Below are positions 1 to 64,000 of a stretch of DNA of 64,000 nucleotides, one piece after another (positions within the stretch are counted from its first letter, which is position 1; each line of letters opens with the position of its first letter). The stretch spans positions 6,675,001-6,739,000 of the forward strand of contig CP085629.1 in assembly GCA_024704175.1 (NCBI GenBank), read 5' to 3'. Position numbers and translations under genes: made by a program. This DNA is from Paenibacillus sp. P25. Lineage in GTDB: Bacteria; Bacillota; Bacilli; Paenibacillales; NBRC-103111. Below the pieces are notes generated by a model. The model was not told where the DNA came from. It ran no database searches and saw nothing but the letters and a program-made list of their open reading frames with translations.

Positions 1-73
1 TCGGCGTGATTCTTTTGGAACCGGTTTGTTTCATCTCCGAATCGTCCGGGTAATGAAGGACGAGGTGATGATC

Positions 74-292
74 ATGGAAAATCCAACGGTGAAATGCAGT
101 GTGGCCAACTGTGCCTATTGGGAAGAGGGCAACAACTGCAGCGCGGAAGTCATCATGATTGAAGTGGACGCCCACGCGGATAAGCCTCAGCCTCAGCACA
201 AAGGCGGGGAAGGCTACGATTCCCGTCATCACGACACGGCAAGTGGAATCACCGATACATGCTGTCAAACGTTTGCCGAAAGAAAGCATTAA
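74..292 (+). CDS. DUF1540 domain small Cys-rich protein
   Basis: This encodes a 72-residue protein with the cysteine spacing of DUF1540: Cys residues near positions 7, 12 and 20, then a CC pair near the C terminus. The family is small, probably metal-binding and without an assigned function. In-frame ATGs also exist at 53 and 68. I chose 74 because a GAGGTG ribosome binding site ends about six bases upstream and family members start just before the first Cys motif. The family assignment rests on the Cys pattern and the CxYW-type core; the function is unknown. Confidence 0.75.
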   Translation: MENPTVKCSVANCAYWEEGNNCSAEVIMIEVDAHADKPQPQHKGGEGYDSRHHDTASGITDTCCQTFAERKH

Positions 293-424
293 CTTCTCGG
301 CGGCCGAAGTCCATAGATTGCTCATCAACGGGACACCGATCCGGCGAATGGCCGTTCCGGGCAGTCCTCCCCTACACCCGAGCTTCGACCGCAACCCATC
401 TTACTTATGGAGGTCGTTATCAGC

Positions 425-598
425 GTGCAGTATATCCTTAGCTACAAAGGTAAAACATTAGGTCAGCCTATGACCCATGAGAAGGCCGAAATTATGCTGA
501 AGCAGCTCAGCCTCTGCATGAACAACCTGGAAATCGTGGCCTACAAGCCGCATGACCGGCGGTTCAGCCGTCGATGCGCAAGCAAATCGTTTGAATAG
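425..598 (+). CDS. small conserved-type hypothetical protein
   Basis: This is a 57-residue basic protein with no domain I recognise. It starts at a GTG preceded by GGAGG at 410-414. The ATG at 407 overlaps that ribosome binding site and is therefore unlikely to be the start. A strong terminator follows 34 bases after the stop, which supports a real transcription unit. The middle part reads like an amphipathic helix (LKQLSLCMNNLEIV) and the tail is Arg-rich. No function can be inferred. Confidence 0.5.
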   Translation: MQYILSYKGKTLGQPMTHEKAEIMLKQLSLCMNNLEIVAYKPHDRRFSRRCASKSFE

Positions 599-631
599 GA
601 AAGAATGATCACATATGCCGGAACACAGCCC

Positions 632-688
632 AAAAAAGCGGTGTTCGTTTTCCTGATGTACGGGAAGCGAATGCCGCTTTTTTTTAGT
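632..688 (+). terminator. rho-independent terminator
   Basis: A long hairpin has the arms GCGGTGTTCGTTTTCC and GGGAAGCGAATGCCGC around an eight-base loop, followed by a run of about nine T. It closes the unit of the two small genes upstream. Confidence 0.85.
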
Positions 689-715
689 TTTACTGGTATT
701 ATTTGAATCGCTGTA

Positions 716-744
716 TTGACAGAACATGACTCCCGGGTTAATCT
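716..744 (+). promoter_or_regulatory. sigma-A promoter of the DeoR-type regulator
   Basis: TTGACA at 716-721 is a perfect -35 box. It is followed by a 17-base spacer and TAATCT at 739-744 as the -10 box. The predicted start lies at about 751, inside a tandem repeat array, which suits repression by a bound regulator. Confidence 0.6.
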
Positions 745-748
745 AAAA

Positions 749-788
749 GAGCATTAATGAGCATAAATGAACATAAATAAACAGCATT
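749..788 (+). promoter_or_regulatory. tandem 10-bp operator-like repeats
   Basis: Three consecutive 10-base units, GAGCATTAAT, GAGCATAAAT and GAACATAAAT, are followed by AAACAGCATT. They sit just downstream of the predicted promoter. A closely related string, AAGCATAAATAAACA, occurs before ugpC at about 2988. I infer autoregulation by the adjacent DeoR-type protein; no binding data exist here. Confidence 0.5.
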
Positions 789-828
789 TGCTCATATGCA
801 TGCTTGATTTGAAGGGAGAAGGAGACAT

Positions 829-1592
829 TTGCTGGTCATGCGGAGAGAAAGCTGAGAATCGTCGAATATGTCCAAAGGCACCGTACCGTGTCGGTCGCGG
901 TGCTGGCCCGGGAGTTTCAAGTCCATGAAGCGACCATCCGCAGGGACCTGGCGGAGGCCGAGCAGGAGGGGCTTCTCAAGCGGACCCGCGGCGGCGTCAT
1001 TGTGGAGCAACTGACCCATGCCGAGCCCTCCTTCAGAGAGAGGACGAATGTGCGGCTCGAGCAGAAAATGCGCATCGGCCGGCTCGCTGCAAGCCTGGTG
1101 GAGGACGGCGATCATATCATGATCGACTCCGGCACGACGACCCTGCATATCGCGAGGAGCCTGGCCGCCCGGTCCAACATCACCGTGGTCACGAATGATA
1201 TGAACGTGGCGGCCGAGTCGCGGGATGCCCCGGGGGTGAAGGTCACCGTAACCGGTGGCGAGCTGTATCCGTCGAGCTACATGCTGAACGGGATGTTCAC
1301 CGATGAGATGCTGCGCTCGCTTCATGTGACCAAGGCCTTTCTCGGGACCCCCGCCATTCATGCGAAATACGGGCTGATGCATCCGGAAGCGCGGCTGGTC
1401 CCGGCCAAGCAGGGAATGATCCGGGCCGCCCAGGAAGTGATCGTCGTTGCCGACGATACGAAGCTCGGCAAGCTGTCCCTGCATACCGTGGCTCCGTGCA
1501 GCTCCATTCACACGCTGATCACCGGGAAGGAAGCCGGGGAAGACAGCATCAAGCCGTTTCAGGACGTAGGCATCCATGTCATGACCGTATAG
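829..1592 (+). CDS. DeoR/GlpR-family transcriptional regulator (frame break near the start)
   Basis: The protein has an N-terminal winged helix-turn-helix (around VAVLAREFQVHEATIRRDL) and a C-terminal DeoR sugar-phosphate sensor domain with the typical DSGTTT and VVADDTK motifs. Such proteins usually repress sugar or sugar-phosphate genes until a phosphorylated ligand binds. The first residues (from a TTG at 829 or ATG at 838, behind GGAG) are in another frame from the body; one base appears to be missing between 843 and 849. If the break is real, the only late start would be GTG 888, which would cut into the DNA-binding domain. The gene directly precedes the dehydrogenase and transporter cluster and probably controls it. 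Confidence 0.85.
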
Positions 1593-1675
1593 CATCCGGT
1601 GAATTGTTCACGGTCGCCGTAAGTAGCGGCCGGGAAATTCATATAAATCATTCATGGTAACGGAGGTGTGGCATC

Positions 1676-2771
1676 GTGGTCACGACAACAACGGGTACCG
1701 CCCAGTCACGCACTTTGCGGCTGGTGCAGCCCCATGTCATTCAGGAGCAAATCGTGGAAAGAGAATTGCGAAAGGGCTTTGTGGCGGTCGAACCGACAAT
1801 GGCAAGCATCTGTCACGCCGATCTCCGCTATTTCGGCGGGTCTGCGGAAGCCGGAGGTGCTGGCGAAGAAATTGCCGATGGCGCTGCTTCACGAAGGCAT
1901 CGGCAGGGTGGCGGAAGGCGAATCCGCGAAGCTGGCGGTCGGGCAGCGGGTCGTCATCGTACCCAATTTGCCCGGCTACCTGCTTCAGGATCTCGCGCCT
2001 GAGGATTGCTGCCCCGCCTGCCGGGGCGAGATTGCGGACAATTACTGCAGCCGCGGCAAGTTTCTGGGAAGCGGCACGGACGGAATCGCCCAAAGCCGGC
2101 TGGTACTGCCGGAGGCCTGCGTAATACCGATTCCGGATTCGGTGCCGGACGAGATCGCCGTACTGGCGGAGCTGTGCAGCGTATCGTACAGGGCGCTCAG
2201 AGCAGTAAGTCATTTGCTGAGCGGGGCCCGTGTCGCCGTCTTCGGAGACGGACCGGTAGGATATATCACGGCCGCCGTGCTGCATCACGCTTTCGGGATC
2301 GGCGAGGAACGCTTGACCGTATTCGGAGCGATAAGGGAGAAGCTGGATGAGTTCGCTTTCGCCCGGACCGAAATGGTGCAGAGCTATGATTTCCTTGCCG
2401 GTGACAAGGTGGATATCGTAGTGGAATGCACAGGCGGACGTTTTAGCGAAAGTGCGGTGAATCAAGGGATTGATCTGCTGAAGCCGGGCGGACATCTCAT
2501 TGCAATGGGAGTCAGTGAGGATCTGGTGCCGATCAACACGAGGGATGTGCTGGAGAAGGGGATCACGATCTACGGCAGCGACCGCAGCTCGGTGAAGGAT
2601 TTCGAGCAGGTGCTAAAGGTGATGGAGCGACCGGCCTGTCAGGACACTCTGAGAAGGCTGATTCCGAATAAGTATACTGTGGTGAGCAAGGCGGAAGACT
2701 TCGCTGGCGCAATGGAATCCGCCCTGTCTCACCGGGAATGGAAAAAAACCATCCTCGACTTCCGCTGGTGA
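1676..2771 (+). CDS. zinc-dependent dehydrogenase, TarJ-like (ribulose-5-phosphate reductase type)
   Basis: This is a medium-chain zinc dehydrogenase of about 364 residues. The catalytic lobe has SICHADLRYF (Cys zinc ligand), KKLPMALLHEGIG (His-Glu) and a structural-zinc Cys cluster near residue 115. A Rossmann motif GDGPVGYI follows, then a conserved LEKGITIYGSDRSSVKDFEQV. The SIC-AD-RYY-G...LRKKLPM-L-HE pattern and the GSSRSGSKDFEQV-like tail are those I associate with TarJ, the NADPH reductase making ribitol-5-phosphate for teichoic acid. Substrate remains inferred; another polyol-phosphate dehydrogenase is possible. GTG 1676 follows GGAGGTG. One extra base near 1840-1848 breaks the frame. 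Confidence 0.7.
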
Positions 2772-3096
2772 CACAGCGGGAGTCTACCCAGGATTGTATC
2801 ACAAAAACGGCCTGCTGTTAATCGGCGGGGAAAGAGAGGGGAGAAGTCAGGCTGATTTTGTAAGCGCAAACATTCGGCTTCGAACATCTTTCGACGTAAA
2901 CTGCGATTTATCCCTATTTTTCGAACATTTACGAAATCTTCATATGAGCATAACATTCAGAAAAAACTTCACGACTACAATGCAAATAAGCATAAATAAA
3001 CACAATTACGCAAAAGTGCTCGCTCGAACAGCATACTGCGAAAAAGGGGGCCGTGCGGCCGGAGCATCAACGTCATGACCCGTGAGGAGGATCACT
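2772..3096 (+). promoter_or_regulatory. AT-rich control region before ugpC with repeat motifs
   Basis: This 325-base stretch has no convincing gene. It contains GAGCATAACATT near 2946 and AAGCATAAATAAACACAATT near 2988. These resemble the repeats after the promoter of the DeoR-type gene (13 of 14 bases shared in the RCATAAATAAACA core). I infer an operator of the same regulator. No clear -35/-10 pair stands out. Confidence 0.4.
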
Positions 3097-4149
3097 TTGG
3101 CATCTATTGAATTTGTACAGGTTACGCAATCGTTCGGCAAGCATGTCATTATCAAAGACTTGAATTTGAAGATCGAGGACGGAAAGTTTACCGTGCTCGT
3201 CGGCCCGTCGGGCTGCGGCAAGACGACCCTGCTGCGGATGATCGCCGGGCTCGACCCGCAGACGTCGGGCTCGGTTCTGATCGACGGCAAGGATGTAACC
3301 CGCATTCCTCCGGGACAAAGAGGCGTGGCGATGGTTTTTCAGAACTACGCCATCTATCCTACCATGTCCGTCAGGGAGAACATCGAGTTTGGCCTCAAGA
3401 ACAATAAGGTGCCGAAAGAGGAGAGAAGCCGGCTGGTGGAAAGCATCAGCGCCACGGTCGGGCTGGCAGATTACCTGGACCGGAAGCCGTCGACATTATC
3501 CGGCGGGCAGCGGCAGCGTATTGCCCTGGCCCGGGCGATGGTGAAGAAGCCGTCCGTGTTTCTGATGGATGAGCCGCTGTCCAACCTCGATGCCAAGCTT
3601 AGGGTGCAGATGCGCATCGAGCTGATCGAAATGCATAAGAAGCTGGGCACGACTTTCGTCTACGTGACTCACGATCAGGTGGAGGCGATGTCCATGGCCG
3701 ATACGATCGTGCTGATGAATCAGGGGTGCATTCAGCAGGAGGCCGCTCCGGAGGTGATCTACCGGCGACCGAGCAATTTGTTTGCGGCCCAGTTTATCGG
3801 CGTTCCGCCGATGAATGTGGGCGAGCTCGGAGCGGACGGGGCGAAGTTCGGCTTTCGCCCGGAGAGCGCGGTGCTTACGAAGGAGCCCGGCGATTATCAC
3901 TATTCCGCACGCGGGACCATCGTCACCCGGGAGATGCTGGGAGCGGAGACGATTTATCAGGTAAGGACGGGCGGGCATGCTTTTATGATCAAGTGTACGG
4001 AGGACCTCTTCTCCGTAGACCAGGAGGTTTATGTCGGGGTAGACGCCGAGAAGCTCTTCTTCTTCGGAGCGGACGAGAACCGGGTCGACCGGAGCGATGC
4101 CCGTTACACCGATTACATGCGGGCGCTGAGGGGCGCAAGGGATGCGTAA
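3097..4149 (+). CDS. ugpC: ABC transporter ATP-binding protein, UgpC/MsmX type
   Basis: This is an intact 350-residue ATPase. It has Walker A GPSGCGKTT at residues 36-44, the Q-loop in VFQNYAIYP, the signature LSGGQRQR, Walker B VFLMDEP and a switch His in VTHDQ. A C-terminal OB/TOBE extension is typical of CUT1 sugar and glycerol-phosphate importers. The start is TTG 3097 behind GAGGAGG; an upstream in-frame GTG at 3082 lies inside that site. The gene overlaps the next permease by eight bases. It is the only importer ATPase in the window, so it may also power the ATPase-less importers at 9262-11038 and 19453-23098. That sharing is known for MsmX in Bacillus but only inferred here. Confidence 0.92.
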   Translation: MASIEFVQVTQSFGKHVIIKDLNLKIEDGKFTVLVGPSGCGKTTLLRMIAGLDPQTSGSVLIDGKDVTRIPPGQRGVAMVFQNYAIYPTMSVRENIEFGLKNNKVPKEERSRLVESISATVGLADYLDRKPSTLSGGQRQRIALARAMVKKPSVFLMDEPLSNLDAKLRVQMRIELIEMHKKLGTTFVYVTHDQVEAMSMADTIVLMNQGCIQQEAAPEVIYRRPSNLFAAQFIGVPPMNVGELGADGAKFGFRPESAVLTKEPGDYHYSARGTIVTREMLGAETIYQVRTGGHAFMIKCTEDLFSVDQEVYVGVDAEKLFFFGADENRVDRSDARYTDYMRALRGARDA

Positions 4150-5019
4150 CCGAAGCGTTTGGGAAGCGGTCCGTCCCTATGTGATGATCCTGCCCGCCAT
4201 GGCCGGCATTCTCCTGTTTGTCATCTATCCGGTGATTTACCTCATCAAACTCAGCTTTTACAAGTACAACCTGATGAACAAAGCGAAGAGCAAATTTATC
4301 GGGCTCGACAATTTCACCCAGATTTTCTCGCGGGAAGATTTCTACGGCGCGCTGGTCAATACGATCGTTTACACCGTCGGGGTGGTGGCGGCTACGATGA
4401 TCTTATCGTCGCTGATCGCCGTCTGGCTGAACCGGAAGAGCCGGTTCAACGCGGTGGTGCAAGCGGGCATCTTCACGCCGCATATCATTTCCATCGTCTC
4501 AGTCGCACTCGTGTGGATGTGGCTGATGGAACCGAGCCACGGCCTGCTGAACTTCCTGCTGAAGGCAGTCGGTCTGCCGACCTCCGATTGGCTGCAAAGC
4601 TCAAGCACCGCCATGATCTCCATCATTATCGTATCGGTATGGCAGAATATCGGCTATTTTACCTTGATTATCGTGGCTGCGCTCCAAAGCATTCCCCCAG
4701 CATCTACGAAGCGGCCGCACTCGATAACGCGAGCAAGTTCAAAGTGTTTTATAAGATTACCTTGCCGCTGATTTCGCCTCAGCTGTTTTTCATCTTGATT
4801 ATTATGACGATCGGCTCCTTCAAGGTGTTCGATACCGTGAAAATCATGACCGGCGGAGGCCCGAACGGCGCTACGACCACACTGGTGTATTACATTTACG
4901 AATTCAGGACCAACAGCATCGGCTACGCTTCCGCTACAGGCGTCGTGCTGATGGCGATCATCGCTCTTCTCACCTTCGTCTATTTCCGGTCGCTGGCTAA
5001 TAAGGTGCATTACCAATAA
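4142..5019 (+). CDS. ugpA: ABC transporter permease, UgpA/MalF type
   Basis: This CUT1 importer permease of about 292 residues has six membrane segments. The cytoplasmic EAA loop (EAAALDNASKFKVFYKITLP), which docks on the ATPase, is present near residue 195. A deletion of one C in the CCCCC run at 4694-4698 shifts the frame immediately before the EAA loop. The two halves join without loss if one C is restored. It lies between the ATPase and a second permease of the same operon. Confidence 0.88.
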
Positions 5020-5049
5020 CGCTGCAAACAACAAGGGGGTGTATAAGCG

Positions 5050-5883
5050 TTGGCGGCTTTGGAACTGCATTGGGTGAAACGAATACTGGGCTTCTTGCTG
5101 AAAGCCATCGTGCTGATGGTGTTCGTCACTCCGTTTCTATGGATGATCTCGACCTCGCTGCAGACGCTGCAGGAGACCCTGGCGTTTCCGCCCACGTGGA
5201 TTCCGTCGGTACCGCAGTGGGGCAATTTTACGGCGGCGATGAACGCAGGGCCGTTTCTGACCTATGCCAGGAACTCCTTCATCATTACGTTTTCCATCAT
5301 TATTTTGCAGCTTATCGTCATGATCCCGGCGGCCTACGCGTTTGCCAAATACCGGTTCGCCGGCAAAGAAATCTGCTTCAGCATGGTGCTGCTGGCGTTC
5401 ATGATCCCCGGGCAGGTGACGTTCATTCCCGTCTATCTCATGCTCGCGGACGCGGGGCTGATCAAGTCGCTCTTGCCCCAGATCATTCCGTTCATGTCGA
5501 ATGCCTTCGGGATCTTCCTTCTGCGCCAATATTTTATGCAGATCCCGCAGGAGATTATCGAATCCGCCAGGCTGGATAATGCGAGCGAGTTCAAGATTAT
5601 CCGCAAAATCATGATTCCGATGTCCATCCCGGCGCTCGCGACGATCGCGCTGTTCAGCTTCGTCAGCCATTGGAACGATTACTTCTGGCCGCTCGTGATG
5701 ACCGATTCGGCGTCCGTCCGGCCGCTGACGATGGGGATCGCCATGCTGCGGGAGACGGAAGGCATCAGCAACTGGCATATCATTATGGCCGGGAACGTGG
5801 TGCTCGTCGTTCCCATCCTGATCGTCTATCTCTTCGCTTCCAAGCAAATCGTCAGGGCGTTCGTTTATTCAGGGATTAAATAA
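5050..5883 (+). CDS. ugpE: ABC transporter permease, UgpE/MalG type
   Basis: This intact 277-residue permease starts at TTG 5050 after GGGGGTG. It has six predicted membrane segments and the EAA-type loop ESARLDNASEFKIIRKIMIP. With the preceding permease it forms the membrane channel of a CUT1 importer. The C terminus (KQIVRAFVYSGIK) is typical of the MalG/UgpE half. Confidence 0.9.
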   Translation: MAALELHWVKRILGFLLKAIVLMVFVTPFLWMISTSLQTLQETLAFPPTWIPSVPQWGNFTAAMNAGPFLTYARNSFIITFSIIILQLIVMIPAAYAFAKYRFAGKEICFSMVLLAFMIPGQVTFIPVYLMLADAGLIKSLLPQIIPFMSNAFGIFLLRQYFMQIPQEIIESARLDNASEFKIIRKIMIPMSIPALATIALFSFVSHWNDYFWPLVMTDSASVRPLTMGIAMLRETEGISNWHIIMAGNVVLVVPILIVYLFASKQIVRAFVYSGIK

Positions 5884-5920
5884 AGACAACATAATTTTAG
5901 CTAAATGGAGGGGTTCATCT

Positions 5921-7232
5921 ATGAAAAAGAAGGTTTCGGTCTGCTCTTATGGCGGCGGCGATGCTCTCCGGCGTGCTGGCCGGGTGCAGCGGAGGTCAGA
6001 CGCAGCAGCAGGCGGGCGGGAAAGAGCCGGCTCAGCAGTCAAGCGGCGGTGCGGGCGGCAAGGCGACCGTGCAGTTCTGGCACTCGCTCGGAGGCAAGAA
6101 CGGCGACTACCTGAACGCCATGATCAAGCGTTTCAATGAGACGCATGACAAGATCGAAGTGGTCGGGACGTTCCAGGGCTCCTATGACGAGACGGTCACC
6201 AAGCTGCAGCAGGCCGTGGCGGCGGGTACCGCGCCCGATGTGACGATGCTGGAGCGGGCGTATGTCCAAATGTTCGCCGATTCCGACGTGCTGGAGGATA
6301 TGACGCCTTATATGAAGAAATCGGGACTTAGCGCCGATGATTTCACGCCGGGTCTCATGGGCCACTCGACCTTCGATAAGAAGCTTGTATCGTCGCCTTT
6401 TAACCGCTCCACGCCGATATTGCATATCAACAAGACGCCGCTGGACGAGAAAGGGCTCTCCGTACCCAAGACATGGGACGAACTGAAGAAGGTGGCCAAC
6501 GCCTTGGTCGTGAAGGAAAACGGAGAGTATAAGCGCTACGGGTTTACAATGCCTTACGATACCTGGTATCCGATCGCCATGATCAGCCAGACCAAAGGCA
6601 AGTTCTTCAACGATGCGCAGACCTCGATCGGATTCGGCAACGGCGAGGGCGTGAAGGTCTTCTCCTTCCTGAAGGATCTGCAAAGCACGGGCGCCTTGTA
6701 CTACCCGCCGGCGCAGGATTCCGGGAATATCGTGAACCAGATGTTCAGCGGCGGGAAGGTCGCCATGATGTATCAGTCCACAGGGGTCATCGGCAGTCTC
6801 CTGGACACCGTGAAGTTCGATTATGTCACGGCGTTCATGCCGATGGATCAGGTCTATGCGACGCCAACCGGAGGGGCCAACGTGGCCTTGATGGCCGATT
6901 CGAAGAATAAAGAAGCGGCATGGGAGTTTATCCGCTGGACGATGACGGATCCGCAAGGCGGCCTGCAGTTTGTTTTGGATTCGGGGTACCTTCCTTTTAC
7001 CAAGAAAATGGTAGAATCGCAGCAGATCAAGGATCTGTGGGCGAAGCGACCGAACCGCAAAGTGGCTTACGATCAGCTTCAATACGCTACCGATACGAAC
7101 AAGAACGTGGCGTGGTCGCAGGTCATGCAGGAGTTCTTCAAAGCGATGCAGGCGATTATGTATGACAACAAGAGCATCGACGCTTCCTTGGATACGTTTA
7201 AGAAAGAAACCGAGCGCATTTTGAAAAAGTAA
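5921..7232 (+). CDS. ugpB: extracellular binding lipoprotein, UgpB-like
   Basis: This is a secreted solute-binding lipoprotein of about 437 residues with lipobox LAGC near residue 23. Several stretches match the glycerol-3-phosphate binder UgpB, notably FWHSLGGKNGD, SPFNRSTPILHINK and the late GYLPFTKK. ATG 5921 follows GGAGG; the signal peptide is out of frame with the mature part by one base near 5940. Position between the Ugp permeases and a glycerophosphodiesterase supports a glycerol-3-phosphate or glycerophosphodiester ligand. Ligand specificity is inferred from similarity and context. Confidence 0.85.
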
Positions 7233-7251
7233 ACGAGAGGAATGAAGTCGG

Positions 7252-8044
7252 ATGATCGAGCGGATTCAACACCACCCTTCCTATATTGTAGCCGGCCATC
7301 GCGGGTATAAGTCGGCTTACCCGGAAAATACGCTGCTTTCGTTTCAAAAGGCGCTGGAGCTCGGGGTTGATATGCTGGAGTTCGACCTCCGGTTCTCCAA
7401 AGACAAGGCGGTTGTGGTTATTCATGACGAAACCGTAGACCGGACGACGAACGGCTCGGGCAAAGTAAGCGACTTCGATCTGGAGGAGCTGAAACGGCTC
7501 GATGCGGGCGGATGGTTCGGCCCCGTGTTCGAGGGTCTGAAGATTCCTACGCTCAGGGAGCTCTGCTCCCTCCTTGAGGCCTACCCCAAGGTACTGCTCA
7601 ATGTGGAAATCAAACCGCAGGAGGAGGCCACAGCGGTGGCCGATCAGGCAATTGCGATACTGGAGGAATACGGCTTTCTTTCGCGCTGCGTGTTCACTTC
7701 CTTCGATGCGGACGTCATTGCCCATATCCATGACACGTATCACTTAAGAACTCAGGGCTTCCCCGGAGAGGTGATGTTAAACTATGTACCGGGTCCGGAA
7801 GGGACCCTGTCCAAGATGTGGGCCGTCGGCATTAGCATGAAGCTCTTGACGCCGCAGACTGGTTCGTGAGGTTCAGGAGCTGGGACTGCACGCCTGGAGC
7901 TACTGTCCTGACAACGATAAGCAGATGTATTATTCGATTGGTCGCGGGGCAACGCTGGTGACGGTCAACAACCCGGAGCCGGCGCTGCGGATCCGCGAGC
8001 AAATCGCCATAGGGGCCAATCCATCCAAGGAGGCAGGAATATGA
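7252..8044 (+). CDS. ugpQ: glycerophosphodiester phosphodiesterase
   Basis: This GDPD-family enzyme is about 264 residues, the usual length of the cytoplasmic UgpQ type. It carries GHRGYKSAYPENT (His, Arg and Glu-Asn ligands), LEFDLRFSKD (Glu, Asp) and IHDETVDRTTNG (catalytic His). It hydrolyses glycerophosphodiesters to glycerol-3-phosphate and an alcohol. There is no signal peptide, so it should act on imported substrate. A one-base insertion near 7857 creates a premature stop; the remaining 60 residues (WSYCPDNDKQMYYSI and on) continue in the next frame. The true stop overlaps the next ATG (ATGA). Confidence 0.87.
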
Positions 8045-9124
8045 ACCGTAATCATGGAAATGGAAGCGCCGTTACCCGTCTGGGCCTTGGCGGCAAGCGA
8101 TTGTTCAAGCTGGCGGCAGGCATTACGCTCTTAAGTCTTCTCCCGTGGGTCCCTTCCGGCGGTGCTTCCGCCGAGAAGTCGCCCTTGCACTCCAAGCGGT
8201 TCGTTCTATCCGCACCGGCGGCGGAGGTGATCCGGGACAAAGAGCTGCGCAACGGCACGGTCATGCAATCCTTTGCTTTCGATAACGTGAATCAGCGGAT
8301 TTATGTCGTGCAGCTGATGGCTGGCGGCCAGCGGCTTCCGGGCGAGAGCGCCCCGGTCAGCGGCTCGCGCCGGGATGCGAACGGAGATTTGACCCTGACA
8401 CAGCTGGACATGGAGGGTAACAAGCTGGGCTCCATGTTTCTGAAAGGACTCGGCCACGGTGTCCAGATCGGTGTGGAGACGGTGGGCGGCACCGCGTATT
8501 TATGGACGGAGACGGATGCCGTCACGGAAGGCAGCAGCTGGGTGGGGAACGCAGCTGGCCCGCTTCGCGTTCGAGGACGGCAAGATTCTGACGCCAAGCT
8601 CGCCGGAGCTGGAGAAATACCGGCTCATCGAGGGCGCTGACCGTACGACCGTGAATATCGACCCGGCGAACGGGCCGCTGACGATGCGCTACCGGAAGGA
8701 CGGGGCGTTCCATTTTGCCGTGTATGACTTGGAGCAGGTGAAGCGGAGGGAATTCGCGCCACTAGCCGATGTGCTTCAGCCGCAGGTGGGAACCTTCCAG
8801 GGCTTCGCCTCCTACGGAGGATACTTGTATTTGCTGGAGGGCAACTCCTACGGCTCCGGCGGCTCGACGGCGCCCACCGGGAATACGTATATCACGACGG
8901 TGGACTTAAAGACGGGGAATGTCTTGGATAAACAGCTCATTTCCGCCGGGGACGATCTGACCTTCCGCGAGCCGGAAGGGATGGCGATTCGACTGCCGGA
9001 CGCGGGGCACCCGCAGAAGGCCGAGCTCTGCTTCGGCTTTGCCTCGAGCTTCACGCCGCTCAGGCTGGCGAATATCTATGCGCTGGACCGGTCGCTGCCG
9101 ACCGAGAGCCGTCCCAATCGCTAA
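8041..9124 (+). CDS. secreted TagC-like (P68 RBP/TagC beta-propeller) protein
   Basis: The protein is about 361 residues with an N-terminal signal peptide ending near the ASA site at residue 43. The body shows the pattern I know from Bacillus TagC and related propellers: QSFAFDNVNQRIYVVQ, GHGVQIGVE...AYLWTE, GWGTQLARF, TFQGFASYGGYLYLLEG and FREPEGMAI. The fold occurs in phage receptor-binding proteins and teichoic-acid-associated proteins. Its function is unknown, but binding of wall polymer is plausible. A one-base shift near 8540 breaks the frame. It closes the ugp-like operon, which ends at a strong terminator. Confidence 0.75.
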
Positions 9125-9157
9125 GCATGCCTTGATGAAAATTCATAACCATAGAGG

Positions 9158-9199
9158 AACAGTCCGAGAATCGAATTCTTGGGCTGTTTTTGTTTTTTT
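9158..9199 (+). terminator. rho-independent terminator
   Basis: A 13-bp hairpin (AACAGTCCGAGAA with TTCTTGGGCTGTT, loop TCGAA) is followed by TTTTGTTTTTTT. It ends the ugp-like operon. Confidence 0.9.
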
Positions 9200-9261
9200 C
9201 TAAGCCGTTTCTAATTTTCGCATGTGAGAATGGGATTCAGAGGAAAGGAGGGAAGCGCTGT

Positions 9262-10132
9262 GTGCTGAGGCGTTTGGGCTTAAAGGAAGGATTCGCCGCA
9301 TTCTTGTTTTTGTTTCCCAGTCTGGCGGGCTTTGCCGTCTTCTTCCTGCTCCCGTTCGGGATGGGATTCTACTATTCACTGATGGACAGCCCGGTGGAAG
9401 GGTCCTTTGCCGGTTTGACGAATTACCGGGAGCCGCTGGCGAATCCCGTATTCCGCCGGGCGGCCGCCAATACCTTCCTGTTCACGGCGGTCAGCGTGCC
9501 GCTCAACATGCTGCTTTCGCTGGGGCTCGCCATGCTGCTTAACAGGAGGTCGCCGTTTCGCCAAATGTTCCGGATATCGTTCCTCAGTCCGCTTGCCGTA
9601 CCGGTAGCGTCGGTTGTGCTCGTCTGGAAAGCGATATTTGACCTCCATGGATCTCTCAACGGATGGCTCGAAGCTTGGGGGATCCATCCGAAGGATTGGA
9701 TGGAGAGCGGGGCGGCCATGTTCGTGGTCATTATCGTCTACCTGTGGAAAAATATCGGCTACAATATGGTGCTGTTTCTCGCGGGCCTGCAGAATATTCC
9801 GGCCGACTACTACGAAGCGGCGTCGATCGACGGAGCGGGCAAATTCAGACAGTGGCGGGCGATCACGCTGGTCTACCTGACCCCGACCGCATTCTTCGTC
9901 TTTATTATGTCGATCATCAATTCGTTTAAGGTGTTTCGGGAGACGTACCTGCTCGCCGGAGATTATCCGGATCCTAGCATTTACATGCTGCAGCATTACA
10001 TGAACAACCTGTTCAAGTCGCTCGATTATCAGAAGCTGACGTCGGTCGCCTTCCTCATGGCGCTGGTGATCGTGCTTGCTGGTCTGGATTCTGTTTCTGG
10101 CGGAGCGGCGCATCGGCAGGTCGCTGGAGTGA
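9262..10132 (+). CDS. carbohydrate-type ABC permease, MalF half
   Basis: This six-segment CUT1 permease has the EAA loop EAASIDGAGKFRQWRAITL. I start it at GTG 9262, ten bases after AAAGGAGGG. A frame break near 10078 hides the natural end; in the next frame the protein finishes LVWILFLAERRIGRSLE with a stop at 10130. Without that correction the reading frame runs on into the next permease, giving a false fusion. First gene of the locus; no ATPase gene is adjacent. Confidence 0.85.
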
Positions 10133-10164
10133 AGGCCGGTCCGTTCCCGGAAAGGAGGCTTCGG

Positions 10165-11038
10165 ATGAAAGCAAGCCGCATCGGCCGGAAGGCCGGACAA
10201 CTGGCGCTGGTTGCCGTACTTGCGGCAGGGATGGCGGGATTCCTCTTCCCGATTGTGCTGACGCTGGCCAATTCGTTTATGGCGGAAGCGGAGATTACGG
10301 CGAATTATGCCGCTCTTTCGGGAAGCGAAGACGCGGACGAGTATGTGAGCCTGAAATGGATTCCGGACCGCGCGACGTTATCGCAGTATTACGCCGTATT
10401 GGTCGGAAAACCTCAGTTCCTGTTCATGTTCTGGAATTCCGTGAAAATCACCGTGCCCATCATCGCGGGCCAAATCGCCGTCGCTTCGCTCGCCGCGTAC
10501 GCCTTCGCCCATCTGCGCTTTCGTTTTCGCGAGCCGCTCTTTTTCATGTACATCGTCACGATGCTGATGCCGTTTCAGGTGACGCTGGTACCGAATTTCA
10601 TTATGGCGGATCGGCTCGGGCCGCTCGGGTCGTACGGGTCCATCGTTTACCCCGGCGTCTTCAGTGCCTTCGGCGTGTTTCTGCTGCGACAGTTTATGAT
10701 GTTCGTACCCGCCAGCTATATCGAAGCGGCCCGGGTGGATGGGGCCGGCCATTTGTACATATTCGCAAGAATCGTCCTGCCGATGTGCGGCACAGGGGTG
10801 GCGGCGCTCTCCATCCTCGTCTTCATTGACAGCTGGAATATGGTCGAGCAGCCGCTGATCTTTCTGAAGGATGCGGCCAAACAGCCGCTGTCCGTCTATT
10901 TATCGGTCATCGGCGAAGAGGAGCGAGGCATCGCTTTTGCCGCTTCCGCGATTTATATCTTTGCCGCTCCTGCTCGTGGCATGGTACGCAGAAAAGGATT
11001 TGGTGGAGGGCATCCAGCTATCCGGAATCAAAGGGTAA
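10165..11038 (+). CDS. carbohydrate-type ABC permease, MalG half
   Basis: ATG 10165 follows AAAGGAGG. The protein has the MalG-type long periplasmic loop after the first membrane segment and the EAA loop EAARVDGAGHLYIFARIVLP. The frame breaks near 10963. The correct C terminus in the next frame reads AWYAEKDLVEGIQLSGIKG, the standard ending of this permease type, with a stop at 11036. It partners with the preceding permease. Confidence 0.86.
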
Positions 11039-11058
11039 TGCGGTAAGGAGGAATAGTA

Positions 11059-12205
11059 ATGAACACGGCGATTGCCGCAGACAGCGAACGGGCCGGAAAA
11101 AAAGCGATCAGGCGCGTCATCGCCGGGTTTTTCTTCGCGATGGTCGCACTGACGTTTTTTTCGAATACGTTACTGAACATTTCGCTGGCGGAGGTGGAGG
11201 TGGAAAAGCCTGCGTCCGGTCCTTTGTCGCATGAGGTCACCGGCTCGGGTACGATTCAGGCGGCGGACACGGCGGATTTGTACGTCGAGACGAATTGGCC
11301 GGCGAGCGACGTCAAAGTGAAAGTCGGCGATACGGTAGAGGCGGGCCAGGAGCTGGTCTTGTTTAAAACGCGGGATGCCGAGGATGCCCTGAAGGATAAT
11401 CAGGCGAAATGGCAGCAGAAGCAGCTCAGCCTGCAAAAGCTGCAGGACAGCTACGCCGACGCGTTCCGCAGCGGCGACGAGAAGCAGATGCGCAGCATTT
11501 CCCGCGACATCGACAGCACTCGGCTGGACGCAGAGATTCTGGAGCGGCAGATTGCCGGCCTGCAGCGGCGGCTCGCTGAGTTCTCGCGGCTCGTTTCTCC
11601 GGTTGCCGGTATCGTTACTGAGCTCAATGCCGCGAAGGGAGCGCCCGTTCCGAGTGGCAAAGCGGCGGTGCGCATCTCCGATTTATCCGAGGGGCTGGAG
11701 CTCAAGGCGACGATCCCGGAGACCAAGGCTCAATATGTGAAAGTGGGGGATGAAACGGAGCTGATCTTCTCCGTGCTGAAAAATGCGCGCGTCAAAGCGA
11801 CCATTGCCGATATCCGTGATCCCGTTTCGGGTTCGTCCGGATCATCCGGCTCCGCCGTCTCGTCGGGACAGGAAACAAAGGAAATTACCTTCTCTCTGCG
11901 GGATAACCGTTTGAAAGGGGGAGACGGGCGAATTCGATATCGTTCACAAAACGGATACGTTCGGGTCGCTGCTCCCTAACGATGCGGTCCGGGAAGATGA
12001 GATCGGGAAATATGTATGGGTTCTCAAAGAAAAGAAAGGGCCTCTCGGCACCGAGTACTTCGTGCAGCGGGCTTCCGTGCAGACCGGGGACGCGGACGAT
12101 AGCAAAACATCCATCGTAAGCGGCGTGACCCCGATCGATAAGGTGGTCGTCTCCAGCAGCAAATCCGTTGCGGACGGAGACCGGGTGGTGCTTAAGAGCG
12201 ATTGA
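11059..12205 (+). CDS. HlyD/RND-type efflux adaptor protein
   Basis: This membrane-anchored adaptor is about 382 residues. It has one N-terminal membrane segment (residues 18-37), a biotinyl-lipoyl-like beta domain (VKVGDTVEAGQELVLF), an alpha-helical coiled coil at roughly 105-180 and a return to the lipoyl half (SPVAGIVTELNAAKGAPV). Such proteins bridge MacB-type permeases to the outside. One G is missing from the GGGGG run near 11917; the C-terminal 90 residues continue in the next frame to the stop at 12203. It sits before a MacB-like gene, as in YknXYZ-type systems, but the ATPase is absent. Confidence 0.82.
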
Positions 12206-12233
12206 CGTTTCGCTGGAAAAGGAGGTGAAAGCC

Positions 12234-13636
12234 ATGCAGCGTTCCCGCTGGGCGGCTCCGATGGTGTTTGCCGGCGTGCTGCTGATACTGGCAAGTATCG
12301 GGTGGCTATCGTCGGTTCTGGCCGATTGGGAGCAGGCGAACGGTTCCCACCGCCTGCGGAAGCTGACGGCTACCGTTGACCGGTCCGTGACTGCGCCGGA
12401 GACGGCCGGCCTGACGCTGAAGGAGGCCGAGCAGCTCGCCGCCAAGTGGGCTCCCCTGCCCATTGCCTATTCAGCCAGGGTTCAAACCCGGGCGACGCTT
12501 GGCGGCGTATCGGCAAACTGCGAGGTGTTCGGCGTGAACGGAAGTTATCGCGATTTTACCGAAGTACGGCTGAAGACCGGTACCTCCTTCGCCCCTGCTT
12601 CCGTTGACGAGCACAGCCGGGTTGCCGTGATCGGCGCGAAGGTTGCGGATGAGCTGTTTCATTCGGAACGGGTCGCCGGAAAAACGATCAAGCTGTTCGG
12701 TGTCCCGTTTACGATCATCGGTGTCATGGACGATGAGGGCTCCCTGCTCCGGCAGATGGCGGATGACGGCATTCCCGATGTGCTGATCCCGGTTACCGCC
12801 TTGCTGGATCTGCGTCCGGAGGCGCGCATTGAAGGCATCCAGCTGGCGGCAAGGCCGAGTGCAGTGCTGCGCGGGGAAACGGATGCAGGCGATGTGCTTA
12901 GGGCCATCGGCAAAAATGCGGCGCATTTCCGGATCGAAAACCATCTGGTAACGCATATGCAAATAGGGCAGCTTCACTCGCTGCTGCTGTTCAGCTGCGG
13001 AATCATCGCCTTGTATTGGCTTACCTGCAGCATAGGCCGGCAATTCCTGGCGGTCCGCACGGTGCTGCAAGAGCGGCTTCATGCACTCGACTGGAACGAT
13101 GCGCTCCTCAGCGAGCGGCGCCTGCTCCTGAAATACGGCTTCGCTGCGGCCGCGCGGCGCCTGCGCGGGCGGGCTATGGTACGCTGATCCGGTTTCGCCC
13201 TTACCTTCCGCCGGATTGGGTGCCGGAGCAAATCATCGATATCCCGTTTTATATGGAGAAGCTGCGAAGCTTGTGGCAGCAGCAGGCCGCGCAGGAAGGC
13301 TACATCCCATCGCCGCAGGAGCCGCTCTCCAGCGCCGCCGGCCGGCTTGCCGGAAGGCTGTTTATTGCAGGAGCCTTGTTCGGCCTGCCCTCATTCCTGC
13401 TCGGCGTCCGTCTCTGGGCGGCTGACGGAATGCCTCTGGATCAGCGGCTGCAGCGGCTGTTTCTCTATATCCCCGCGGCCGCCATCGTCGCCTTCGCCGC
13501 CGCCCGCTGGGCGGGGATGAATTATTTGATTCATCTGCAAGAGTACGTAGTTCCGGGCATTTTATTTATCGCCGCGATGGTCCATTTTAACCATTCCAAA
13601 GGAGGAATTCTTCCCCATGCCGAAATGCGCAGCTAA
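12234..13636 (+). CDS. MacB-like membrane protein with periplasmic core domain, atypical C terminus
   Basis: ATG 12234 follows GGAGGTGAAAGCC. An N-terminal membrane segment is followed by an extracytoplasmic domain with MacB_PCD hallmarks (GVNGSYRDFTEVRLKTG, SRVAVIGAKVADELF, FGVPFTIIGVMDDEG). One membrane segment follows near residue 245 and at least two more near the C terminus. The final third does not look like a normal FtsX domain; the proline-rich PYLPPDWVPEQ stretch is unusual. A deletion near 13160 breaks the frame. The end overlaps the next gene by 20 bases, implying translational coupling. Confidence 0.65.
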
Positions 13637-15049
13637 ACATTCCGTTGTCGCCTGCTCCGTTCTCTCTCTTCTGGTTCTGTCTGCCTGTACGGGAAAAAAT
13701 CCGGCCAGCCCTGCCGCAAAAGAAGAAGGAGCCAACCGGTTGACCGGTTCGGAAACCAAGACCGTTACGCTGTCCGTGATGACGTCCGATCGCTTCCTTG
13801 AGGCGGCGAAACAAAAATTCGAAGCGACCCACCCGGGCATTCGAATCGAGATCAAGGAATATGCGGCTTCTCCGGCTCCGGTCGCCGGGGACAAAGGAAA
13901 GATCATCATGACCAATACGAAACCCGATCCTAAAAATATCGAAAAATACGTAAACACGGTTAGTGCGGAGCTGATGAGCGGCAAAGCCTCCGATCTCATC
14001 GTCGTAAGCGGTCTGCCTTATAAAAAATACGCCGATAAGAAGTCGCTGGAAAACATCGGGGATCTGATGAGCAAAGACGCCTCTTTCCAAATCGGCAATT
14101 ACTACACGGGCATGTTCGACGCGATGAAATATAACGGCGCCTTATATGCGGTTCCTGTCAAGGTGGGATTGAACTTATGGCTGGGGAACCAGGCCGCCAC
14201 TGGCAGCGAAAAGATCGACTACAGCAAGTGGACTTGGGAAGAATTCAAGAAACTGGCGGGGCAATGGGCAACGGATAAGAATAAGGACGGTAAGCCCGAT
14301 GTGTACCCCTTGGCCATATCGAATCCGATCAGCTGATCACTCTCATGCTGAACAGCGGCTTCGCCAAGTTTGTCGACCAGGGAGGGAAGAAGGCGAAGTT
14401 CGATTCTCCGGAATTTATCGGCATGCTGAAGCTGGCGAAATCGATGTACGACGACAAGATGATTCTTACCGGAAATGCGGACAGCGAGAATGTCGTGTTC
14501 GATCCGAGAGCGAACGTCCTCATGTACGCGGACTTATACACCCTGCCCAAGATTTTCTTTGGCGGAAAAGGGGCGTTTTACGATTTGCCGTCGGAGAATG
14601 AGACGAAAGGAACCGCCTTCACGGCTGCGATGCCGCTTGCGATGAGCAGCAAGTCTGCGAACAAGAAGGAGGCTTGGGAATTCATGAAGTTCCTCCTGTC
14701 GGACGAGATGCAGTCGGCCATCGAACTCGGCGGGTTTGCCGTCAACAAGAACGGCGCAAAGGCGCAGGAAGAGAGTTTGAGGCAGATCGGTACAGGTACG
14801 GGCGAGAAGAAAGGCAAAGGCATGAAAATGATGATCCAAGGCAAAGAGGCCGCGATGGAGCCTGCCACGGATCAGGATATCGCCATGATCGAGAAAATAT
14901 TGAACAATGTTAAGGTCTATGCGGAAAGCGACCCGAAAATTACGTCCATCGTTGCGGAAGAGACCGCTCCGTTCTTCCAGGGCAGGAAATCGGCGGAAGA
15001 AGTCGCCAAGGCGATTCAGAATAAGGCAAGCACCTATTTGCAGGAGTAA
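13617..15049 (+). CDS. extracellular solute-binding lipoprotein
   Basis: This binding protein is about 478 residues with lipobox LSAC near residue 23 and the family 1 sugar-binding pattern (TVTLSVMTSDRFLEAAKQKFEATHPGI, NGALYAVPVKVGLNLWLGN). One G appears to be missing near 14323, which creates an early stop; the rest continues from QLITLMLNSGFAKFVDQGG to the end. It presumably serves the MalF/MalG pair of the same operon. The ligand is unknown. Confidence 0.82.
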
Positions 15050-15055
15050 CCGGCT

Positions 15056-17173
15056 ATGAAACGTTCGGCATGGCATTTATCCGTCATTCTGCTCGCCGCC
15101 GTCCTGATCTTGGGCGCCGCCCGGCCGGGCTTTGCCGATGAACGAGCCGCCGCCTATGAGGGGGGAAGCCTCCCTCCTCTCGGGTCAGTTCAAATCGGGG
15201 ACGATAGTTATATGGAGCTGAAGGATCTGTATATTCTGCCCGACCATGGGGTGAAGAATGTCACCTTTACCGTATCCGTTCATAATAACGGCAGAGGCGA
15301 CCTGGTCTTTTTCGATTATTGGCTGCATCTGCTGACCGGATCCGGCGACTCGATATCCGTGAATATCCTTCCGCAGGATAAAGATAAACAGGTCATTGCG
15401 GCCCATACCTCCGAAGACATCGGCTTCTATGCGACCGTGAAGGAAGGGACGGACCTCTCCGGCCTCATTTTCCAATTTTTCAAGTGGGATTTCACCCAGC
15501 CGAATTATGAACGAACGTTGGGAGAAATCGCCGTGCCGGATACCTATTCCGTCGTTACCCCGGCCGGCGCTTCCCGCGAGGTCGTCATGACGGGGATACC
15601 GGTCAGCACGGACATCAAGAAGGTGCTCATGAATACAAACGAGAAATATCATAACGTAACAGTCGTCTACGAAATGACCAACGCCGGAGCCAAAAGTGTG
15701 GCGGTGCCTTCGTACCGGTTTGCGATCCGAACCACCGAAGGTTACATGTATCCGCTTAAGGCAAAGGATCTGAAGGATCTGACGATCGATCCTCAGGTGC
15801 ACAAGGAAATCGAGCTGACAGGCTCCGTACCGGTTACCGTCTCGTCTCATGGCTGGCAGCTTGTCGTCATTCAATATGAGGCCGACCTGAAGCTGAATCA
15901 GGCCGTCGCTTATTACGAGCTTCCGGCGGCATCCCGGGCGGAAGGCGGGGACATCGGCAAGGAGTATACCTTTACGGGCCAAGAGGGCATCTATACGGCG
16001 CAGATCGCCACCATCCACCGTCTGCCCTGGGAGGACCAGGATATCCTGGCGGCCGATGTAGTGCTTACGAATAAAGGTGTGGAGTCGCTTGCCTATTCCC
16101 AATTTGACGGGATACTATTCCTTGGATGAAGCGGTAAAGATCGAGGCGAAGCTGATCCCAACCGATGAATTGATCAGCCTGGTGCCGGGAGCGTCGGTCC
16201 ATTTTCAGTTCGTCGGCAGGTCGCCGTATTCGAATGACTTTTCCAAAGTGAAGCTCGTTCTGCAGGAGAAAGACAGCGACGGGAAAATGAACGATCTGCT
16301 CGAGTTTACGAACGGCGCCGGCATGTTGAACATCCCTTATAACAATGTCGGCGAATCTTATACCGTGCAGCACGTTGGACGCAGTTCGAGCTATAAGGTG
16401 CGGGACGTCCGGACCTACCGGGGAGACACAGGCGATACGCTAATGGCCGTATTGGAAGTAACCAACCTGGAGAAACGGTACATGGATGCGGCCAAGCTTG
16501 CGGCCAATTTCAAGACCCCGGCCGGCACCGTCTTTCCTGCGGCGGTCAGCTCGATCGACAGCAAGGTGAAGCCGGGCGGAAAAGCGCTCTTGTTCCTGAC
16601 GGCGACCATGCCGAAAGGTTACCCGATCTCGGATATGCAGGTCCTGATCGGCGAGGCGACTACGGACGGCAAGCTCTCGGCCAAGGAGGCCAAGCCGGAC
16701 GGGTATGTGAACGCTGCCGCATTCTGGCCGCCCCAGGAGGATTCCAAGGTCAAGGACGATTTGAAGGACGTCAATCTGACGCCTTATACCCTTTCGATTA
16801 ACCATATCGCTACGACATTAAAGCTCGGGGAGCTGAAGCTGACCTTCAACTATGAGCTTACCAAGGAGTCTGTGGAAACTAATACGGAGGGCCGCAAGCT
16901 GATTATCGGGTTTGAGGACGAGAAGGGGAATAAATCCTTTACGAGGGAATATGATTTCAAAGATTTCGAGGCGGCGAAGCCGTATGACATAACGAAGGAT
17001 ACCAAGCTGAGGCTGGGCAAAACCGAGGGTTTGAAATCAAGGAGACCGATCAGGAGCTCATTTTCAAGCTGGAGACGCTGAAGACCTACAAGCTTAGCAT
17101 TTACGACTCCTGGAACGGCCATAGCAGGTCGCTTGCGGCGAAGAATATCGATTGGTTCTTTACCACCGACTAG
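15056..17173 (+). CDS. large secreted protein of repeated beta-rich domains, function unknown
   Basis: The protein is about 705 residues with a signal peptide (cleavage near AARPGFADE). It contains at least three segments with similar layout: a TYSVVTPAG, YTFTGQEGIYTAQI or SYTVQHVGRSSSYKV strand, then a YEMTNAG, VVLTNKG or LEVTNLEK motif. That resembles DUF4352/immunoglobulin-like extracytoplasmic domains. Frame breaks lie near 16111 and 17030; the last 45 residues end in NIDWFFTTD. ATG 15056 follows AGGAG. Its operon position suggests a surface partner of the transporter and adaptor, but I cannot name a role. Confidence 0.6.
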
Positions 17174-17266
17174 CGAATTTTTCCAAATTTTAATCTGCGA
17201 TTCATCTTTCTCCTTTATAATGAGAATTCCAAAGAAGTTCGGGGAGGAACGGGGGAGGACAGCCCG

Positions 17267-17971
17267 ATGAAGATACTCGTGGTAGAGGATGACGTCCGTC
17301 TGCTTAAAACGATAAACACCCTGCTTCAGGAAGAAGGGTACAAGGTAGACTCGGCAGCTTGCGGCGATGAAGGCTGTTATATGGCCGAACAAGGCATCTA
17401 TGATCTGCTGCTTCTCGACCGGATGCTGCCGGGCATGGACGGGCTTAAAATCGTCCGAAGCGTCCGCGCCAAACAGATGCATACGCCGATTTTATTTCTG
17501 ACGGCCCGAGACAGCGTCGAAGATCGGGTGCAGGGGCTCGATACCGGAGCGGACGATTACATGACGAAGCCGTTCGAGGTGCCGGAGCTGCTCGCACGGG
17601 TTCGTGCTCTGCTGCGAAGACGGGGACCGGTCGAGAGCGAAGAAGTGCTTGCTTATCACCGGCTTCTTCTGAATTTAAGGACCAAGGAAGCTTCGATCGG
17701 CGGGGAGAGGCTGGAGCTTACGCAGAAGGAATTCGAGCTGCTGGAATATCTGCTGCGAAACCGGGAGCAAATCTTGACAAGGGATCAAATCTGTACCCGG
17801 GTATGGGGGCTGGAATCCGACGTCGGATCGAATATCGTCGATGTCTATGTGTTCTATCTGCGGAAAAAGTTAAAAGCCTTCGATTGCGAACATATCATTC
17901 AAACGGTCCGGAATGTCGGCTACCTGTTAAAGGAGAACGCACCATGTTTGGCAAGACCCGAATCCGGTTGA
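17267..17971 (+). CDS. OmpR-family response regulator
   Basis: This intact 234-residue protein has a receiver domain (EDD acidic pocket near 8-9, phospho-acceptor Asp in LLLLDRMLPG near 51, Thr in FLTARD, Lys in MTKPFEV) and a C-terminal winged helix (KEFELLEYLLRNREQILTRD). It overlaps the histidine kinase start by 28 bases, so the two are coupled. It starts 93 bases after the secreted-protein gene and probably responds to a wall or sugar signal handled by the upstream locus. Confidence 0.93.
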   Translation: MKILVVEDDVRLLKTINTLLQEEGYKVDSAACGDEGCYMAEQGIYDLLLLDRMLPGMDGLKIVRSVRAKQMHTPILFLTARDSVEDRVQGLDTGADDYMTKPFEVPELLARVRALLRRRGPVESEEVLAYHRLLLNLRTKEASIGGERLELTQKEFELLEYLLRNREQILTRDQICTRVWGLESDVGSNIVDVYVFYLRKKLKAFDCEHIIQTVRNVGYLLKENAPCLARPESG

Positions 17972-19325
17972 CGGCTCTCAACACGGCTGTGTTCTTTGTC
18001 ATTCTCGCCTGCCTTGGCGTGATCGTGTATACGGAGCTCCGTCACCAATTATACGCCAAGGTGGACGAATCGCTGCGGATGAGATTGCAGCAGGACTTGC
18101 CGCCTTTACAGACAAAGCTCGGACTATTTACAACAGGAGAACCTTCGGCCCTTCCTGAAGGCAGGTCTGCCAAAACGATAATTCACATTCAGGGGATCGA
18201 CCCGCGGATTTTTTTGGTATTCTGGGATGAGCAAGGAAATCCGTTTCCGACCCTGGCCGGGGCGGATTTGAGGAAGGCAATGGATGTCTTCAGGCCCTAT
18301 TTGTCGGTCCGAACACCGCAAACGATCAAGGTCGGCGGCCATTCCTACCGGATATATGCTGCCGACTACGACTCGTCGAAAGCGGTCAATTTGATGCTCG
18401 TGCCGGACTTACCCCGCTTCATGGAAGGGAGCGAGGACGCAGAACCTCCTGTCCTGACGGAAGCGCCCTCCCAAATCGTCTCGGTTCAGGCCATCGGCAT
18501 CGTCGATTCCGAGGAAAACATGCTGAAGCAGTTGTCCCGGTTAATTCTATTCGGCATTCTTGGCGGAGGAGCCGTCACGATACTAGCCGGGTATTATTTG
18601 GCGAACCGGGCGTCGCTGCCGATCCGCCGGTCATGGGAGCGGCAAAGCAGCAGTTCGTCGCCGACGCGTCGCATGAGCTGCGAATGCCGCTGTCGATCAT
18701 CCAGGCGAACACGGAACTGGTATTCCGCCATCCGGACCGCTCCATTCTCGAGATGAGTGAGCCGCTTTCTATGGTATTAGGCGAATCGAAGCGAATGGGA
18801 AAGCTGACGGAACAGTCGCTGACGCTCGCCCGGGCCGATTCCAATCAGGAAGAAATCGTCTTAAAGCCGATAACCCTGGAAGAAGTGATCCGGGAAGTGG
18901 TGCTTAAATTCAAACCGCTTGCGGAATTCAAAGGTCAGGTTCTGGAATTAAGGATGGAGAGCGGGCTTGACATCATGGGGGACCGCGAGCGGCTTCATCA
19001 GCCGCTGGTGATTCTAGTCGACAACAGCATGAAGTTTACGCCGGACAAAGGGACGATCCGGGTTCTGGCACATAGAACCGGTCACTATGTAGAGATTGTT
19101 GTAGAAGATACAGGATGCGGTATCGAACCTGAGGATTTGCCGCATATCTTCGACCGGTTTTACCGCGGCGATAAAGCGCGAAACCGCAGCAGCGGAGGAA
19201 CCGGCCTGGGTCTGGCTATTGCCCAATGGATTGCAGCCAAGCACGGGGGAGATTTAACCGCAGCAAGCATCCCCGGGTTAGGAACAACCATGACGCTTCG
19301 TTTGGCTGCGCGGCAGAAGAAGTGA
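17944..19325 (+). CDS. sensor histidine kinase
   Basis: The kinase is about 461 residues. It has a membrane segment at residues 10-30, an extracytoplasmic sensor region to about 190, a second membrane segment, then a HisKA domain (ASHELRMPLS with the phospho-His) and a HATPase domain (N box VDNSMKFTPD, G boxes DTGCGIEPEDLPHIF and GGTGLGLAI). One A is missing in the run near 18640 just before the His box. ATG 17944 follows AAAGGAG. It pairs with the preceding regulator. Confidence 0.9.
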
Positions 19326-19396
19326 CGGCCGGCTATACGGAAGCCGGCCGTCATGGCATACACCGACAGCCCACCGCCCCTTACCGCAAGGGGCGG
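19324..19396. repeat. two GC-rich hairpins between convergent genes
   Basis: GACGGCCGGCT and AGCCGGCCGTC form a perfect 11-bp stem with a seven-base loop at 19324-19352, beginning at the kinase stop codon. A second stem, CCGCCCCTT with AAGGGGCGG, follows at 19374-19396. Neither has a good T run, but their place between converging genes suggests transcription termination in both directions. Confidence 0.55.
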
Positions 19397-19452
19397 CGGG
19401 CGCCGCCTCTTCGAGGTTTACAGATGAAACCGAACGCTCTTTTTGTACCTTC

Positions 19453-20333
19453 TTACCCCTTTAATGCCCCTACCATAACACCCTTGACGAAATATTTCTG
19501 AACGAACGGGTAGATCACCAGGATCGGCACCGAAGCGACCATGATGGTAGCGTACTTGATCGTCTCGCCGATCTGGAAGCGGTCCGCGTTATCCGCCCCG
19601 GCGGACATGCTGTCCGTGGAGTTGGCGATCAGGATTTCGCGCAGCGTCAGCTGAAGCGGGAACAGATCGCGGTCCTTCAGGAAGACGGAAGCGTAGAACC
19701 AGCCGTTCCACTTTTCCACCGCATAGTAGAGGATCATAACGGCAATGACCGGCATCGACAGCGGCAGGATGATGCGGAACAGAATCACGAAGTGATTGGC
19801 TCCATCCATCTTCGCCGATTCCTCCAGGCTGTCCGGCACGCCCATGAAGGCGGTTCGCATAATGATCAGGTTGAACGTATTGACGGCGAAAGGAATGATG
19901 GTGGCCCACAGGGAGTTGATCAGGCCCACCCCTTTAACCACGAGGTAGAGGGGACCAACCCGCCGCTAAAAAACATCGTAAAGACGATAACGAAAATGAA
20001 CACCTTGTTCCACATCACGTTTTTGCGGGACAGCACGTACGCCCCCAGCGAGGTAAGGAGCAAGTTGATGATGACGCCGAAGACGACAATGAACAGCGTA
20101 TTCTTGTAGCCGATCAGAATGCCGGGATTGGCGAACACGCTTTTATAGGCTTCCAGGCTGAAGCCGAGCGGTCTGAGCAGGATCCCTTTGAAGCTGACGA
20201 GCTGCCCGGCATCGCTGATGGAGGCGAACGCTACATACAAGAGCGGATACAGGGTCACGATCATCAGGAACACCAGAAGGATATGGACGAACACGTCAAA
20301 GGCCGTATCCGCCAAGCCGTGGTCTCTTTTCAT
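19453..20333 (-). CDS. ABC sugar permease, LplC/YtcP type
   Basis: This permease is about 293 residues with six membrane segments and the EAA loop EESAKMDGANHFVILFRIILP. It ends in FVKGVMVGALKG, typical of the LplC half. One C is missing from a short C run near 19950, where GGLVPLYLVVKGVG should read continuously. ATG 20333 follows AGGAGG. It is the last gene of an Lpl-type importer operon. Confidence 0.88.
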
Positions 20334-20423
20334 GGAATTCTCCTCCTATGGGTATTGCGCGGCAATACCGGCTTCGCAAGCATTTTTGTAGAAAAAACGG
20401 CTTTATAAACGCTTTGGCTCTGC

Positions 20424-21386
20424 TTACCACAGACTGTTTTCGTTGACCTTGCGGCTGATCCGGTTGGCCGTAATGAGCAGAATCAGGTTGATGACCGAGT
20501 TGAACAAGCCGACAGCCGAGCTGTAGCTCCAACCGAATTCGAGCAGACCCTTCCGGTAGACGAAGGAGGAGATGACATCCGCCGTATCGTAGATCGACGG
20601 GTTGTAGAGCAGGATGATCTTCTCCCAGCCGACATTGAGCAGGTTCCCGACGCGCAGAATGAACATGATCGTGATCGTAGGTACGATGCCGGGCAGCGTG
20701 ATGTACCAGATCTGCTTCCAGCGGCTGGCCCCGTCCATACGGGCGGCCTCGTACTGCTCCTGATCGATGGACATGAGAGCTGCAATATAGATGATGGACT
20801 CCCAGCCGATTTTTTGCCAAATTTCAGATAAAATATAGATCGGACGGAACAGCTCCGGCTTCTGCAAGAGCGCCTTGCCGTCTCCGCCCAAATAGGTGAG
20901 AAGCGTATTGATGACGCCGCCGCTGTTCGTGAAATCTTTGATCATGCCGCAGATGACGACAAGGGAAATAAAATAAGGCATATAGGTGATGGACTGCGCC
21001 CATCGTTTGAAAACTTTGCTTCGAACCTCATTGATCAGAATCGCCAGGATAATGGGAGCGGGAAATTCAAAGCACAGCGAGTAGAGACTGATGATCACCG
21101 TATTTTTCAGGATTCTCCAAAAGTAATAAGTGCTGAAGAACGACTTGAAATTCTCAAGCCCCACCCAGTCGCTTCCCATAATGCCTTTCATCGGCGAGTA
21201 GTCTTTGAACGCAATGATCGCTCCGTACATGGGTGCGTAATGAAAAATCGCGTAGTAAGCAAGTACCGGAACCATCATTAGGTACAAATATTTGTTTAAA
21301 GCGAAGTCCCGGAGGAATCTCGGCAGGAATGCGTTCTTATTCACCTGGGCCTTAGCGGCGGTTTCCATCGTAATTGTTTTAGCCAT
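20424..21386 (-). CDS. ABC sugar permease, LplB type
   Basis: This intact 320-residue permease has a cytoplasmic N terminus, six membrane segments and the EAA-type loop QYEAARMDGASRWKQIWYITLP. The IFHYAPMYGAIIAFKDYSP stretch near residue 45 is characteristic of LplB permeases. The start follows GGAGG. It lies between the binding protein and the LplC-type permease; no ATPase is encoded nearby. Confidence 0.92.
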   Translation of the reverse strand: MAKTITMETAAKAQVNKNAFLPRFLRDFALNKYLYLMMVPVLAYYAIFHYAPMYGAIIAFKDYSPMKGIMGSDWVGLENFKSFFSTYYFWRILKNTVIISLYSLCFEFPAPIILAILINEVRSKVFKRWAQSITYMPYFISLVVICGMIKDFTNSGGVINTLLTYLGGDGKALLQKPELFRPIYILSEIWQKIGWESIIYIAALMSIDQEQYEAARMDGASRWKQIWYITLPGIVPTITIMFILRVGNLLNVGWEKIILLYNPSIYDTADVISSFVYRKGLLEFGWSYSSAVGLFNSVINLILLITANRISRKVNENSLW

Positions 21387-21459
21387 CCTTTACGCCTCCT
21401 TCCGAAATGACGCGGTATAGGGGAGAGGGGACCGGTCGGCCCCCGGGCTCCTCCCGAAA

Positions 21460-23098
21460 TCAGCGTTTGTTGTAGCGGTCCAGAGCCGCTTTCTCAATTT
21501 CAAGCGCGCGGCCCAGTTTAAGCGTTTTCAATTTATCGACGTATTTGTCGAAATTGTCTACCGGCTCCGTGCCCAGAATGATCTTCAGCGTCATTTCATC
21601 CACCAGCGTATTGACGTCCGTCATAATCTTGGCCATCTCCGAGCTCTCTTCCGGGGTCGGCGTGATCGGCGGCAAGCTTGTGCTTGTCGACGTCGGTTTT
21701 CTGCCAGATGGTCACGGCATCTCGCTGCGTCTGCAGGGCCAGGTACTGCTCCAGATAGCGTTTGTCCTGAACGAAAGGCCCGTTATAGTTGCCGCGGATA
21801 TACATGGACATCGCCTGCGAAGGAGCGAGCTTATCCGGGTTCTTCATCAGCAGATCGGTATATTTCGGATAGCCGTTCTCCATCTTGTAGCTGACGCCCT
21901 CGATGCCGAAGTTGAACAGCATGTGCCCCGCATCGGAATATCCGTAATCCAGCGGCCTCGCCGCGGTCTCCGCATTCTTCGAACTGGCGGTAATGGCGAC
22001 CATGCCTCCCGGGGAGAACGGCTGGTCCTTCTGGCCGAAGAAGGCGACGTCGCCTTTCTTCAGCACCGGATACGGCGCGGCGACCAGCTTCGCTTTCGGA
22101 TCCTTGGCTTCGACAATCGGTCGCCAGCGGCCGATCCCGCCGCCCGCGTTGCCGATGGTGGCCCCGGTCGCGCCGGTAGCGAAGTTCGCATCCATGGCCT
22201 TCAAGTCGACGGTGGCGATGTTCTTGTCGATGAGGCCCTCGGCATACCATTTATGGAACAGTGCAAGGAAGTCCTTGTATCCCTTCTCGGCCGGCCCGAA
22301 TTTGATCTGGCCGTTTTCCAGATAGAAATCGCGGGTTACGCCGAAAGCACCCATGAAATGGCCGGCGTTGAAATCGTTAAGAGGCCGCGGCACGCTGACG
22401 ACGGAGAGGGGGCCGCTGCGCCTTTCTTCTCCTTGAAAGCCTTGAGCGTCGTGTACCAATCATCGATCGTTTCCGGAATCGGAAGTCCCAGCTCGTCAAG
22501 CCAGTCCTTGCGGATAATCGGACCCTGATAGACCTGAAGGGCAGGATCCCCGCGCAGGAACGGGAAGGCATAGTAGTTTGCCGTTGTCGGTTTTGACCAT
22601 CTTGTCGATTTCCGGATGCTCCTTCAAATATTTCTTCAAATTCGGCGCGTACTTATCGATGACATCGTTCAGCTTCAGGATGTAGCCGTCCTTGATCGCC
22701 TTTTCCGGACCGCCCGGGAATGCGCCCAAGAAGTCGTATTCGATCATATCGGGCAAATCGCCGGAGGCCAGCATCACGTTTAGCGCTTCCTTCCCTTGGT
22801 TGGTGGGCGCCGTAGTGAACTTCAGCTTCACGCCGGTTTGCTTCTGCCATTCCTGGAAGAAAGGAACGTCGCCGTGCTGGGATTTGACTCCGGTCAGGTT
22901 GCCGGGAAGCTCTCCCCAGTAAGACAGAGTTTTATCCGTTTTCATCGGATAAGTGGTTGCCGTGCCTGCGGCGGATGTATTCTTGTTGTCGGAGGTGTTC
23001 GAGGCCGTATTGGGTTGGGACGAACAGGCAACGGTCAGGTCGCCTACCATGGTGGTGACCACCAGGGCGGAGACAAGCGGCTTTCTTCTTTTTCTCAT
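21460..23098 (-). CDS. extracellular solute-binding lipoprotein, LplA type
   Basis: The binding protein is about 546 residues, the usual size for LplA-type lipoproteins, with a lipobox around VACSS near residue 24 and the family segment LSYWGELPGN. ATG 23098 follows AGGAGGT. Three frame breaks are visible, near 22573 (KTDNGKYYAFPFLRG should be continuous), 22420 and 21675. The C terminus ends in GRALEIEKAALDRYNKR. It feeds the two permeases downstream. The substrate is an undefined oligosaccharide. Confidence 0.83.
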
Positions 23099-23342
23099 AG
23101 AGAAGACCTCCTGAATTTCCGGTGAATCCGGATTTCGTTGAGATGGGAATCTCATACCTCTCATTTTAGATAGCGCTTTCATCATTGAAAACCGGTAAAA
23201 TCTCCAAACGCATCCTCAAAAATGTTTCCACCGTATACAAAACCTCCAACGGCATCTGCAAAATATCCAATTCCCTTGACGAACCGGGAAAAACGGCGGC
23301 TTTGTCCTTGTCGTACAAGGATCGGCGCGTATATCCGCCAAG

Positions 23343-23366
23343 GAAAAAAGCCGCTTCCCGCGGCTA
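23343..23366 (-). terminator. rho-independent terminator of the AraC-type regulator
   Basis: On the minus strand, AGCCGC-GGGAA-GCGGCT is followed by TTTTTTCC. The stem overlaps the regulator's stop codon. It separates the regulator from the transporter genes. Confidence 0.85.
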
Positions 23367-25739
23367 TTTCTCCAATGCTTCTTTATATTTGCCCGGCGTA
23401 ATGCCTTCATATTTCTTGAAGGTGCGGATGAACGCATTGACGTCGTTGAAGCCGACGCGCTCGGCGATTTCGCCGATCGTTTTGCTCCGGTCAGCGATCA
23501 AGGCTTTGGCCTGGTCCACCCGCATCTTGTTAATCGTATCGAGCAGTCCTTCGCCCGTCTGGTCCTTGAACAGCTTGGAGAGGTAGGTCGGCTTCATATC
23601 AAAATGATGCCCGATCATCGAAATATTCAGATTCGGGTCCCCGTAATTCTCCCGGATAAACGCGCCTACCTCTTCCATGAGCCCCTGAAGGGCACGTTGC
23701 CGTGACTGCGCCATATTCTGCTGCCGCTTCTCCGCCATATACCGGCAGACGTCGGCGAGCAGCTCGGTCATCTGCTGCTGCATGTCCTGGATCGTTTCGC
23801 AGGAGGCGAGCCGCTCGATCCGCTTCGGATTCTGCATGAGGAAGCTTTCCTGTACGTCGCCGATTTCGCTGATCGTCTTCATCATCGTGCCGACCAGATC
23901 CAGCATCAGGCGCGGGCCAGGGCGACGGACACGGCGGGGCGCTGAAGATTGCGTTCAATGATGCCGTCCAGCGTTGTCTTCGCTTTCTCGAAGTCGCCGA
24001 CCTTCACGCAGTTGATCAACTGCTGCTCCACCTGGAGCGGGTAATAATAGCCCGTATTCGAATCGGCCTCCGTCCCTTTGTGAATGTCCTCATAGGACAA
24101 AATTTCCTTCCTTCCCATCACAAGCTTGTATTCCATCGCGTCCAGAGCTTCCGTATAGGCTTCGGAAATCCCGGTGATGCCGCTATGAACGGAGCTGACG
24201 GACAGCGTCAGCTGAATATGGTAGTGCTGGTTGAGGAAAGCCTGGGTTTCCCGGGCGAGCTGGAGCAGCGTCTCCTTCCGCTCCGGTCCGTCCTCCTGCC
24301 GGAAGCTGACCAGGCAGGCGAAGAACTCGTCGATCTCCGTCACGTATCCCCGGTTGTGCCGGGCAGCCAGCTCCTCCATCACATTGGTGAGAATGAACTG
24401 AAGCAGCTTCCGTTTATCTCCGGGGTCCATGCCCTGAACGCGTTCGTAGAACGGCCCGCTCTCCTCCAGGTTCATGAGAATGACGGCGAAACGATCCGAT
24501 TCGAAGGCCATGTTGAAGGTGGTCAGCGCTTCATTCACCGGAATTTGGCTGTCCAGCCTGCCCTTCAGCGACCGGACGATGAAGTTCGAGCGCAGGATGT
24601 GATGCTTGCTGCTTCATCCGGAGCAGGATGTTGTCCATCTCCGTGAGCGTGCGGTCCAGGGCCTGTTCAATGAACAGAAATTCATTGACCCCTTTGCCGT
24701 AATGAACCGGGGCTTTCTTCGAAAAGGCCTGAACCAGGCGGCGGACCGGATTGTAGTTTTTCCGCAGGAAGAAGGTCGTCAGCAGGCCGCCTCCCAAGAG
24801 GCTGACCAGAATGCTCGTATAAGTGAGATTCCGGACATGCTCGGCTTTCTCCCAGTACAGGCGGCTCGGAATCATGGAAATATATTTAAGTCCCGACTGG
24901 GCCGAAGGGATGTACATCACTTCGAACTTTTGGCCGTTTTTCGTGTAATAAAAGAAATTGGGCGCATCCGTCAGCTTATCGAACGGGAAATCGGCGGGCA
25001 TCGGCTCGCCGGAATTGGAAACCAGCACCTGATTGTCCTTGTTCAGGATGAGCACATGTCCTTCGTTGAACAGCTCCATGTTCTCAATGGAACCGAGTAT
25101 GCGCGATTGATCGATCATGATTACGTTGGTGGCGATCGGATGGTCTTGATCTCCTGCGTAAGGGCTGATGAAAGCGACGCTTTTCTTCTTGAGTCCGTCC
25201 TCGCCGATCCGCACGACAGGGAGCAGGCCCCGGAAGCGGCCGTCATTCATCATGGCGTTCCATTTAGAGAACGGAAAAGAATCGTCGGCGTGCACCGTTT
25301 CATAGGCGAGCGATGCATTCCGGGTCAGCGCCGGAAGAATAACGGTTTTGCTGTCGGCCACATAAATGTAGAAGGAGTCGATCATCGAAGCGTAGGCCGA
25401 TTTGTACAGCTTCAGGTCCTGCGAGATTTGATACAGATCATATTGAAACTCATTCGGATAAGAATGGTATTTGTTCGAGTACAGCAAGTCCTGCACCTTT
25501 ACATTCCACGTTAATTCAATATTAAGCCGTTCTACCGCTTGAAAGTGGCCGTCCATCACCTCGCGGACCTGCTGCAGCAGGAAGTGGTTGGCCTGATGAA
25601 TCTCGCTTTCCAGCGTGCGGCTGGATTCGATATATACCCCAATGCTGAGGACTACGGGCAGCAGCAGAATCGTCAAATAGGAAACGAGCCAAGTCAGGAT
25701 AATACTGCGGCGGTGAAATCCCAGGCGTGCCAAGATCAA
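23364..25739 (-). CDS. membrane-anchored AraC-family regulator with extracytoplasmic sensor
   Basis: The protein is about 792 residues. It has a membrane segment near 15-35, a Cache-like extracytoplasmic sensor region to about 285, a second membrane segment, a cytoplasmic linker region, and a C-terminal AraC domain with two helix-turn-helix motifs (ISMIGHHFDMKPTYLSKLFK and IGEIAERVGFNDVNAFIRTF). This is the usual Paenibacillus regulator for Lpl-type importers. The start is TTG 25739 behind GGGAGG. Frame breaks lie near 24600 and 23915. It is divergent from the small membrane protein gene and upstream of the importer it probably controls. Confidence 0.87.
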
Positions 25740-25996
25740 GGGCGTTTCCTCCCATCAAGCAGGCTGTGTCGGCTTTGTTTAAACGTTTCATTCAGTTTTT
25801 GCAAAGGGCCGGATTTACGGTGGGCTTAAGCTTATTTTACCGCTTCTTCCGATCCTAGTACAGTGGAAAAAGAGCGCTTTCAGGACGATAAATTCAAAGA
25901 ACCGGAGTTTTTTTCGGTACTAGGCGAGAATAGTACTATCCTTTTCCAATGTTTCCAGTAAAATAGAACCAAACACTTTTTCGCGGGGAGAAGCCA
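25740..25996. other. divergent intergenic region
   Basis: This gap separates the AraC-type regulator (minus) from the Lgt/radical SAM operon (plus). It must hold two promoters. I see AT-rich stretches but no box pair convincing enough to call. Confidence 0.3.
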
Positions 25997-26293
25997 ATGA
26001 ATGCTAATCAGGACGAGAACCGTGACGTGAACGGCCGGTGCAAAGTCTGCGGTAAGCCGATCTGTGAGGATCCGGATGACCCGGAATTCGGAAGATGCCG
26101 GAACGGCTGCGATCCGCGGCAGAGCGGGGAAGCGGAGAAGGAGAAGCCGCCGGCCCCCGCGCGCGGACCCGAACACCGGAGCAAGCCGAAGAACGGTCGC
26201 CTGCAGGCGGTTATCGCGATTCTGGCGATCATTGGAGCCATCACCGTGCTTCTTTTATCGATCTGTGCGGGCATCGTCTTTTTCAATCGATAA
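25997..26293 (+). CDS. small membrane protein with Cys-rich head
   Basis: This is a 98-residue protein. The N-terminal half has CKVCGKPICEDPDD and a later RCRNGCDP, four to five Cys that could bind a metal as a zinc-ribbon-like head. A charged linker follows, then a single C-terminal membrane helix (AVIAILAIIGAITVLLLSIC). ATG follows GGGGAG. It is 16 bases from the Lgt-like gene and probably in the same operon. It may be an accessory or anchoring protein. I do not recognise a named family. Confidence 0.6.
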   Translation: MNANQDENRDVNGRCKVCGKPICEDPDDPEFGRCRNGCDPRQSGEAEKEKPPAPARGPEHRSKPKNGRLQAVIAILAIIGAITVLLLSICAGIVFFNR

Positions 26294-26309
26294 CAAGGGG
26301 GACGTAGCC

Positions 26310-27107
26310 TTGAGCTTTCCCGTCTATTTTCATCTCGGGCCTTGGACCCTTCACCCGTATGTGGTTCTGGAAGCGCTCGCCTATTTCATCGGGTTCCGCG
26401 TCTATCTCTGGACCCGTACTCCGGGACGCATGCCCGCCCTGACCGGGCTGCAAATTATCGCCGGAGCGGCCGTAGGCGCCGCCGCGGGCTCCAAGGTGCT
26501 GTACTGGCTCGAGGATCCGCAGCAGACGCCGCTGCATCTGGCCGACTATGCCTACATGATGGGCGGCAAAACGATCGTCGGCGGCTTACTAGGGGGCCTC
26601 ATCGGCGTCGAGCTGGTGAAGCGCTGGATCGGCTGGAGCAGCTCGACCGGCGACGACTTCGTGCTTCCGCTGGCGACCGGTATGTGCATCGGGCGGATCG
26701 GTACGCTTCCTCACCGGGCTGGAGGACCATACCTACGGCACGCCGACGCATTGGATCACGGGCGTGGACTTCGGGGACGGGGTGCCGCGGCATCCGACGC
26801 AGCTGTATGAGGTGGCGTTCCTGCTGCTGCTGGCAGGGGGACTCTTCGCGCTGAAGAAGAAGGCGGCGCCGGGGGCCCCGGGTTCGCGGTCGCCGGCCGG
26901 CGCGCTGTTCCAGCTGTTCATGACCGGCTATCTGCTGTTTCGCTTCGCCATCGATTTTATCAAGCCGACGCTGCACCCGTATTTCGGGCTGAACAATGTG
27001 CAGCTCGCCTGCGTCGCCGGACTGATCTATTACATAAGCCTGATTTCGCGATGGAAGAGCCCCCTCCTCCGGCGAAGGGGCAAAGGGCGCCTCGGGCGAT
27101 CATTTGA
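26310..27107 (+). CDS. divergent Lgt-like membrane enzyme (prolipoprotein diacylglyceryl transferase family)
   Basis: The protein is about 266 residues with around seven membrane segments, close to Lgt size. Lgt-like features are the GRIGCFLTGLEDHTYG signature, RHPTQLYE and the late RFAIDFIKP. The canonical HGGLxFHGG stretch is replaced by MMGGKTIVGGLLGG, so the catalytic-region His is missing. This argues for a changed reaction or substrate. The start is TTG 26310 behind AAGGGGG. An extra base near 26703 and a missing base near 27055 break the frame; correcting the second gives a stop at 27105 just before the next ribosome binding site. Confidence 0.75.
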
Positions 27108-27126
27108 GGGGAGAAGGAGCCATGCC

Positions 27127-28491
27127 ATGCCGAACCGGCCTTATTTGTTCTACGAATTGACGAACAGCATCTGTTCGACCTGCTTCCGCAAGGTGGAGGC
27201 CAAGGTCATCATCCAGGACGACAAAGTTTACCTGCTCAAACGCTGCATGCAGCACGGGCCGGAGAAGGTGCTGATCTCCACCGACGTGGAGTATTACAAG
27301 CGCTGCAGAGAATTTATCAAGCCGGCGGAGATGCCGCTCGTATGGAACACGCCGATCCGCTACGGCTGTCCTTACGATTGCGGGCTCTGCCCGGACCACG
27401 AACAGCACAGGTCGCCTCACGTCGCTGGAGATTACGGACCACTGCAATCTGCAGTGCCCGATCTGCTATGCCGAATCCTCGCCTCACCGGGCCTCGTACC
27501 GGTCGCTGGAGCAGATCGAATTCATGCTGGACCGGATCGTGCGCAACGAAGCGGAGCCGGACATCGTGCAGATCAGCGGCGGGGAGCCGACGACGCATCC
27601 GCAGTTTTTCGAGATTCTGGAGCTGGCGAAGCGGAGACCGATCAAGCATCTGATGGTGAACACGAACGGCATCCGCATCGCACAGGACCGGGAGTTCGTG
27701 AAGCGCCTTGCGGAATATATGCCGGGCTTTGAGATTTATCTGCAGTTCGACAGCTTTGAGGAAGAAGTGCTGAAGGAGTCGCGGGGAGCGGACTTAAGAA
27801 GAATCCGGGAGCAGGCGCTCGCCCATTTGAACGAGTTCAATATCTCCACCACACTGGTTGTGACGCTGAAGAAGGGGCTCAACGACGGCGAAATCGGCCG
27901 GACAATCCAATATGGCTTGAAGCGGCGGGCCGTGAGGGGCGTCACATTCCAGCCGATCCAGGCCGCCGGGCGTCTGGAAGCCTTCGACCCGGCTGTTGAC
28001 CGGTTGACACTGAGCGAAGTGCGGCAGCAGATCATCGAGCAGTCCGGGGTGTTCCGCCCGGAGGATATCCTGCCGGTGCCGTGCCATCCGGACTGCCTGG
28101 CTATGGGCTATGCGCTGAAGCTGGGGGAGAGGTGATCCCGCTGACCGGCCTGATCGATCCCGAGATCCTTCTCGAGGGCGGGCGCAACACGATCGTCTTC
28201 GAGCAGGACGAGACGCTGAAGTCGAAAATATTCCACCTGTTCTCCACCAATCATTCGCCGGACTCGTCCGCGTTGTCGCTGAAGAGCCTGCTCTGCTGCC
28301 TGCCGATGGCGGCGGTACCGGATTCGATCGGGTACGATAACGTATTCCGCGTCATCATCATGCAGTTCCTGGACCCGTATAACTTCGACGTGCGGTCCGT
28401 GAAAAAGTCCTGCGTGCATATCGCCCACCCGGACGGGCGGATCATCCCGTTCGACACGTACAACATGTTCTACCGGGACGACAAGGAGTAG
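27127..28491 (+). CDS. radical SAM protein, COG1964/tetraether-synthase-like
   Basis: This is a radical SAM enzyme of about 455 residues. The N terminus has a CSTCFRKV Cys pair and RCMQHG. A Cys-rich CPYDCGLCPDHEQH follows, then the cluster motif DHCNLQCPICYA (CxxxCxxC) near residue 105 and QISGGEPTTHP. The C terminus has VPCHPDC, LCCLP and KKSCVHIAHPDGRIIPFDTYN. This layout is that of COG1964 proteins, which include archaeal tetraether synthase and the pterin methylase MJ0619. Breaks lie at 27410 (extra C) and at the G run near 28123. ATG follows AAGGAG. It sits 19 bases after the Lgt-like gene. Confidence 0.8.
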
Positions 28492-28592
28492 CTCTTGGAA
28501 GCGCGCAAGCAGGAAATTGCCGCAGCGTATGAATTCGGCGGGTAACGCAACAAAGGCGACCTTCGCGCTTATGACGCGGGCTACCTTCCGTA

Positions 28593-30362
28593 TTACCGGG
28601 CCGGTTTGCCGTCGATGATTTTCCAGGAGCCGCCGCCCGGGCCGTACATCATGCCGACACCGCTCGGCTGGCCGTCGGTGAACCCGCCGACGTACTTCTC
28701 CCCGGTAGAGAAGTAGTACGTGCCGGTGCCGTTATACTTTCCGTTCTTGAAGCTGCCTTCATAGATCAGCTTGCCGTCGGCCCCGTACTGCTTGCCGATG
28801 CCGTTCTGCTCGTCATTTTTCAATTCCCCGACATATTTCTCCCCGGATTTGGAGTACCAGGTGCCGATGCCGTCGTACTTGTCCAGTACGAACCCGCCGT
28901 CGTAGACGAGTTGGCCGTCCTTGTAAATTTGTCCGTTGCCGTAGCGGAAGCCGCGCCGCATCTCTCCGATGTACATCGCGCCCGTATCGTCGTATTGAAC
29001 GCCCCGGTACGTCATATCCGCGGTGGAGGTCAGGTAGCTCTTCCAATCCTGCTCCAGCTGCGCGAACGGCTTGCCGGTGATTTGCTCCAGCGGCGACGTC
29101 AGATCGCCCTGCATGTACCAGATATTATTGATCTTGGTTTCCCCGTAAGTGGCGGTCAAATAAGTATAGAACGACTGGGCCTCCGAATAAATGAGCGGAA
29201 GGTCCGTACTCGACCATTGATTGTTGTCGTCCGGGATATTCTCCAGTGCGATCAGCTTTCCTGCCGCCGCCGCTTGGTAGACAGCTTTCTGGTCCAAAAA
29301 GTTCGGGTGGGGCCCCTTCAGCTCGTAATAAGTGGCTACCGCTTCGGCGAACCAGGTCGGCGTGCGGAGCTTGCTCTCACCACTGCTGAGCGTGAGGGCG
29401 TGCGTCATTTCGTGCTGCAGCGTTCCGAGCAGGCGGTCCATATTGTTCTGCGCGCCCAGCTTGACGAACATGGCTTTGGAGCTTGTCCGCCAGACGGCTT
29501 CACTCCAGGGATGGTTCACGTTGTTGTTGAAGGAAGCTTCATCCAGGAAATAGATCGGAATCTTCGCATCGGTGAAATTCACGCCGAACTGCTGGACCAG
29601 ATATTCGTAAATAAAGTCGATTTCCCTGGACAGAAGCAGCACGTCGTTCTCGTTCGAGTAATAATAGACCTGAAAATTGCGCGTCGTGTACGTTTTCCAA
29701 TCGTGTGTCTCTTTGAAAGCATAAGGAACGGAAGCCGGCTTTGTGATATCCGGCATCGGACTTGGAGCGGAATACGTATGAATGGCGCTGAAATCCGTGC
29801 CGAGGGACGGAAGCTGCGGGGAGGAGGCGGTCTGCTGTCCGCCCGCAGGCACATCCGCCGTAATCGATACGGTCCGGGTGGTCCCGTCCCACGCTACACT
29901 CGCCCCCAGCGATTCGCTGACGAAACGGGCCGGGACCATCGTACTGCCGTTCATGATCACGGCCGGCTGCTCGAGAGTCACCTTGCTCCCGCCGACGGTG
30001 GCGTCCTTCTTATCGATCGTGAGCACGATACGCTTCTTGTCCTTGGCGCCGGAGACGGTCCGCGTAGCCTGATCCCAGACCACGGTAGCGCCCAGCTTCT
30101 CGAATATGGCGCGAAGCGGCACCAGCGTGGAGCCGTTCACGATCACCGGCGGTCGCTCGAAGCTCTGTACCGCTCCGTTGATGGCGACGGCGACAGGGGC
30201 CGGTGCTTCCTCGGCCTGTGCCTGGGGAGGCGTGGAGCAGATCGCCCACAACAAGGCGCACAGGCCTATTCTCGCGGTATATTTCCAAATGGCAGATTCG
30301 CCACGTTTTTCTTCGGAACCTTGAGGGCGGCGGCTTGGGCGAAAGCCGGAGAATACGGTCAT
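28593..30362 (-). CDS. secreted peptidase-MA-like protein with copper-amine-oxidase-N and MORN domains
   Basis: This intact 589-residue protein has a signal segment (residues 28-50) and two copper amine oxidase N-terminal-like repeats (NGSTLVPLRAIFEKLGATVVWD and a second copy near 135). A gluzincin-like peptidase domain follows with zinc motif HEMTH near residue 317 and WFAEAVATYYE as the likely downstream Glu. At least four MORN repeats complete it (YIGEMRRGFRYGNGQI, YVGELKNDEQNGIG and others). The first domain is a common wall-associated module in Paenibacillus. The substrate is unknown. ATG follows AAGGAG. Confidence 0.85.
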   Translation of the reverse strand: MTVFSGFRPSRRPQGSEEKRGESAIWKYTARIGLCALLWAICSTPPQAQAEEAPAPVAVAINGAVQSFERPPVIVNGSTLVPLRAIFEKLGATVVWDQATRTVSGAKDKKRIVLTIDKKDATVGGSKVTLEQPAVIMNGSTMVPARFVSESLGASVAWDGTTRTVSITADVPAGGQQTASSPQLPSLGTDFSAIHTYSAPSPMPDITKPASVPYAFKETHDWKTYTTRNFQVYYYSNENDVLLLSREIDFIYEYLVQQFGVNFTDAKIPIYFLDEASFNNNVNHPWSEAVWRTSSKAMFVKLGAQNNMDRLLGTLQHEMTHALTLSSGESKLRTPTWFAEAVATYYELKGPHPNFLDQKAVYQAAAAGKLIALENIPDDNNQWSSTDLPLIYSEAQSFYTYLTATYGETKINNIWYMQGDLTSPLEQITGKPFAQLEQDWKSYLTSTADMTYRGVQYDDTGAMYIGEMRRGFRYGNGQIYKDGQLVYDGGFVLDKYDGIGTWYSKSGEKYVGELKNDEQNGIGKQYGADGKLIYEGSFKNGKYNGTGTYYFSTGEKYVGGFTDGQPSGVGMMYGPGGGSWKIIDGKPAR

Positions 30363-30484
30363 TCGGATCGCTCCTTCTCATCTGAAGTTTGTACTCCCTT
30401 ATTCGAGCAGAGGAACCGATTTTCCTGCTGCGGCAGGGCGGCAAAGCCTTCCAGCGGGAAGGGGACGGCTGGCGATAAACGAAC

Positions 30485-30560
30485 GAAAGCCCTGCAGGCT
30501 TGTCCAATCCGGATCGTTCATTGGAACGAACAATGGGATCGGCGACCTATCAGGGCTTTC
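30485..30560 (-). repeat. large inverted repeat, possible terminator of the NlpC/P60 gene
   Basis: GAAAGCCCTG at 30485-30494 pairs perfectly with CAGGGCTTTC at 30551-30560. The interior can form a second hairpin around GATC...GATC and CATTG/CAATG. On the minus strand it lies just after the hydrolase gene and is followed only by a weak T-rich tract. It may be a terminator or another structured RNA. Confidence 0.45.
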
Positions 30561-30586
30561 AACTTAAGAAAAAAGACAACGTTAAC

Positions 30587-31063
30587 TTACTTTGCGTCCG
30601 TCATGACCTGGTTGTACTGAGCGTCGGACAGTACGCGGCGAGCCGTGACGTAGCGCTTCTCATAGTAGGAGTCGCTCAGCCTGGTGACGGTGACGCCTTT
30701 ATTGGTGGCGGAATGATAGAACTTGCCGTCGCCTACATAGATGCCTACGTGGGAGATGCCGGCTCCGCCGCTGGTGTCGAAGAACACCAGATCGCCTGGG
30801 CGAAGATTGTCCTTGTCAACCCATTCGCCTTCCTCGGCTTGACCTTTGGACGTGTGTGGCAGAGAAATGCCGAGCTTTTTGAAAACCCAAGACGTGTAGC
30901 CGGAGCAATCGAAGCCTTTGAGCGTGGTGCCGGCATATTTATACGGCGTGCCTAAACCTTCGTTTACCGCTGAGCTAAGTGGGGTTTCTGCAAAAGCGCC
31001 GCCAACCGAAATGCTGCAAAACAAAGACAAAGAGAGTGCGAATCCTGCGACGAGCTTTTTCAA
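30587..31063 (-). CDS. secreted NlpC/P60 peptidoglycan hydrolase
   Basis: This intact 158-residue protein has a signal peptide ending near AFA at residue 25 and a single NlpC/P60 domain. The catalytic Cys is in FDCSGYTSWVF, the His in ISHVGIYVGDG and a third polar residue in FYHSATNKGV. It cleaves peptide stems in the wall. There is no separate wall-binding domain. It lies directly downstream of a c-di-AMP riboswitch, a known pairing for wall hydrolases in Firmicutes. Confidence 0.93.
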   Translation of the reverse strand: MKKLVAGFALSLSLFCSISVGGAFAETPLSSAVNEGLGTPYKYAGTTLKGFDCSGYTSWVFKKLGISLPHTSKGQAEEGEWVDKDNLRPGDLVFFDTSGGAGISHVGIYVGDGKFYHSATNKGVTVTRLSDSYYEKRYVTARRVLSDAQYNQVMTDAK

Positions 31064-31075
31064 AAGAAGTGTGTC

Positions 31076-31190
31076 CCCTTCCGGTGCCTACGAGGTTAGC
31101 TTAAGGGTTCGGTTGAAGGTTCCCTATGATCACTCTGAAGCGAGATCAATTCACCCAAAAATTGGATCCCCGTTTTCCGCGAGCGGAAAT
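31076..31190 (-). ncRNA. ydaO/yuaA-type c-di-AMP riboswitch
   Basis: On the minus strand the leader contains the hallmark pieces in order: CGGGGATCCAAT, TTGGGTGAATTGATC, AGGGAACCTTCAACCGAACCC and AGCTAACCTCGTAGGC. These match the ydaO riboswitch core from memory, including the near-invariant GCTAACCTCGTA. It ends about 13 bases before the hydrolase start. In the known class, c-di-AMP binding turns the downstream gene off. Confidence 0.88.
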
Positions 31191-31259
31191 TCGGCAAATT
31201 TTTCTTATTTTTTTGAACGATAAGATATATTCGCGAATAACCACACTTTTCCTCCCCTT

Positions 31260-31276
31260 GTCACAAAATTGTCACA
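31260..31276 (-). promoter_or_regulatory. candidate WalR-type tandem site
   Basis: On the minus strand TGTGAC-AATTT-TGTGAC gives two identical hexamers with a five-base gap. WalR recognises TGTWAH-N5-TGTWAH, so each half matches five of six positions. The downstream gene is an NlpC/P60 hydrolase, a typical WalR target. The site lies upstream of the riboswitch. Confidence 0.4.
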
Positions 31277-31452
31277 AATTTTAGGTTTAAACCTGCAACT
31301 TTTTGTTTAATAAATAAGTCGTGGTATGCGCTTTCATCCGCGCCACTGCGGCATAGGCCCTTTAGCACAAGGGCCGGGAACTTTTTTTTCGCGTTTATCG
31401 CAAAAGGAAGATATTTGTCGAATAAAATATACATTAAAAGGGAAAACAACCT

Positions 31453-31486
31453 AAAAAGGACATCTGCCGGAGCAGATGTCCTTTGT
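31453..31486 (-). terminator. rho-independent terminator
   Basis: AAAGGACATCTGC and GCAGATGTCCTTT form a perfect 13-bp stem with loop CGGA. On the minus strand the stem ends in TTTTT, so it terminates the membrane protein/M1 peptidase unit. Confidence 0.85.
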
Positions 31487-31521
31487 GCGTTTATAAGACT
31501 TTATAAGTTTTTGTAACTTAA

Positions 31522-31589
31522 GCTTCGCAGGGGCCTTGATAAATGGACCGATCCTTTTTGGGCAAGGACGGCGTAGTCATTTATCCAGG
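31522..31589. repeat. 68-nt intergenic repeat, copy B
   Basis: This aligns without gaps to 53873-53940, with about 51 of 68 bases identical. Read on the minus strand, GATAAATG and CATTTATC form a perfect outer 8-bp stem, with an inner GTCCTT/AAGGAT-type stem. In the other copy the outer stem carries C-G where this one has T-A, a compensatory change. It lies just downstream of the membrane protein gene. Its nature is unknown. Confidence 0.6.
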
Positions 31590-31602
31590 ATACGGATCTT
31601 TT

Positions 31603-32415
31603 TTAAGCTTTTTCGGACCAGAGGGCGTATTGGGCGCCGATCGCCCACAGCCGGCAGAACATCTGCACCAGTCGGAACGCCTGAACCGCCAGAAGTGCGG
31701 CGAAGCCGGCCCACAAGTAAGCGGAGGTCAGCACGGCGGCCGAGAGGGCGAATGCCATGAGCAGGACGGATAGGGCGGCCGCTACGATCGGAAGCAGGTG
31801 GCGCAGGAAGAACAGCAGTGTGTAGAGCGTGGACCGGCCGTCCATTTTCCCGATCTGGAGGAAGAGAAAGACGAGCTGCAGGATAAACAGATAGGCCGCG
31901 TACAGGCCGACCGCCGGAAGAATCGCCTTGGCCAGCCCCATGTAAGAGGCCTGCTTCCCGTACTGCTCTACCGCATAGGGAATGATCCGGTACAGCGGAG
32001 CAAGCGATAGCAGGGTCTGCAGGGCATAGATGCCGAAGAAGGGCAGGCTGAGCCTCCGGATGCCTTCCACAAACCGGTATCCCGCATTGAGCTCGGTGCG
32101 GTGCAGCGAATAGAAGACCCCCGCGTTCAGCATCGGATGCAGCACCATTCTCAGACCGAGCAGGCCGACCCCCCACCAGAAGTAGGGGAGCAGCATATCG
32201 GTTTTGAGCAGCCGGAACTGGCCTTCCACCCAGAACAGCTGCGCGGCTTCCTTGGACAGCGCCTGCCCGGGGTAACGGTGAAGCAGGGGAAGGATGATCG
32301 ATTGCAGCAACTTATACAGCACGATGCCCCAGATCAGGTTGTATACGAACAGGGCGCACACGGCGAACGGTCGCCGGTAGGCGAGAAGCCAACCTTTTTT
32401 TATCGTGTTCCACAT
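31603..32415 (-). CDS. polytopic membrane protein, function unknown
   Basis: The protein is about 270 residues with five to six hydrophobic segments, including an N-terminal one (FAVCALFVYNLIWGIVLY) and two adjacent ones near the C terminus. I start it at ATG 32415 because AGGAGGTG lies eight bases upstream; two in-frame starts at 32421 and 32424 overlap that site. It begins 12 bases after the M1 peptidase stop, so the two are one operon. It may act as a partner of the membrane-anchored peptidase. I do not recognise a named family. Confidence 0.7.
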   Translation of the reverse strand: MWNTIKKGWLLAYRRPFAVCALFVYNLIWGIVLYKLLQSIILPLLHRYPGQALSKEAAQLFWVEGQFRLLKTDMLLPYFWWGVGLLGLRMVLHPMLNAGVFYSLHRTELNAGYRFVEGIRRLSLPFFGIYALQTLLSLAPLYRIIPYAVEQYGKQASYMGLAKAILPAVGLYAAYLFILQLVFLFLQIGKMDGRSTLYTLLFFLRHLLPIVAAALSVLLMAFALSAAVLTSAYLWAGFAALLAVQAFRLVQMFCRLWAIGAQYALWSEKA

Positions 32416-32427
32416 ACGCATCACCTC

Positions 32428-34638
32428 CTACCAAGCGACCCAGCCGAAGAGCGCCTCCAGAACCTTGACCGCGCCCAGGTTCCAGCGCACCGCCAGCTTC
32501 GGGTCTACGCTCGTTTTCATAAAACCGTTGATTCGTTTGTTCTCGAGCACAATCGTGTGCTGCGGATCCACGGCCACCCAATCGATCGGCGCCGTATAAT
32601 CCAGCTTCATAATCACTTCGCTGTCGAGGCCCTCCCAGGTTTTGTCCAGTTGCGTACCGTCGGCGAAGTGGAAGCGGATCGGCACGTTCGGATACGTCCC
32701 GTCCATTCTGCGGAGCTGCACCTTGTTCTCGTAGAACGTCCGGCCGTTCTCCGTTACGCGCCGGGTCTGGATGCCGGTTACCGCATAATCGACCATCTGG
32801 CCGTTATACACGTACTGATCGAAGAATTCCTTCCAGCTCGTCTTCGTCACATCCTCGGCCACCTGCTGGAAGTCGGAGGTCGTTGGATGCTTGAACTTCC
32901 AACGCTGGAAGTAAGTGCGCATGATTTTATCCATCGTCTCTTCGCCGACCTGTCTTTCCATCGCCTTCAGCACCAGCTTGGCCCGGGTGTAGACGTTCTC
33001 GGCATAATGATGGTGGTTGTCGTAGTCCCAGGCGTTCAGCTTGAGGGAGGCCGGCGCCGTGATGTAGCTGGATTCGACCAGCAGGTTGGGCCGGACGCCG
33101 TATTCCGTTTCCATCAGCTTATCCTCGGCGTAGGAGGTAAAGCCTTCGTCAAGCCAGGCTTCTTCAAACTCGTTGCTCGCCACCATGCCGTACCAGAACT
33201 GGTGTCCGATTTCATGCACGACGACGCGTTCCAGCTCAAGATTCGGGTTCGCCTCGGCGGCCCCCCAGGCGGTGACCAGCGTCGGATATTCCATCCCGCC
33301 GGCGCCGTTGCCATCCTCCGGAGGCACGACGATCGACAGCGTCGAGTAGGGATAGCTGCCGTACCACTGCGAATAGCGGGCCAGCGCCTTCTTGGCGGCC
33401 GTCATGTAGCGGTTTTTCAAGGCTTCGTGCTTCGGATCGAGATACAGCTTGATGCGGACCCCCGGGAGCTTGGAAGTGGCGTAGGGCTCCTCGTAATAAA
33501 TGAAATTCGGCGAAGCGGCCCAGGCAAAATCATGCACATCGTCGGCGTAGAACGAGTAGGTCTTCGTCTGGCCGTCGTCCGCGGCGGCTCTGGTCGGGAA
33601 TCCGGTAGCCGCCACCTTGTAGCTGGAAGGCACCTTGATCTTCACGTCGAAAATACCGAAATCCGCATAAAACTCGGAGTTGCCGTGGTATTGATGAAGA
33701 TTCCAGCCTTCCTCCGCCCGGCCGCGGGTGCCTTTCTTCTCATAAACGGCGACTTTGGGGAACCACTGCCCGGCCATGATGAAATCACCGGCGTATCCCA
33801 TCCTGGCGAACACCTGCGGCGGCTTGACCGAATACTCGGTCTTGAGCGTCACTTTCTCTCCCGGGCCGACCGGCTGAGCCAGCGGAACCTTGAGCAGGGT
33901 GTGGTCGTCGGCATTGCCGTCGTCGGGCTGGACGTAGGCGATCCTCGGGGTGAGGTCGACGCCGTCCTCCGTCTTGATCGAAGCGATCTGCATCCCGCCG
34001 AAGCTGCCTTCCTTGCTGGCATCGTCTCGCAGCTTGCCCCCGGATTCTTTCATGAAGGTCGTCTTTTTCGATTCAAACGCATTCGGATACAGGTGGAAGT
34101 ACAGCTCCTGCACTGGAAGGCTGCCCGGATTTTTCCAGGTGAGGGACGAGGTGCCGCGAATGATTTTCCCCGTAGCGTCCAGCTCTGCGTTCAGATGATA
34201 CTCTACGATCCGGTCGCTGAGCGGCTGAGGGGCAGGCTTCTCGATCGGTTTGGCCGGCAGGCTCGGAGGAGCGGGCGGCGGCGGTGCCGGCTCATCCAGA
34301 CGGGCCATGGCGGCGCCGGCCGCAGCACCCGGCGGGAAGATGCCGGTGGACGATCCGTCCCGGGCGCCGCTTGCGGCAGGCCAGCCGGGCGCCTCGACCG
34401 GGTCGCTTCCCGCGGCGGCGGCCACAGGCTTCAGCTGAAGCGGGTTCACCGGCTCTCCCGTATCCACGGGGCGCGGGTAGGCTGCATCGGACGAAGCGGG
34501 GATCATCCAGCCGGCGGCGGGCGTGTCCAGCGGGAGGCTGTCCCCCAGCAGGGTATCCATCAGCAGAGTGGTGCCGCAAACCAGGGTCAGGACGCAACCC
34601 CATTGGGCGATTCGGTTGCCGAGTCTTTTTTCATCCAA
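32428..34638 (-). CDS. membrane-anchored M1-family zinc metallopeptidase
   Basis: This intact 736-residue protein has an N-terminal membrane anchor (residues 13-30) and a Pro/Ala-rich linker to about 140. The M1 fold follows, with the exopeptidase-like GGMEYPTLV motif (GxMEN relative) and zinc motif HEIGHQFWYG, then EEAWLDEGFTSY as the third ligand region. The catalytic domain should lie outside the membrane. The opposite strand is open for 922 codons across this gene because of base composition; I regard the M1 protein as the real gene given its complete motifs. Confidence 0.92.
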   Translation of the reverse strand: MDEKRLGNRIAQWGCVLTLVCGTTLLMDTLLGDSLPLDTPAAGWMIPASSDAAYPRPVDTGEPVNPLQLKPVAAAAGSDPVEAPGWPAASGARDGSSTGIFPPGAAAGAAMARLDEPAPPPPAPPSLPAKPIEKPAPQPLSDRIVEYHLNAELDATGKIIRGTSSLTWKNPGSLPVQELYFHLYPNAFESKKTTFMKESGGKLRDDASKEGSFGGMQIASIKTEDGVDLTPRIAYVQPDDGNADDHTLLKVPLAQPVGPGEKVTLKTEYSVKPPQVFARMGYAGDFIMAGQWFPKVAVYEKKGTRGRAEEGWNLHQYHGNSEFYADFGIFDVKIKVPSSYKVAATGFPTRAAADDGQTKTYSFYADDVHDFAWAASPNFIYYEEPYATSKLPGVRIKLYLDPKHEALKNRYMTAAKKALARYSQWYGSYPYSTLSIVVPPEDGNGAGGMEYPTLVTAWGAAEANPNLELERVVVHEIGHQFWYGMVASNEFEEAWLDEGFTSYAEDKLMETEYGVRPNLLVESSYITAPASLKLNAWDYDNHHHYAENVYTRAKLVLKAMERQVGEETMDKIMRTYFQRWKFKHPTTSDFQQVAEDVTKTSWKEFFDQYVYNGQMVDYAVTGIQTRRVTENGRTFYENKVQLRRMDGTYPNVPIRFHFADGTQLDKTWEGLDSEVIMKLDYTAPIDWVAVDPQHTIVLENKRINGFMKTSVDPKLAVRWNLGAVKVLEALFGWVAW

Positions 34639-35048
34639 TTATTCACCCCGTTGACAAGCATCTACAGCATGTATATGTCTGTCCGAGGAGGAATATTTCT
34701 GCGCCAAAAAAGAAATTGGACCGGCCCTTTTTTCAATTGGACACAGATTTTTCACAATTGTCGAATATTGTTTTTTCGAAAAATGTCCAAACGGAGTTAT
34801 AATAAGATCTATATAGGGTTCCGTTTGGGCCTGTCCCTGTTTCCGATGGAAGAAGATCAGACGCAGTAACGGTGTAAATAGAGAGTTCGAAGCTCGCACC
34901 TAAGTGCTTTCCTCTATGTGAAAATTGTTACAAATCAAGTTGACGTCATTGATCCGGCTTGGGCGAGCTTTCGGAGAATAGGATAAGCGCCCTGTGATCG
35001 TCAGACAGACTTAAGCGGATTTCTATTTCATGCAAAGGAGGAAGTTGA
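34639..35048. other. divergent intergenic region
   Basis: This region of about 410 bases lies between the M1 peptidase (minus) and DUF1641 (plus) genes. It holds a TATAAT at 34798-34803 without a good -35 box, a TTGTCGAATA string near 34758 resembling a Spo0A box, and the Rex-like site described separately. No gene is convincing here. Confidence 0.4.
34916..34933 (+). promoter_or_regulatory. candidate Rex operator
   Basis: ATGTGAA-AATT-GTTACAA compares with the Rex consensus TTGTGAA-N4-TTCACAA at 11 of 14 fixed positions. Rex represses NADH dehydrogenase genes in Bacillus when NADH is low, and a type II NADH dehydrogenase lies two genes downstream. The site is about 115 bases before the DUF1641 start. 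Confidence 0.35.
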
Positions 35049-35498
35049 ATGTCAGTATCTGCACAGCAAGTGGTACCTTCAACCCAGGAGCTTAACGCTT
35101 CCCAACCCGCCTCGACCGGCAAACCGGATGTTCTTGATCAATTGATGAAGCCTGAGGTCCAAGAATCCCTAACGGTTCTCGTGGAGAATCTTCCGAAATT
35201 GGCTGAGATGGTTACCCTTCTGACCAAGGCTTATGATTTGGTGCAAAACCTGGCGACCGACCGCGTGCTCATCGAGGATCTGAAGGGCGGCATGGAGGAA
35301 TTCGTCAAACCGATTCAGGAAAAAGCGAAGGATTATGCTTCGGCGGCTATTGAAGCGAATGACCGTGCTCAAGCGGATTCGGCTACGATCGGTCTCTTCG
35401 GTCTGCTTCGCATGCTGAAGGACCCGCAGGTTCAGAAGACGTTCCGGTTTGCGCAAGCTTTCCTGGATGTTATGGCTGAACGCCAGCGGCGCAATTAA
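35049..35498 (+). CDS. DUF1641 domain protein
   Basis: This intact 149-residue soluble protein is largely helical. The conserved DUF1641 core is near the C terminus (GLFGLLRMLKDPQVQKTFRFAQAFLDVM). In Bacillus such proteins (YrhD, YjgD) accompany oxidoreductase subunits. Here it starts behind AAAGGAGG and is 23 bases upstream of a type II NADH dehydrogenase, so it probably modulates or stabilises that enzyme. Exact role unknown. Confidence 0.87.
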   Translation: MSVSAQQVVPSTQELNASQPASTGKPDVLDQLMKPEVQESLTVLVENLPKLAEMVTLLTKAYDLVQNLATDRVLIEDLKGGMEEFVKPIQEKAKDYASAAIEANDRAQADSATIGLFGLLRMLKDPQVQKTFRFAQAFLDVMAERQRRN

Positions 35499-35521
35499 GC
35501 AGAAAAGGACGGAGGACGAAC

Positions 35522-36701
35522 ATGGCTAAGCATATTTTGATTTTGGGCGGCGGTTACGGCGGTTTGCTCAGCGCTCTTACCGTGCGCAAATATTTGACGG
35601 CGGAGGAAGTCGCCGTTACGGTTGTGAACCGTTATCCGACGCATCAAATTATTACGGAGCTGCACCGTTTGGTCGCGGGCAACCTGGCGGAGAAGGCGGT
35701 AGCCCTGCCGCTCGAGAAGCTGCTGAGAGGCCACAACATCGATCTGCGCATCGATACGGTCGAGACGATCAAACCGGACGAGAAGCAGGTGCTGCTCGCA
35801 AGCGGCAAAACGTACAGCTACGATGCGCTCGTCATTGCGCTGGGAAGCGAAACGGCATTCTTCGGCATTCCGGGTCTGCAGGAGCACAGCTTCACGCTGA
35901 AATCCGTTCAGGATGCGAACCGTCTCCGCGAGCATGTGGAAGCCCGTATAGAAGCTTACCGCACAACAAAAAATAAAGCGGACGTGACCTTCGTCGTTGG
36001 CGGGGGCGGACTGACGGGGATCGAGCTTGTTGGTGAATTCGCCGACATCTTTGCCGGGGCTGTGTCACAAGAAAGGCATCGACTACAATGACGTTTCGCT
36101 TTACTGTGTAGAGGCCGGCCCGTCCATTCTCGCCGGTTTTTCGCCGGAGCTCGTCGAGCGTGCGCAAACGAGCCTCGAGAAGCGCGGCGTGAAATTCCTG
36201 ACGGGGCTTGCGATTACCGAAATGTCGGCGACCGCCGTTTCTCTGAAGGACGGAAGCTCCATCGAAACGAGTACGCTCGTATGGACCGGCGGCGTTCAAG
36301 GGAATGCAGTCGTTGCGAATTCGGGTATCGAAGTGAACCGCGGACGCGCAACCGTAACGCCGACGCTGCAATCCACATCGCACCAGGATATCTTCCTTGC
36401 CGGGGACAGCGCGGTGGTTATGGGCAGCGAAGGCCGTCCTTACCCGCCTACAGCTCAATTGGCTTGGCAGATGGGTGAAACGATCGGCTACAACCTGTTC
36501 GCTTACTTTGGTGGCTCCAAGATGGAGGAGTTTACACCGGTCTTCTCCGGAACGCTCGCCAGCCTGGGCCGGAAAGACGCGATCGGCACGATCGGCGGCA
36601 ACCAAACCCGCCTGAAAGGCCTGCCGGCTTCCATGATGAAGGAAGCGAGCAATATGCGTTACCTGTCGCATATCAAAGGCTTGTTTGCCTTGGCATACTA
36701 A
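35522..36701 (+). CDS. type II NADH dehydrogenase (FAD/NAD-dependent)
   Basis: The flavoprotein is about 393 residues. It has an N-terminal FAD motif (ILILGGGYGGLLSAL), an NADH motif (VTFVVGGGGLTGIELVGEF) near 155 and a second FAD contact (IFLAGDSAVV) followed by PPTAQLAWQMGE. It passes electrons from NADH to quinone without pumping protons. An extra G near 36060 breaks the frame between GEFADIFAG and LCHKKGIDYNDVSL. ATG follows GGAGGACGAAC. A terminator follows the stop. Confidence 0.9.
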
Positions 36702-36712
36702 GCTTCCGAATA

Positions 36713-36745
36713 AAAAAGGCGCCCCGGGGGGCGCCTTTTTCTAAC
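36713..36745 (+). terminator. rho-independent terminator
   Basis: AAAAAGGCGCCCC and GGGGCGCCTTTTT form a perfect stem followed by T. It ends the DUF1641/NADH dehydrogenase operon and is symmetrical enough to act on both strands. Confidence 0.9.
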
Positions 36746-36746
36746 T

Positions 36747-36967
36747 TTATTTTACCGGGATGTAAATATCCGGGCTGAGCCGGTCCTCGCAGCAATCGTC
36801 AGCGAACCGGTACGTTTCCAGAGACATGCCGTCCGTCCTTCCCAGGCTTTGCTCCGTCATATAGCTCTGGATGGCACCGTACGGATCGGGATCGAAGGCT
36901 TCGGGCCTTCGTAAGAGACGAGGGCGCAACGGCTTTCCGGGGCCGTCGTGTTTACGAATGATGTCAT
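36747..36967 (-). CDS. probable GyrI-like effector-binding half domain (frame break)
   Basis: A short product of about 73 residues starting MTSFVNTTAPESRCALVSYEG continues, after a frame break near 36905, as FDPDPYGAIQSYMTEQ...MSLETY...DIYIPVK. That order (a strand with YxG, a helix with the I-YM pattern, E-Y, then D/EIYIPV at the very end) is the second half of GyrI-like effector-binding domains. The first half is absent, so it is either a stand-alone half domain or a remnant. No strong ribosome binding site is visible at ATG 36967. Confidence 0.4.
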
Positions 36968-37030
36968 CCTTGTTGCTGTAAAACCTCCCATCGCTCCCAA
37001 GGGTTGGAGGGACTTCTTCGCTTGTTGTTC

Positions 37031-38764
37031 TCAGGCTCTCAGCTTAAATTTGGCCGTCAGCTCATTCAGGTGCTGGGCTATTTCACTGAGCGAGCCGGCC
37101 GAGGAAGTAATGTCCTCTACGGAGGCGAGTCGCTCCTGACTCAGTCTGCCGCAACGGCTTGGGAGTGGGCGGAGGAGTTCTTTGCGATCGAGCTGATCTC
37201 CGCGACCGAAGCGGCGATCTCTTCCGCACCGGCGACCATCTCCTCCGCGGAAGCCGCCACTTCCTGCACCCGGCTTGAGATATTTTCCGACATATGTACA
37301 ATTTCTTCGAACGAACGGCTTGCTTCCGCAACGGCCTGCATCCCCTCTGCCATTCCCGCGGAGCTCTCCTTCATCGAACGGACCGTGCTCTCCGTATCGG
37401 ACTGCACTTGTTCGATCAGCTCCGCAATTTGCTGCGCGGCGCTGCCCGATTGATCGGCAAGCTTGCGGATCTCCGAGGCGACCACGGCGAACCCTTTGCC
37501 GTGCTCGCCGGCCCTGGCGACTTCGATTCCGGCATTCAACGCGAGCAGGTTGGTCTGGTTCGCGATGCCGGCGATCATCTCGACGATTTGGCCGATGCTG
37601 GCCGAGTGCGTTTCCAGCCGGCTGATGTCGGTCGCGACCCGCTGCAGCGTGCCGTTCACTTCCGCGATTTTGAGGGTAACGGTGGACATGGCTTCCTTCC
37701 CTTCCGACGCATGCCTGAAGCCGGCATTGGCCATTTCGGATACGTCCGAGGCGCTCTCGGCAATGTCCTGTACGCCCCGTGCCATTTCGTCCATGGACCG
37801 GTTGGTCTCCTCCGATGCCTGCAGCTGGCTTTCGGTACCGGCGGCAACTTCCATAATAGCTTCCGTCACCTGGTTTGCCGTCACGGAAGCCTGCCCGGAG
37901 CTGGCGAGCAGTTGCTGGGAGGAAGCGGCCACCGAGGATGAGGCATCCTGGATTTCATTCATAATCAGGGACAAGCTCATTTTCATCCGGTTCAGCGCTT
38001 TCACAAGATCGCCGATTTCATCCTTGCCCTTGTACCGGATGTCCTGTCCGGTCAGATCGCCGCTTGCTACGGCGTGAAGGGCGTGCGAGGCGCGCCGGAC
38101 AGGGGCCGAAATCAGGCGGGAAATCACGGCGGCGAGAAGGATACCGAGAACCAAAGCGGCGGCGACAACAGCAATCGTGCTGCGAAGTCCTTCGGAGTAC
38201 AGCGTTTCACTCGTCTTGGTGGATTCGACGGCCCCGTTGTGGTTGATTTTAACCAGCGCATTCAAATACTTCTGCATCGTATTGTAGGAGTTCTCGGCTT
38301 GGCGAAGCAAATCGACGACGTCCTGCTTGCCGCTTGCCCGCCCCCTTCACGATATCCACTTCTTTGGAAAGCTCGACATACTTCGTATGAAGGGATTTGT
38401 AGGCGGTCCATTCTTTTTTGAGGGACTCATAATTTTGTTTCTCGTCTTCACTGCTTACATACCCGCTGTATTGCTGGAGCCGCTGGTCAATCCGGGCAAA
38501 CGTATTTTGCGTGTCCTGCTCGATGCCCTGGTTAAGCGTATCGTCAGGCTCGATCAACAGCTTGAACTCCTGCTGCTTCACATGCTCCGTAAGGTAATTG
38601 ATATTGTTGATGGTCTCCACGCCCGGCATCCAGACGGAAGTGATCTGTTTGGTCTGGCGGTTGATCGAGCTCATCGTATTAAGGCTGACAAAACCGAGAC
38701 CCGCCGTCAGCAGCAAAACCGCTAAAAAACCGATAAAAAGCTTCAAGCCTACCGTTAATTTCAT
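37031..38764 (-). CDS. methyl-accepting chemotaxis protein
   Basis: The receptor is about 578 residues. It has a membrane segment near 8-28, a four-helix-bundle-type extracytoplasmic domain to about 185, a second membrane segment, a HAMP domain ([15 protein letters not shown]) and a long signalling coiled coil. The conserved hairpin tip is [20 protein letters not shown]. Frame breaks lie near 38340 and 37145; the last 35 residues ([19 protein letters not shown] and on) are in the next frame and end at 37031. ATG 38764 is preceded by AGGGGG. No other chemotaxis gene is nearby. Confidence 0.88.
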
Positions 38765-38912
38765 CAAGATCCCCCTGAGGTTGATAGATTCTCCGAGATT
38801 TATTCGACAATTTTCAACAAAACCCTTCGTTTTATGGAAAATTTTATTTTTTGGGAGGAGAATTTGCATCGCTCCCGTGCGGTGACCGCTTCCTGTTCTT
38901 CCCTCTTTCCAC

Positions 38913-38943
38913 AAAAAAAGAGGCGTTTAATCGCCCCTCTTGG
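38913..38943 (-). terminator. rho-independent terminator of the amidohydrolase operon
   Basis: On the minus strand AGAGGGGCG-ATTAAA-CGCCTCT is followed by TTTTTTT. The arms pair with a two-base bulge. Confidence 0.75.
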
Positions 38944-38980
38944 AAAATATATGGTGAGTAACCGGAACACCGGCCGTGAA

Positions 38981-39766
38981 TTATAATTTCAGCAGTTCCG
39001 CAATAGTATCACCGAGTACACGCTTACGGGTGTAAGGATCCTTTGTATGCCGTTCTACGGCCATTTTTGCCAACAAGGGATCGCCATAAGGACTATCGGA
39101 ACTAAACAGCGTACGCTCAGGTAATTCCAACATGGCTAAAGATAATGCAATCGTAGTATAAAAGGCGGAAATATCCAGATACGCATTGGAAATTTCCTTG
39201 GTAATCTTGATTGTATCCAGCCAATTTAGCCCACCCAAGTGACCGAAGATGACAGGAACCTTGGGATACTTTATTGCGAGTTCCGCCAGCTCTCTGATAT
39301 CGTTTAAACCAAGGGGATGGAGGGTATGCACCCAGATGGGAAGGTATCCGAACTCGCAGGAGCTTTTAAATACCGGTTCCAAAGTATTGATCTGCCCGGG
39401 AGCAAGGGTAAATTCTCCGAATCCCTTAAAACCATTGCCTATAACTTGTTGTTCTACCCACGCTGATGTCTCTTTATCCGGTAACCCGGTTGGTACAGAA
39501 CCGAAGGCCAGAAAGCGATCGGGATATTGACGAATGGATTGCAGTTGCTCTTCAATTCCTGTTTTTCTTGCCTCGGCGCCGCTTACTTGTCCTCCCAATA
39601 TTTTAAACAGTTTTCCCATTTCTTGTTCAAACCCCTGAAAATCCGTCGCCTGTTCGGGGTGAATGGAAGTATAAAAGAGGATGGTCTTATCTATGCCCGC
39701 TTCGTTCATGAGCTCAATTTGTTTTTCAACCGGTAACATCACATGGCTGTGGCTGTCGATGATCAT
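38981..39766 (-). CDS. amidohydrolase-2 family metal-dependent hydrolase
   Basis: This intact 261-residue TIM-barrel protein starts MIIDSHSHVMLP, giving the HxH metal motif of the amidohydrolase-2 family. A His in LPIWVHTLHP, a His in VIFGHLGG and an Asp in LFSSDSPYGDP complete the metal/catalytic set. Members hydrolyse or decarboxylate varied ring or ester substrates; the substrate here is unknown. Its ATG overlaps the stop of the MerR-type gene (ATGA), so the pair is translationally coupled. Confidence 0.87.
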   Translation of the reverse strand: MIIDSHSHVMLPVEKQIELMNEAGIDKTILFYTSIHPEQATDFQGFEQEMGKLFKILGGQVSGAEARKTGIEEQLQSIRQYPDRFLAFGSVPTGLPDKETSAWVEQQVIGNGFKGFGEFTLAPGQINTLEPVFKSSCEFGYLPIWVHTLHPLGLNDIRELAELAIKYPKVPVIFGHLGGLNWLDTIKITKEISNAYLDISAFYTTIALSLAMLELPERTLFSSDSPYGDPLLAKMAVERHTKDPYTRKRVLGDTIAELLKL

Positions 39767-40134
39767 AGCGCTTCGCTCCTATCTTTTCTTTGTAATTGGA
39801 TGGCATGGACCCGTTCTTCCAAATTGGATTTGATATCGGTTAGGATCGTGATATACTCATCCAACTCTTTTATTTTCATTTCGTACGTGGACAACACTTG
39901 CCGGCAGACGGCTTCGTTATCTTCGAGAACACAATCCAAGAAACGGGATATCTGGTCTGTAGTGAAGCCTAACCTTAAGTACATTTGAATCATTTTGACT
40001 TGTTTAACAGCCGCGGAGCTGTATTCCCGATAACCGTTCGTCAATCGTGTTGAAGTAATCAGCTTCTTTTTTTCGTAATACCGTAGGACATGCGGGCTTA
40101 CTTCCGTCAGTCGAGCGAGTTCACCGATACGCAA
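39763..40134 (-). CDS. MerR-family transcriptional regulator
   Basis: The protein is about 123 residues. The N-terminal winged helix-turn-helix begins LRIGELARLTEVSPHVLRYYEKKKL, followed by NGYREYSS and a dimerisation helix with YEMKIKELDEYITILTDIKSNLEERV. There is no Cys-rich metal site, so it likely senses a small organic molecule. I place the start at TTG 40134 by family alignment; GGAGG lies 13 bases upstream, which is long, and ATG 40158 is the alternative. It probably controls itself and the coupled amidohydrolase. Confidence 0.85.
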   Translation of the reverse strand: MRIGELARLTEVSPHVLRYYEKKKLITSTRLTNGYREYSSAAVKQVKMIQMYLRLGFTTDQISRFLDCVLEDNEAVCRQVLSTYEMKIKELDEYITILTDIKSNLEERVHAIQLQRKDRSEAL

Positions 40135-40173
40135 AATAGTTAGATAACCTCCAATCATTCTTCTGTTGTAATC

Positions 40174-40205
40174 ATTATAAACCTTAACATCGATATCAAG
40201 GTCAA
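40174..40205 (-). promoter_or_regulatory. MerR-type promoter with 20-bp spacer and palindromic operator
   Basis: On the minus strand TTGACC (-35) and TATAAT (-10) are separated by 20 bases. The spacer holds the interrupted palindrome ACCTTGATATCGATGTTAAGGT at 40202-40181. Over-long spacers with a dyad between the boxes are the hallmark of MerR-activated promoters. It precedes the MerR-type gene. Confidence 0.75.
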
Positions 40206-40352
40206 TAGGGTATCTTCGCCGCCCGTTCGTCCATAGAGTGTCTTTTTGAAAATTGTCATCTTTGCACTGGAATGACCCGCCTAGTTTCGATACAATAAGG
40301 AAGTACAGCTTTTTCAATCGATGAACGTTTACTTCGAACAGGATGGTGTTCT

Positions 40353-40883
40353 ATGGATATAAAGGATCAAAATACGGAACAGCCGGGAAGCACGGCAGGG
40401 AAGAAGCTTCCGGCGCTCAATATTGTGAATAAGAAAGAAACCAAGCACCGCGGCTTCGGCCAGGGGTCGATCGATTTGAGCCAGCTGTCGAGCGTCATTA
40501 TCGACGGGGATGAGGCATATCTCGATCTGGGGGCGCCGCATGCCAAGAGCAAGGTGGAGAAAGGCATCAAGTTCACCGTGAACAAAGAGGACGTGCCGAA
40601 CGGCCGGCCGTGCTGGATCGTCTGGGTCGCCGTCGATTTCAAGGAAGAGGGCAAATATTACGCGGGTGTCACCTCCTGCGAGATGCTGATCGACACGGAA
40701 GAGAAGAAGGGCTGGAAAATTCTCGCCGACCACGTGAACCGGATGGATTATGCGCTGAAGCGCCGAATTCTCCTGGACAATCTGGGGGCGAAAGAGAAGG
40801 CCGCATTGAAGCAATTGCTGGTTGAAACCGATCCCGGCATGTGGGAACGTTCGGAGGATACACTGAAGGAAGCGCTTGCCTAA
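40353..40883 (+). CDS. ywhD: YwhD family protein
   Basis: This intact 176-residue soluble protein matches YwhD of Bacillus by its LPALNIVNKKETKHRGFGQG N-terminal motif, the ID-DEAY-D-GA-HAKSK-E-GI-F core and the GRPCWIVWVAVDF segment. The function is unknown. In Bacillus, ywhD lies by pbpG, speE and speB; the same genes follow here after a small insertion of other genes, which supports the assignment. No RBS stronger than AGGATGG is visible before the ATG. Confidence 0.87.
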   Translation: MDIKDQNTEQPGSTAGKKLPALNIVNKKETKHRGFGQGSIDLSQLSSVIIDGDEAYLDLGAPHAKSKVEKGIKFTVNKEDVPNGRPCWIVWVAVDFKEEGKYYAGVTSCEMLIDTEEKKGWKILADHVNRMDYALKRRILLDNLGAKEKAALKQLLVETDPGMWERSEDTLKEALA

Positions 40884-40944
40884 AATTTTGTACATTATGT
40901 GAATTTCATTGTACGACCTGCTGGAACCATGTATACTTATCCTC

Positions 40945-40963
40945 AGTATATGCACCATATACT
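40945..40963. repeat. perfect 8-bp palindrome
   Basis: AGTATATG-CAC-CATATACT lies between convergent ywhD and GNAT genes, just before the shared terminator. It could be a protein site or part of a composite terminator structure. Confidence 0.35.
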
Positions 40964-40970
40964 AGGACAG

Positions 40971-41001
40971 CAAAGAGGCGGACTTCGGTCCGCCTCTTTG
41001 T
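40971..41001. terminator. bidirectional terminator with TTCG loop
   Basis: CAAAGAGGCGGAC and GTCCGCCTCTTTG form a perfect 13-bp stem closed by a TTCG tetraloop, between converging ywhD and GNAT genes. Confidence 0.85.
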
Positions 41002-41029
41002 GTTCGCTCCAGCCTTGAAGCCGGATGTC

Positions 41030-41578
41030 TCAGGGCTCACCGGATGCGGCGCGGCTTCTCCATTCGTCTTCCAGCATGGCCATCTCAATCAGGCTCCAGT
41101 ACGCATCCCCGATTCTGCGGGCGTCTCGCAGGAGGCCCTCCCGGACGAACCCCGCCCTCTCATAGCAGGCGATGGCCGGGCGGTTGAAATCGAATACGCC
41201 CAGGCTGATCCGGTGCAGCCGCGACTCGTCAAAGCCGATTCGCAGCACCGCCTCGATCATCAGCGAGCCGATGCCCCGGCCCCGCACGGACGGGTCGCCG
41301 AGCAGCACCTTGCCGATCCGGGCCGACCGGTTCGAGCGGTCAATAGAGCCGAGGCAGATGTGTCCGACGGATCGTCCGTCCTCGTCCAGCACGACCTTAT
41401 AGATTAGGCGCTCCGAAATCTCCGGATCGCCCGAGCCGGCCATATACCGCTCCAGCTGATCCGCCGTTAGCGGATGCTTGAATGCGGGCCCGGCCCATTG
41501 AAGCAGGAAAGCTTCGTCTCCCGACCAAGCGATGAGTGCAGGAATATCCTCGGCCGTGAACGGTTCGAGCCTAATCAT
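41030..41578 (-). CDS. GNAT family N-acetyltransferase
   Basis: This intact 182-residue acetyltransferase has the acetyl-CoA motif region VRGRGIGSLMIEAVLRIGF (a Q/RxxGxG/A-type loop) near 95 and the RimJ/RimL-like segment RISLGVFDFNRPAIACYERAGFVREGLLRD. It transfers acetyl to an amine; the substrate is unknown. Its start overlaps the end of the small membrane protein gene by eight bases. Confidence 0.88.
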   Translation of the reverse strand: MIRLEPFTAEDIPALIAWSGDEAFLLQWAGPAFKHPLTADQLERYMAGSGDPEISERLIYKVVLDEDGRSVGHICLGSIDRSNRSARIGKVLLGDPSVRGRGIGSLMIEAVLRIGFDESRLHRISLGVFDFNRPAIACYERAGFVREGLLRDARRIGDAYWSLIEMAMLEDEWRSRAASGEP

Positions 41579-41747
41579 GGCGTTTCACCCCGTTTTTTAA
41601 ATGGTTTTGATTGATCATGAGGTCCAGTCTTCCAATCAAACGTTCCTGGTTTTCCATCTGTTTCTTGATCCGGACTTCGATGCGGAGCAGCGTCAAAGTG
41701 ATGACAAGAAGGAAAATAAATGCAATAATATCTCTAATATCAACCAT
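41571..41747 (-). CDS. small single-pass membrane protein
   Basis: This 58-residue protein has one N-terminal membrane helix (DIIAFIFLLVITLTLL), then a charged helical tail (VRIKKQMENQERLIGRLDLM). ATG 41747 lies 12 bases after AAAGGAG. It overlaps the acetyltransferase start, so the two are co-transcribed. No family is recognised. Confidence 0.6.
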   Translation of the reverse strand: MVDIRDIIAFIFLLVITLTLLRIEVRIKKQMENQERLIGRLDLMINQNHLKNGVKRHD

Positions 41748-42108
41748 TGGAGGCTTTCTCCTTTTATTTCCATTATACCATGTGGAGGAGCCCCGGAAAC
41801 AGAATCCCCGTTCCAACCGGGAACCCATTCCGCTTTCTTTATAAAATTTTTTTAGAAAAAAATAGGTCTATTGCATCATTCGAATGGAAGTCGGTCTAGC
41901 CCTATAATAATATGAGAAAACGGCCTTCCCATAGACAGGGATTCGAAATATCGAACAGGCCTGTAGAACTAGGATATTAGGATTGAATGCGGATTATGAG
42001 CCCCTATAACCATAGGAGAGTCTCTATAGGTATTGCCCTCTAATGCTTATCAACACCGGATTTGCTGCAACCATCAGAAGCCATGGCCAGGAGAGGCAGG
42101 AATGATCA
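41748..42108. other. intergenic region before the HD-GYP gene
   Basis: This 361-base AT-rich stretch has a CTATAATAATATG string near 41902 that could be a -10 box, but no well-spaced -35. Short ACCATAGGAG/CTCTATAGG-type repeats occur near 42010. No gene is apparent. Confidence 0.35.
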
Positions 42109-43143
42109 TTGAGAGAATTATTAGGCATGAGGGTTAAGTATGATGTAACGAACCGGGCGGGGCTAGTCATCATCCCTGCGCAAACCTTCGTCGAGCCGGA
42201 GCATCTGGAATTGCTCGAACGGCACCGGGTGGATCCTTATAGCATCATCTTCGCCGGCGAATCCCAGGTATCTCCGGAACCTCCGCCTTCGGCGGCCCCG
42301 TCGGTCTGCAGCGAATTGTTCCATAAGACGGTGGAGGAGTCGCGGGAGCTGTTCGAATCCGTCCGGAAATCCGGGAAGGTCCCGCTCCTTGAGATTCGCA
42401 AAGAAATCGCCCCGATGGTGCAGGAAACCGCTTTTCACTCCGACGTGTTCGAACTGCTGGAGGCCGTGAAGGCCAAGGATGACTACACCCACCGGCATCA
42501 TATCGGGGTCGGCGTGATTTCCACGTTGATCGGCAAATGGATGGGGATGGAAGAGCCGGATCTTTCCGCGTTAACCTTGGCGGCGACGCTCCACGACATC
42601 GGGAAGCTGAAGATTCCGTCCCATATTCTGGACAAGCCCGAGAAATTGACTCCTGACGAGTACAAGCTGGTGCAGAAGCATACCGTCCACGGCTACGAGC
42701 CGCTGAAGAATACGGTCGGCGTCCAGCACCGCGTGGCGCTTGTGGCCCTGCAGCATCATGAACGGGAGGACGGGGCAGGTTACCCCCTCAAGCTCGGGAG
42801 CGGGCAAATCGGCCTCTTCAGCAAGATTGTCGCGGTAGCGGACATTTTTCATGCGATGTCTTCCAAGCGGCCTTACCACGACCCGATTCCGTTCTATCAG
42901 ATCATGAACCAAATGAGGGACGGGAAATTCGGGGAACTGGAGCCTAACATCGTATCACTCTTCTTGAATCAAATGACACGCAGATTGGTTGGCACCAAGG
43001 TGATTCTCACCGACGGCCGGCAGGGAGAAGTCGTATACATAAATCCATCCGATACGGAGACTACGCTGATCAAGGTCGATAACGAATATATCGATCTCAG
43101 CAAGGAACGTCATCTGCAAATTAAAGAAATTGCGGCCATCTAA
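42109..43143 (+). CDS. HD-GYP domain protein, probable c-di-GMP phosphodiesterase
   Basis: This intact 344-residue protein has an N-terminal region without a recognised domain (residues 1-120) followed by an HD-GYP domain. It has HDIGK with HRHHIG upstream (metal ligands), and HHEREDGAGYP with the GYP signature. A C-terminal PilZ-like beta tail (GTKVILTDGRQGEVVYIN) follows. It should hydrolyse c-di-GMP in the cytosol. The start is TTG 42109 with a modest AGGAAT site. A LuxR-type regulator gene follows 22 bases later. Confidence 0.87.
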   Translation: MRELLGMRVKYDVTNRAGLVIIPAQTFVEPEHLELLERHRVDPYSIIFAGESQVSPEPPPSAAPSVCSELFHKTVEESRELFESVRKSGKVPLLEIRKEIAPMVQETAFHSDVFELLEAVKAKDDYTHRHHIGVGVISTLIGKWMGMEEPDLSALTLAATLHDIGKLKIPSHILDKPEKLTPDEYKLVQKHTVHGYEPLKNTVGVQHRVALVALQHHEREDGAGYPLKLGSGQIGLFSKIVAVADIFHAMSSKRPYHDPIPFYQIMNQMRDGKFGELEPNIVSLFLNQMTRRLVGTKVILTDGRQGEVVYINPSDTETTLIKVDNEYIDLSKERHLQIKEIAAI

Positions 43144-43165
43144 AAGCGAGAGGATAAGGCGCATC

Positions 43166-43447
43166 ATGCTCACATCTGCAGAACGCGGTCATCAAGCGCC
43201 TATGAGCGCTTTAAATGAAGCTATCGGACAACTAGCTCTACGGTATAAGCTGACGAACCGGGAGACGGAAATCATTTATCTGCTGGCCGCGCACGGCTAC
43301 AGCAATAAGGAGATCGCCGCCCGCCGCTTCATCAGTGAGAAAACCGCCAAGCATCATACCGAGAAAATTATGCAAAAGATCGGGACGAATTCCACCCGAA
43401 AATTATTATCCGTCATTATAGGTGCTTTGGCCGAGGACGTCGGCTGA
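43166..43447 (+). CDS. stand-alone LuxR/GerE-type DNA-binding protein
   Basis: The protein is about 93 residues and consists mainly of the LuxR-type helix-turn-helix (LTNRETEIIYLLAAHGYSNKEIAARRFISEKTAKHHTEKIMQK), with a short N-terminal extension and no receiver domain. GerE is organised this way. ATG 43166 follows AAGG; an upstream in-frame start at 43130 overlaps the HD-GYP stop. Tight spacing to the HD-GYP gene suggests one operon. Confidence 0.87.
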   Translation: MLTSAERGHQAPMSALNEAIGQLALRYKLTNRETEIIYLLAAHGYSNKEIAARRFISEKTAKHHTEKIMQKIGTNSTRKLLSVIIGALAEDVG

Positions 43448-43459
43448 AGCTAAAGTGAG

Positions 43460-43497
43460 AACGCCGCGGGCAGCTTGAGCTGTCCGCGGCGTTTCTT
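43460..43497. terminator. bidirectional terminator
   Basis: AACGCCGCGGGCAGCT and AGCTGTCCGCGGCGTT pair almost fully over 16 bases with a two-base gap between arms. It lies between the converging LuxR-type and pbpG genes. Confidence 0.85.
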
Positions 43498-43511
43498 CGT
43501 GGTTCGGCGCC

Positions 43512-45563
43512 TCAGCTGCTCCACCAGCGCTTCAAGTCCTGCCACCAGGAGCCGTTCGGTTTCGGTCCCGTCGGCCGGTCCGGATCCTTTGCGGGCTGCG
43601 CGGTGCAGTATTCGGTCGGCTCCGTTCCCGCTATGAACGCTTCGGTCCGCGAGTTCGGGCAATCGGCGTTTGCGAGCTTCCCCGTCGCGGGATCGATATC
43701 CACGGTCACCACACCCTCCGGAACCGGAAACAGCTTCGGAGGCACAGACTCCAGTGTTTTCTCCGTGAAATCGGCGAAGATCGGCGCGGCCAGATGCGAC
43801 TCAACCGAGTTGACCTGCCGCCCCTTGTCATAACCGACCCATACGGCCGTTGCGAGCTCCGGCGTATATCCGACCATCCAGGCGTCGGTATCCGTCGTTC
43901 CCGTCTTGCCGGCTACGGGGCGCTTCAGCGTGCTCGAGACCCGGCCGCCGGTACCGCCTTGGTCGAAGACGCTCTCCATCAGCTGCGTCAGCACATAAGT
44001 GTACTGCGGCTCGATGACCGTTTCGGCCTTGGGCTGAGCCTCGTACAGCACGCGTCCTCTCCGGTCCTCGATGCGGAGAATTGCCGTCGGTTCGACGCGG
44101 ACACCTTCGCCCGCCAGGATGCTGAAGGCGGACGCCATTTCGAAGGGGCTGACCGGGAACGTTCCGAGCGCAAGCGAAGGCACGGGCTGCATCGGGCTCG
44201 TAATGCCCATCCGGCGGGCCATCTCGATCACGCGTTCCGGGCCGACCTCCAGGATCGAATGCACGGCGAAAATGTTGTCCGACTTCGCGATCGCCGTTCT
44301 TAGGTCGATCCAGTCGTAGAAAATGTTGCCGAAATTGCTCGGCGTATACGTCTGCCGCCCCTGGTCGTAGGTGAACGTCGTCGGCTCGCTCTTGAACTTC
44401 GTGAGCGGCGTGAACTGCTTCTCCTTCAGTGCCGTCAAATAGACGATCGGCTTGAAGGACGAGCCGGGCTGGCGGGTGGTCGCGAATACGCGGTTATACT
44501 GGTTCTTTGTATAATCCCGTCCGCCGACCATCGCTTTAATGTAGCCGCCGCGGGGGTCGATCGCCACCAGCGCCGCCTGAATATCGGGCGTATCCTTCAG
44601 CTGCTCGTTCACCGTGTCCTCGGCGATCTTCTGGGCGGACAGATCCAGGGTGGTGTAGATGCGCGACCCGCTTTCTTCGAATTGATCCTCCTCCAGCCCG
44701 AGGAGATCGGTCGCCTGGCTTCTGACATAATCGCGGAAATACGGTGCCACCGCGGCCTTCTTGCTTTCCAAAGGCAGAATGTTCAGCTTCTCGCGTCCGG
44801 CTTCATCAGCCTGCTGCGGCGTGATGTACCCGGCGTCGACCATGGTTTGCAGCACGGTTTTTTGCCGGTTCAGTGCATTCTTCATATCGTAGTAAGGCGA
44901 ATAATAGCGGGGTCCCTTCGGGATGCCGGCGAGCAGCGCGCTTTCGGCCAGCGTGAGATCTTTGGCGTCTTTGCCGAGAAACAGCCGGGAGGCGGCTTCG
45001 ATACCGTAAGTGGAGTGCCCGTAATAGATTTGGTTCAAATACTGCTCCAGAATCTGATCCTTGCTCATCTGCAGCTCCATCTCCACAGCGTAATATGTCT
45101 CCTGGATTTTGCGCGTCCAGGTCCGGTCATGAGACAGGTACAGATTGCGGGCGAGCTGCTGCGTAATCGTTCCGGCGCCCTGCACCTTGGAGAAGTGCTG
45201 CAGGTTGACCCAGGCGGCCCGGGCGATCGCCTTCGGATCGAAGCCGTAATGCTGATAGAAGTTCCGGTCCTCGACCGCCAGCGTCGCTTCCACCAGGAAG
45301 GGCGAAATCTCCTTCAGCGTTACTGCCTGCCGGTTCTTTACACTGCCGTAGGTTTCAATCAAATCCCCGTGCGCGTCGTAAATCTCCGAGGCCTCCGTCA
45401 TCTTGGATACCGGCGGCGACTGCGAGCGCATGAACAAGAGCAATACGATGGTCCCTGCCGAGAAGAGCAGCAGACAGCTGAAGCTGAACACAAACCATCG
45501 CTTGATGCGGCGCGCCCAGCGCAAAGCGGGAATGTCGCCGTCTTCGTGCCTTGTATCGGACAT
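43512..45563 (-). CDS. pbpG: class A penicillin-binding protein, PBP2d-like
   Basis: This intact 683-residue bifunctional enzyme has a membrane anchor at residues 27-48. The glycosyltransferase domain follows (EDRNFYQHYGFD with catalytic Glu, then GAGTITQQLARNLYL and the IPKGP region). The transpeptidase domain has RQPGSSFKP (active Ser), KSDN and AGKTGTT. It polymerises and cross-links peptidoglycan. The gene order ywhD, pbpG, speE, speB matches Bacillus, where PbpG has a role in spore wall synthesis. A YwhE-type short C-terminal tail (PKPNGSWWQDLKRWWSS) ends the protein. Confidence 0.93.
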   Translation of the reverse strand: MSDTRHEDGDIPALRWARRIKRWFVFSFSCLLLFSAGTIVLLLFMRSQSPPVSKMTEASEIYDAHGDLIETYGSVKNRQAVTLKEISPFLVEATLAVEDRNFYQHYGFDPKAIARAAWVNLQHFSKVQGAGTITQQLARNLYLSHDRTWTRKIQETYYAVEMELQMSKDQILEQYLNQIYYGHSTYGIEAASRLFLGKDAKDLTLAESALLAGIPKGPRYYSPYYDMKNALNRQKTVLQTMVDAGYITPQQADEAGREKLNILPLESKKAAVAPYFRDYVRSQATDLLGLEEDQFEESGSRIYTTLDLSAQKIAEDTVNEQLKDTPDIQAALVAIDPRGGYIKAMVGGRDYTKNQYNRVFATTRQPGSSFKPIVYLTALKEKQFTPLTKFKSEPTTFTYDQGRQTYTPSNFGNIFYDWIDLRTAIAKSDNIFAVHSILEVGPERVIEMARRMGITSPMQPVPSLALGTFPVSPFEMASAFSILAGEGVRVEPTAILRIEDRRGRVLYEAQPKAETVIEPQYTYVLTQLMESVFDQGGTGGRVSSTLKRPVAGKTGTTDTDAWMVGYTPELATAVWVGYDKGRQVNSVESHLAAPIFADFTEKTLESVPPKLFPVPEGVVTVDIDPATGKLANADCPNSRTEAFIAGTEPTEYCTAQPAKDPDRPTGPKPNGSWWQDLKRWWSS

Positions 45564-45707
45564 GCTTCGTTCGCCCCCTTCGCTCTCAAGAAATTAAGAG
45601 AAAAAGTCCCTTACTTCCCAGTATGGAAAAAGATTGAAGGGGCTAAACGCCTGCAAGCGGCCGAAATATTAATTTTTTTGGATTTGACGGGGCGGAGGGC
45701 GAATTTG

Positions 45708-45736
45708 TTTGCATTTTCGGGCGGATACACTATAAT
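45708..45736 (+). promoter_or_regulatory. sigma-A promoter of speE
   Basis: TTTGCA at 45708-45713, a 17-base spacer and a perfect TATAAT at 45731-45736 lie about 90 bases before speE. Confidence 0.6.
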
Positions 45737-45827
45737 ACAATTTGACGCAAACCCTTGCGGCTAAAACAGCCAATTAGCGCGCCCGGATCAGGATCCGAAC
45801 AAGCGCGAAGAAAGGTGATTCGATACG

Positions 45828-46655
45828 ATGGACTTGTGGTATACGGAGAAACAAACCGATAGCTTCGGCATTACGGCGAAAGTTCGCGAAACCTATGTGA
45901 GAGAGCAGACGGAATTTCAGGATCTTGCGATGATCGAGACGGAAGAATGGGGCACGATGCTGGTGCTCGACGGCATGGTCATGACGACCGTGAAGGACGA
46001 GTTCGTTTACCATGAAATGGTGGCCCACCCGGCGCTGTACACGCATCCGAATCCGAAGCATGTGCTCGTGGTCGGCGGCGGCGACGGCGGCGTCATCCGG
46101 GAAATCATGAAGCATCCGGAAGTGGAGAAAGCGGTCCTCGTCGACATCGACGGCAAGGTCATCGAGTACTCCAAGAAGTACCTGCCGAGCATCGCCGGCG
46201 AGCTCGACAACCCGCGGGTGCAGGTGATTGTCAACGACGGCTACATGCACATTCACGACCATAAGAATACATATGACGTGATCATGGTCGATTCGACCGA
46301 ACCGGTCGGCCCTGCCGTGAATTTGTTCACGCAAGGCTTCTACAAAGGCATTTATGACGCGCTGAAGGAAGACGGCATTTTTGTGGCGCAGACGGATAAC
46401 CCTTGGTTCAAAGCGGACCTGATCCAGAACGTGAACCGCGATGTGAAAGAAATTTTCCCGATCGTACGCGTCTACTGCGCGAACATTCCGACTTATCCGA
46501 GCGGTCTCTGGACGTTCACCATGGGCAGCAAGAAGTATGACCCGCTGGCCGTCGACGAGACGAAAATTCCGGAAATCAACACCAAATACTATTCGCCGCG
46601 GCTGCATAAAGCGGCATTCGTGCTTCCGAAATTCGTGGAAGACTTAACGAAATAA
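45828..46655 (+). CDS. speE: spermidine synthase
   Basis: This intact 275-residue aminopropyltransferase has the glycine-rich [18 protein letters not shown] motif, the VDIDGKVI acidic residue for the methylthioadenosine moiety and VDSTEPVGP with the catalytic Asp. It transfers aminopropyl from decarboxylated SAM to putrescine. ATG follows AAAGGTGA. It is 24 bases upstream of the agmatinase gene. Confidence 0.96.
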
Positions 46656-46679
46656 GCGAAGCCGGAGGAGAATGAAACG

Positions 46680-47550
46680 ATGAGACTCGATCAAAAATAT
46701 TCCGGCAACGTCTTTATCCTGAGTTCCGACGATTACGCCGGTTCGAAGGCCGTCATTTACGGCATGCCGATGGACTACACCGTCAGCTTCCGTCCCGGCT
46801 CCCGCTTCGGCCCAACGCGGGTCCGCGAAGTATCGATCGGGCTGGAGGAATACAGCCCTTATCTGGACAAGAGCCTCGAAGACATCACTTACTTCGATGC
46901 GGGCGACCTGCTGCTGCCCTTCGGCAATGCGGGACGCAGTCTGGAGATTATCGGGGAATATGTGAAGGGACTGCTGGCCGACGGCAAGTTCCCGCTCGGC
47001 CTCGGCGGCGAGCATCTCGTGTCCTGGCCGGTCATTCAGCAGGTCTATGCGAAGTACCCGGATTTGGCGCTGATTCATATCGATGCGCATGCCGATCTTC
47101 GCGAGCAGTACGAAGGCGAGCCGCTGTCCCATTCCACGCCGGTCCGCAAGGCGGCGGCGCTGATGGGCGGCAAGAACATTTACCAGTTCGGCATCCGCTC
47201 GGGCTCCCGGGAGGAGTTCCAATTCGGGCGCGAGCATATCAACTTCTACCCGTTCGATGTACTGGAGCCGCTCCGCAAGGTGCTTCCGGAGCTGGCGGGA
47301 CGCCCTGTGTATCTCACGATCGACATCGACGTGCTGGATCCTTCCTGCGCGCCGGGCACCGGCACCGCGGAGGCGGGCGGCATCACGTCGAAGGAGCCTG
47401 CTCGCAGCGATCCACGCCATGGCGGCGTCCGATCTGAACTTTGTCGGCGCCGACATCGTAGAGGTGGCTCCGGCGTATGATCCGACGGAGCAGACGCAGA
47501 TCGTAGCCAGCAAGCTGATGCGTGAAATTTTGCTCGGCCTGGTGAAATAG
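46680..47550 (+). CDS. speB: agmatinase
   Basis: This ureohydrolase is about 290 residues. The manganese ligands are in GGEHLVSWPV, IHIDAHADLR and TIDIDVLDPSCAPGTGT. It makes putrescine and urea from agmatine, feeding SpeE upstream. An extra C near 47395 breaks the frame just after AGGITSKE; the C-terminal part (LLAAIHAMAASDLNFVGADI and on) continues in the next frame. A strong terminator follows. ATG follows GGAGGAGA. Confidence 0.93.
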
Positions 47551-47560
47551 TACTAACGGC

Positions 47561-47603
47561 AAAGCCGGCCCTGCTCCTTCAAGGAGCGAGCCGGCTTTTT
47601 TGG
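47561..47603. terminator. bidirectional terminator
   Basis: AAAGCCGGC...GCTCCTT and AAGGAGC...GCCGGCTTT form a two-part stem followed by TTT. It lies between the converging speB and phosphoesterase genes. Confidence 0.85.
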
Positions 47604-47615
47604 CCTTTCCGCAGC

Positions 47616-48495
47616 TTATTTTCGCTTCAGTGTAAACAAGGTCAGCTCCGGCCTGCAGCAGAAGCGCACCGGGTGCATCGATACCCCGATGCCCCGGTTC
47701 ACATAGAGCTGAAGCTTGTCTTCGCCGAGAGAGTAGAGGCCCTGCACATATTTGCGGGCATACAGCGGCGTCATCACATGGCCGTAGAAGGGGATGCGGA
47801 CTTGTCCGCCGTGACTGTGCCCGGACAGCTGAAGATCCACCGGGTGCTCCGCGGCGATATCGGCAAAGTCGGGACAATGCGACAGCAGGACGGTACAGTC
47901 CTCCTTCGGCACGCCGCTCAGCGCCCGCCTCAGGTCGGGCCTTCCTTCCCACTGATCCTCCACGCCTGCGAGCCAGACGCGGCTTCCGCCATACTCCAGC
48001 TTGACCGCTTCATTGCGCAGCGGCCGGAAGCCGCCGGTCTGCAGCAAACTTATCACATGATCGACATGCCCGTAGTAATCATGGTTGCCGAGCACGGCGA
48101 ATTTGCCGTACTTGGCTTTCATGGCCCCAAGCGCCTCGGTCGCTTCGGCCCCGTCGGAGCCGACACTGTAGTCTACCAGATCCCCGGTAAAACAGATGAC
48201 ATCCGGCTGCAGCTCATTCACGAGACGGCTTAGCTTCAGCAGATCGCCCGCACCGTAATGAAACCCGAGATGAAGATCGCTGAATTGCACCATGCGAGCC
48301 CCGTCCATCGCTTGGGGCAAGCCCGGCCAGCGAAAGTGTCAGCCGCTTGATTTCGATCCAGCGGGGCTCCACCCAGCGGGCGTATCCGTAGTCGCCGCTC
48401 CCGGCCGCAAGCGACCCGCCCGTCAGGAGACCCGCTTTCTTCATAAAGTCTCTCCGCGTCAGACGAGGAGGAGGGCTTGTTTCGAAGCGGTTCAT
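47616..48495 (-). CDS. Tat-exported metallophosphoesterase, YkuE-like
   Basis: The phosphoesterase is about 293 residues. The N terminus carries a twin-arginine signal (TRRDFMKKAG followed by a hydrophobic stretch). The body has the calcineurin-like motifs SDLHLG, FTGDLVD, GNHDYYGH, LSHCPDF and SGHSHGGQ. YkuE-type enzymes are exported folded through Tat and act at the cell wall. A one-base shift near 48312 separates the signal region from the catalytic part. ATG 48495 follows GGAGG. Confidence 0.9.
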
Positions 48496-48655
48496 CGTAC
48501 CGAATCCTCCGTTGCCGTTTTCATGCCTATCTTTAGTTGATCCTGCCTTTTATACTAACAAGAATGGGCAGAAATTGGAAATCGGCGGGAAGACGGGGAG
48601 GAGAGGCTATGGTATAATGGTCCATTATGAGAACGGAAGGGAAAGGGGGATTGGC

Positions 48656-49106
48656 ATGACGGGGACAGGCAGTCCGGACGGCGCAAACCGGAAGGTGCTC
48701 GTAACCATTGAAAGCAGCGGGGATAACGGACAGATCAAGCAGCAGGCGGAAGGGGAGCTGTTTCCGAAGGGGCGCCAGTGTTATCTGCGTTATGCAGAGC
48801 CGCCCGAAGCGCAGCTGGGCCGAACGATCACGACCATCCGGCTGGAACCCGGTCAGCTTCGCATCGTTCGCCACGGAGACGTAAGAACGGAACAAACCTT
48901 CGATCCGAATGCCCGTCATATCGGTTATTTGAATGTTCAGCAGGGCCGGCTCGAGCTGGAAACGCATACGGATTCCGTGGAAGTCAGCGGCGATTGGACG
49001 GCGGACGCCCTGGCTCTTACGGTGCGCTGGAGCTACCGGCTTACGGTGGCGGGGGCGACCGGCGGGGCGTTTTCGCAACATTCTGACCGTCCGTTCCTCC
49101 TCTTAG
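48656..49106 (+). CDS. DUF1934 (YwiB-like) beta-barrel protein
   Basis: The protein is about 150 residues and of the calycin-like YwiB type: VLVTIESSGDNGQIKQQAEGE, then GRTITTIRLEPGQLRIVRHGDV and LNVQQGRLELETHTDSVEV. A frame break near 49050 hides the last strand; corrected, the protein ends GRFRNILTVRSSS with a stop at 49104. Without the correction it runs on over the convergent protease gene. ATG follows AAAGGGGG. Function unknown. Confidence 0.75.
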
Positions 49107-50276
49107 GATTTGGAAGAGACGGCGGACACCGCCCGGAGCGCATGGATTTCCTTGGCTCCCCCATCCGCTTGCCCGGCTTCAGAATCATACGCGCATGCTT
49201 GCTCAGCAGGAGCTTCACCTGCCGGGGCCGCAGGTCCGGTTTGCGCGCCAGCATGAGGGCGATCACGCCGCTGACGTGCGAGGTCGCCATGGAAGTGCCG
49301 CTCAGCTCGTGATATTGGCCGCGCAGCCAGGTGGAGTAGATCTTCTCGCCGGGAGCATAAATATCGATTTGCTTTCCGACATTGCTGAATGGGGCGATCC
49401 GCCCTTTGCGGGTGGTGGCTCCTACGGCGATCACCTGGCGGAAGCGGGCCGGGTAATCGACCTCCGCCTGTTTGCCTTCGTTGCCTGAAGAGGCAACGAC
49501 GATGATGCCCTGCCGGTAGGCGTTCAGCACCGCTTCTTCCAGCGCCTTGCTGTAGGTTTTCATCCCGAAGCTCATATTGATAATGTCGACGCCGTTCTGC
49601 ACGCACCAATCGATGCCGCTGATAATATCGGAGACGAAAGCGCCCCCTTGGTGATCGAACGCTTTGACCGGATGGATGATGGCCTGCGGGGCGACGCCGA
49701 TGATCCCGTTCTGGCGGGCGGAAGCTGCGATCGTTCCGGCGATATGCGTTCCGTGGCCGTTGTCGTCGAGCGGAAGCATCTGGCGGCTCAGGACGTTGAT
49801 GCCTTTCGACAAACAATGGCGGAGATCCGGGTGGGAATAGTCGGCCCCGGTATCGATGACGCCGATCCGGATGCGGTCCCCCGGGATTTGCTCCAGGCCA
49901 GTGGGGCCCGGATATGCTTGATGCCCCAAGGAATGCGGGCGGCGGTGGCTGATTTGGCGGTACTCTGCGATTTGGGCCGCGAGTCTTTGGCAGGCTGGGC
50001 GGCATGAACGCGTACCCGGATATCCGGCTCGATGGAGCGGACGTAGGGAACCTTGGCCAGCTTGCCCGAATGGCGCAGCGGACAGGAGATGGCCTGGATG
50101 CCGTACAGCGGCTGCACCGGGCTGGGGCTGGACGAGAATTTATTTAGGCGTCCGAGCAGTCTGGCGCAGGCGGCAAAATCGCGACGGTCGCCGAAACGGA
50201 TGATATGCCTCCCGTCGGCGCGATCGGATCCTTCCATTGCCTCATGCAGCCATTCCACGAATGTCGTTGGATCCAC
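49103..50276 (-). CDS. S8 subtilisin-like serine protease
   Basis: The protease is about 390 residues. The catalytic triad is Asp in GVIDTGADYSHPDL, His in NGHGTHIAGTIA and Ser in SGTSMATSHVSGV, with the oxyanion Asn in ASSGNEGK. An N-terminal region of about 110 residues may be a propeptide; no signal peptide is evident. The start is GTG 50276 behind GGGGGA; the earlier TTG at 50291 lacks a site. Frame breaks lie near 49915 and 49155; the corrected end (HALRAVSAVSSKS) gives a stop at 49103 that overlaps the convergent DUF1934 stop by two bases. Confidence 0.83.
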
Positions 50277-50791
50277 ATTCGATTCCCCCAATCATGAAAA
50301 ATCGTGCGAGAGCCTGCTTCCTCATACGAAGATGGCGCCCCAGCCGTCCGGGAATAGGAAGGGCACTCATATTCCGGTTAGGACCGGCCGCCGGTTTCTG
50401 AAGATACCTTTGTCTATCGTATGTAAGACCGTTTGCTCCCGTATGAGCGCATGGCCCGTTTTTAAATAAATAGGTGGCGGATTGTGTCAAAGAGCGGGCG
50501 GTTTCATACGATAGGATAGGGGAATATCTTGATTTCTTCCTAATCATCACCCAGGGGCGGGAGCCGAAGGCGTTACGTTCGGTCGCCGCGGATACAGTCA
50601 GAGCGAAGGAGAGGCCTGGCAGAAAACCGGCGGTTGCCGGTTCGCTGACCGGGAGCATCCTTCGTTTGCTTTGCCCGGGTTTCGCTTAAGACAGTTGCTT
50701 TTTTACATAAAATAAGGTTTACTAAATGATGACAATGGATATTGTAGTTGTGATAACGTAATATTTACGTCGGAAGGGAAGTGCCCCCATA
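50277..50791. other. intergenic region before rpoE
   Basis: This region of about 515 bases has only weak open frames on both strands with no recognisable product or good start site. Close to rpoE, ATGACA at 50729-50734 and GATAAC at 50752-50757 with a 17-base spacer form a plausible promoter. Confidence 0.4.
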
Positions 50792-51376
50792 ATGAGTGCT
50801 CAATACACGTTAAAGATCAGTGCGGAACAAGCCAAGGAAATGCCGATGGTAGACCTTGCTTTTGAGTCGCTGAAGGCGGCGAATACGCCGTTCTATTACC
50901 GGGATCTGATGAATGAGATTGCGAAGATCAAAGGTCTTTCGGACGATGAAGTCATGCAGGTAATTGCTCAACTATATACGGAGATCAATATCGATGGACG
51001 GTTCGCTTGCGTGGGAACCAACCTGTGGGGACTGAAGCGCTGGTATCCGGTGGAGAAATCCGAGGATGCCGTCGGCGGCGGCAAGCGCCCGCGCATTATC
51101 AACGACGAGGACGACGATCTGGACGACGACGATCTGTTCGCCGAGGAAGAAGACGTATTCGCCGAAGAAGAAGATTACGATTCCTTCGATACGCCTCGCG
51201 ACGAGTTCGATGCCGACGAGGAAGTGGAGGAAGAGGCCGAGTTCTTCGAAGAGGAAGAGATCGAAGACGAAGAACTGGATGACGAAGCCTTGGAAGAAGA
51301 CGCCGATCTGGATGAGGAAACCGAGGATGAGGAAGAAGACGAGGAACTGGATGAAGATGACGAGGATGACAAATAA
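50792..51376 (+). CDS. rpoE: RNA polymerase delta subunit
   Basis: This intact 194-residue protein has an ordered N-terminal HARE-HTH domain (PMVDLAFESLKAANTPFYYRDLMNEI to NLWGLKRWYP) and a C-terminal half made almost wholly of Asp and Glu. This is the standard form of Firmicute delta, which binds RNA polymerase and speeds recycling and promoter escape. As in Bacillus it is directly upstream of pyrG. Confidence 0.95.
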   Translation: MSAQYTLKISAEQAKEMPMVDLAFESLKAANTPFYYRDLMNEIAKIKGLSDDEVMQVIAQLYTEINIDGRFACVGTNLWGLKRWYPVEKSEDAVGGGKRPRIINDEDDDLDDDDLFAEEEDVFAEEEDYDSFDTPRDEFDADEEVEEEAEFFEEEEIEDEELDDEALEEDADLDEETEDEEEDEELDEDDEDDK

Positions 51377-51392
51377 TTCATCCCGCCTTCTC

Positions 51393-51432
51393 TTGACAGC
51401 ATAGACCGTTCAGAGTAAACTATTTTCTGGGC
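51393..51432 (+). promoter_or_regulatory. pyrG promoter with GGGC initial transcript
   Basis: TTGACA at 51393-51398, a 17-base spacer and TAAACT at 51416-51421 predict a start at 51429, exactly at GGGC. In Bacillus subtilis pyrG the transcript starts GGGC and low CTP causes extra G residues to be added there. The same arrangement is visible here. Confidence 0.75.
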
Positions 51433-51473
51433 TTTTGAATCGAACGTACGGACCGTGACGGTCCTTCGGATAA

Positions 51474-51510
51474 AGTGCCCCGTTGCCGCGGGGTACTTTT
51501 TTCTTTTTTT
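51474..51510 (+). terminator. pyrG leader attenuator
   Basis: AGTGCCCCG and CGGGGTACT form a nine-pair stem with a six-base loop, followed by TTTTTTCTTTTTTT. The CCCC in the upstream arm could pair with G residues added at the transcript 5' end, giving antitermination when CTP is low. That matches the known Bacillus mechanism; here it is inferred from layout. Confidence 0.75.
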
Positions 51511-51634
51511 AGGGAAGAAACGGATATTTTGCGGACAGTACTGGGGATTCTATTTTCAAGATAGAGGGTATTTTCGGTGAACGGCGAAAACCGGTTAATC
51601 CGGGAAGGAAAGTCAAACTTGGGAGGTTACATAA

Positions 51635-53437
<1,803 letters not shown>

Positions 53438-53445
53438 TGACCAAA

Positions 53446-53838
53446 ATGAAGAAGAAACTGCTCATTGTCGACGACCAGAACGGCATACGCATTTTGCTCA
53501 TGGAAGTATTCAGCGCCGAGGGTTATGAAACCTACCAGGCCTCTAACGGAAAGCTCGCTTTGGAAATCGTCCGCAACGTGGCGCCCGATCTTGTTCTTCT
53601 CGACATGAAGATCCCGGGGATGGACGGCCTGGACATTCTAAAGCATATCAAGAGCATCGATTCTTCCATTAAAGTCATCATGATGACGGCTTACGGAGAG
53701 CTGGATATGATCAAGGAAGCCACCGACCTCGGAGCGATCATGCATTTTACGAAACCGTTCGATATCGACGAGCTTCGGGCCGCGGTCAACCAGCGGCTTC
53801 GTTCGCCGAATAACAGTTCATATGCCGTGGGATCCTGA
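53446..53838 (+). CDS. spo0F: sporulation phosphorelay response regulator Spo0F
   Basis: This intact single receiver domain is about 130 residues, with no output domain. The acidic pair is in [13 protein letters not shown], the phospho-acceptor Asp in [13 protein letters not shown], the Thr in MMTAYGE and the Lys in [10 protein letters not shown]. It relays phosphate from sporulation kinases to Spo0B. I start at ATG 53446, nine bases after GGAGG; ATG 53437 abuts that site. The position between pyrG and fba is conserved in Bacillus. Confidence 0.94.
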
Positions 53839-53860
53839 AAAGGGTCTCTTTTTTTTTGGA
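53831..53860 (+). terminator. spo0F terminator
   Basis: GGATCC-TGAAAA-GGGTCT forms a short stem (with two G-T pairs), overlapping the stop codon, followed by CTTTTTTTTT. Confidence 0.7.
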
Positions 53861-53872
53861 ACATTCCTTATT

Positions 53873-53940
53873 GCTTCGCACGGGCCTTGGCAAACGCGCA
53901 GGTCCTTGTGAACCAAGGACGGCGTAACCGTTTATCCTGG
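53873..53940. repeat. 68-nt intergenic repeat, copy A
   Basis: This is the partner of the element at 31522-31589, ungapped and about 75 percent identical, beginning GCTTCGCA and ending TTTATCCTGG. An inner GTCCTT/AAGGAC stem and an outer AAACG/CGTTT stem are possible; in the other copy the outer pair is AAATG/CATTT. It lies between the spo0F terminator and the fba promoter. Confidence 0.6.
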
Positions 53941-53945
53941 CGGGG

Positions 53946-53974
53946 TTAACGTTTCAACCGATCTATGGTATAAT
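53946..53974 (+). promoter_or_regulatory. sigma-A promoter of fba
   Basis: TTAACG at 53946-53951, a 17-base spacer and a perfect TATAAT at 53969-53974 lie about 70 bases before the aldolase gene. Confidence 0.7.
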
Positions 53975-54045
53975 AGGCCAGTATGACACTTAGAGCGGCC
54001 TAACACATCCAGGGAAGGTCCATTACACTAGGAGGAGAGAAACCT

Positions 54046-54900
54046 ATGCCACTCGTTTCTATGAATGAGTTTTTGCCTAAGGCAAAAGCGGGAAAATTCG
54101 CAGTAGGACAATTTAACATGAACAACCTGGAGTTTGCCCAAGCGATTACCGAAGCGGCGGAAGAATTGAAATCCCCGTTCATCTTCGGTGTATCCGAAGG
54201 CGCATTGAAGTACATGGGTATGGAATATACGGTTGCGATCGCGGAAGCGGCGACCAAGAAATCGGGCCTTCCGATTGCCCTTCATTTGGACCACGGCAGC
54301 AGCTTCGAAGTGGCGATGAAATGTATCCGCGCCGGCTTCAGCTCCGTTATGTTCGACGGTTCTCACTATTCCTTCGAAGAAAATATCCGCTTGACCAAGG
54401 AAGTCGTTAAAGCCGCGCATGCGATGGGCGTATCCGTCGAAGGCGAGCTCGGAACGATCGGCGGCGTGGAAGACGACATCAGCGTGGATGAAGAGCATGC
54501 CAACCTGGCGAAGCCGGAAGAAGCGATCCGCTTCTACGAAGAAACCGGCGTTGACTGTCTGGCCATCGCTGTAGGTACGGCGCACGGCATGTATGCCGGC
54601 GAGCCTAACATCCACTTCGATATCATTGAAGAAGTATCCAAAGCGATTCCGGTACCTGTGGTTCTGCACGGCGGTTCCGGCGTACCGGACGAAATGATCC
54701 GCAAATCGATTGCAGCCGGCGTAGGCAAAATTAACGTAAACACCGAGAATCAAGTGGCATGTACGGCTACGATCCGCGAAGTCTTGAACAAAGACGCGAA
54801 AGTGTATGATCCTCGTAAATACCTCACCCCTGCCCGCAAAGCCATGGTTGACGTCGTCAAGTCGAAAATCCTGTTGTTCGGAAGCTCCAACCAAGCTTAA
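54046..54900 (+). CDS. fba: class II fructose-1,6-bisphosphate aldolase
   Basis: This intact 284-residue enzyme has LHLDHGSSFE (Asp catalytic, His zinc ligand), FDGSHYSFEENI, VEGELGTIGG and a later His in AVGTAHGMY and VLHGGSG. It splits fructose-1,6-bisphosphate into the two triose phosphates. ATG follows TAGGAGGAG. The codon choice is more biased than its neighbours, as expected for a highly expressed glycolytic gene. It is followed by a terminator. Confidence 0.96.
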   Translation: MPLVSMNEFLPKAKAGKFAVGQFNMNNLEFAQAITEAAEELKSPFIFGVSEGALKYMGMEYTVAIAEAATKKSGLPIALHLDHGSSFEVAMKCIRAGFSSVMFDGSHYSFEENIRLTKEVVKAAHAMGVSVEGELGTIGGVEDDISVDEEHANLAKPEEAIRFYEETGVDCLAIAVGTAHGMYAGEPNIHFDIIEEVSKAIPVPVVLHGGSGVPDEMIRKSIAAGVGKINVNTENQVACTATIREVLNKDAKVYDPRKYLTPARKAMVDVVKSKILLFGSSNQA

Positions 54901-54914
54901 TTGCTTGTCTCATA

Positions 54915-54962
54915 AGGGAAATATGCCGCCTGTGCGGTATATTTCCTTTCTCTTCTTTTTAT
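54915..54962 (+). terminator. fba terminator
   Basis: GGAAATATGCCGC and GCGGTATATTTCC form a 13-pair stem with a four-base loop, followed by TTTCTCTTCTTTTT. Confidence 0.88.
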
Positions 54963-55048
54963 TTTTATGGGGAACATGCCGGATATTTTATATAGACACG
55001 TTTTCGTGGTAATGCGTTAAAGAGGTAATGTGGGAGGAACAGTAAAGC

Positions 55049-56302
55049 ATGGAGAAATTGATGATCGCCGGCGGCCGCCCGCTGAGGGGAACAGTGCAAA
55101 TCAGCGGAGCGAAGAATAGCGCCATCGCTTTGATTCCGGCCGCCATTTTGTCGGAAACGGCTGTAACGCTGGATAATCTGCCGACTCTAAGCGATGTGGC
55201 GATTTATACGGAATTACTGGAGGAACTCGGCTCTACGGTGGATTGGAGCGGAGATCGGATGACGATCAACGTCCGCAGCCTGCGGTCCAAACCGATGCCG
55301 AACGGCAATGTGAAGAAGCTTCGGGCATCGTATTACCTCATGGGCGCTTTGCTGGGACGCTTCGGGGAAGCGACGATCGGTATGCCGGGCGGCTGTAACT
55401 TCGAGCCCAGGCCCATCGATCAGCATATCAAAGGATTTGAAGCATTGGGGGCTCAGATAACGAACGAGAACGGCGCCCTACATATCAAGGCGAAGGAACT
55501 TCGCGGCGCCAAAATTTATTTGGACGTCGTGAGCGTCGGTGCAACGATCAACATTATGCTGGCGGCCTCCCGGGCTAAAGGCGTCACTCTTATCGAAAAT
55601 GCGGCCAAAGAGCCTGAAATTATAGATGTAGCTACCCTCCTCAATTCCATGGGTGCCAAAATCAAGGGCGCCGGTACGGAAACGATTCGGATTGAAGGCG
55701 TCGATTCGCTGAACGGTCGCAGGCATTCCATTATTCCGGACCGGATCCAAGCCGGTACCTATATGATTGCGGCCGCGGCCACCCGGGGAGATGTTGTCGT
55801 AGACAATGTAATCCCGAAGCATTTGGAAGCGGTCACCGCCAAACTGCAGGAGATGGGCGTGCATATCTATGAAATGGACGAATCGATCCGCGTGGTGGGG
55901 CGACCTGATTATGAGAGCGTCGATGTGAAGGCGCTGGTTTACCCGGGTTTCGCAACGGATTTGCAATCGCCGATGGGCAGTCTCCTTACCCAGGCGAAAG
56001 GCGTCAGCATTTTGTCCGATTACGTTTACAGCAACCGCTTTAAGCATGTGCCGGAGCTGATGCGGATGGGAGCCCAGATTAAGCTGGAAGGGCGCTCCGC
56101 CATTATCGAAGGCTCCAAGCTTTACGCAGCTAAGGTGAAGGCTACGGATTTGCGCGCAGGTGCCGCCCTCGTTGTTGCGGGGCTGACGGTAGAGGAAGGC
56201 GTTACGGAAATCACCGGGGTCGAATATATTGATAGAGGCTATGATCATCTCGTAACCAATCTATCAAATTTAGGCGCCGAAGTTTGGCGGGAAAATGGCT
56301 GA
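55049..56302 (+). CDS. murA: UDP-N-acetylglucosamine 1-carboxyvinyltransferase
   Basis: This intact 417-residue enzyme starts [24 protein letters not shown] (the Lys-Asn substrate site). The catalytic loop [13 protein letters not shown] carries the Cys that fosfomycin modifies. It performs the first committed step of peptidoglycan synthesis. The neighbourhood fba-murA-rho is the Bacillus murAB (MurZ) locus, so this is probably one of two MurA copies in the genome. The site before the ATG is GGGAGGAAC. Confidence 0.95.
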
Positions 56303-56387
56303 GGCGGTATAGAATGCCTGATTTTTGGGTAATGCTAGATTAAGTCCGTCCGCCTTGAAAATTTAATAGTTTGGTGGTTGAAAATTT

Positions 56388-57688
56388 ATGGATATTAATC
56401 TTGCGCAGCTCGAAGCGATGAAATTAACGGATCTTTACAAGCTGGCCAAGAAGCATCAGATTCAGTATTACGGCCAAATGAAGAAAAAAGAACTTATATT
56501 TGCGATTTTACGGGCTCAAGCGGAGCAGAGCGGCCTGATGTTTATGGAGGGTGTGCTCGATATCCTTCAGGAAGGGTTCGGTTTCCTAAGGCCGATCAAC
56601 TATTTGCCGAGCTCGGAAGATATCTATATCTCCGCGTCCCAGATCCGCAGGTTCGACTTGAGATCCGGCGATGTCGTTTCCGGCAAATGCCGCCCCCCAA
56701 GGAGAATGAAAGATATTTCGGACTGCTGCATGTGGAAGCGGTCAACGGCGAAGCCCCTGAAACGGCGGCGGAGCGGCTTCATTTTGCAGCCCTGACTCCT
56801 CTGTATCCGCAAAGAAAGCTGGTTTTGGAAACTTCCCCTACGCATTATTCCACCCGTTTGATGGACCTTCTGGCACCCGTAGGCTTCGGACAGCGCGGTT
56901 TGATCGTAGCACCGCCCAAAGCGGGCAAGACGTCGCTGCTCAAAGAAATTGCGAACAGCATCTCCACGAACCATCCCGACGTCGAATTGTTCGTGCTTCT
57001 GATCGACGAGCGTCCTGAGGAAGTAACGGATATGCAGCGTTCGGTCAAAGGGGAAGTCGTCGCTTCCACGTTCGATGAGCCGCCGGAGAATCATATCAAA
57101 GTGGCGGAGCTTGTGCTCGAACGGGCGCAACGGCTGGTGGAGCATAAGAAGGATGTTGTGATTCTGCTGGACAGCATTACCCGTCTGGCGCGGGCCTATA
57201 ACCTCGTTGTGCCGCCTACGGGACGGACTCTGTCAGGCGGTATCGATCCGGGCGCATTCCATAGGCCGAAGCGATTTTTCGGCGCGGCCCGGAATATCGA
57301 AGAAGGCGGCGACCTGACGATTCTGGCTACTGCCCTGATCGAGACCGGATCGCGTATGGATGACGTTATCTATGAGGAGTTCAAAGGCACGGGCAACCTC
57401 GAGCTGCACCTGGACCGCAAGCTGGCGGAGCGGCGCATTTTCCCGGCGATCGATATCCGCCGTTCGGGCACTCGCCGCGAGGAAATGCTTCTTACGAAGG
57501 AAGAGCTGGAGAAAGTGTGGGCGATTCGCAAGAGCATGAACGATTCCCACGAATACGTGGAAGCCTTTATCAAGAAATTGGCCGATTCCAAGACGAATCA
57601 GGAATTTTTGGAAAGTCTCGATACCGGAGGCGGGTCCCAAACCGGGGGCGGGGGTACTTCCCGCCGCGTCAAGCATTCCGTTTCCTAG
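56388..57688 (+). CDS. rho: transcription termination factor Rho
   Basis: This hexameric RNA helicase is about 434 residues. It has an N-terminal helical domain ([22 protein letters not shown]), a cold-shock-type RNA-binding domain (EGFGFLR to [16 protein letters not shown]), Walker [11 protein letters not shown], Walker [17 protein letters not shown] and the Q/R-loop regions. One C is missing from the CCCCCC run near 56690 ([16 protein letters not shown] should be continuous). The C terminus is a Gly/Thr-rich tail. Confidence 0.95.
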
Positions 57689-57738
57689 GCCGTGCTTACA
57701 ATAGGGCTTCGTGAGGAAGCCCTGAGGAGGAATTCATC

Positions 57739-59012
57739 ATGAATTTGGTCTATGCCGGTGCGGACGGACAGGTTTACGATCATCCCGATTTCTTGGCCTT
57801 GGGACGCAGCGGCGAGATGGTTACGGAAATCATGGAGGAAGAACTGATTCCTTTGCCGGAAGGAGCCACGCTGGTCAGTCTGCCGGACACCCGTCCGATC
57901 GGGATCGACCGGTCCACGGGCGAGATGAAGGTTGTCCCCGGGGACGTCATGGCTGTCGGAGCGCTGCTTCCGCAGGGGTTTACACGGTCGCTTCTTCCGG
58001 GTTACGCGAAGACGGACCGGACTAAAGCGCGCCTCTTTTCGGCTATTCGGCCGTTGTATGGAAGGACGGCGGGTTCTATGTGGCCGCCGAGGCTTCGGAC
58101 GACCCCGAACGCTGGAATCCCCGCAATTGCGATCCGGACGAGCTGGAGATCAAGGTGAAGCAGCTGCTGGATCGTTACAGTGAGAACCGGCTGTATCAGC
58201 ATCTTTCCAACTGCGCGCTGGGATATGAATGCCTTACCGCATCGAATACATTCCTGAACCGCTGGGAAGGCGCGGTGCCGGTATCCTTCTCCTGCAACGC
58301 CGGCTGCTTCGGCTGCATTTCCGAGCAGCCCGAGGACAGCGGCTTTCCCGCTCCGCAGACCCGGATGAACTTCCGTCCCACCGTGGAAGAAGTGACGCAG
58401 GTGATGCTCGAGTACTTGAAAGCACCGGACAGTATCATCAGCTTCGGCCAAGGCTGTGAAGGCGAGCCTTCCACCCAGGCGCCGATCATCATTGAGGCGA
58501 TCCGCAAGGTGCGGGAGCAGACGAAGCTAGGCTACATCAACATCAACACGAACGCCGGGCTGACCGATCATATCCGCGGCATTGTCGACGCCGGGCTCGA
58601 TTTGATGCGGGTCAGTACGATCAGCGCACTGGACGAGCATTACAACGCCTATTACAAGCCGCGGGCCTATTCCCTGAAGAACGTGGAGAAATCACTTCGC
58701 TATGCCGCGGACAAAGGCGTATTTACGTCCATCAATTACCTCATATTCCCCGGGGTCACCGATCGCGAGGAAGAGATCGAGGCGATGATCGACTTCGTCC
58801 GGAGAACCGGTCTTAAGCTGATCCAGCTCCGCAATCTGAATATTGATCCGGAGAGCTATTTGAAGCTGATCCCCAAAGCGCAGGGCGAAGTTTACGGCAT
58901 GAAGCAGATGCTGGAAATTTACCGTTCGGAACTCCCTGACGTGGTGCTGGGCTCCTACACGCATGTACCTGAAGAGCTGCTCAAGCGGCGGAAAAAGCAC
59001 TTGCAACGATGA
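57739..59012 (+). CDS. radical SAM protein between rho and rpmE
   Basis: The protein is about 425 residues. The first 130 have no recognised domain, with a beta-rich start (NLVYAGADGQVYDHPDFLAL). The cluster motif is CNAGCFGCISEQ (CxxxCxxC) near residue 190, followed by FGQGCEGEP, INTNAGLTDHI and RVSTISALDEHYNAYYKP. A deletion near 58038 breaks the frame. ATG follows GAGGAGG. There is no SPASM-type Cys cluster at the C terminus. The substrate is unknown; position in a conserved housekeeping block suggests a general cellular role. Confidence 0.82.
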
Positions 59013-59096
59013 GAACAAGCGTGATATAATCTTCTCATGTGTGCTATTAGATAACTCTGTTTCACATGGTGATTCAGGGCAAAAGAGGTGAAAGCA

Positions 59097-59294
59097 ATGA
59101 AACAAGCTATCCATCCGAACTACCACCAAACGACAGTTACTTGCGTTTGCGGGAACACGTTTGAAACGGGTTCGATTAAACAAAATCTCCGTGTTGAGAT
59201 TTGCTCCAACTGTCATCCGTTCTTCACCGGCAAGCAGAAGTTCCTGGATGCCGGCGGTCGCGTTGATAAATTCAAGAAGAAATACGGCATGTAA
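59097..59294 (+). CDS. rpmE: 50S ribosomal protein L31, zinc-binding form
   Basis: This intact 65-residue protein has CVCGNTF and CSNCHPFF, giving the Cys set of the zinc-binding (C+) form, and the [21 protein letters not shown] ending of L31. ATG 59097 follows AGAGGTG; an upstream GTG at 59088 is inside that site. The zinc form is replaced by a Cys-free paralogue under zinc limitation in Bacillus. Confidence 0.96.
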
Positions 59295-59326
59295 TTTGTT
59301 GTCATGTGCATGACGGCATAACCGAG

Positions 59327-59379
59327 CCTCCTGTGGCCATCCTAAGATTAGAACTTAGGTTTGCCCAGGAGGTGTTTTT
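59327..59379 (+). promoter_or_regulatory. hairpin that masks the ribosome binding site of the next gene
   Basis: CCTCCTG at 59327-59333 pairs fully with CAGGAGG at 59366-59372, which is the ribosome binding site of the lipoprotein gene. The helix continues as GGC/GCC and CCTAAG/CTTAGG, about 16 pairs, with loop ATTAGAA. TGTTTTT and then the ATG follow directly. It may double as the rpmE terminator and as a block to translation of read-through mRNA. Confidence 0.7.
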
Positions 59380-59769
59380 ATGTTCAGATATATTCCTTTT
59401 TTAATGGGAGCCGCCTTGCTGATTTCCGGTCTTGCGGCCTGTAATACCAAAGATACGCATCATGAACGGGAATTCCACTCCCAGGACGGAACGCTCGGTA
59501 TCACCGAGGCGAACCCGAACGTGCAAATGTCCACGACATATCGTACGTACCCGGACGATGTGCGGATGATCAAGACAACGATCAACAATCAATTTCCCAT
59601 GGTTCATAATATGGCGGTCAATCTGAATGGACCTACGGCGCATGTCCGGCTGTATGTCCCGCCCGGAACCACGGCCGAGGAAATCGCCAGAATCCGCCGG
59701 GAGGCGTACCGTGCCTTGACCGCGGGCGTGCCCCGATACCGGATGGACGTTACCGTATCTGCTAAATAA
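59380..59769 (+). CDS. small lipoprotein, sporulation YhcN/YlaJ-like
   Basis: This intact 129-residue protein has a signal peptide and lipobox LAAC at residue 21. The mature part has a short His/Glu stretch (HHEREFHSQDG), then a compact domain with NMAVNLNGPTAHVRLYVPPGTTAEEIARIRREAYRAL. That resembles the YhcN/YlaJ sporulation lipoprotein domain, which I assign tentatively. Its ribosome binding site is locked in the preceding hairpin. Confidence 0.65.
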   Translation: MFRYIPFLMGAALLISGLAACNTKDTHHEREFHSQDGTLGITEANPNVQMSTTYRTYPDDVRMIKTTINNQFPMVHNMAVNLNGPTAHVRLYVPPGTTAEEIARIRREAYRALTAGVPRYRMDVTVSAK

Positions 59770-59779
59770 ACCCGCCATG

Positions 59780-59808
59780 TTGCACTTTGCTCTTGTATGG
59801 TCTATACT
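59780..59808 (+). promoter_or_regulatory. promoter of the SRP RNA gene
   Basis: TTGCAC at 59780-59785, a 17-base spacer and TATACT at 59803-59808 predict a start near 59815. Confidence 0.7.
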
Positions 59809-59813
59809 TATCT

Positions 59814-60084
59814 ATGCCGTGCTAGACGGGGAGGTAGCGGTGCCCTGTAACCCGCAATCCGCTGTAGCGGGGTTGAACGCCTATGAGCGGTATGGCGATG
59901 TAAGGTTTGGGTTTTAAAGTCGGTGTTGAGAGCCGGGTCCTCCGCAATGGATGCCTGTGAACCCGGTCAGGTCCGGAAGGAAGCGACCGTAAGCAGGATG
60001 TTTCATGTGCCGGAGGGCGACCTAGCTTGAGTCGACGATAAAAATTCCACTTGGATCGCCCTATCAATATAGGTGCACGGTTTT
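59814..60084 (+). ncRNA. ffs: signal recognition particle RNA, large Bacillus type
   Basis: The conserved 5' domain GTGCTAGACGGGGAGGTAGC, then GGTGCCCTGTAACC, marks the Alu-like part. The Ffh-binding helix contains GGTCAGGTCCGGAAGGAAGC and ATGTGCCGGAGGGCG. The 3' end GGTGCACGG closes the 5' end. Length is about 270 bases, as in the Bacillus scRNA. The 3' limit is approximate. Confidence 0.95.
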
Positions 60085-60120
60085 CATTTCTTTCAACTTA
60101 ATAAGACAACAATTCCAAGA

Positions 60121-60168
60121 CACGGATTCTTAGCGCAGGGCAGACCTGCGGGAATCGGTGTTTTTTTG
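60121..60168 (+). terminator. rho-independent terminator after the SRP RNA
   Basis: CACGGATTC pairs with GAATCGGTG and encloses GCAGG-GCAGA-CCTGC, followed by TTTTTTT. Confidence 0.8.
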
Positions 60169-60266
60169 CGTTTCAGAAGGAAAATGAAAAATTTAGGAGA
60201 ATTGTATACTAAAGTTAACCTGAGAAACCGGCTTTTCATAGATAAATAAAGGGGAGGGGACACGGG

Positions 60267-61325
60267 GTGCGGCATGAATTGACTTTGCTGCAACGATTTG
60301 CGGGTTCATTTTTGCGAGACGCTAATTTTGGGGTACTCCTCATGAACACGGACTTTGAGCTGGTGGATATCAGCGATATGGCGTGCCGCGTGCTTGGACT
60401 GAACCGGGAACAGGTTCTGAACCAGTCGATTGAGCAAATTTTTGCCGATTTGCCGGAAGAGCATCAATTGGTTCGCCGTCACATACTGGACGGAATCGTC
60501 GTCAGGAACCATGCCGTCTCATGGATGAATCATCATGAACGGTTCGAGCTTTTGCTTGATTCCAACGTTCTCCGGGACGAAGAGGGAAATATCGTCGGGG
60601 CCTACCTTCTTTTCAAAGACGTCACGAATTTGCGTTCTTTGGAGGAACAGGTTCAGCGAAGCGACCGGCTGGCCATGATCGGGCAAATCGCCGCAGGCAC
60701 AGCTCATGAAATCCGCAATCCGTTAACTTCCATTAAAGGATTCCTTCAGGTACTGCGCAAAACGTTCGAGGATCAAGGGATGGAGCGGGAGACGGGCTAT
60801 ACCGATGTGATGCTGACGGAGATCCGGCGGATCAACGAGCTGGTCAACGAGTTTCTCCTGCTCAGCAAGCCGAAGAATGTAAGCTACGATCAAGTGGATA
60901 TGTCCCAGGTCATTCGGGAGATTCTGCCGATCATTAACAATGAAGCGATTCTTCACGGCGTAGTGGTGCAATATGAAGCGCTGTACGGGCCCGCCGCCTG
61001 TGGTTGCGGATCGCGAGTCGCTGAAGCAGGTCTTTTTAAATATCAGCAAAAATGGGATCGAAGCAATGGGAGACGGGGGATTTTTGACGATAAGCGAACG
61101 AGTGGATATGGAGGAGCGGGTGGCTAATATCGATATTCACGATACGGGACCGGGCATTCCGATGTATGTCATCGATAAAATCTTCGATCCTTTTTTCACT
61201 ACCAAAGCCGAGGGTACCGGATTAGGGTTATCCGTGTGCCAGCGCATCATTCATGATATCGGGGGAATATCCGGGTTTCCTCGAAAGGCTACGGCACCAC
61301 ATTTACCGTCAGCATCCCTTTTTAA
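60267..61325 (+). CDS. PAS-domain histidine kinase, sporulation-kinase-like
   Basis: This soluble kinase is about 353 residues. It has an N-terminal PAS domain ([24 protein letters not shown]), HisKA with [18 protein letters not shown] (phospho-His) and HATPase with [17 protein letters not shown] and [12 protein letters not shown]. The H box and PAS order resemble KinA/KinE-type sporulation kinases, and Spo0F is encoded in the same window. Breaks lie near 61000 and at the GGGGG run near 61260; corrected, the end is [11 protein letters not shown]. The start is GTG 60267 behind GGGGAGGGG. Confidence 0.85.
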
Positions 61326-61410
61326 TAAAATGCAGCGCCCTCTCCGCCCTTCAATCCTGCTGCCAAGTGTAGTATAATATACAGGATAATCAATTATTGG
61401 AGAGGGCAAG

Positions 61411-63157
61411 ATGGCACATATCGCCTTATACCGTACGTGGCGGCCGCAATCCTTCAAGGATATGGTCGGCCAGAAGCATATTGTCCAAACCTTGCAAAAT
61501 TCGCTGCGCGAGGGCCGTTACAGCCACGCTTATTTATTTTGCGGGCCCCGGGGACGGGGAAGACCAGCGCGGCTAAAATTTTGGCCAAAGCCGTCAACTG
61601 CCAGAACGGTCCCGGCGTGGAGCCTTGCAATGTCTGTGACGCCTGCCGGCGGATTACCGAAGGCGCCGTCATGGACGTCGTGGAGATTGACAGCCGCCTC
61701 CAACCGGGGTGTCGAGGAGATTCGCGACATCCGCGATAAAGTAAAATACGCGCCAACCGAAGTCCGGCAGAAGGTTTACATTATCGACGAAGTGCATATG
61801 CTGACAACGGAGGCGTTCAATGCACTCTTAAAGACGCTTGAGGAGCCGCCGGCGCATGTGATGTTTATTCTTGCAACGACAGAGCCGCATCGGTCGCCGG
61901 CCACGATCATTTCCCGTTGCCAGCGGTTTGATTTCCGACGTGTAGCCTTGGAAGAGCAGGTGGAGCGCCTGCGTGAGGTGTGCCGTGAGGAAACGATTGA
62001 GGCCGAGGACGATGCACTTGCCTTTATCGCCCGTTTGTCGGACGGCGGGATGCGCGATGCACTCAGTCTGCTTGACCAAATCATCGCATTCTCCGGGAAC
62101 AAGGTCACTTATGACGACGTGCTTTCCATTACCGGCGGCATGGCTTCAGATCAATTCGAGAAGCTGGTTGACGCCGTGCAGAACGGTAACGTCGGAGGAG
62201 TCCTTCAGCAGATCGAGGCTTTCATGCAAGAGGGGAAAAGCGCCGACAAGTGCATGGAGAGCTTGATCTATTACTTCCGCGACCTGCTCATGGTCAAGAT
62301 GGTGCCGGGCTCGCAGGCGGTTACCGAACGGATACTCGATATCCGGCGGTTCGAAGCCGTAGCCGGGCGGTTTACAAGCGATGCATTGATTGCGATGATC
62401 GATACACTTAATTATTATCAGACCGAGATGAAATATTCGGTTCAGCCGCAGACCCTGCTCGAGGTTGCACTGATGAAGCTGTGCAGTCAAGCATCGGGGG
62501 TGCCGCAGCAGGCGGCTTCTCCGGTCGCAGCTTCGTCGGCTCGCGTCGGTCGCCGGTCAGGATCCTCTCGTGAATCAGCTGATGAATCGGATTCAGAAGC
62601 TCGAGGAGCGACTCACCCAGCTTATGAAGCAGGGAGTCTCCCCATCGTCGGGAGAGGCGGCCGCTCCCGTTCAACGAAGAGCCCCGGCTCCTTCCGGGCC
62701 GAAGAAGAGGATCGAGAAGCTCGACGCTTATTTAAGCGCCAAGGACGATCCGGCTTTTCAGAAGGTGGCCGGGCAATGGGGAGCGATCCTCTCCAGGGTG
62801 AAGGAGCAGAAGATCACGATCCACGCTTGGCTGGTGGACGGGGAGCCCGTTTCGCTGCATGAAGGGAATGTGCTGGTTGCTTTTAAGAATGAAATCCACC
62901 GTCAGACCACCGAGAAGCCGGCCAATAAGGAGCTTATTGAGAAAGTGATGTCGGACACGCTGGGGCGACCATGCCGGCTCGTTACCATGATGCTTTCGGA
63001 TTGGAAGGCGGCCGCGGAGCAGGCTAAGCCTGCGGAGCCCAAGGAAGAGCTGAAGCTCGTTCCGGAGGAAGAGCCGTCCGATGGTCCGAAGGAAGATTGG
63101 ATTCACGAAGCCATTCAGCTTTTTGGCGAAGACCTGGTGAAAATAAAAGAAGATTGA
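61411..63157 (+). CDS. dnaX: DNA polymerase III gamma/tau subunit
   Basis: The clamp-loader ATPase is about 582 residues. It starts HIALYRTWRPQSFKDMVGQ, with Walker A GPRGTGKTS near residue 45, a zinc-finger-like C-C-C-C region (NCQNGPGVEPCNVCDAC), Walker B VYIIDEVHML and the sensor TTEPH. The C-terminal tau part has a helical domain and an acidic tail ending DLVKIKED. Breaks lie near 61553 and 61693 (which offset each other) and near 62550. These are not at the position of a programmed frameshift, so I treat them as errors. Confidence 0.93.
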
Positions 63158-63191
63158 CCATTTCATGCTATCTCTAAGGAGGAATTAATCC

Positions 63192-63503
63192 ATGAACAAC
63201 ATGAACCAAATGATGAAGCAGGTTAAGAAGATGCAGGAGCAAATGCTCAAAACGCAGGAGGAGCTCGCGAATAAAACGGTGGAAGGTACGGCCGGAGGCG
63301 GTGTGGTTAGTGTTACCGTGAACGGCCAAAAGAAAGTAACCGCTGTAGTGATCAAACCGGAGGCCGTGGATCCGGACGATGTAGAGATGCTGCAGGATCT
63401 GGTCCTGACCGCCATTAATGACGCTATGGCCAAAGCCGAAGAACTTGCCGGCAAGGAAATGTCCAAATTGACCGGAGGCATGAACATCCCTGGCCTGTTC
63501 TAA
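63192..63503 (+). CDS. YbaB/EbfC nucleoid-associated protein
   Basis: This intact 103-residue protein has the long N-terminal helix [22 protein letters not shown] and the beta core [20 protein letters not shown], ending in NIPGLF. It is a dimeric DNA-binding protein. The conserved order dnaX-ybaB-recR is maintained. ATG follows AAGGAGG. Confidence 0.95.
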
Positions 63504-63536
63504 CGGATAGACTTCAATGAGTGAGGAGCCCTACTT

Positions 63537-64000
63537 GTGTTTTATCCGGAACCGTTAGCCAAATTGATCGACTCATTTTCCCGCCTGCCGGGGATCGGAC
63601 CGAAGACGGCGGGGCGTCTGGCTTTTCATGTGCTTCGTATGAAGGAAGACGATGTCATGGATTTTGCCAAGGCGCTCGTTAATGTAAAAAGAAACCTGCA
63701 TTACTGTTCCGTCTGCTGCAATATCACCGATACCGATCCGTGCCGCATCTGCCAGGACAAAAGCCGTGACGGTTCCATCATCTGCGTAGTTCAGGAGCCC
63801 AAGGACCTGGTAGCCATGGAACGGACCAAGGAGTTCAACGGCTACTACCATGTTCTTCACGGGGCGATCTCGCCGATGGAAGGGATCGGCCCGGACGAAA
63901 TACGGATTGCGGATCTGCTCAAGCGGCTGAGTGACGAGCAGGTCCAGGAGCTGATCCTGGCGACGAACCCGAACATTGAGGGGAGGCGACGGCCATGTAT
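63537..64000 (+). CDS. recR: recombination protein RecR (partial, cut by window end)
   Basis: The start is GTG 63537 behind GAGGAG. The helix-hairpin-helix ([19 protein letters not shown]), the four-Cys zinc finger ([18 protein letters not shown]) and the start of the Toprim domain ([16 protein letters not shown]) are present. About 155 of some 198 residues are in the window. A G is missing near 63985 (IEGEATAMY expected). It acts with RecF and RecO in loading RecA. Confidence 0.93.

Follow-up and report, generated by a model that had tools for sequence, protein, structure and literature searches.

The window analyzed herein, a stretch of 64,000 nucleotides from the genome of the soil bacterium Paenibacillus sp. 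P25 (contig CP085629.1, positions 6,675,001 to 6,739,000), was confirmed to carry, head to tail and where an earlier note on this DNA had placed them, genes for MalF, MalG, an HlyD-type adaptor, a MacB-like protein, a binding lipoprotein, a large secreted protein, a response regulator, and a histidine kinase. The Pfam matches in the cluster comprised BPD_transp_1 (twice), HlyD_D23/HlyD_3, MacB_PCD, and SBP_bac_1. The features are as follows, with L004 denoting an intact relative.

9198..9215, + strand: tandem direct repeat TTCTAA-N5-TTCTAAT with an 11-bp period, a likely operator
9262..10132, + strand: MalF-type (CUT1) permease; BPD_transp_1, 3.3e-15; 83% identity to L004; frame broken after ~10053
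10165..11038, + strand: MalG-type (CUT1) permease; BPD_transp_1, 6e-11; 82% identity to L004; frame broken near 10960
11059..12205, + strand: HlyD/MacA-type membrane-anchored adaptor; LTFFSNT signature; frame broken near 11920
12234..13636, + strand: MacB-derived membrane protein; MacB_PCD; frame broken between 13133 and 13184
13617..15049, + strand: extracellular solute-binding lipoprotein (SBP); SBP_bac_1; frame broken near 14306-14327
15056..17173, + strand: large secreted protein; two frame breaks, at ~16100 and ~17030
17267..17971, + strand: OmpR-type response regulator; intact; 81% identity to L004
17944..19325, + strand: sensor histidine kinase; frame broken near 18645

Comparison with L004 by tblastn revealed eight frameshifts in the window copy, leaving the response regulator gene alone unbroken. 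Seven of the breaks appeared as paired segments (one each in MalG, HlyD, the MacB-like protein, the SBP, and the histidine kinase, and two in the secreted protein), and the eighth lies in MalF, in which the match ended at residue 264 of 289. The genome is a single 8.48 Mb contig; since its completeness is only 84.5% and the UgpA-like gene upstream of the operon is likewise frame-broken, we read the frameshifts as probable assembly errors. Relatives with unbroken copies of the operon exist.

Conservation of the gene order and candidate ATPases

The order MalF-MalG-HlyD-MacB-like was found in all 22 Paenibacillales loci with the MacB-like gene, distributed over two families, with the SBP gene present in 21 of them (the contig of the remaining locus, L049, ends before the SBP). 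The arrangement is thus widespread and no oddity of a single strain. Another 40 loci with a MalF of this family had no match to the MacB-like protein; in all of them, MalF, MalG, and HlyD were contiguous and accompanied by the SBP. Five of five related loci outside Paenibacillales showed the MalF-MalG-HlyD-MacB-like order, by which a restriction of the cassette to Paenibacillales was ruled out. As a whole, CUT1-type permeases occurred together with an HlyD adaptor in 67/67 examined loci of this family, a non-random sample collected via MacB-like or MalF similarity, and the SBP gene adjoined the permeases or the adaptor in all but the truncated L049 (66/67). At the class level, a profile search for the MacB-like protein matched the window alone (1/398), and a MalF search yielded, besides the window, only seven genomes, all from this order (8/329). 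Because the Paenibacillales bearing the MacB-like protein were only weakly resolved as a clade (support 63), both its loss and its gain are possible. No HlyD gene was present at the few other CUT1 pairs seen in the flanking DNA (~4250-5880 and 19456-21200 of the window, L054, L087, and L140), and a Pfam scan of the neighboring genes revealed no common enzyme that would name the substrate.

The claim that the operon contains no ATPase gene was borne out for the window copy as well as for 62 Paenibacillales loci (the 22 with the MacB-like gene, including the truncated L049, and two sets of 20 with no match to it), absence being defined as no ORF within the operon scoring E ≤ 1e-4 against the UgpC reference. 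A deletion in this strain alone was thereby ruled out. In contrast, a MalK/UgpC-type ATPase gene was found in the operon of four of the five loci outside the order, so that the outcome named in the earlier note as refuting its reading, a conserved ATPase gene at this position in relatives with deletion here, is partly borne out, though in none of the 62 Paenibacillales loci. In L163 and L164 this gene is flanked by the MacB-like gene on one side and the SBP on the other, and the L163 product scored above the NCBIfam UgpC cut-off and has the MalK OB/TOBE domains. With such a gene in these outside operons, the lack of an ATPase in each of the 62 Paenibacillales loci checked is probably due to a derived loss. 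L167 had no MalK-type gene, and an ABC ATPase and a 731-aa membrane protein are encoded directly upstream of its MalF. Same-strand ABC-ATPase-like ORFs were also located near the operon in L054 (4 kb off) and close to it in L195, L202, and L206. The nearby ORFs of L195, L202, L206, and L167 speak against regarding the operon as a single machine, as does the fact that co-transcription, here presumed, is not co-assembly.

Elsewhere in the genome, a MalK/MsmX-type ATPase was encoded in 23 of 23 cassette genomes, the best such ATPase having no MalF/MalG match within ~1.5 kb in 22 of them, and one MsmX-type example matched MsmX 6yir at 8e-146. Judging from these sequences, an MsmX-type ATPase with no neighboring permeases is more likely to be the motor than the ugp-linked UgpC. 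The latter (3082-4149) was rejected as a dedicated partner because MalF/MalG-like permeases and a binding protein directly follow it. According to PMC7658222, import operons with no ATPase gene are ordinary in Firmicutes, and such CUT1 operons count as members when served by MsmX. The present operon resembles the CUT1 importers using MsmX, such as AraNPQ-MsmX of Bacillus subtilis, in its EAA-type permeases, SBP lipoprotein, lack of an operon ATPase, and MsmX-type ATPase elsewhere, but differs from them in the HlyD/MacA adaptor found in every family locus examined here, the MacB-derived protein of a sub-lineage, the often present secreted beta-domain protein, and the OmpR-type regulator.

Properties of the permeases, the adaptor, and the extracytoplasmic proteins

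The EAA loop was identified in MalF and MalG of all 22 cassette loci, and both permeases of the window scored above the Pfam cut-off. Its glutamate was kept in both proteins of 47/47 aligned loci, and its glycine in 46/47 MalF and 47/47 MalG. Outside the cassette set, many MalF sequences have ETA or a similar triplet at this loop, and the strict EAAxxDGA pattern was positive there in only 4/20 and 2/5. As for HlyD, an N-terminal membrane anchor and the barrel-sandwich and HlyD domains were found, and the match to TIGR01730 was nearly full-length, at 90.4 bits below the cut-off of 94.9. Its membrane-exit signature was recognized at ≤3 mismatches in 47/47 loci, those with no MacB-like protein included; the first, stricter pattern had matched in 10/22, 6/20, and 5/5 loci, and the looser signature failed in 6/20 loci added later. 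Since the signature is also kept where the MacB-like protein is absent, the partner of HlyD is probably MalF/MalG. Throughout the loci examined, its operon partners were CUT1-type permeases and not an exporter.

The MacB-like protein possesses the MacB periplasmic core domain (PF12704, above cut-off), and its predicted fold was MacB/LolCDE-like along the full length, with 5xu1_S (Z 18.2, rmsd 6.7 over 319) and 5gko_A (Z 16.7, rmsd 5.3 over 335) as structural matches. The earlier observation that its C terminus has no clear FtsX end thus held in the sequence, but not in the predicted fold. Intact relatives have no canonical FtsX end either, by which a mere frameshift artefact was ruled out. The motif of the major coupling helix between TM2 and TM3 was found in none of 27 MacB-like proteins versus 7/7 canonical ones, and the motif of the C-terminal minor coupling segment (P..ALR/P.DAL, last 60 residues) gave the same counts. 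The operons of the 22 loci with this gene have no MacB-type ATPase of their own or adjacent, and three of the five MacB-like proteins outside the order consist of TM-PCD-TM only, with TM3-TM4 missing. Taken together, the motif counts and the model show that the MacB fold is retained in the MacB-like protein despite the loss of both ATPase-coupling motifs.

An ordinary MsmX-dependent sugar importer accompanied by decaying exporter remnants would be compatible with the frameshifted window copy and with the ordinariness of ATPase-less import operons described above. We give this explanation hardly any credence, however, as HlyD and the MacB-like protein are open frames conserved in many genomes, and the outer TM3-TM4 loop of the latter showed a conservation of 0.62, above the protein mean of 0.53.

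The SBP is of the carbohydrate type, its nearest solved chains being CbpC 7x0o, Lmo0181, 4r6k, and YesO, and its gene and the MacB-like gene share 20 bp, an overlap identical in 8/22 loci as called. The secreted protein was predicted to comprise five tandem beta-sandwich domains in the model of a relative. A structure search gave 5bxg, an uncharacterised Clostridium beta-sandwich, as the single match above Z 10 (Z 10.8, rmsd 3.5 over 120), followed mostly by antibody Ig domains near Z 8; we treat these matches as a common fold only. Homologues of the secreted protein also lie behind canonical ATPase-MacB operons (L057 and L058).

Proposed uptake system and alternative explanations

Because the gene order is widely conserved and the permeases accompany HlyD in every locus of the sample, we favor, at somewhat better than even confidence, one composite system in which an MsmX/MalK-powered CUT1-type importer carries a MacA/HlyD adaptor together with a MacB-derived dock uncoupled from any ATPase. 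MalF-MalG and the binding lipoprotein would constitute the importer, with a MalK/MsmX-type ATPase supplied in trans from another locus, and the adaptor would sit on the outer side of the importer. The MacB-derived protein of one sub-lineage, coupled to no ATPase, would serve the adaptor as a passive scaffold or docking site, and the secreted beta-domain protein would probably extend or cap the adaptor in the wall zone. We infer a physical assembly of these parts, import as the direction of transport, and a ligand that is a carbohydrate or stems from the cell wall. The earlier proposal of a composite machine in place of two transporters was thus supported in part: the conserved order and the constant pairing of permeases and HlyD argue for it, and the MalK/UgpC-type operon ATPase in four of the five outside loci requires the lack of an ATPase to be read most simply as a loss.

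Two separate transporters sharing one operon and regulator, namely a sugar importer driven by MsmX and an exporter resembling MacAB with its ATPase in trans, appear quite unlikely. L056 and L092, both chosen for carrying MacB, pair a CUT1 importer with a nearby complete canonical HlyD-ATPase-MacB exporter, so that separate transporters can cluster; the ABC-ATPase-like ORFs around L195, L202, L206, and L167 and the secreted-protein relatives behind canonical exporters point the same way. On the other hand, the coupling motifs and, in most outside loci, TM3-TM4 are missing from the MacB-like protein, HlyD stays with MalF-MalG in all 40 loci with no MacB-like match, and the operon ATPase outside the order is of the MalK/UgpC type. 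The operon shares with the Gram-positive exporters of the YknXYZ and SpMacAB type the HlyD-type adaptor, the MacB periplasmic core domain and fold, and, as seen in L057 and L058, relatives of the secreted protein. It differs from them in the absence of a MacB-type operon ATPase and of both coupling motifs, in an extra outer loop and C-terminal helices, and in the linkage to importer permeases and an SBP.

Alternatively, MalK/MsmX might drive a MalFG cycle whose work is relayed through HlyD and the MacB-like domain to shift or remodel a target beyond the membrane, the SBP serving as a substrate or regulator. MacB-type systems work extracytoplasmically, as described in PMC5985334, and retention of MacB_PCD despite the loss of the ATPase-coupling motifs would suit such an outward engine; the SBP gene beside the permeases or adaptor in nearly every locus nevertheless points to import, and we consider this alternative very unlikely.

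Section 13 of PMC5985334 treats the role of HlyD/MacA adaptors in Gram-positives, which have no outer membrane to reach, as an open question. A targeted full-text literature search, with most subscription journals outside its coverage, returned no paper that, judged by its title and the opening of its abstract, describes CUT1 permeases with an HlyD adaptor. We put at about an even chance the broader proposal of a new ABC uptake architecture in Bacillota, in which a MalK/MsmX-powered importer, via a MacA/HlyD outer adaptor and sometimes on an ATPase-free MacB relative, would bring a ligand that is large or bound to the wall through the Gram-positive wall zone into the cell. If this is true, adaptors regarded as export parts also serve uptake, and it is probably wrong to annotate these genes as efflux adaptors or to tally the loci as an incomplete importer plus an incomplete exporter. 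The operon family would offer a clean genetic system for testing the role of the adaptor in uptake.

The two-component system and the upstream repeat

The histidine kinase gene adjoins all 22 loci with the MacB-like gene and lies within ≤2 intervening ORFs of 30 of the 40 loci without it (14/20 and 16/20); beside the other ten of these 40, no two-component system was seen. The type of two-component system has been swapped between lineages, the response regulators of L051-L054 and L086-L090 being only 32-39% identical. In Bce-type modules, an ABC transporter is joined with a two-component system in sensing. The present operon likewise has ABC-type membrane proteins adjoining a two-component system, but has no ATPase-coupled FtsX permease, its permeases being of the importer type. 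By analogy, the importer, adaptor, and MacB-like protein might form a sensor of ligand or flux signaling to the kinase, with transport secondary. The frequent kinase neighborhood and a regulator-matched repeat upstream of malF accord with such a device, which we regard as unlikely, since the swapped types and the ten loci with none seen are better explained by simple regulation.

In the composite system favored above, the adjacent OmpR-type two-component system would switch the operon via the tandem repeat upstream of malF. The 11-bp repeat had no second match in the window and none at all in 100 shuffles, and at ≤1 mismatch it was found upstream of MalF in 12/12 loci with the same type of response regulator versus 0/10 with another. 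It is thus likely to be the operator of the adjacent OmpR-type regulator, as predicted from this co-occurrence, and GAGAAT, ~10 bp downstream of the repeat, may be the -10 element.

Gene order and frame breaks of the cassette

The operon at 9262-19325 encodes, in the order first claimed, MalF, MalG, HlyD, a MacB-like protein, a binding lipoprotein (SBP), a large secreted protein, a response regulator and a kinase. Comparison by tblastn with the intact locus of Paenibacillus piri (L004, genome G094) revealed eight frame breaks, with the regulator alone unbroken; seven were seen as paired segments, and the eighth, in MalF, as a match ending at residue 264 of 289. Since a UgpA-like gene upstream of the operon was likewise broken and the estimated completeness is low (84.5%; the window is part of a single 8.48 Mb contig), these breaks are likely assembly errors. 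A further MalG/MalF-like permease pair lies directly beyond the kinase gene on the opposite strand (19456-21200, minus), and the window also holds a c-di-AMP riboswitch (31070-31206, minus) and a large SRP RNA (59817-60080, plus).

Among 392 genomes of Paenibacillales, a MacB-like profile gave 34 matches at E ≤ 1e-20, 24 of which, counting the window's genome, reached 2e-50 or better; the remaining 10 were weaker, with open frames of ~400 residues, and an own ATPase adjoined each of the three that were fetched (L091-L093). When 398 genomes sampled from the class were searched, the window was the sole match. The order MalF-MalG-HlyD-MacB-like was kept in all 22 intact cassette loci, namely L004 and the 16 loci L039-L054 of the window's family plus five of a second family (L086-L090), L055 being excluded because its contig stops within the MacB-like gene. 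SBP was present in 21 of them (the contig of L049 stops before it; the L046 gene is split in two pieces), and as called its gene overlapped the MacB-like gene by exactly 20 bases in eight loci, one of these in the second family. A secreted-protein homologue occurred in 12 loci, a histidine kinase gene adjoined all 22, and a regulator match adjoined 21. Two to three tandem SBP paralogues per cassette were seen in L087 (4553-9027), L088 (6117-9198) and L090 (10955-15955), which suggests several ligands per adaptor-importer core. Ahead of its two-component system, L087 further encodes a surface protein of 1298 aa (15999-19892) that contains F5/8 type C and Big_2 domains, and similar-sized ORFs (1297 and at least 1237 aa) stand at the equivalent position in L088 and L090.

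The cassette MalF matched at least 160 of the 392 genomes at E ≤ 1e-50, far outnumbering the MacB-like carriers. From the MalF matches listed, 20 mostly higher-ranking and 20 lower-ranking loci without a MacB-like match were sampled; all 40 kept MalF-MalG-HlyD contiguous with an adjoining SBP gene, so the constant core comprises the importer permeases, the HlyD adaptor and SBP, and the MacB-like protein is a feature of a subset. A kinase gene lay beside these loci (≤2 ORFs between) in 14/20 and 16/20 of the two sets, respectively. In a MalF+MalG tree, the first 20 formed one clade (support 99), and the Paenibacillales with the MacB-like protein clustered weakly (support 63).

Probable ATPase supply of the proposed importer

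No ORF matching the UgpC reference at E ≤ 1e-4 was detected inside any of the 22 cassette operons, and no UgpC-like ORF within the 40 operons lacking the MacB-like gene; L054 has a match to the reference ~4 kb past the operon end. A MalF search of 329 genomes drawn from the phylum gave five non-own matches (L163-L167), all with MalF, MalG, HlyD and a MacB-like protein; four of these proteins were scanned with Pfam, and each had MacB_PCD. The earlier note had suggested a possible composite machine in an operon without any ATPase, a view that a conserved ATPase gene at this position in relatives, deleted here, would refute. Four of the five outside loci do encode an ATPase (42-53% identical to the window's UgpC), which counts in part against that view, and the Paenibacillales state would most simply represent a loss; the absence nevertheless held in all Paenibacillales loci checked, and the outside ATPase is of the importer type. 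In L163 and L164 its gene sits between the MacB-like and SBP genes, and the L163 product scores above the cut-off of NCBIfam for UgpC and contains the OB and TOBE domains of MalK. The L167 operon has no MalK/UgpC-type ATPase gene; directly upstream of its MalF (9596-13587) lie the genes of another ABC ATPase, with 25% identity to UgpC, and of a membrane protein of 731 aa. Binding proteins of ~800 aa, with an extra N-terminal region and an SBP domain, adjoin the MalFG-HlyD operon in L165 (10589-12973) and L166 (6311-8719), and the extra region of the latter showed a weak PQQ/propeller-like match.

Each of the 23 cassette genomes, that of the window among them, encoded a MalK/MsmX-type ATPase elsewhere. 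The best per genome was 52-59% identical to the L163 ATPase and, except in genome G026, had no MalF/MalG match within ~1.5 kb (22/23); the single example compared matched Bacillus subtilis MsmX (6yir) at 8e-146. MsmX is known to power several sugar importers without an own ATPase gene, as described in a part of PMC7658222. On the permease side, all 22 cassette loci had EAA in the EAA loop of both MalF and MalG. Among 47 loci, the loop glutamate was conserved in both proteins throughout and the glycine in 46 MalF (not L167) and 47 MalG, with ETA or similar replacing EAA in many MalF.

The whole is most simply explained as a single importer, powered by MsmX/MalK and fitted with a MacA/HlyD adaptor, with assembly, substrate and direction putative. 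An MsmX/MalK-type ATPase would power MalF-MalG, the outer parts would be the adaptor, joined here by a MacB relative that is uncoupled from ATPases and by a secreted partner, and the adjacent two-component system would govern the operon. That two separate transporters share the locus is a less likely explanation, kept alive by L056 and L092, where a CUT1 importer lies near a complete exporter, and by ABC ATPases near L167 and, as same-strand ABC-ATPase-like ORFs, near L195, L202 and L206. The relevant part of PMC4446572 concerns export systems; parts of PMC11466899 were also drawn on.

Adaptor, MacB-like protein and secreted protein

The HlyD adaptor of the proposed importer carries a signature resembling LTFFSNT at its membrane exit. 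A first, stricter pattern was found in 10/22 loci with the MacB-like protein, 6/20 without it, 5/5 outside the order and 0/7 canonical adaptors, which are encoded with their own ATPase. Within three mismatches, the signature occurred in 47/47 loci versus 1/7 canonical adaptors (two of which, L093 and L094, may have misassigned starts) and 3-5% of shuffled sequences from these groups; among the 20 lower-ranking loci, 14 fell within three mismatches and six had four. Because the signature persists where the MacB-like protein is absent, MalF/MalG is the more likely partner of HlyD.

An AlphaFold2 model of the MacB-like protein (16 relatives; pLDDT 83.7) best matched the Streptococcus MacB-type permease 5xu1_S among solved structures (Z 18.2, rmsd 6.7 over 319 residues), with MacB and LolCDE also among the best, and the protein is therefore predicted to retain the MacB fold. 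According to a portion of PMC5985334, the TM2-TM3 coupling helix and the C-terminal segment contact the ATPase. Motifs for both, whose expressions were composed post hoc, were found in 0/27 MacB-like proteins versus 7/7 canonical permeases. The outer TM3-TM4 loop was the best conserved part (0.62 vs mean 0.53) and its pattern reappeared in L163 and L164, the cytoplasmic TM2-TM3 loop was the least conserved (0.46), and by hydropathy the L165-L167 proteins comprise TM-PCD-TM only. The missing coupling motifs, the conserved outer loop and the TM-PCD-TM forms would suit a dock or scaffold rather than a transporter powered by an ATPase of its own. In L093 (4764-12750), a canonical TCS-ATPase-MacB operon is followed by a DUF4352 protein. 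The regulator of this operon shares 52% identity with the cassette regulator, and the operon is a possible source of cassette parts.

The modeled L004 secreted protein (pLDDT 82.5) consists of tandem beta-sandwich domains, five as judged from the strand pattern. A homologue situated behind a canonical ATPase-MacB operon in L057 shares 49% identity with it; among the ten other cassette homologues aligned, only that of L040 (65%) is closer, L046 (48%) is about equal, and the remaining eight reach 30-39%. Since the L057 homologue is closer than those eight, the protein seems, from these identities, to switch between operons linked to importers and operons linked to exporters, as would suit a partner of the adaptor.

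Tandem repeat upstream of MalF

The following element was found in the window, with 0 matches in 100 shuffles:

9198-9215, upstream of MalF: tandem repeat TTCTAA-N5-TTCTAAT

Its 11-base period is typical of OmpR-type regulators. Allowing ≤1 mismatch, the repeat was present upstream of MalF in 12/12 loci that share the window's regulator type (L004, L039-L049) and missing in 10/10 loci with another type of two-component system (L050-L054, L086-L090); at two mismatches stray matches arose, including one in L087 that lies ~250 bp ahead of MalF. The window and ten of these 12 loci had served to derive the pattern, and the other two, L046 and L049, both matched with one mismatch each.
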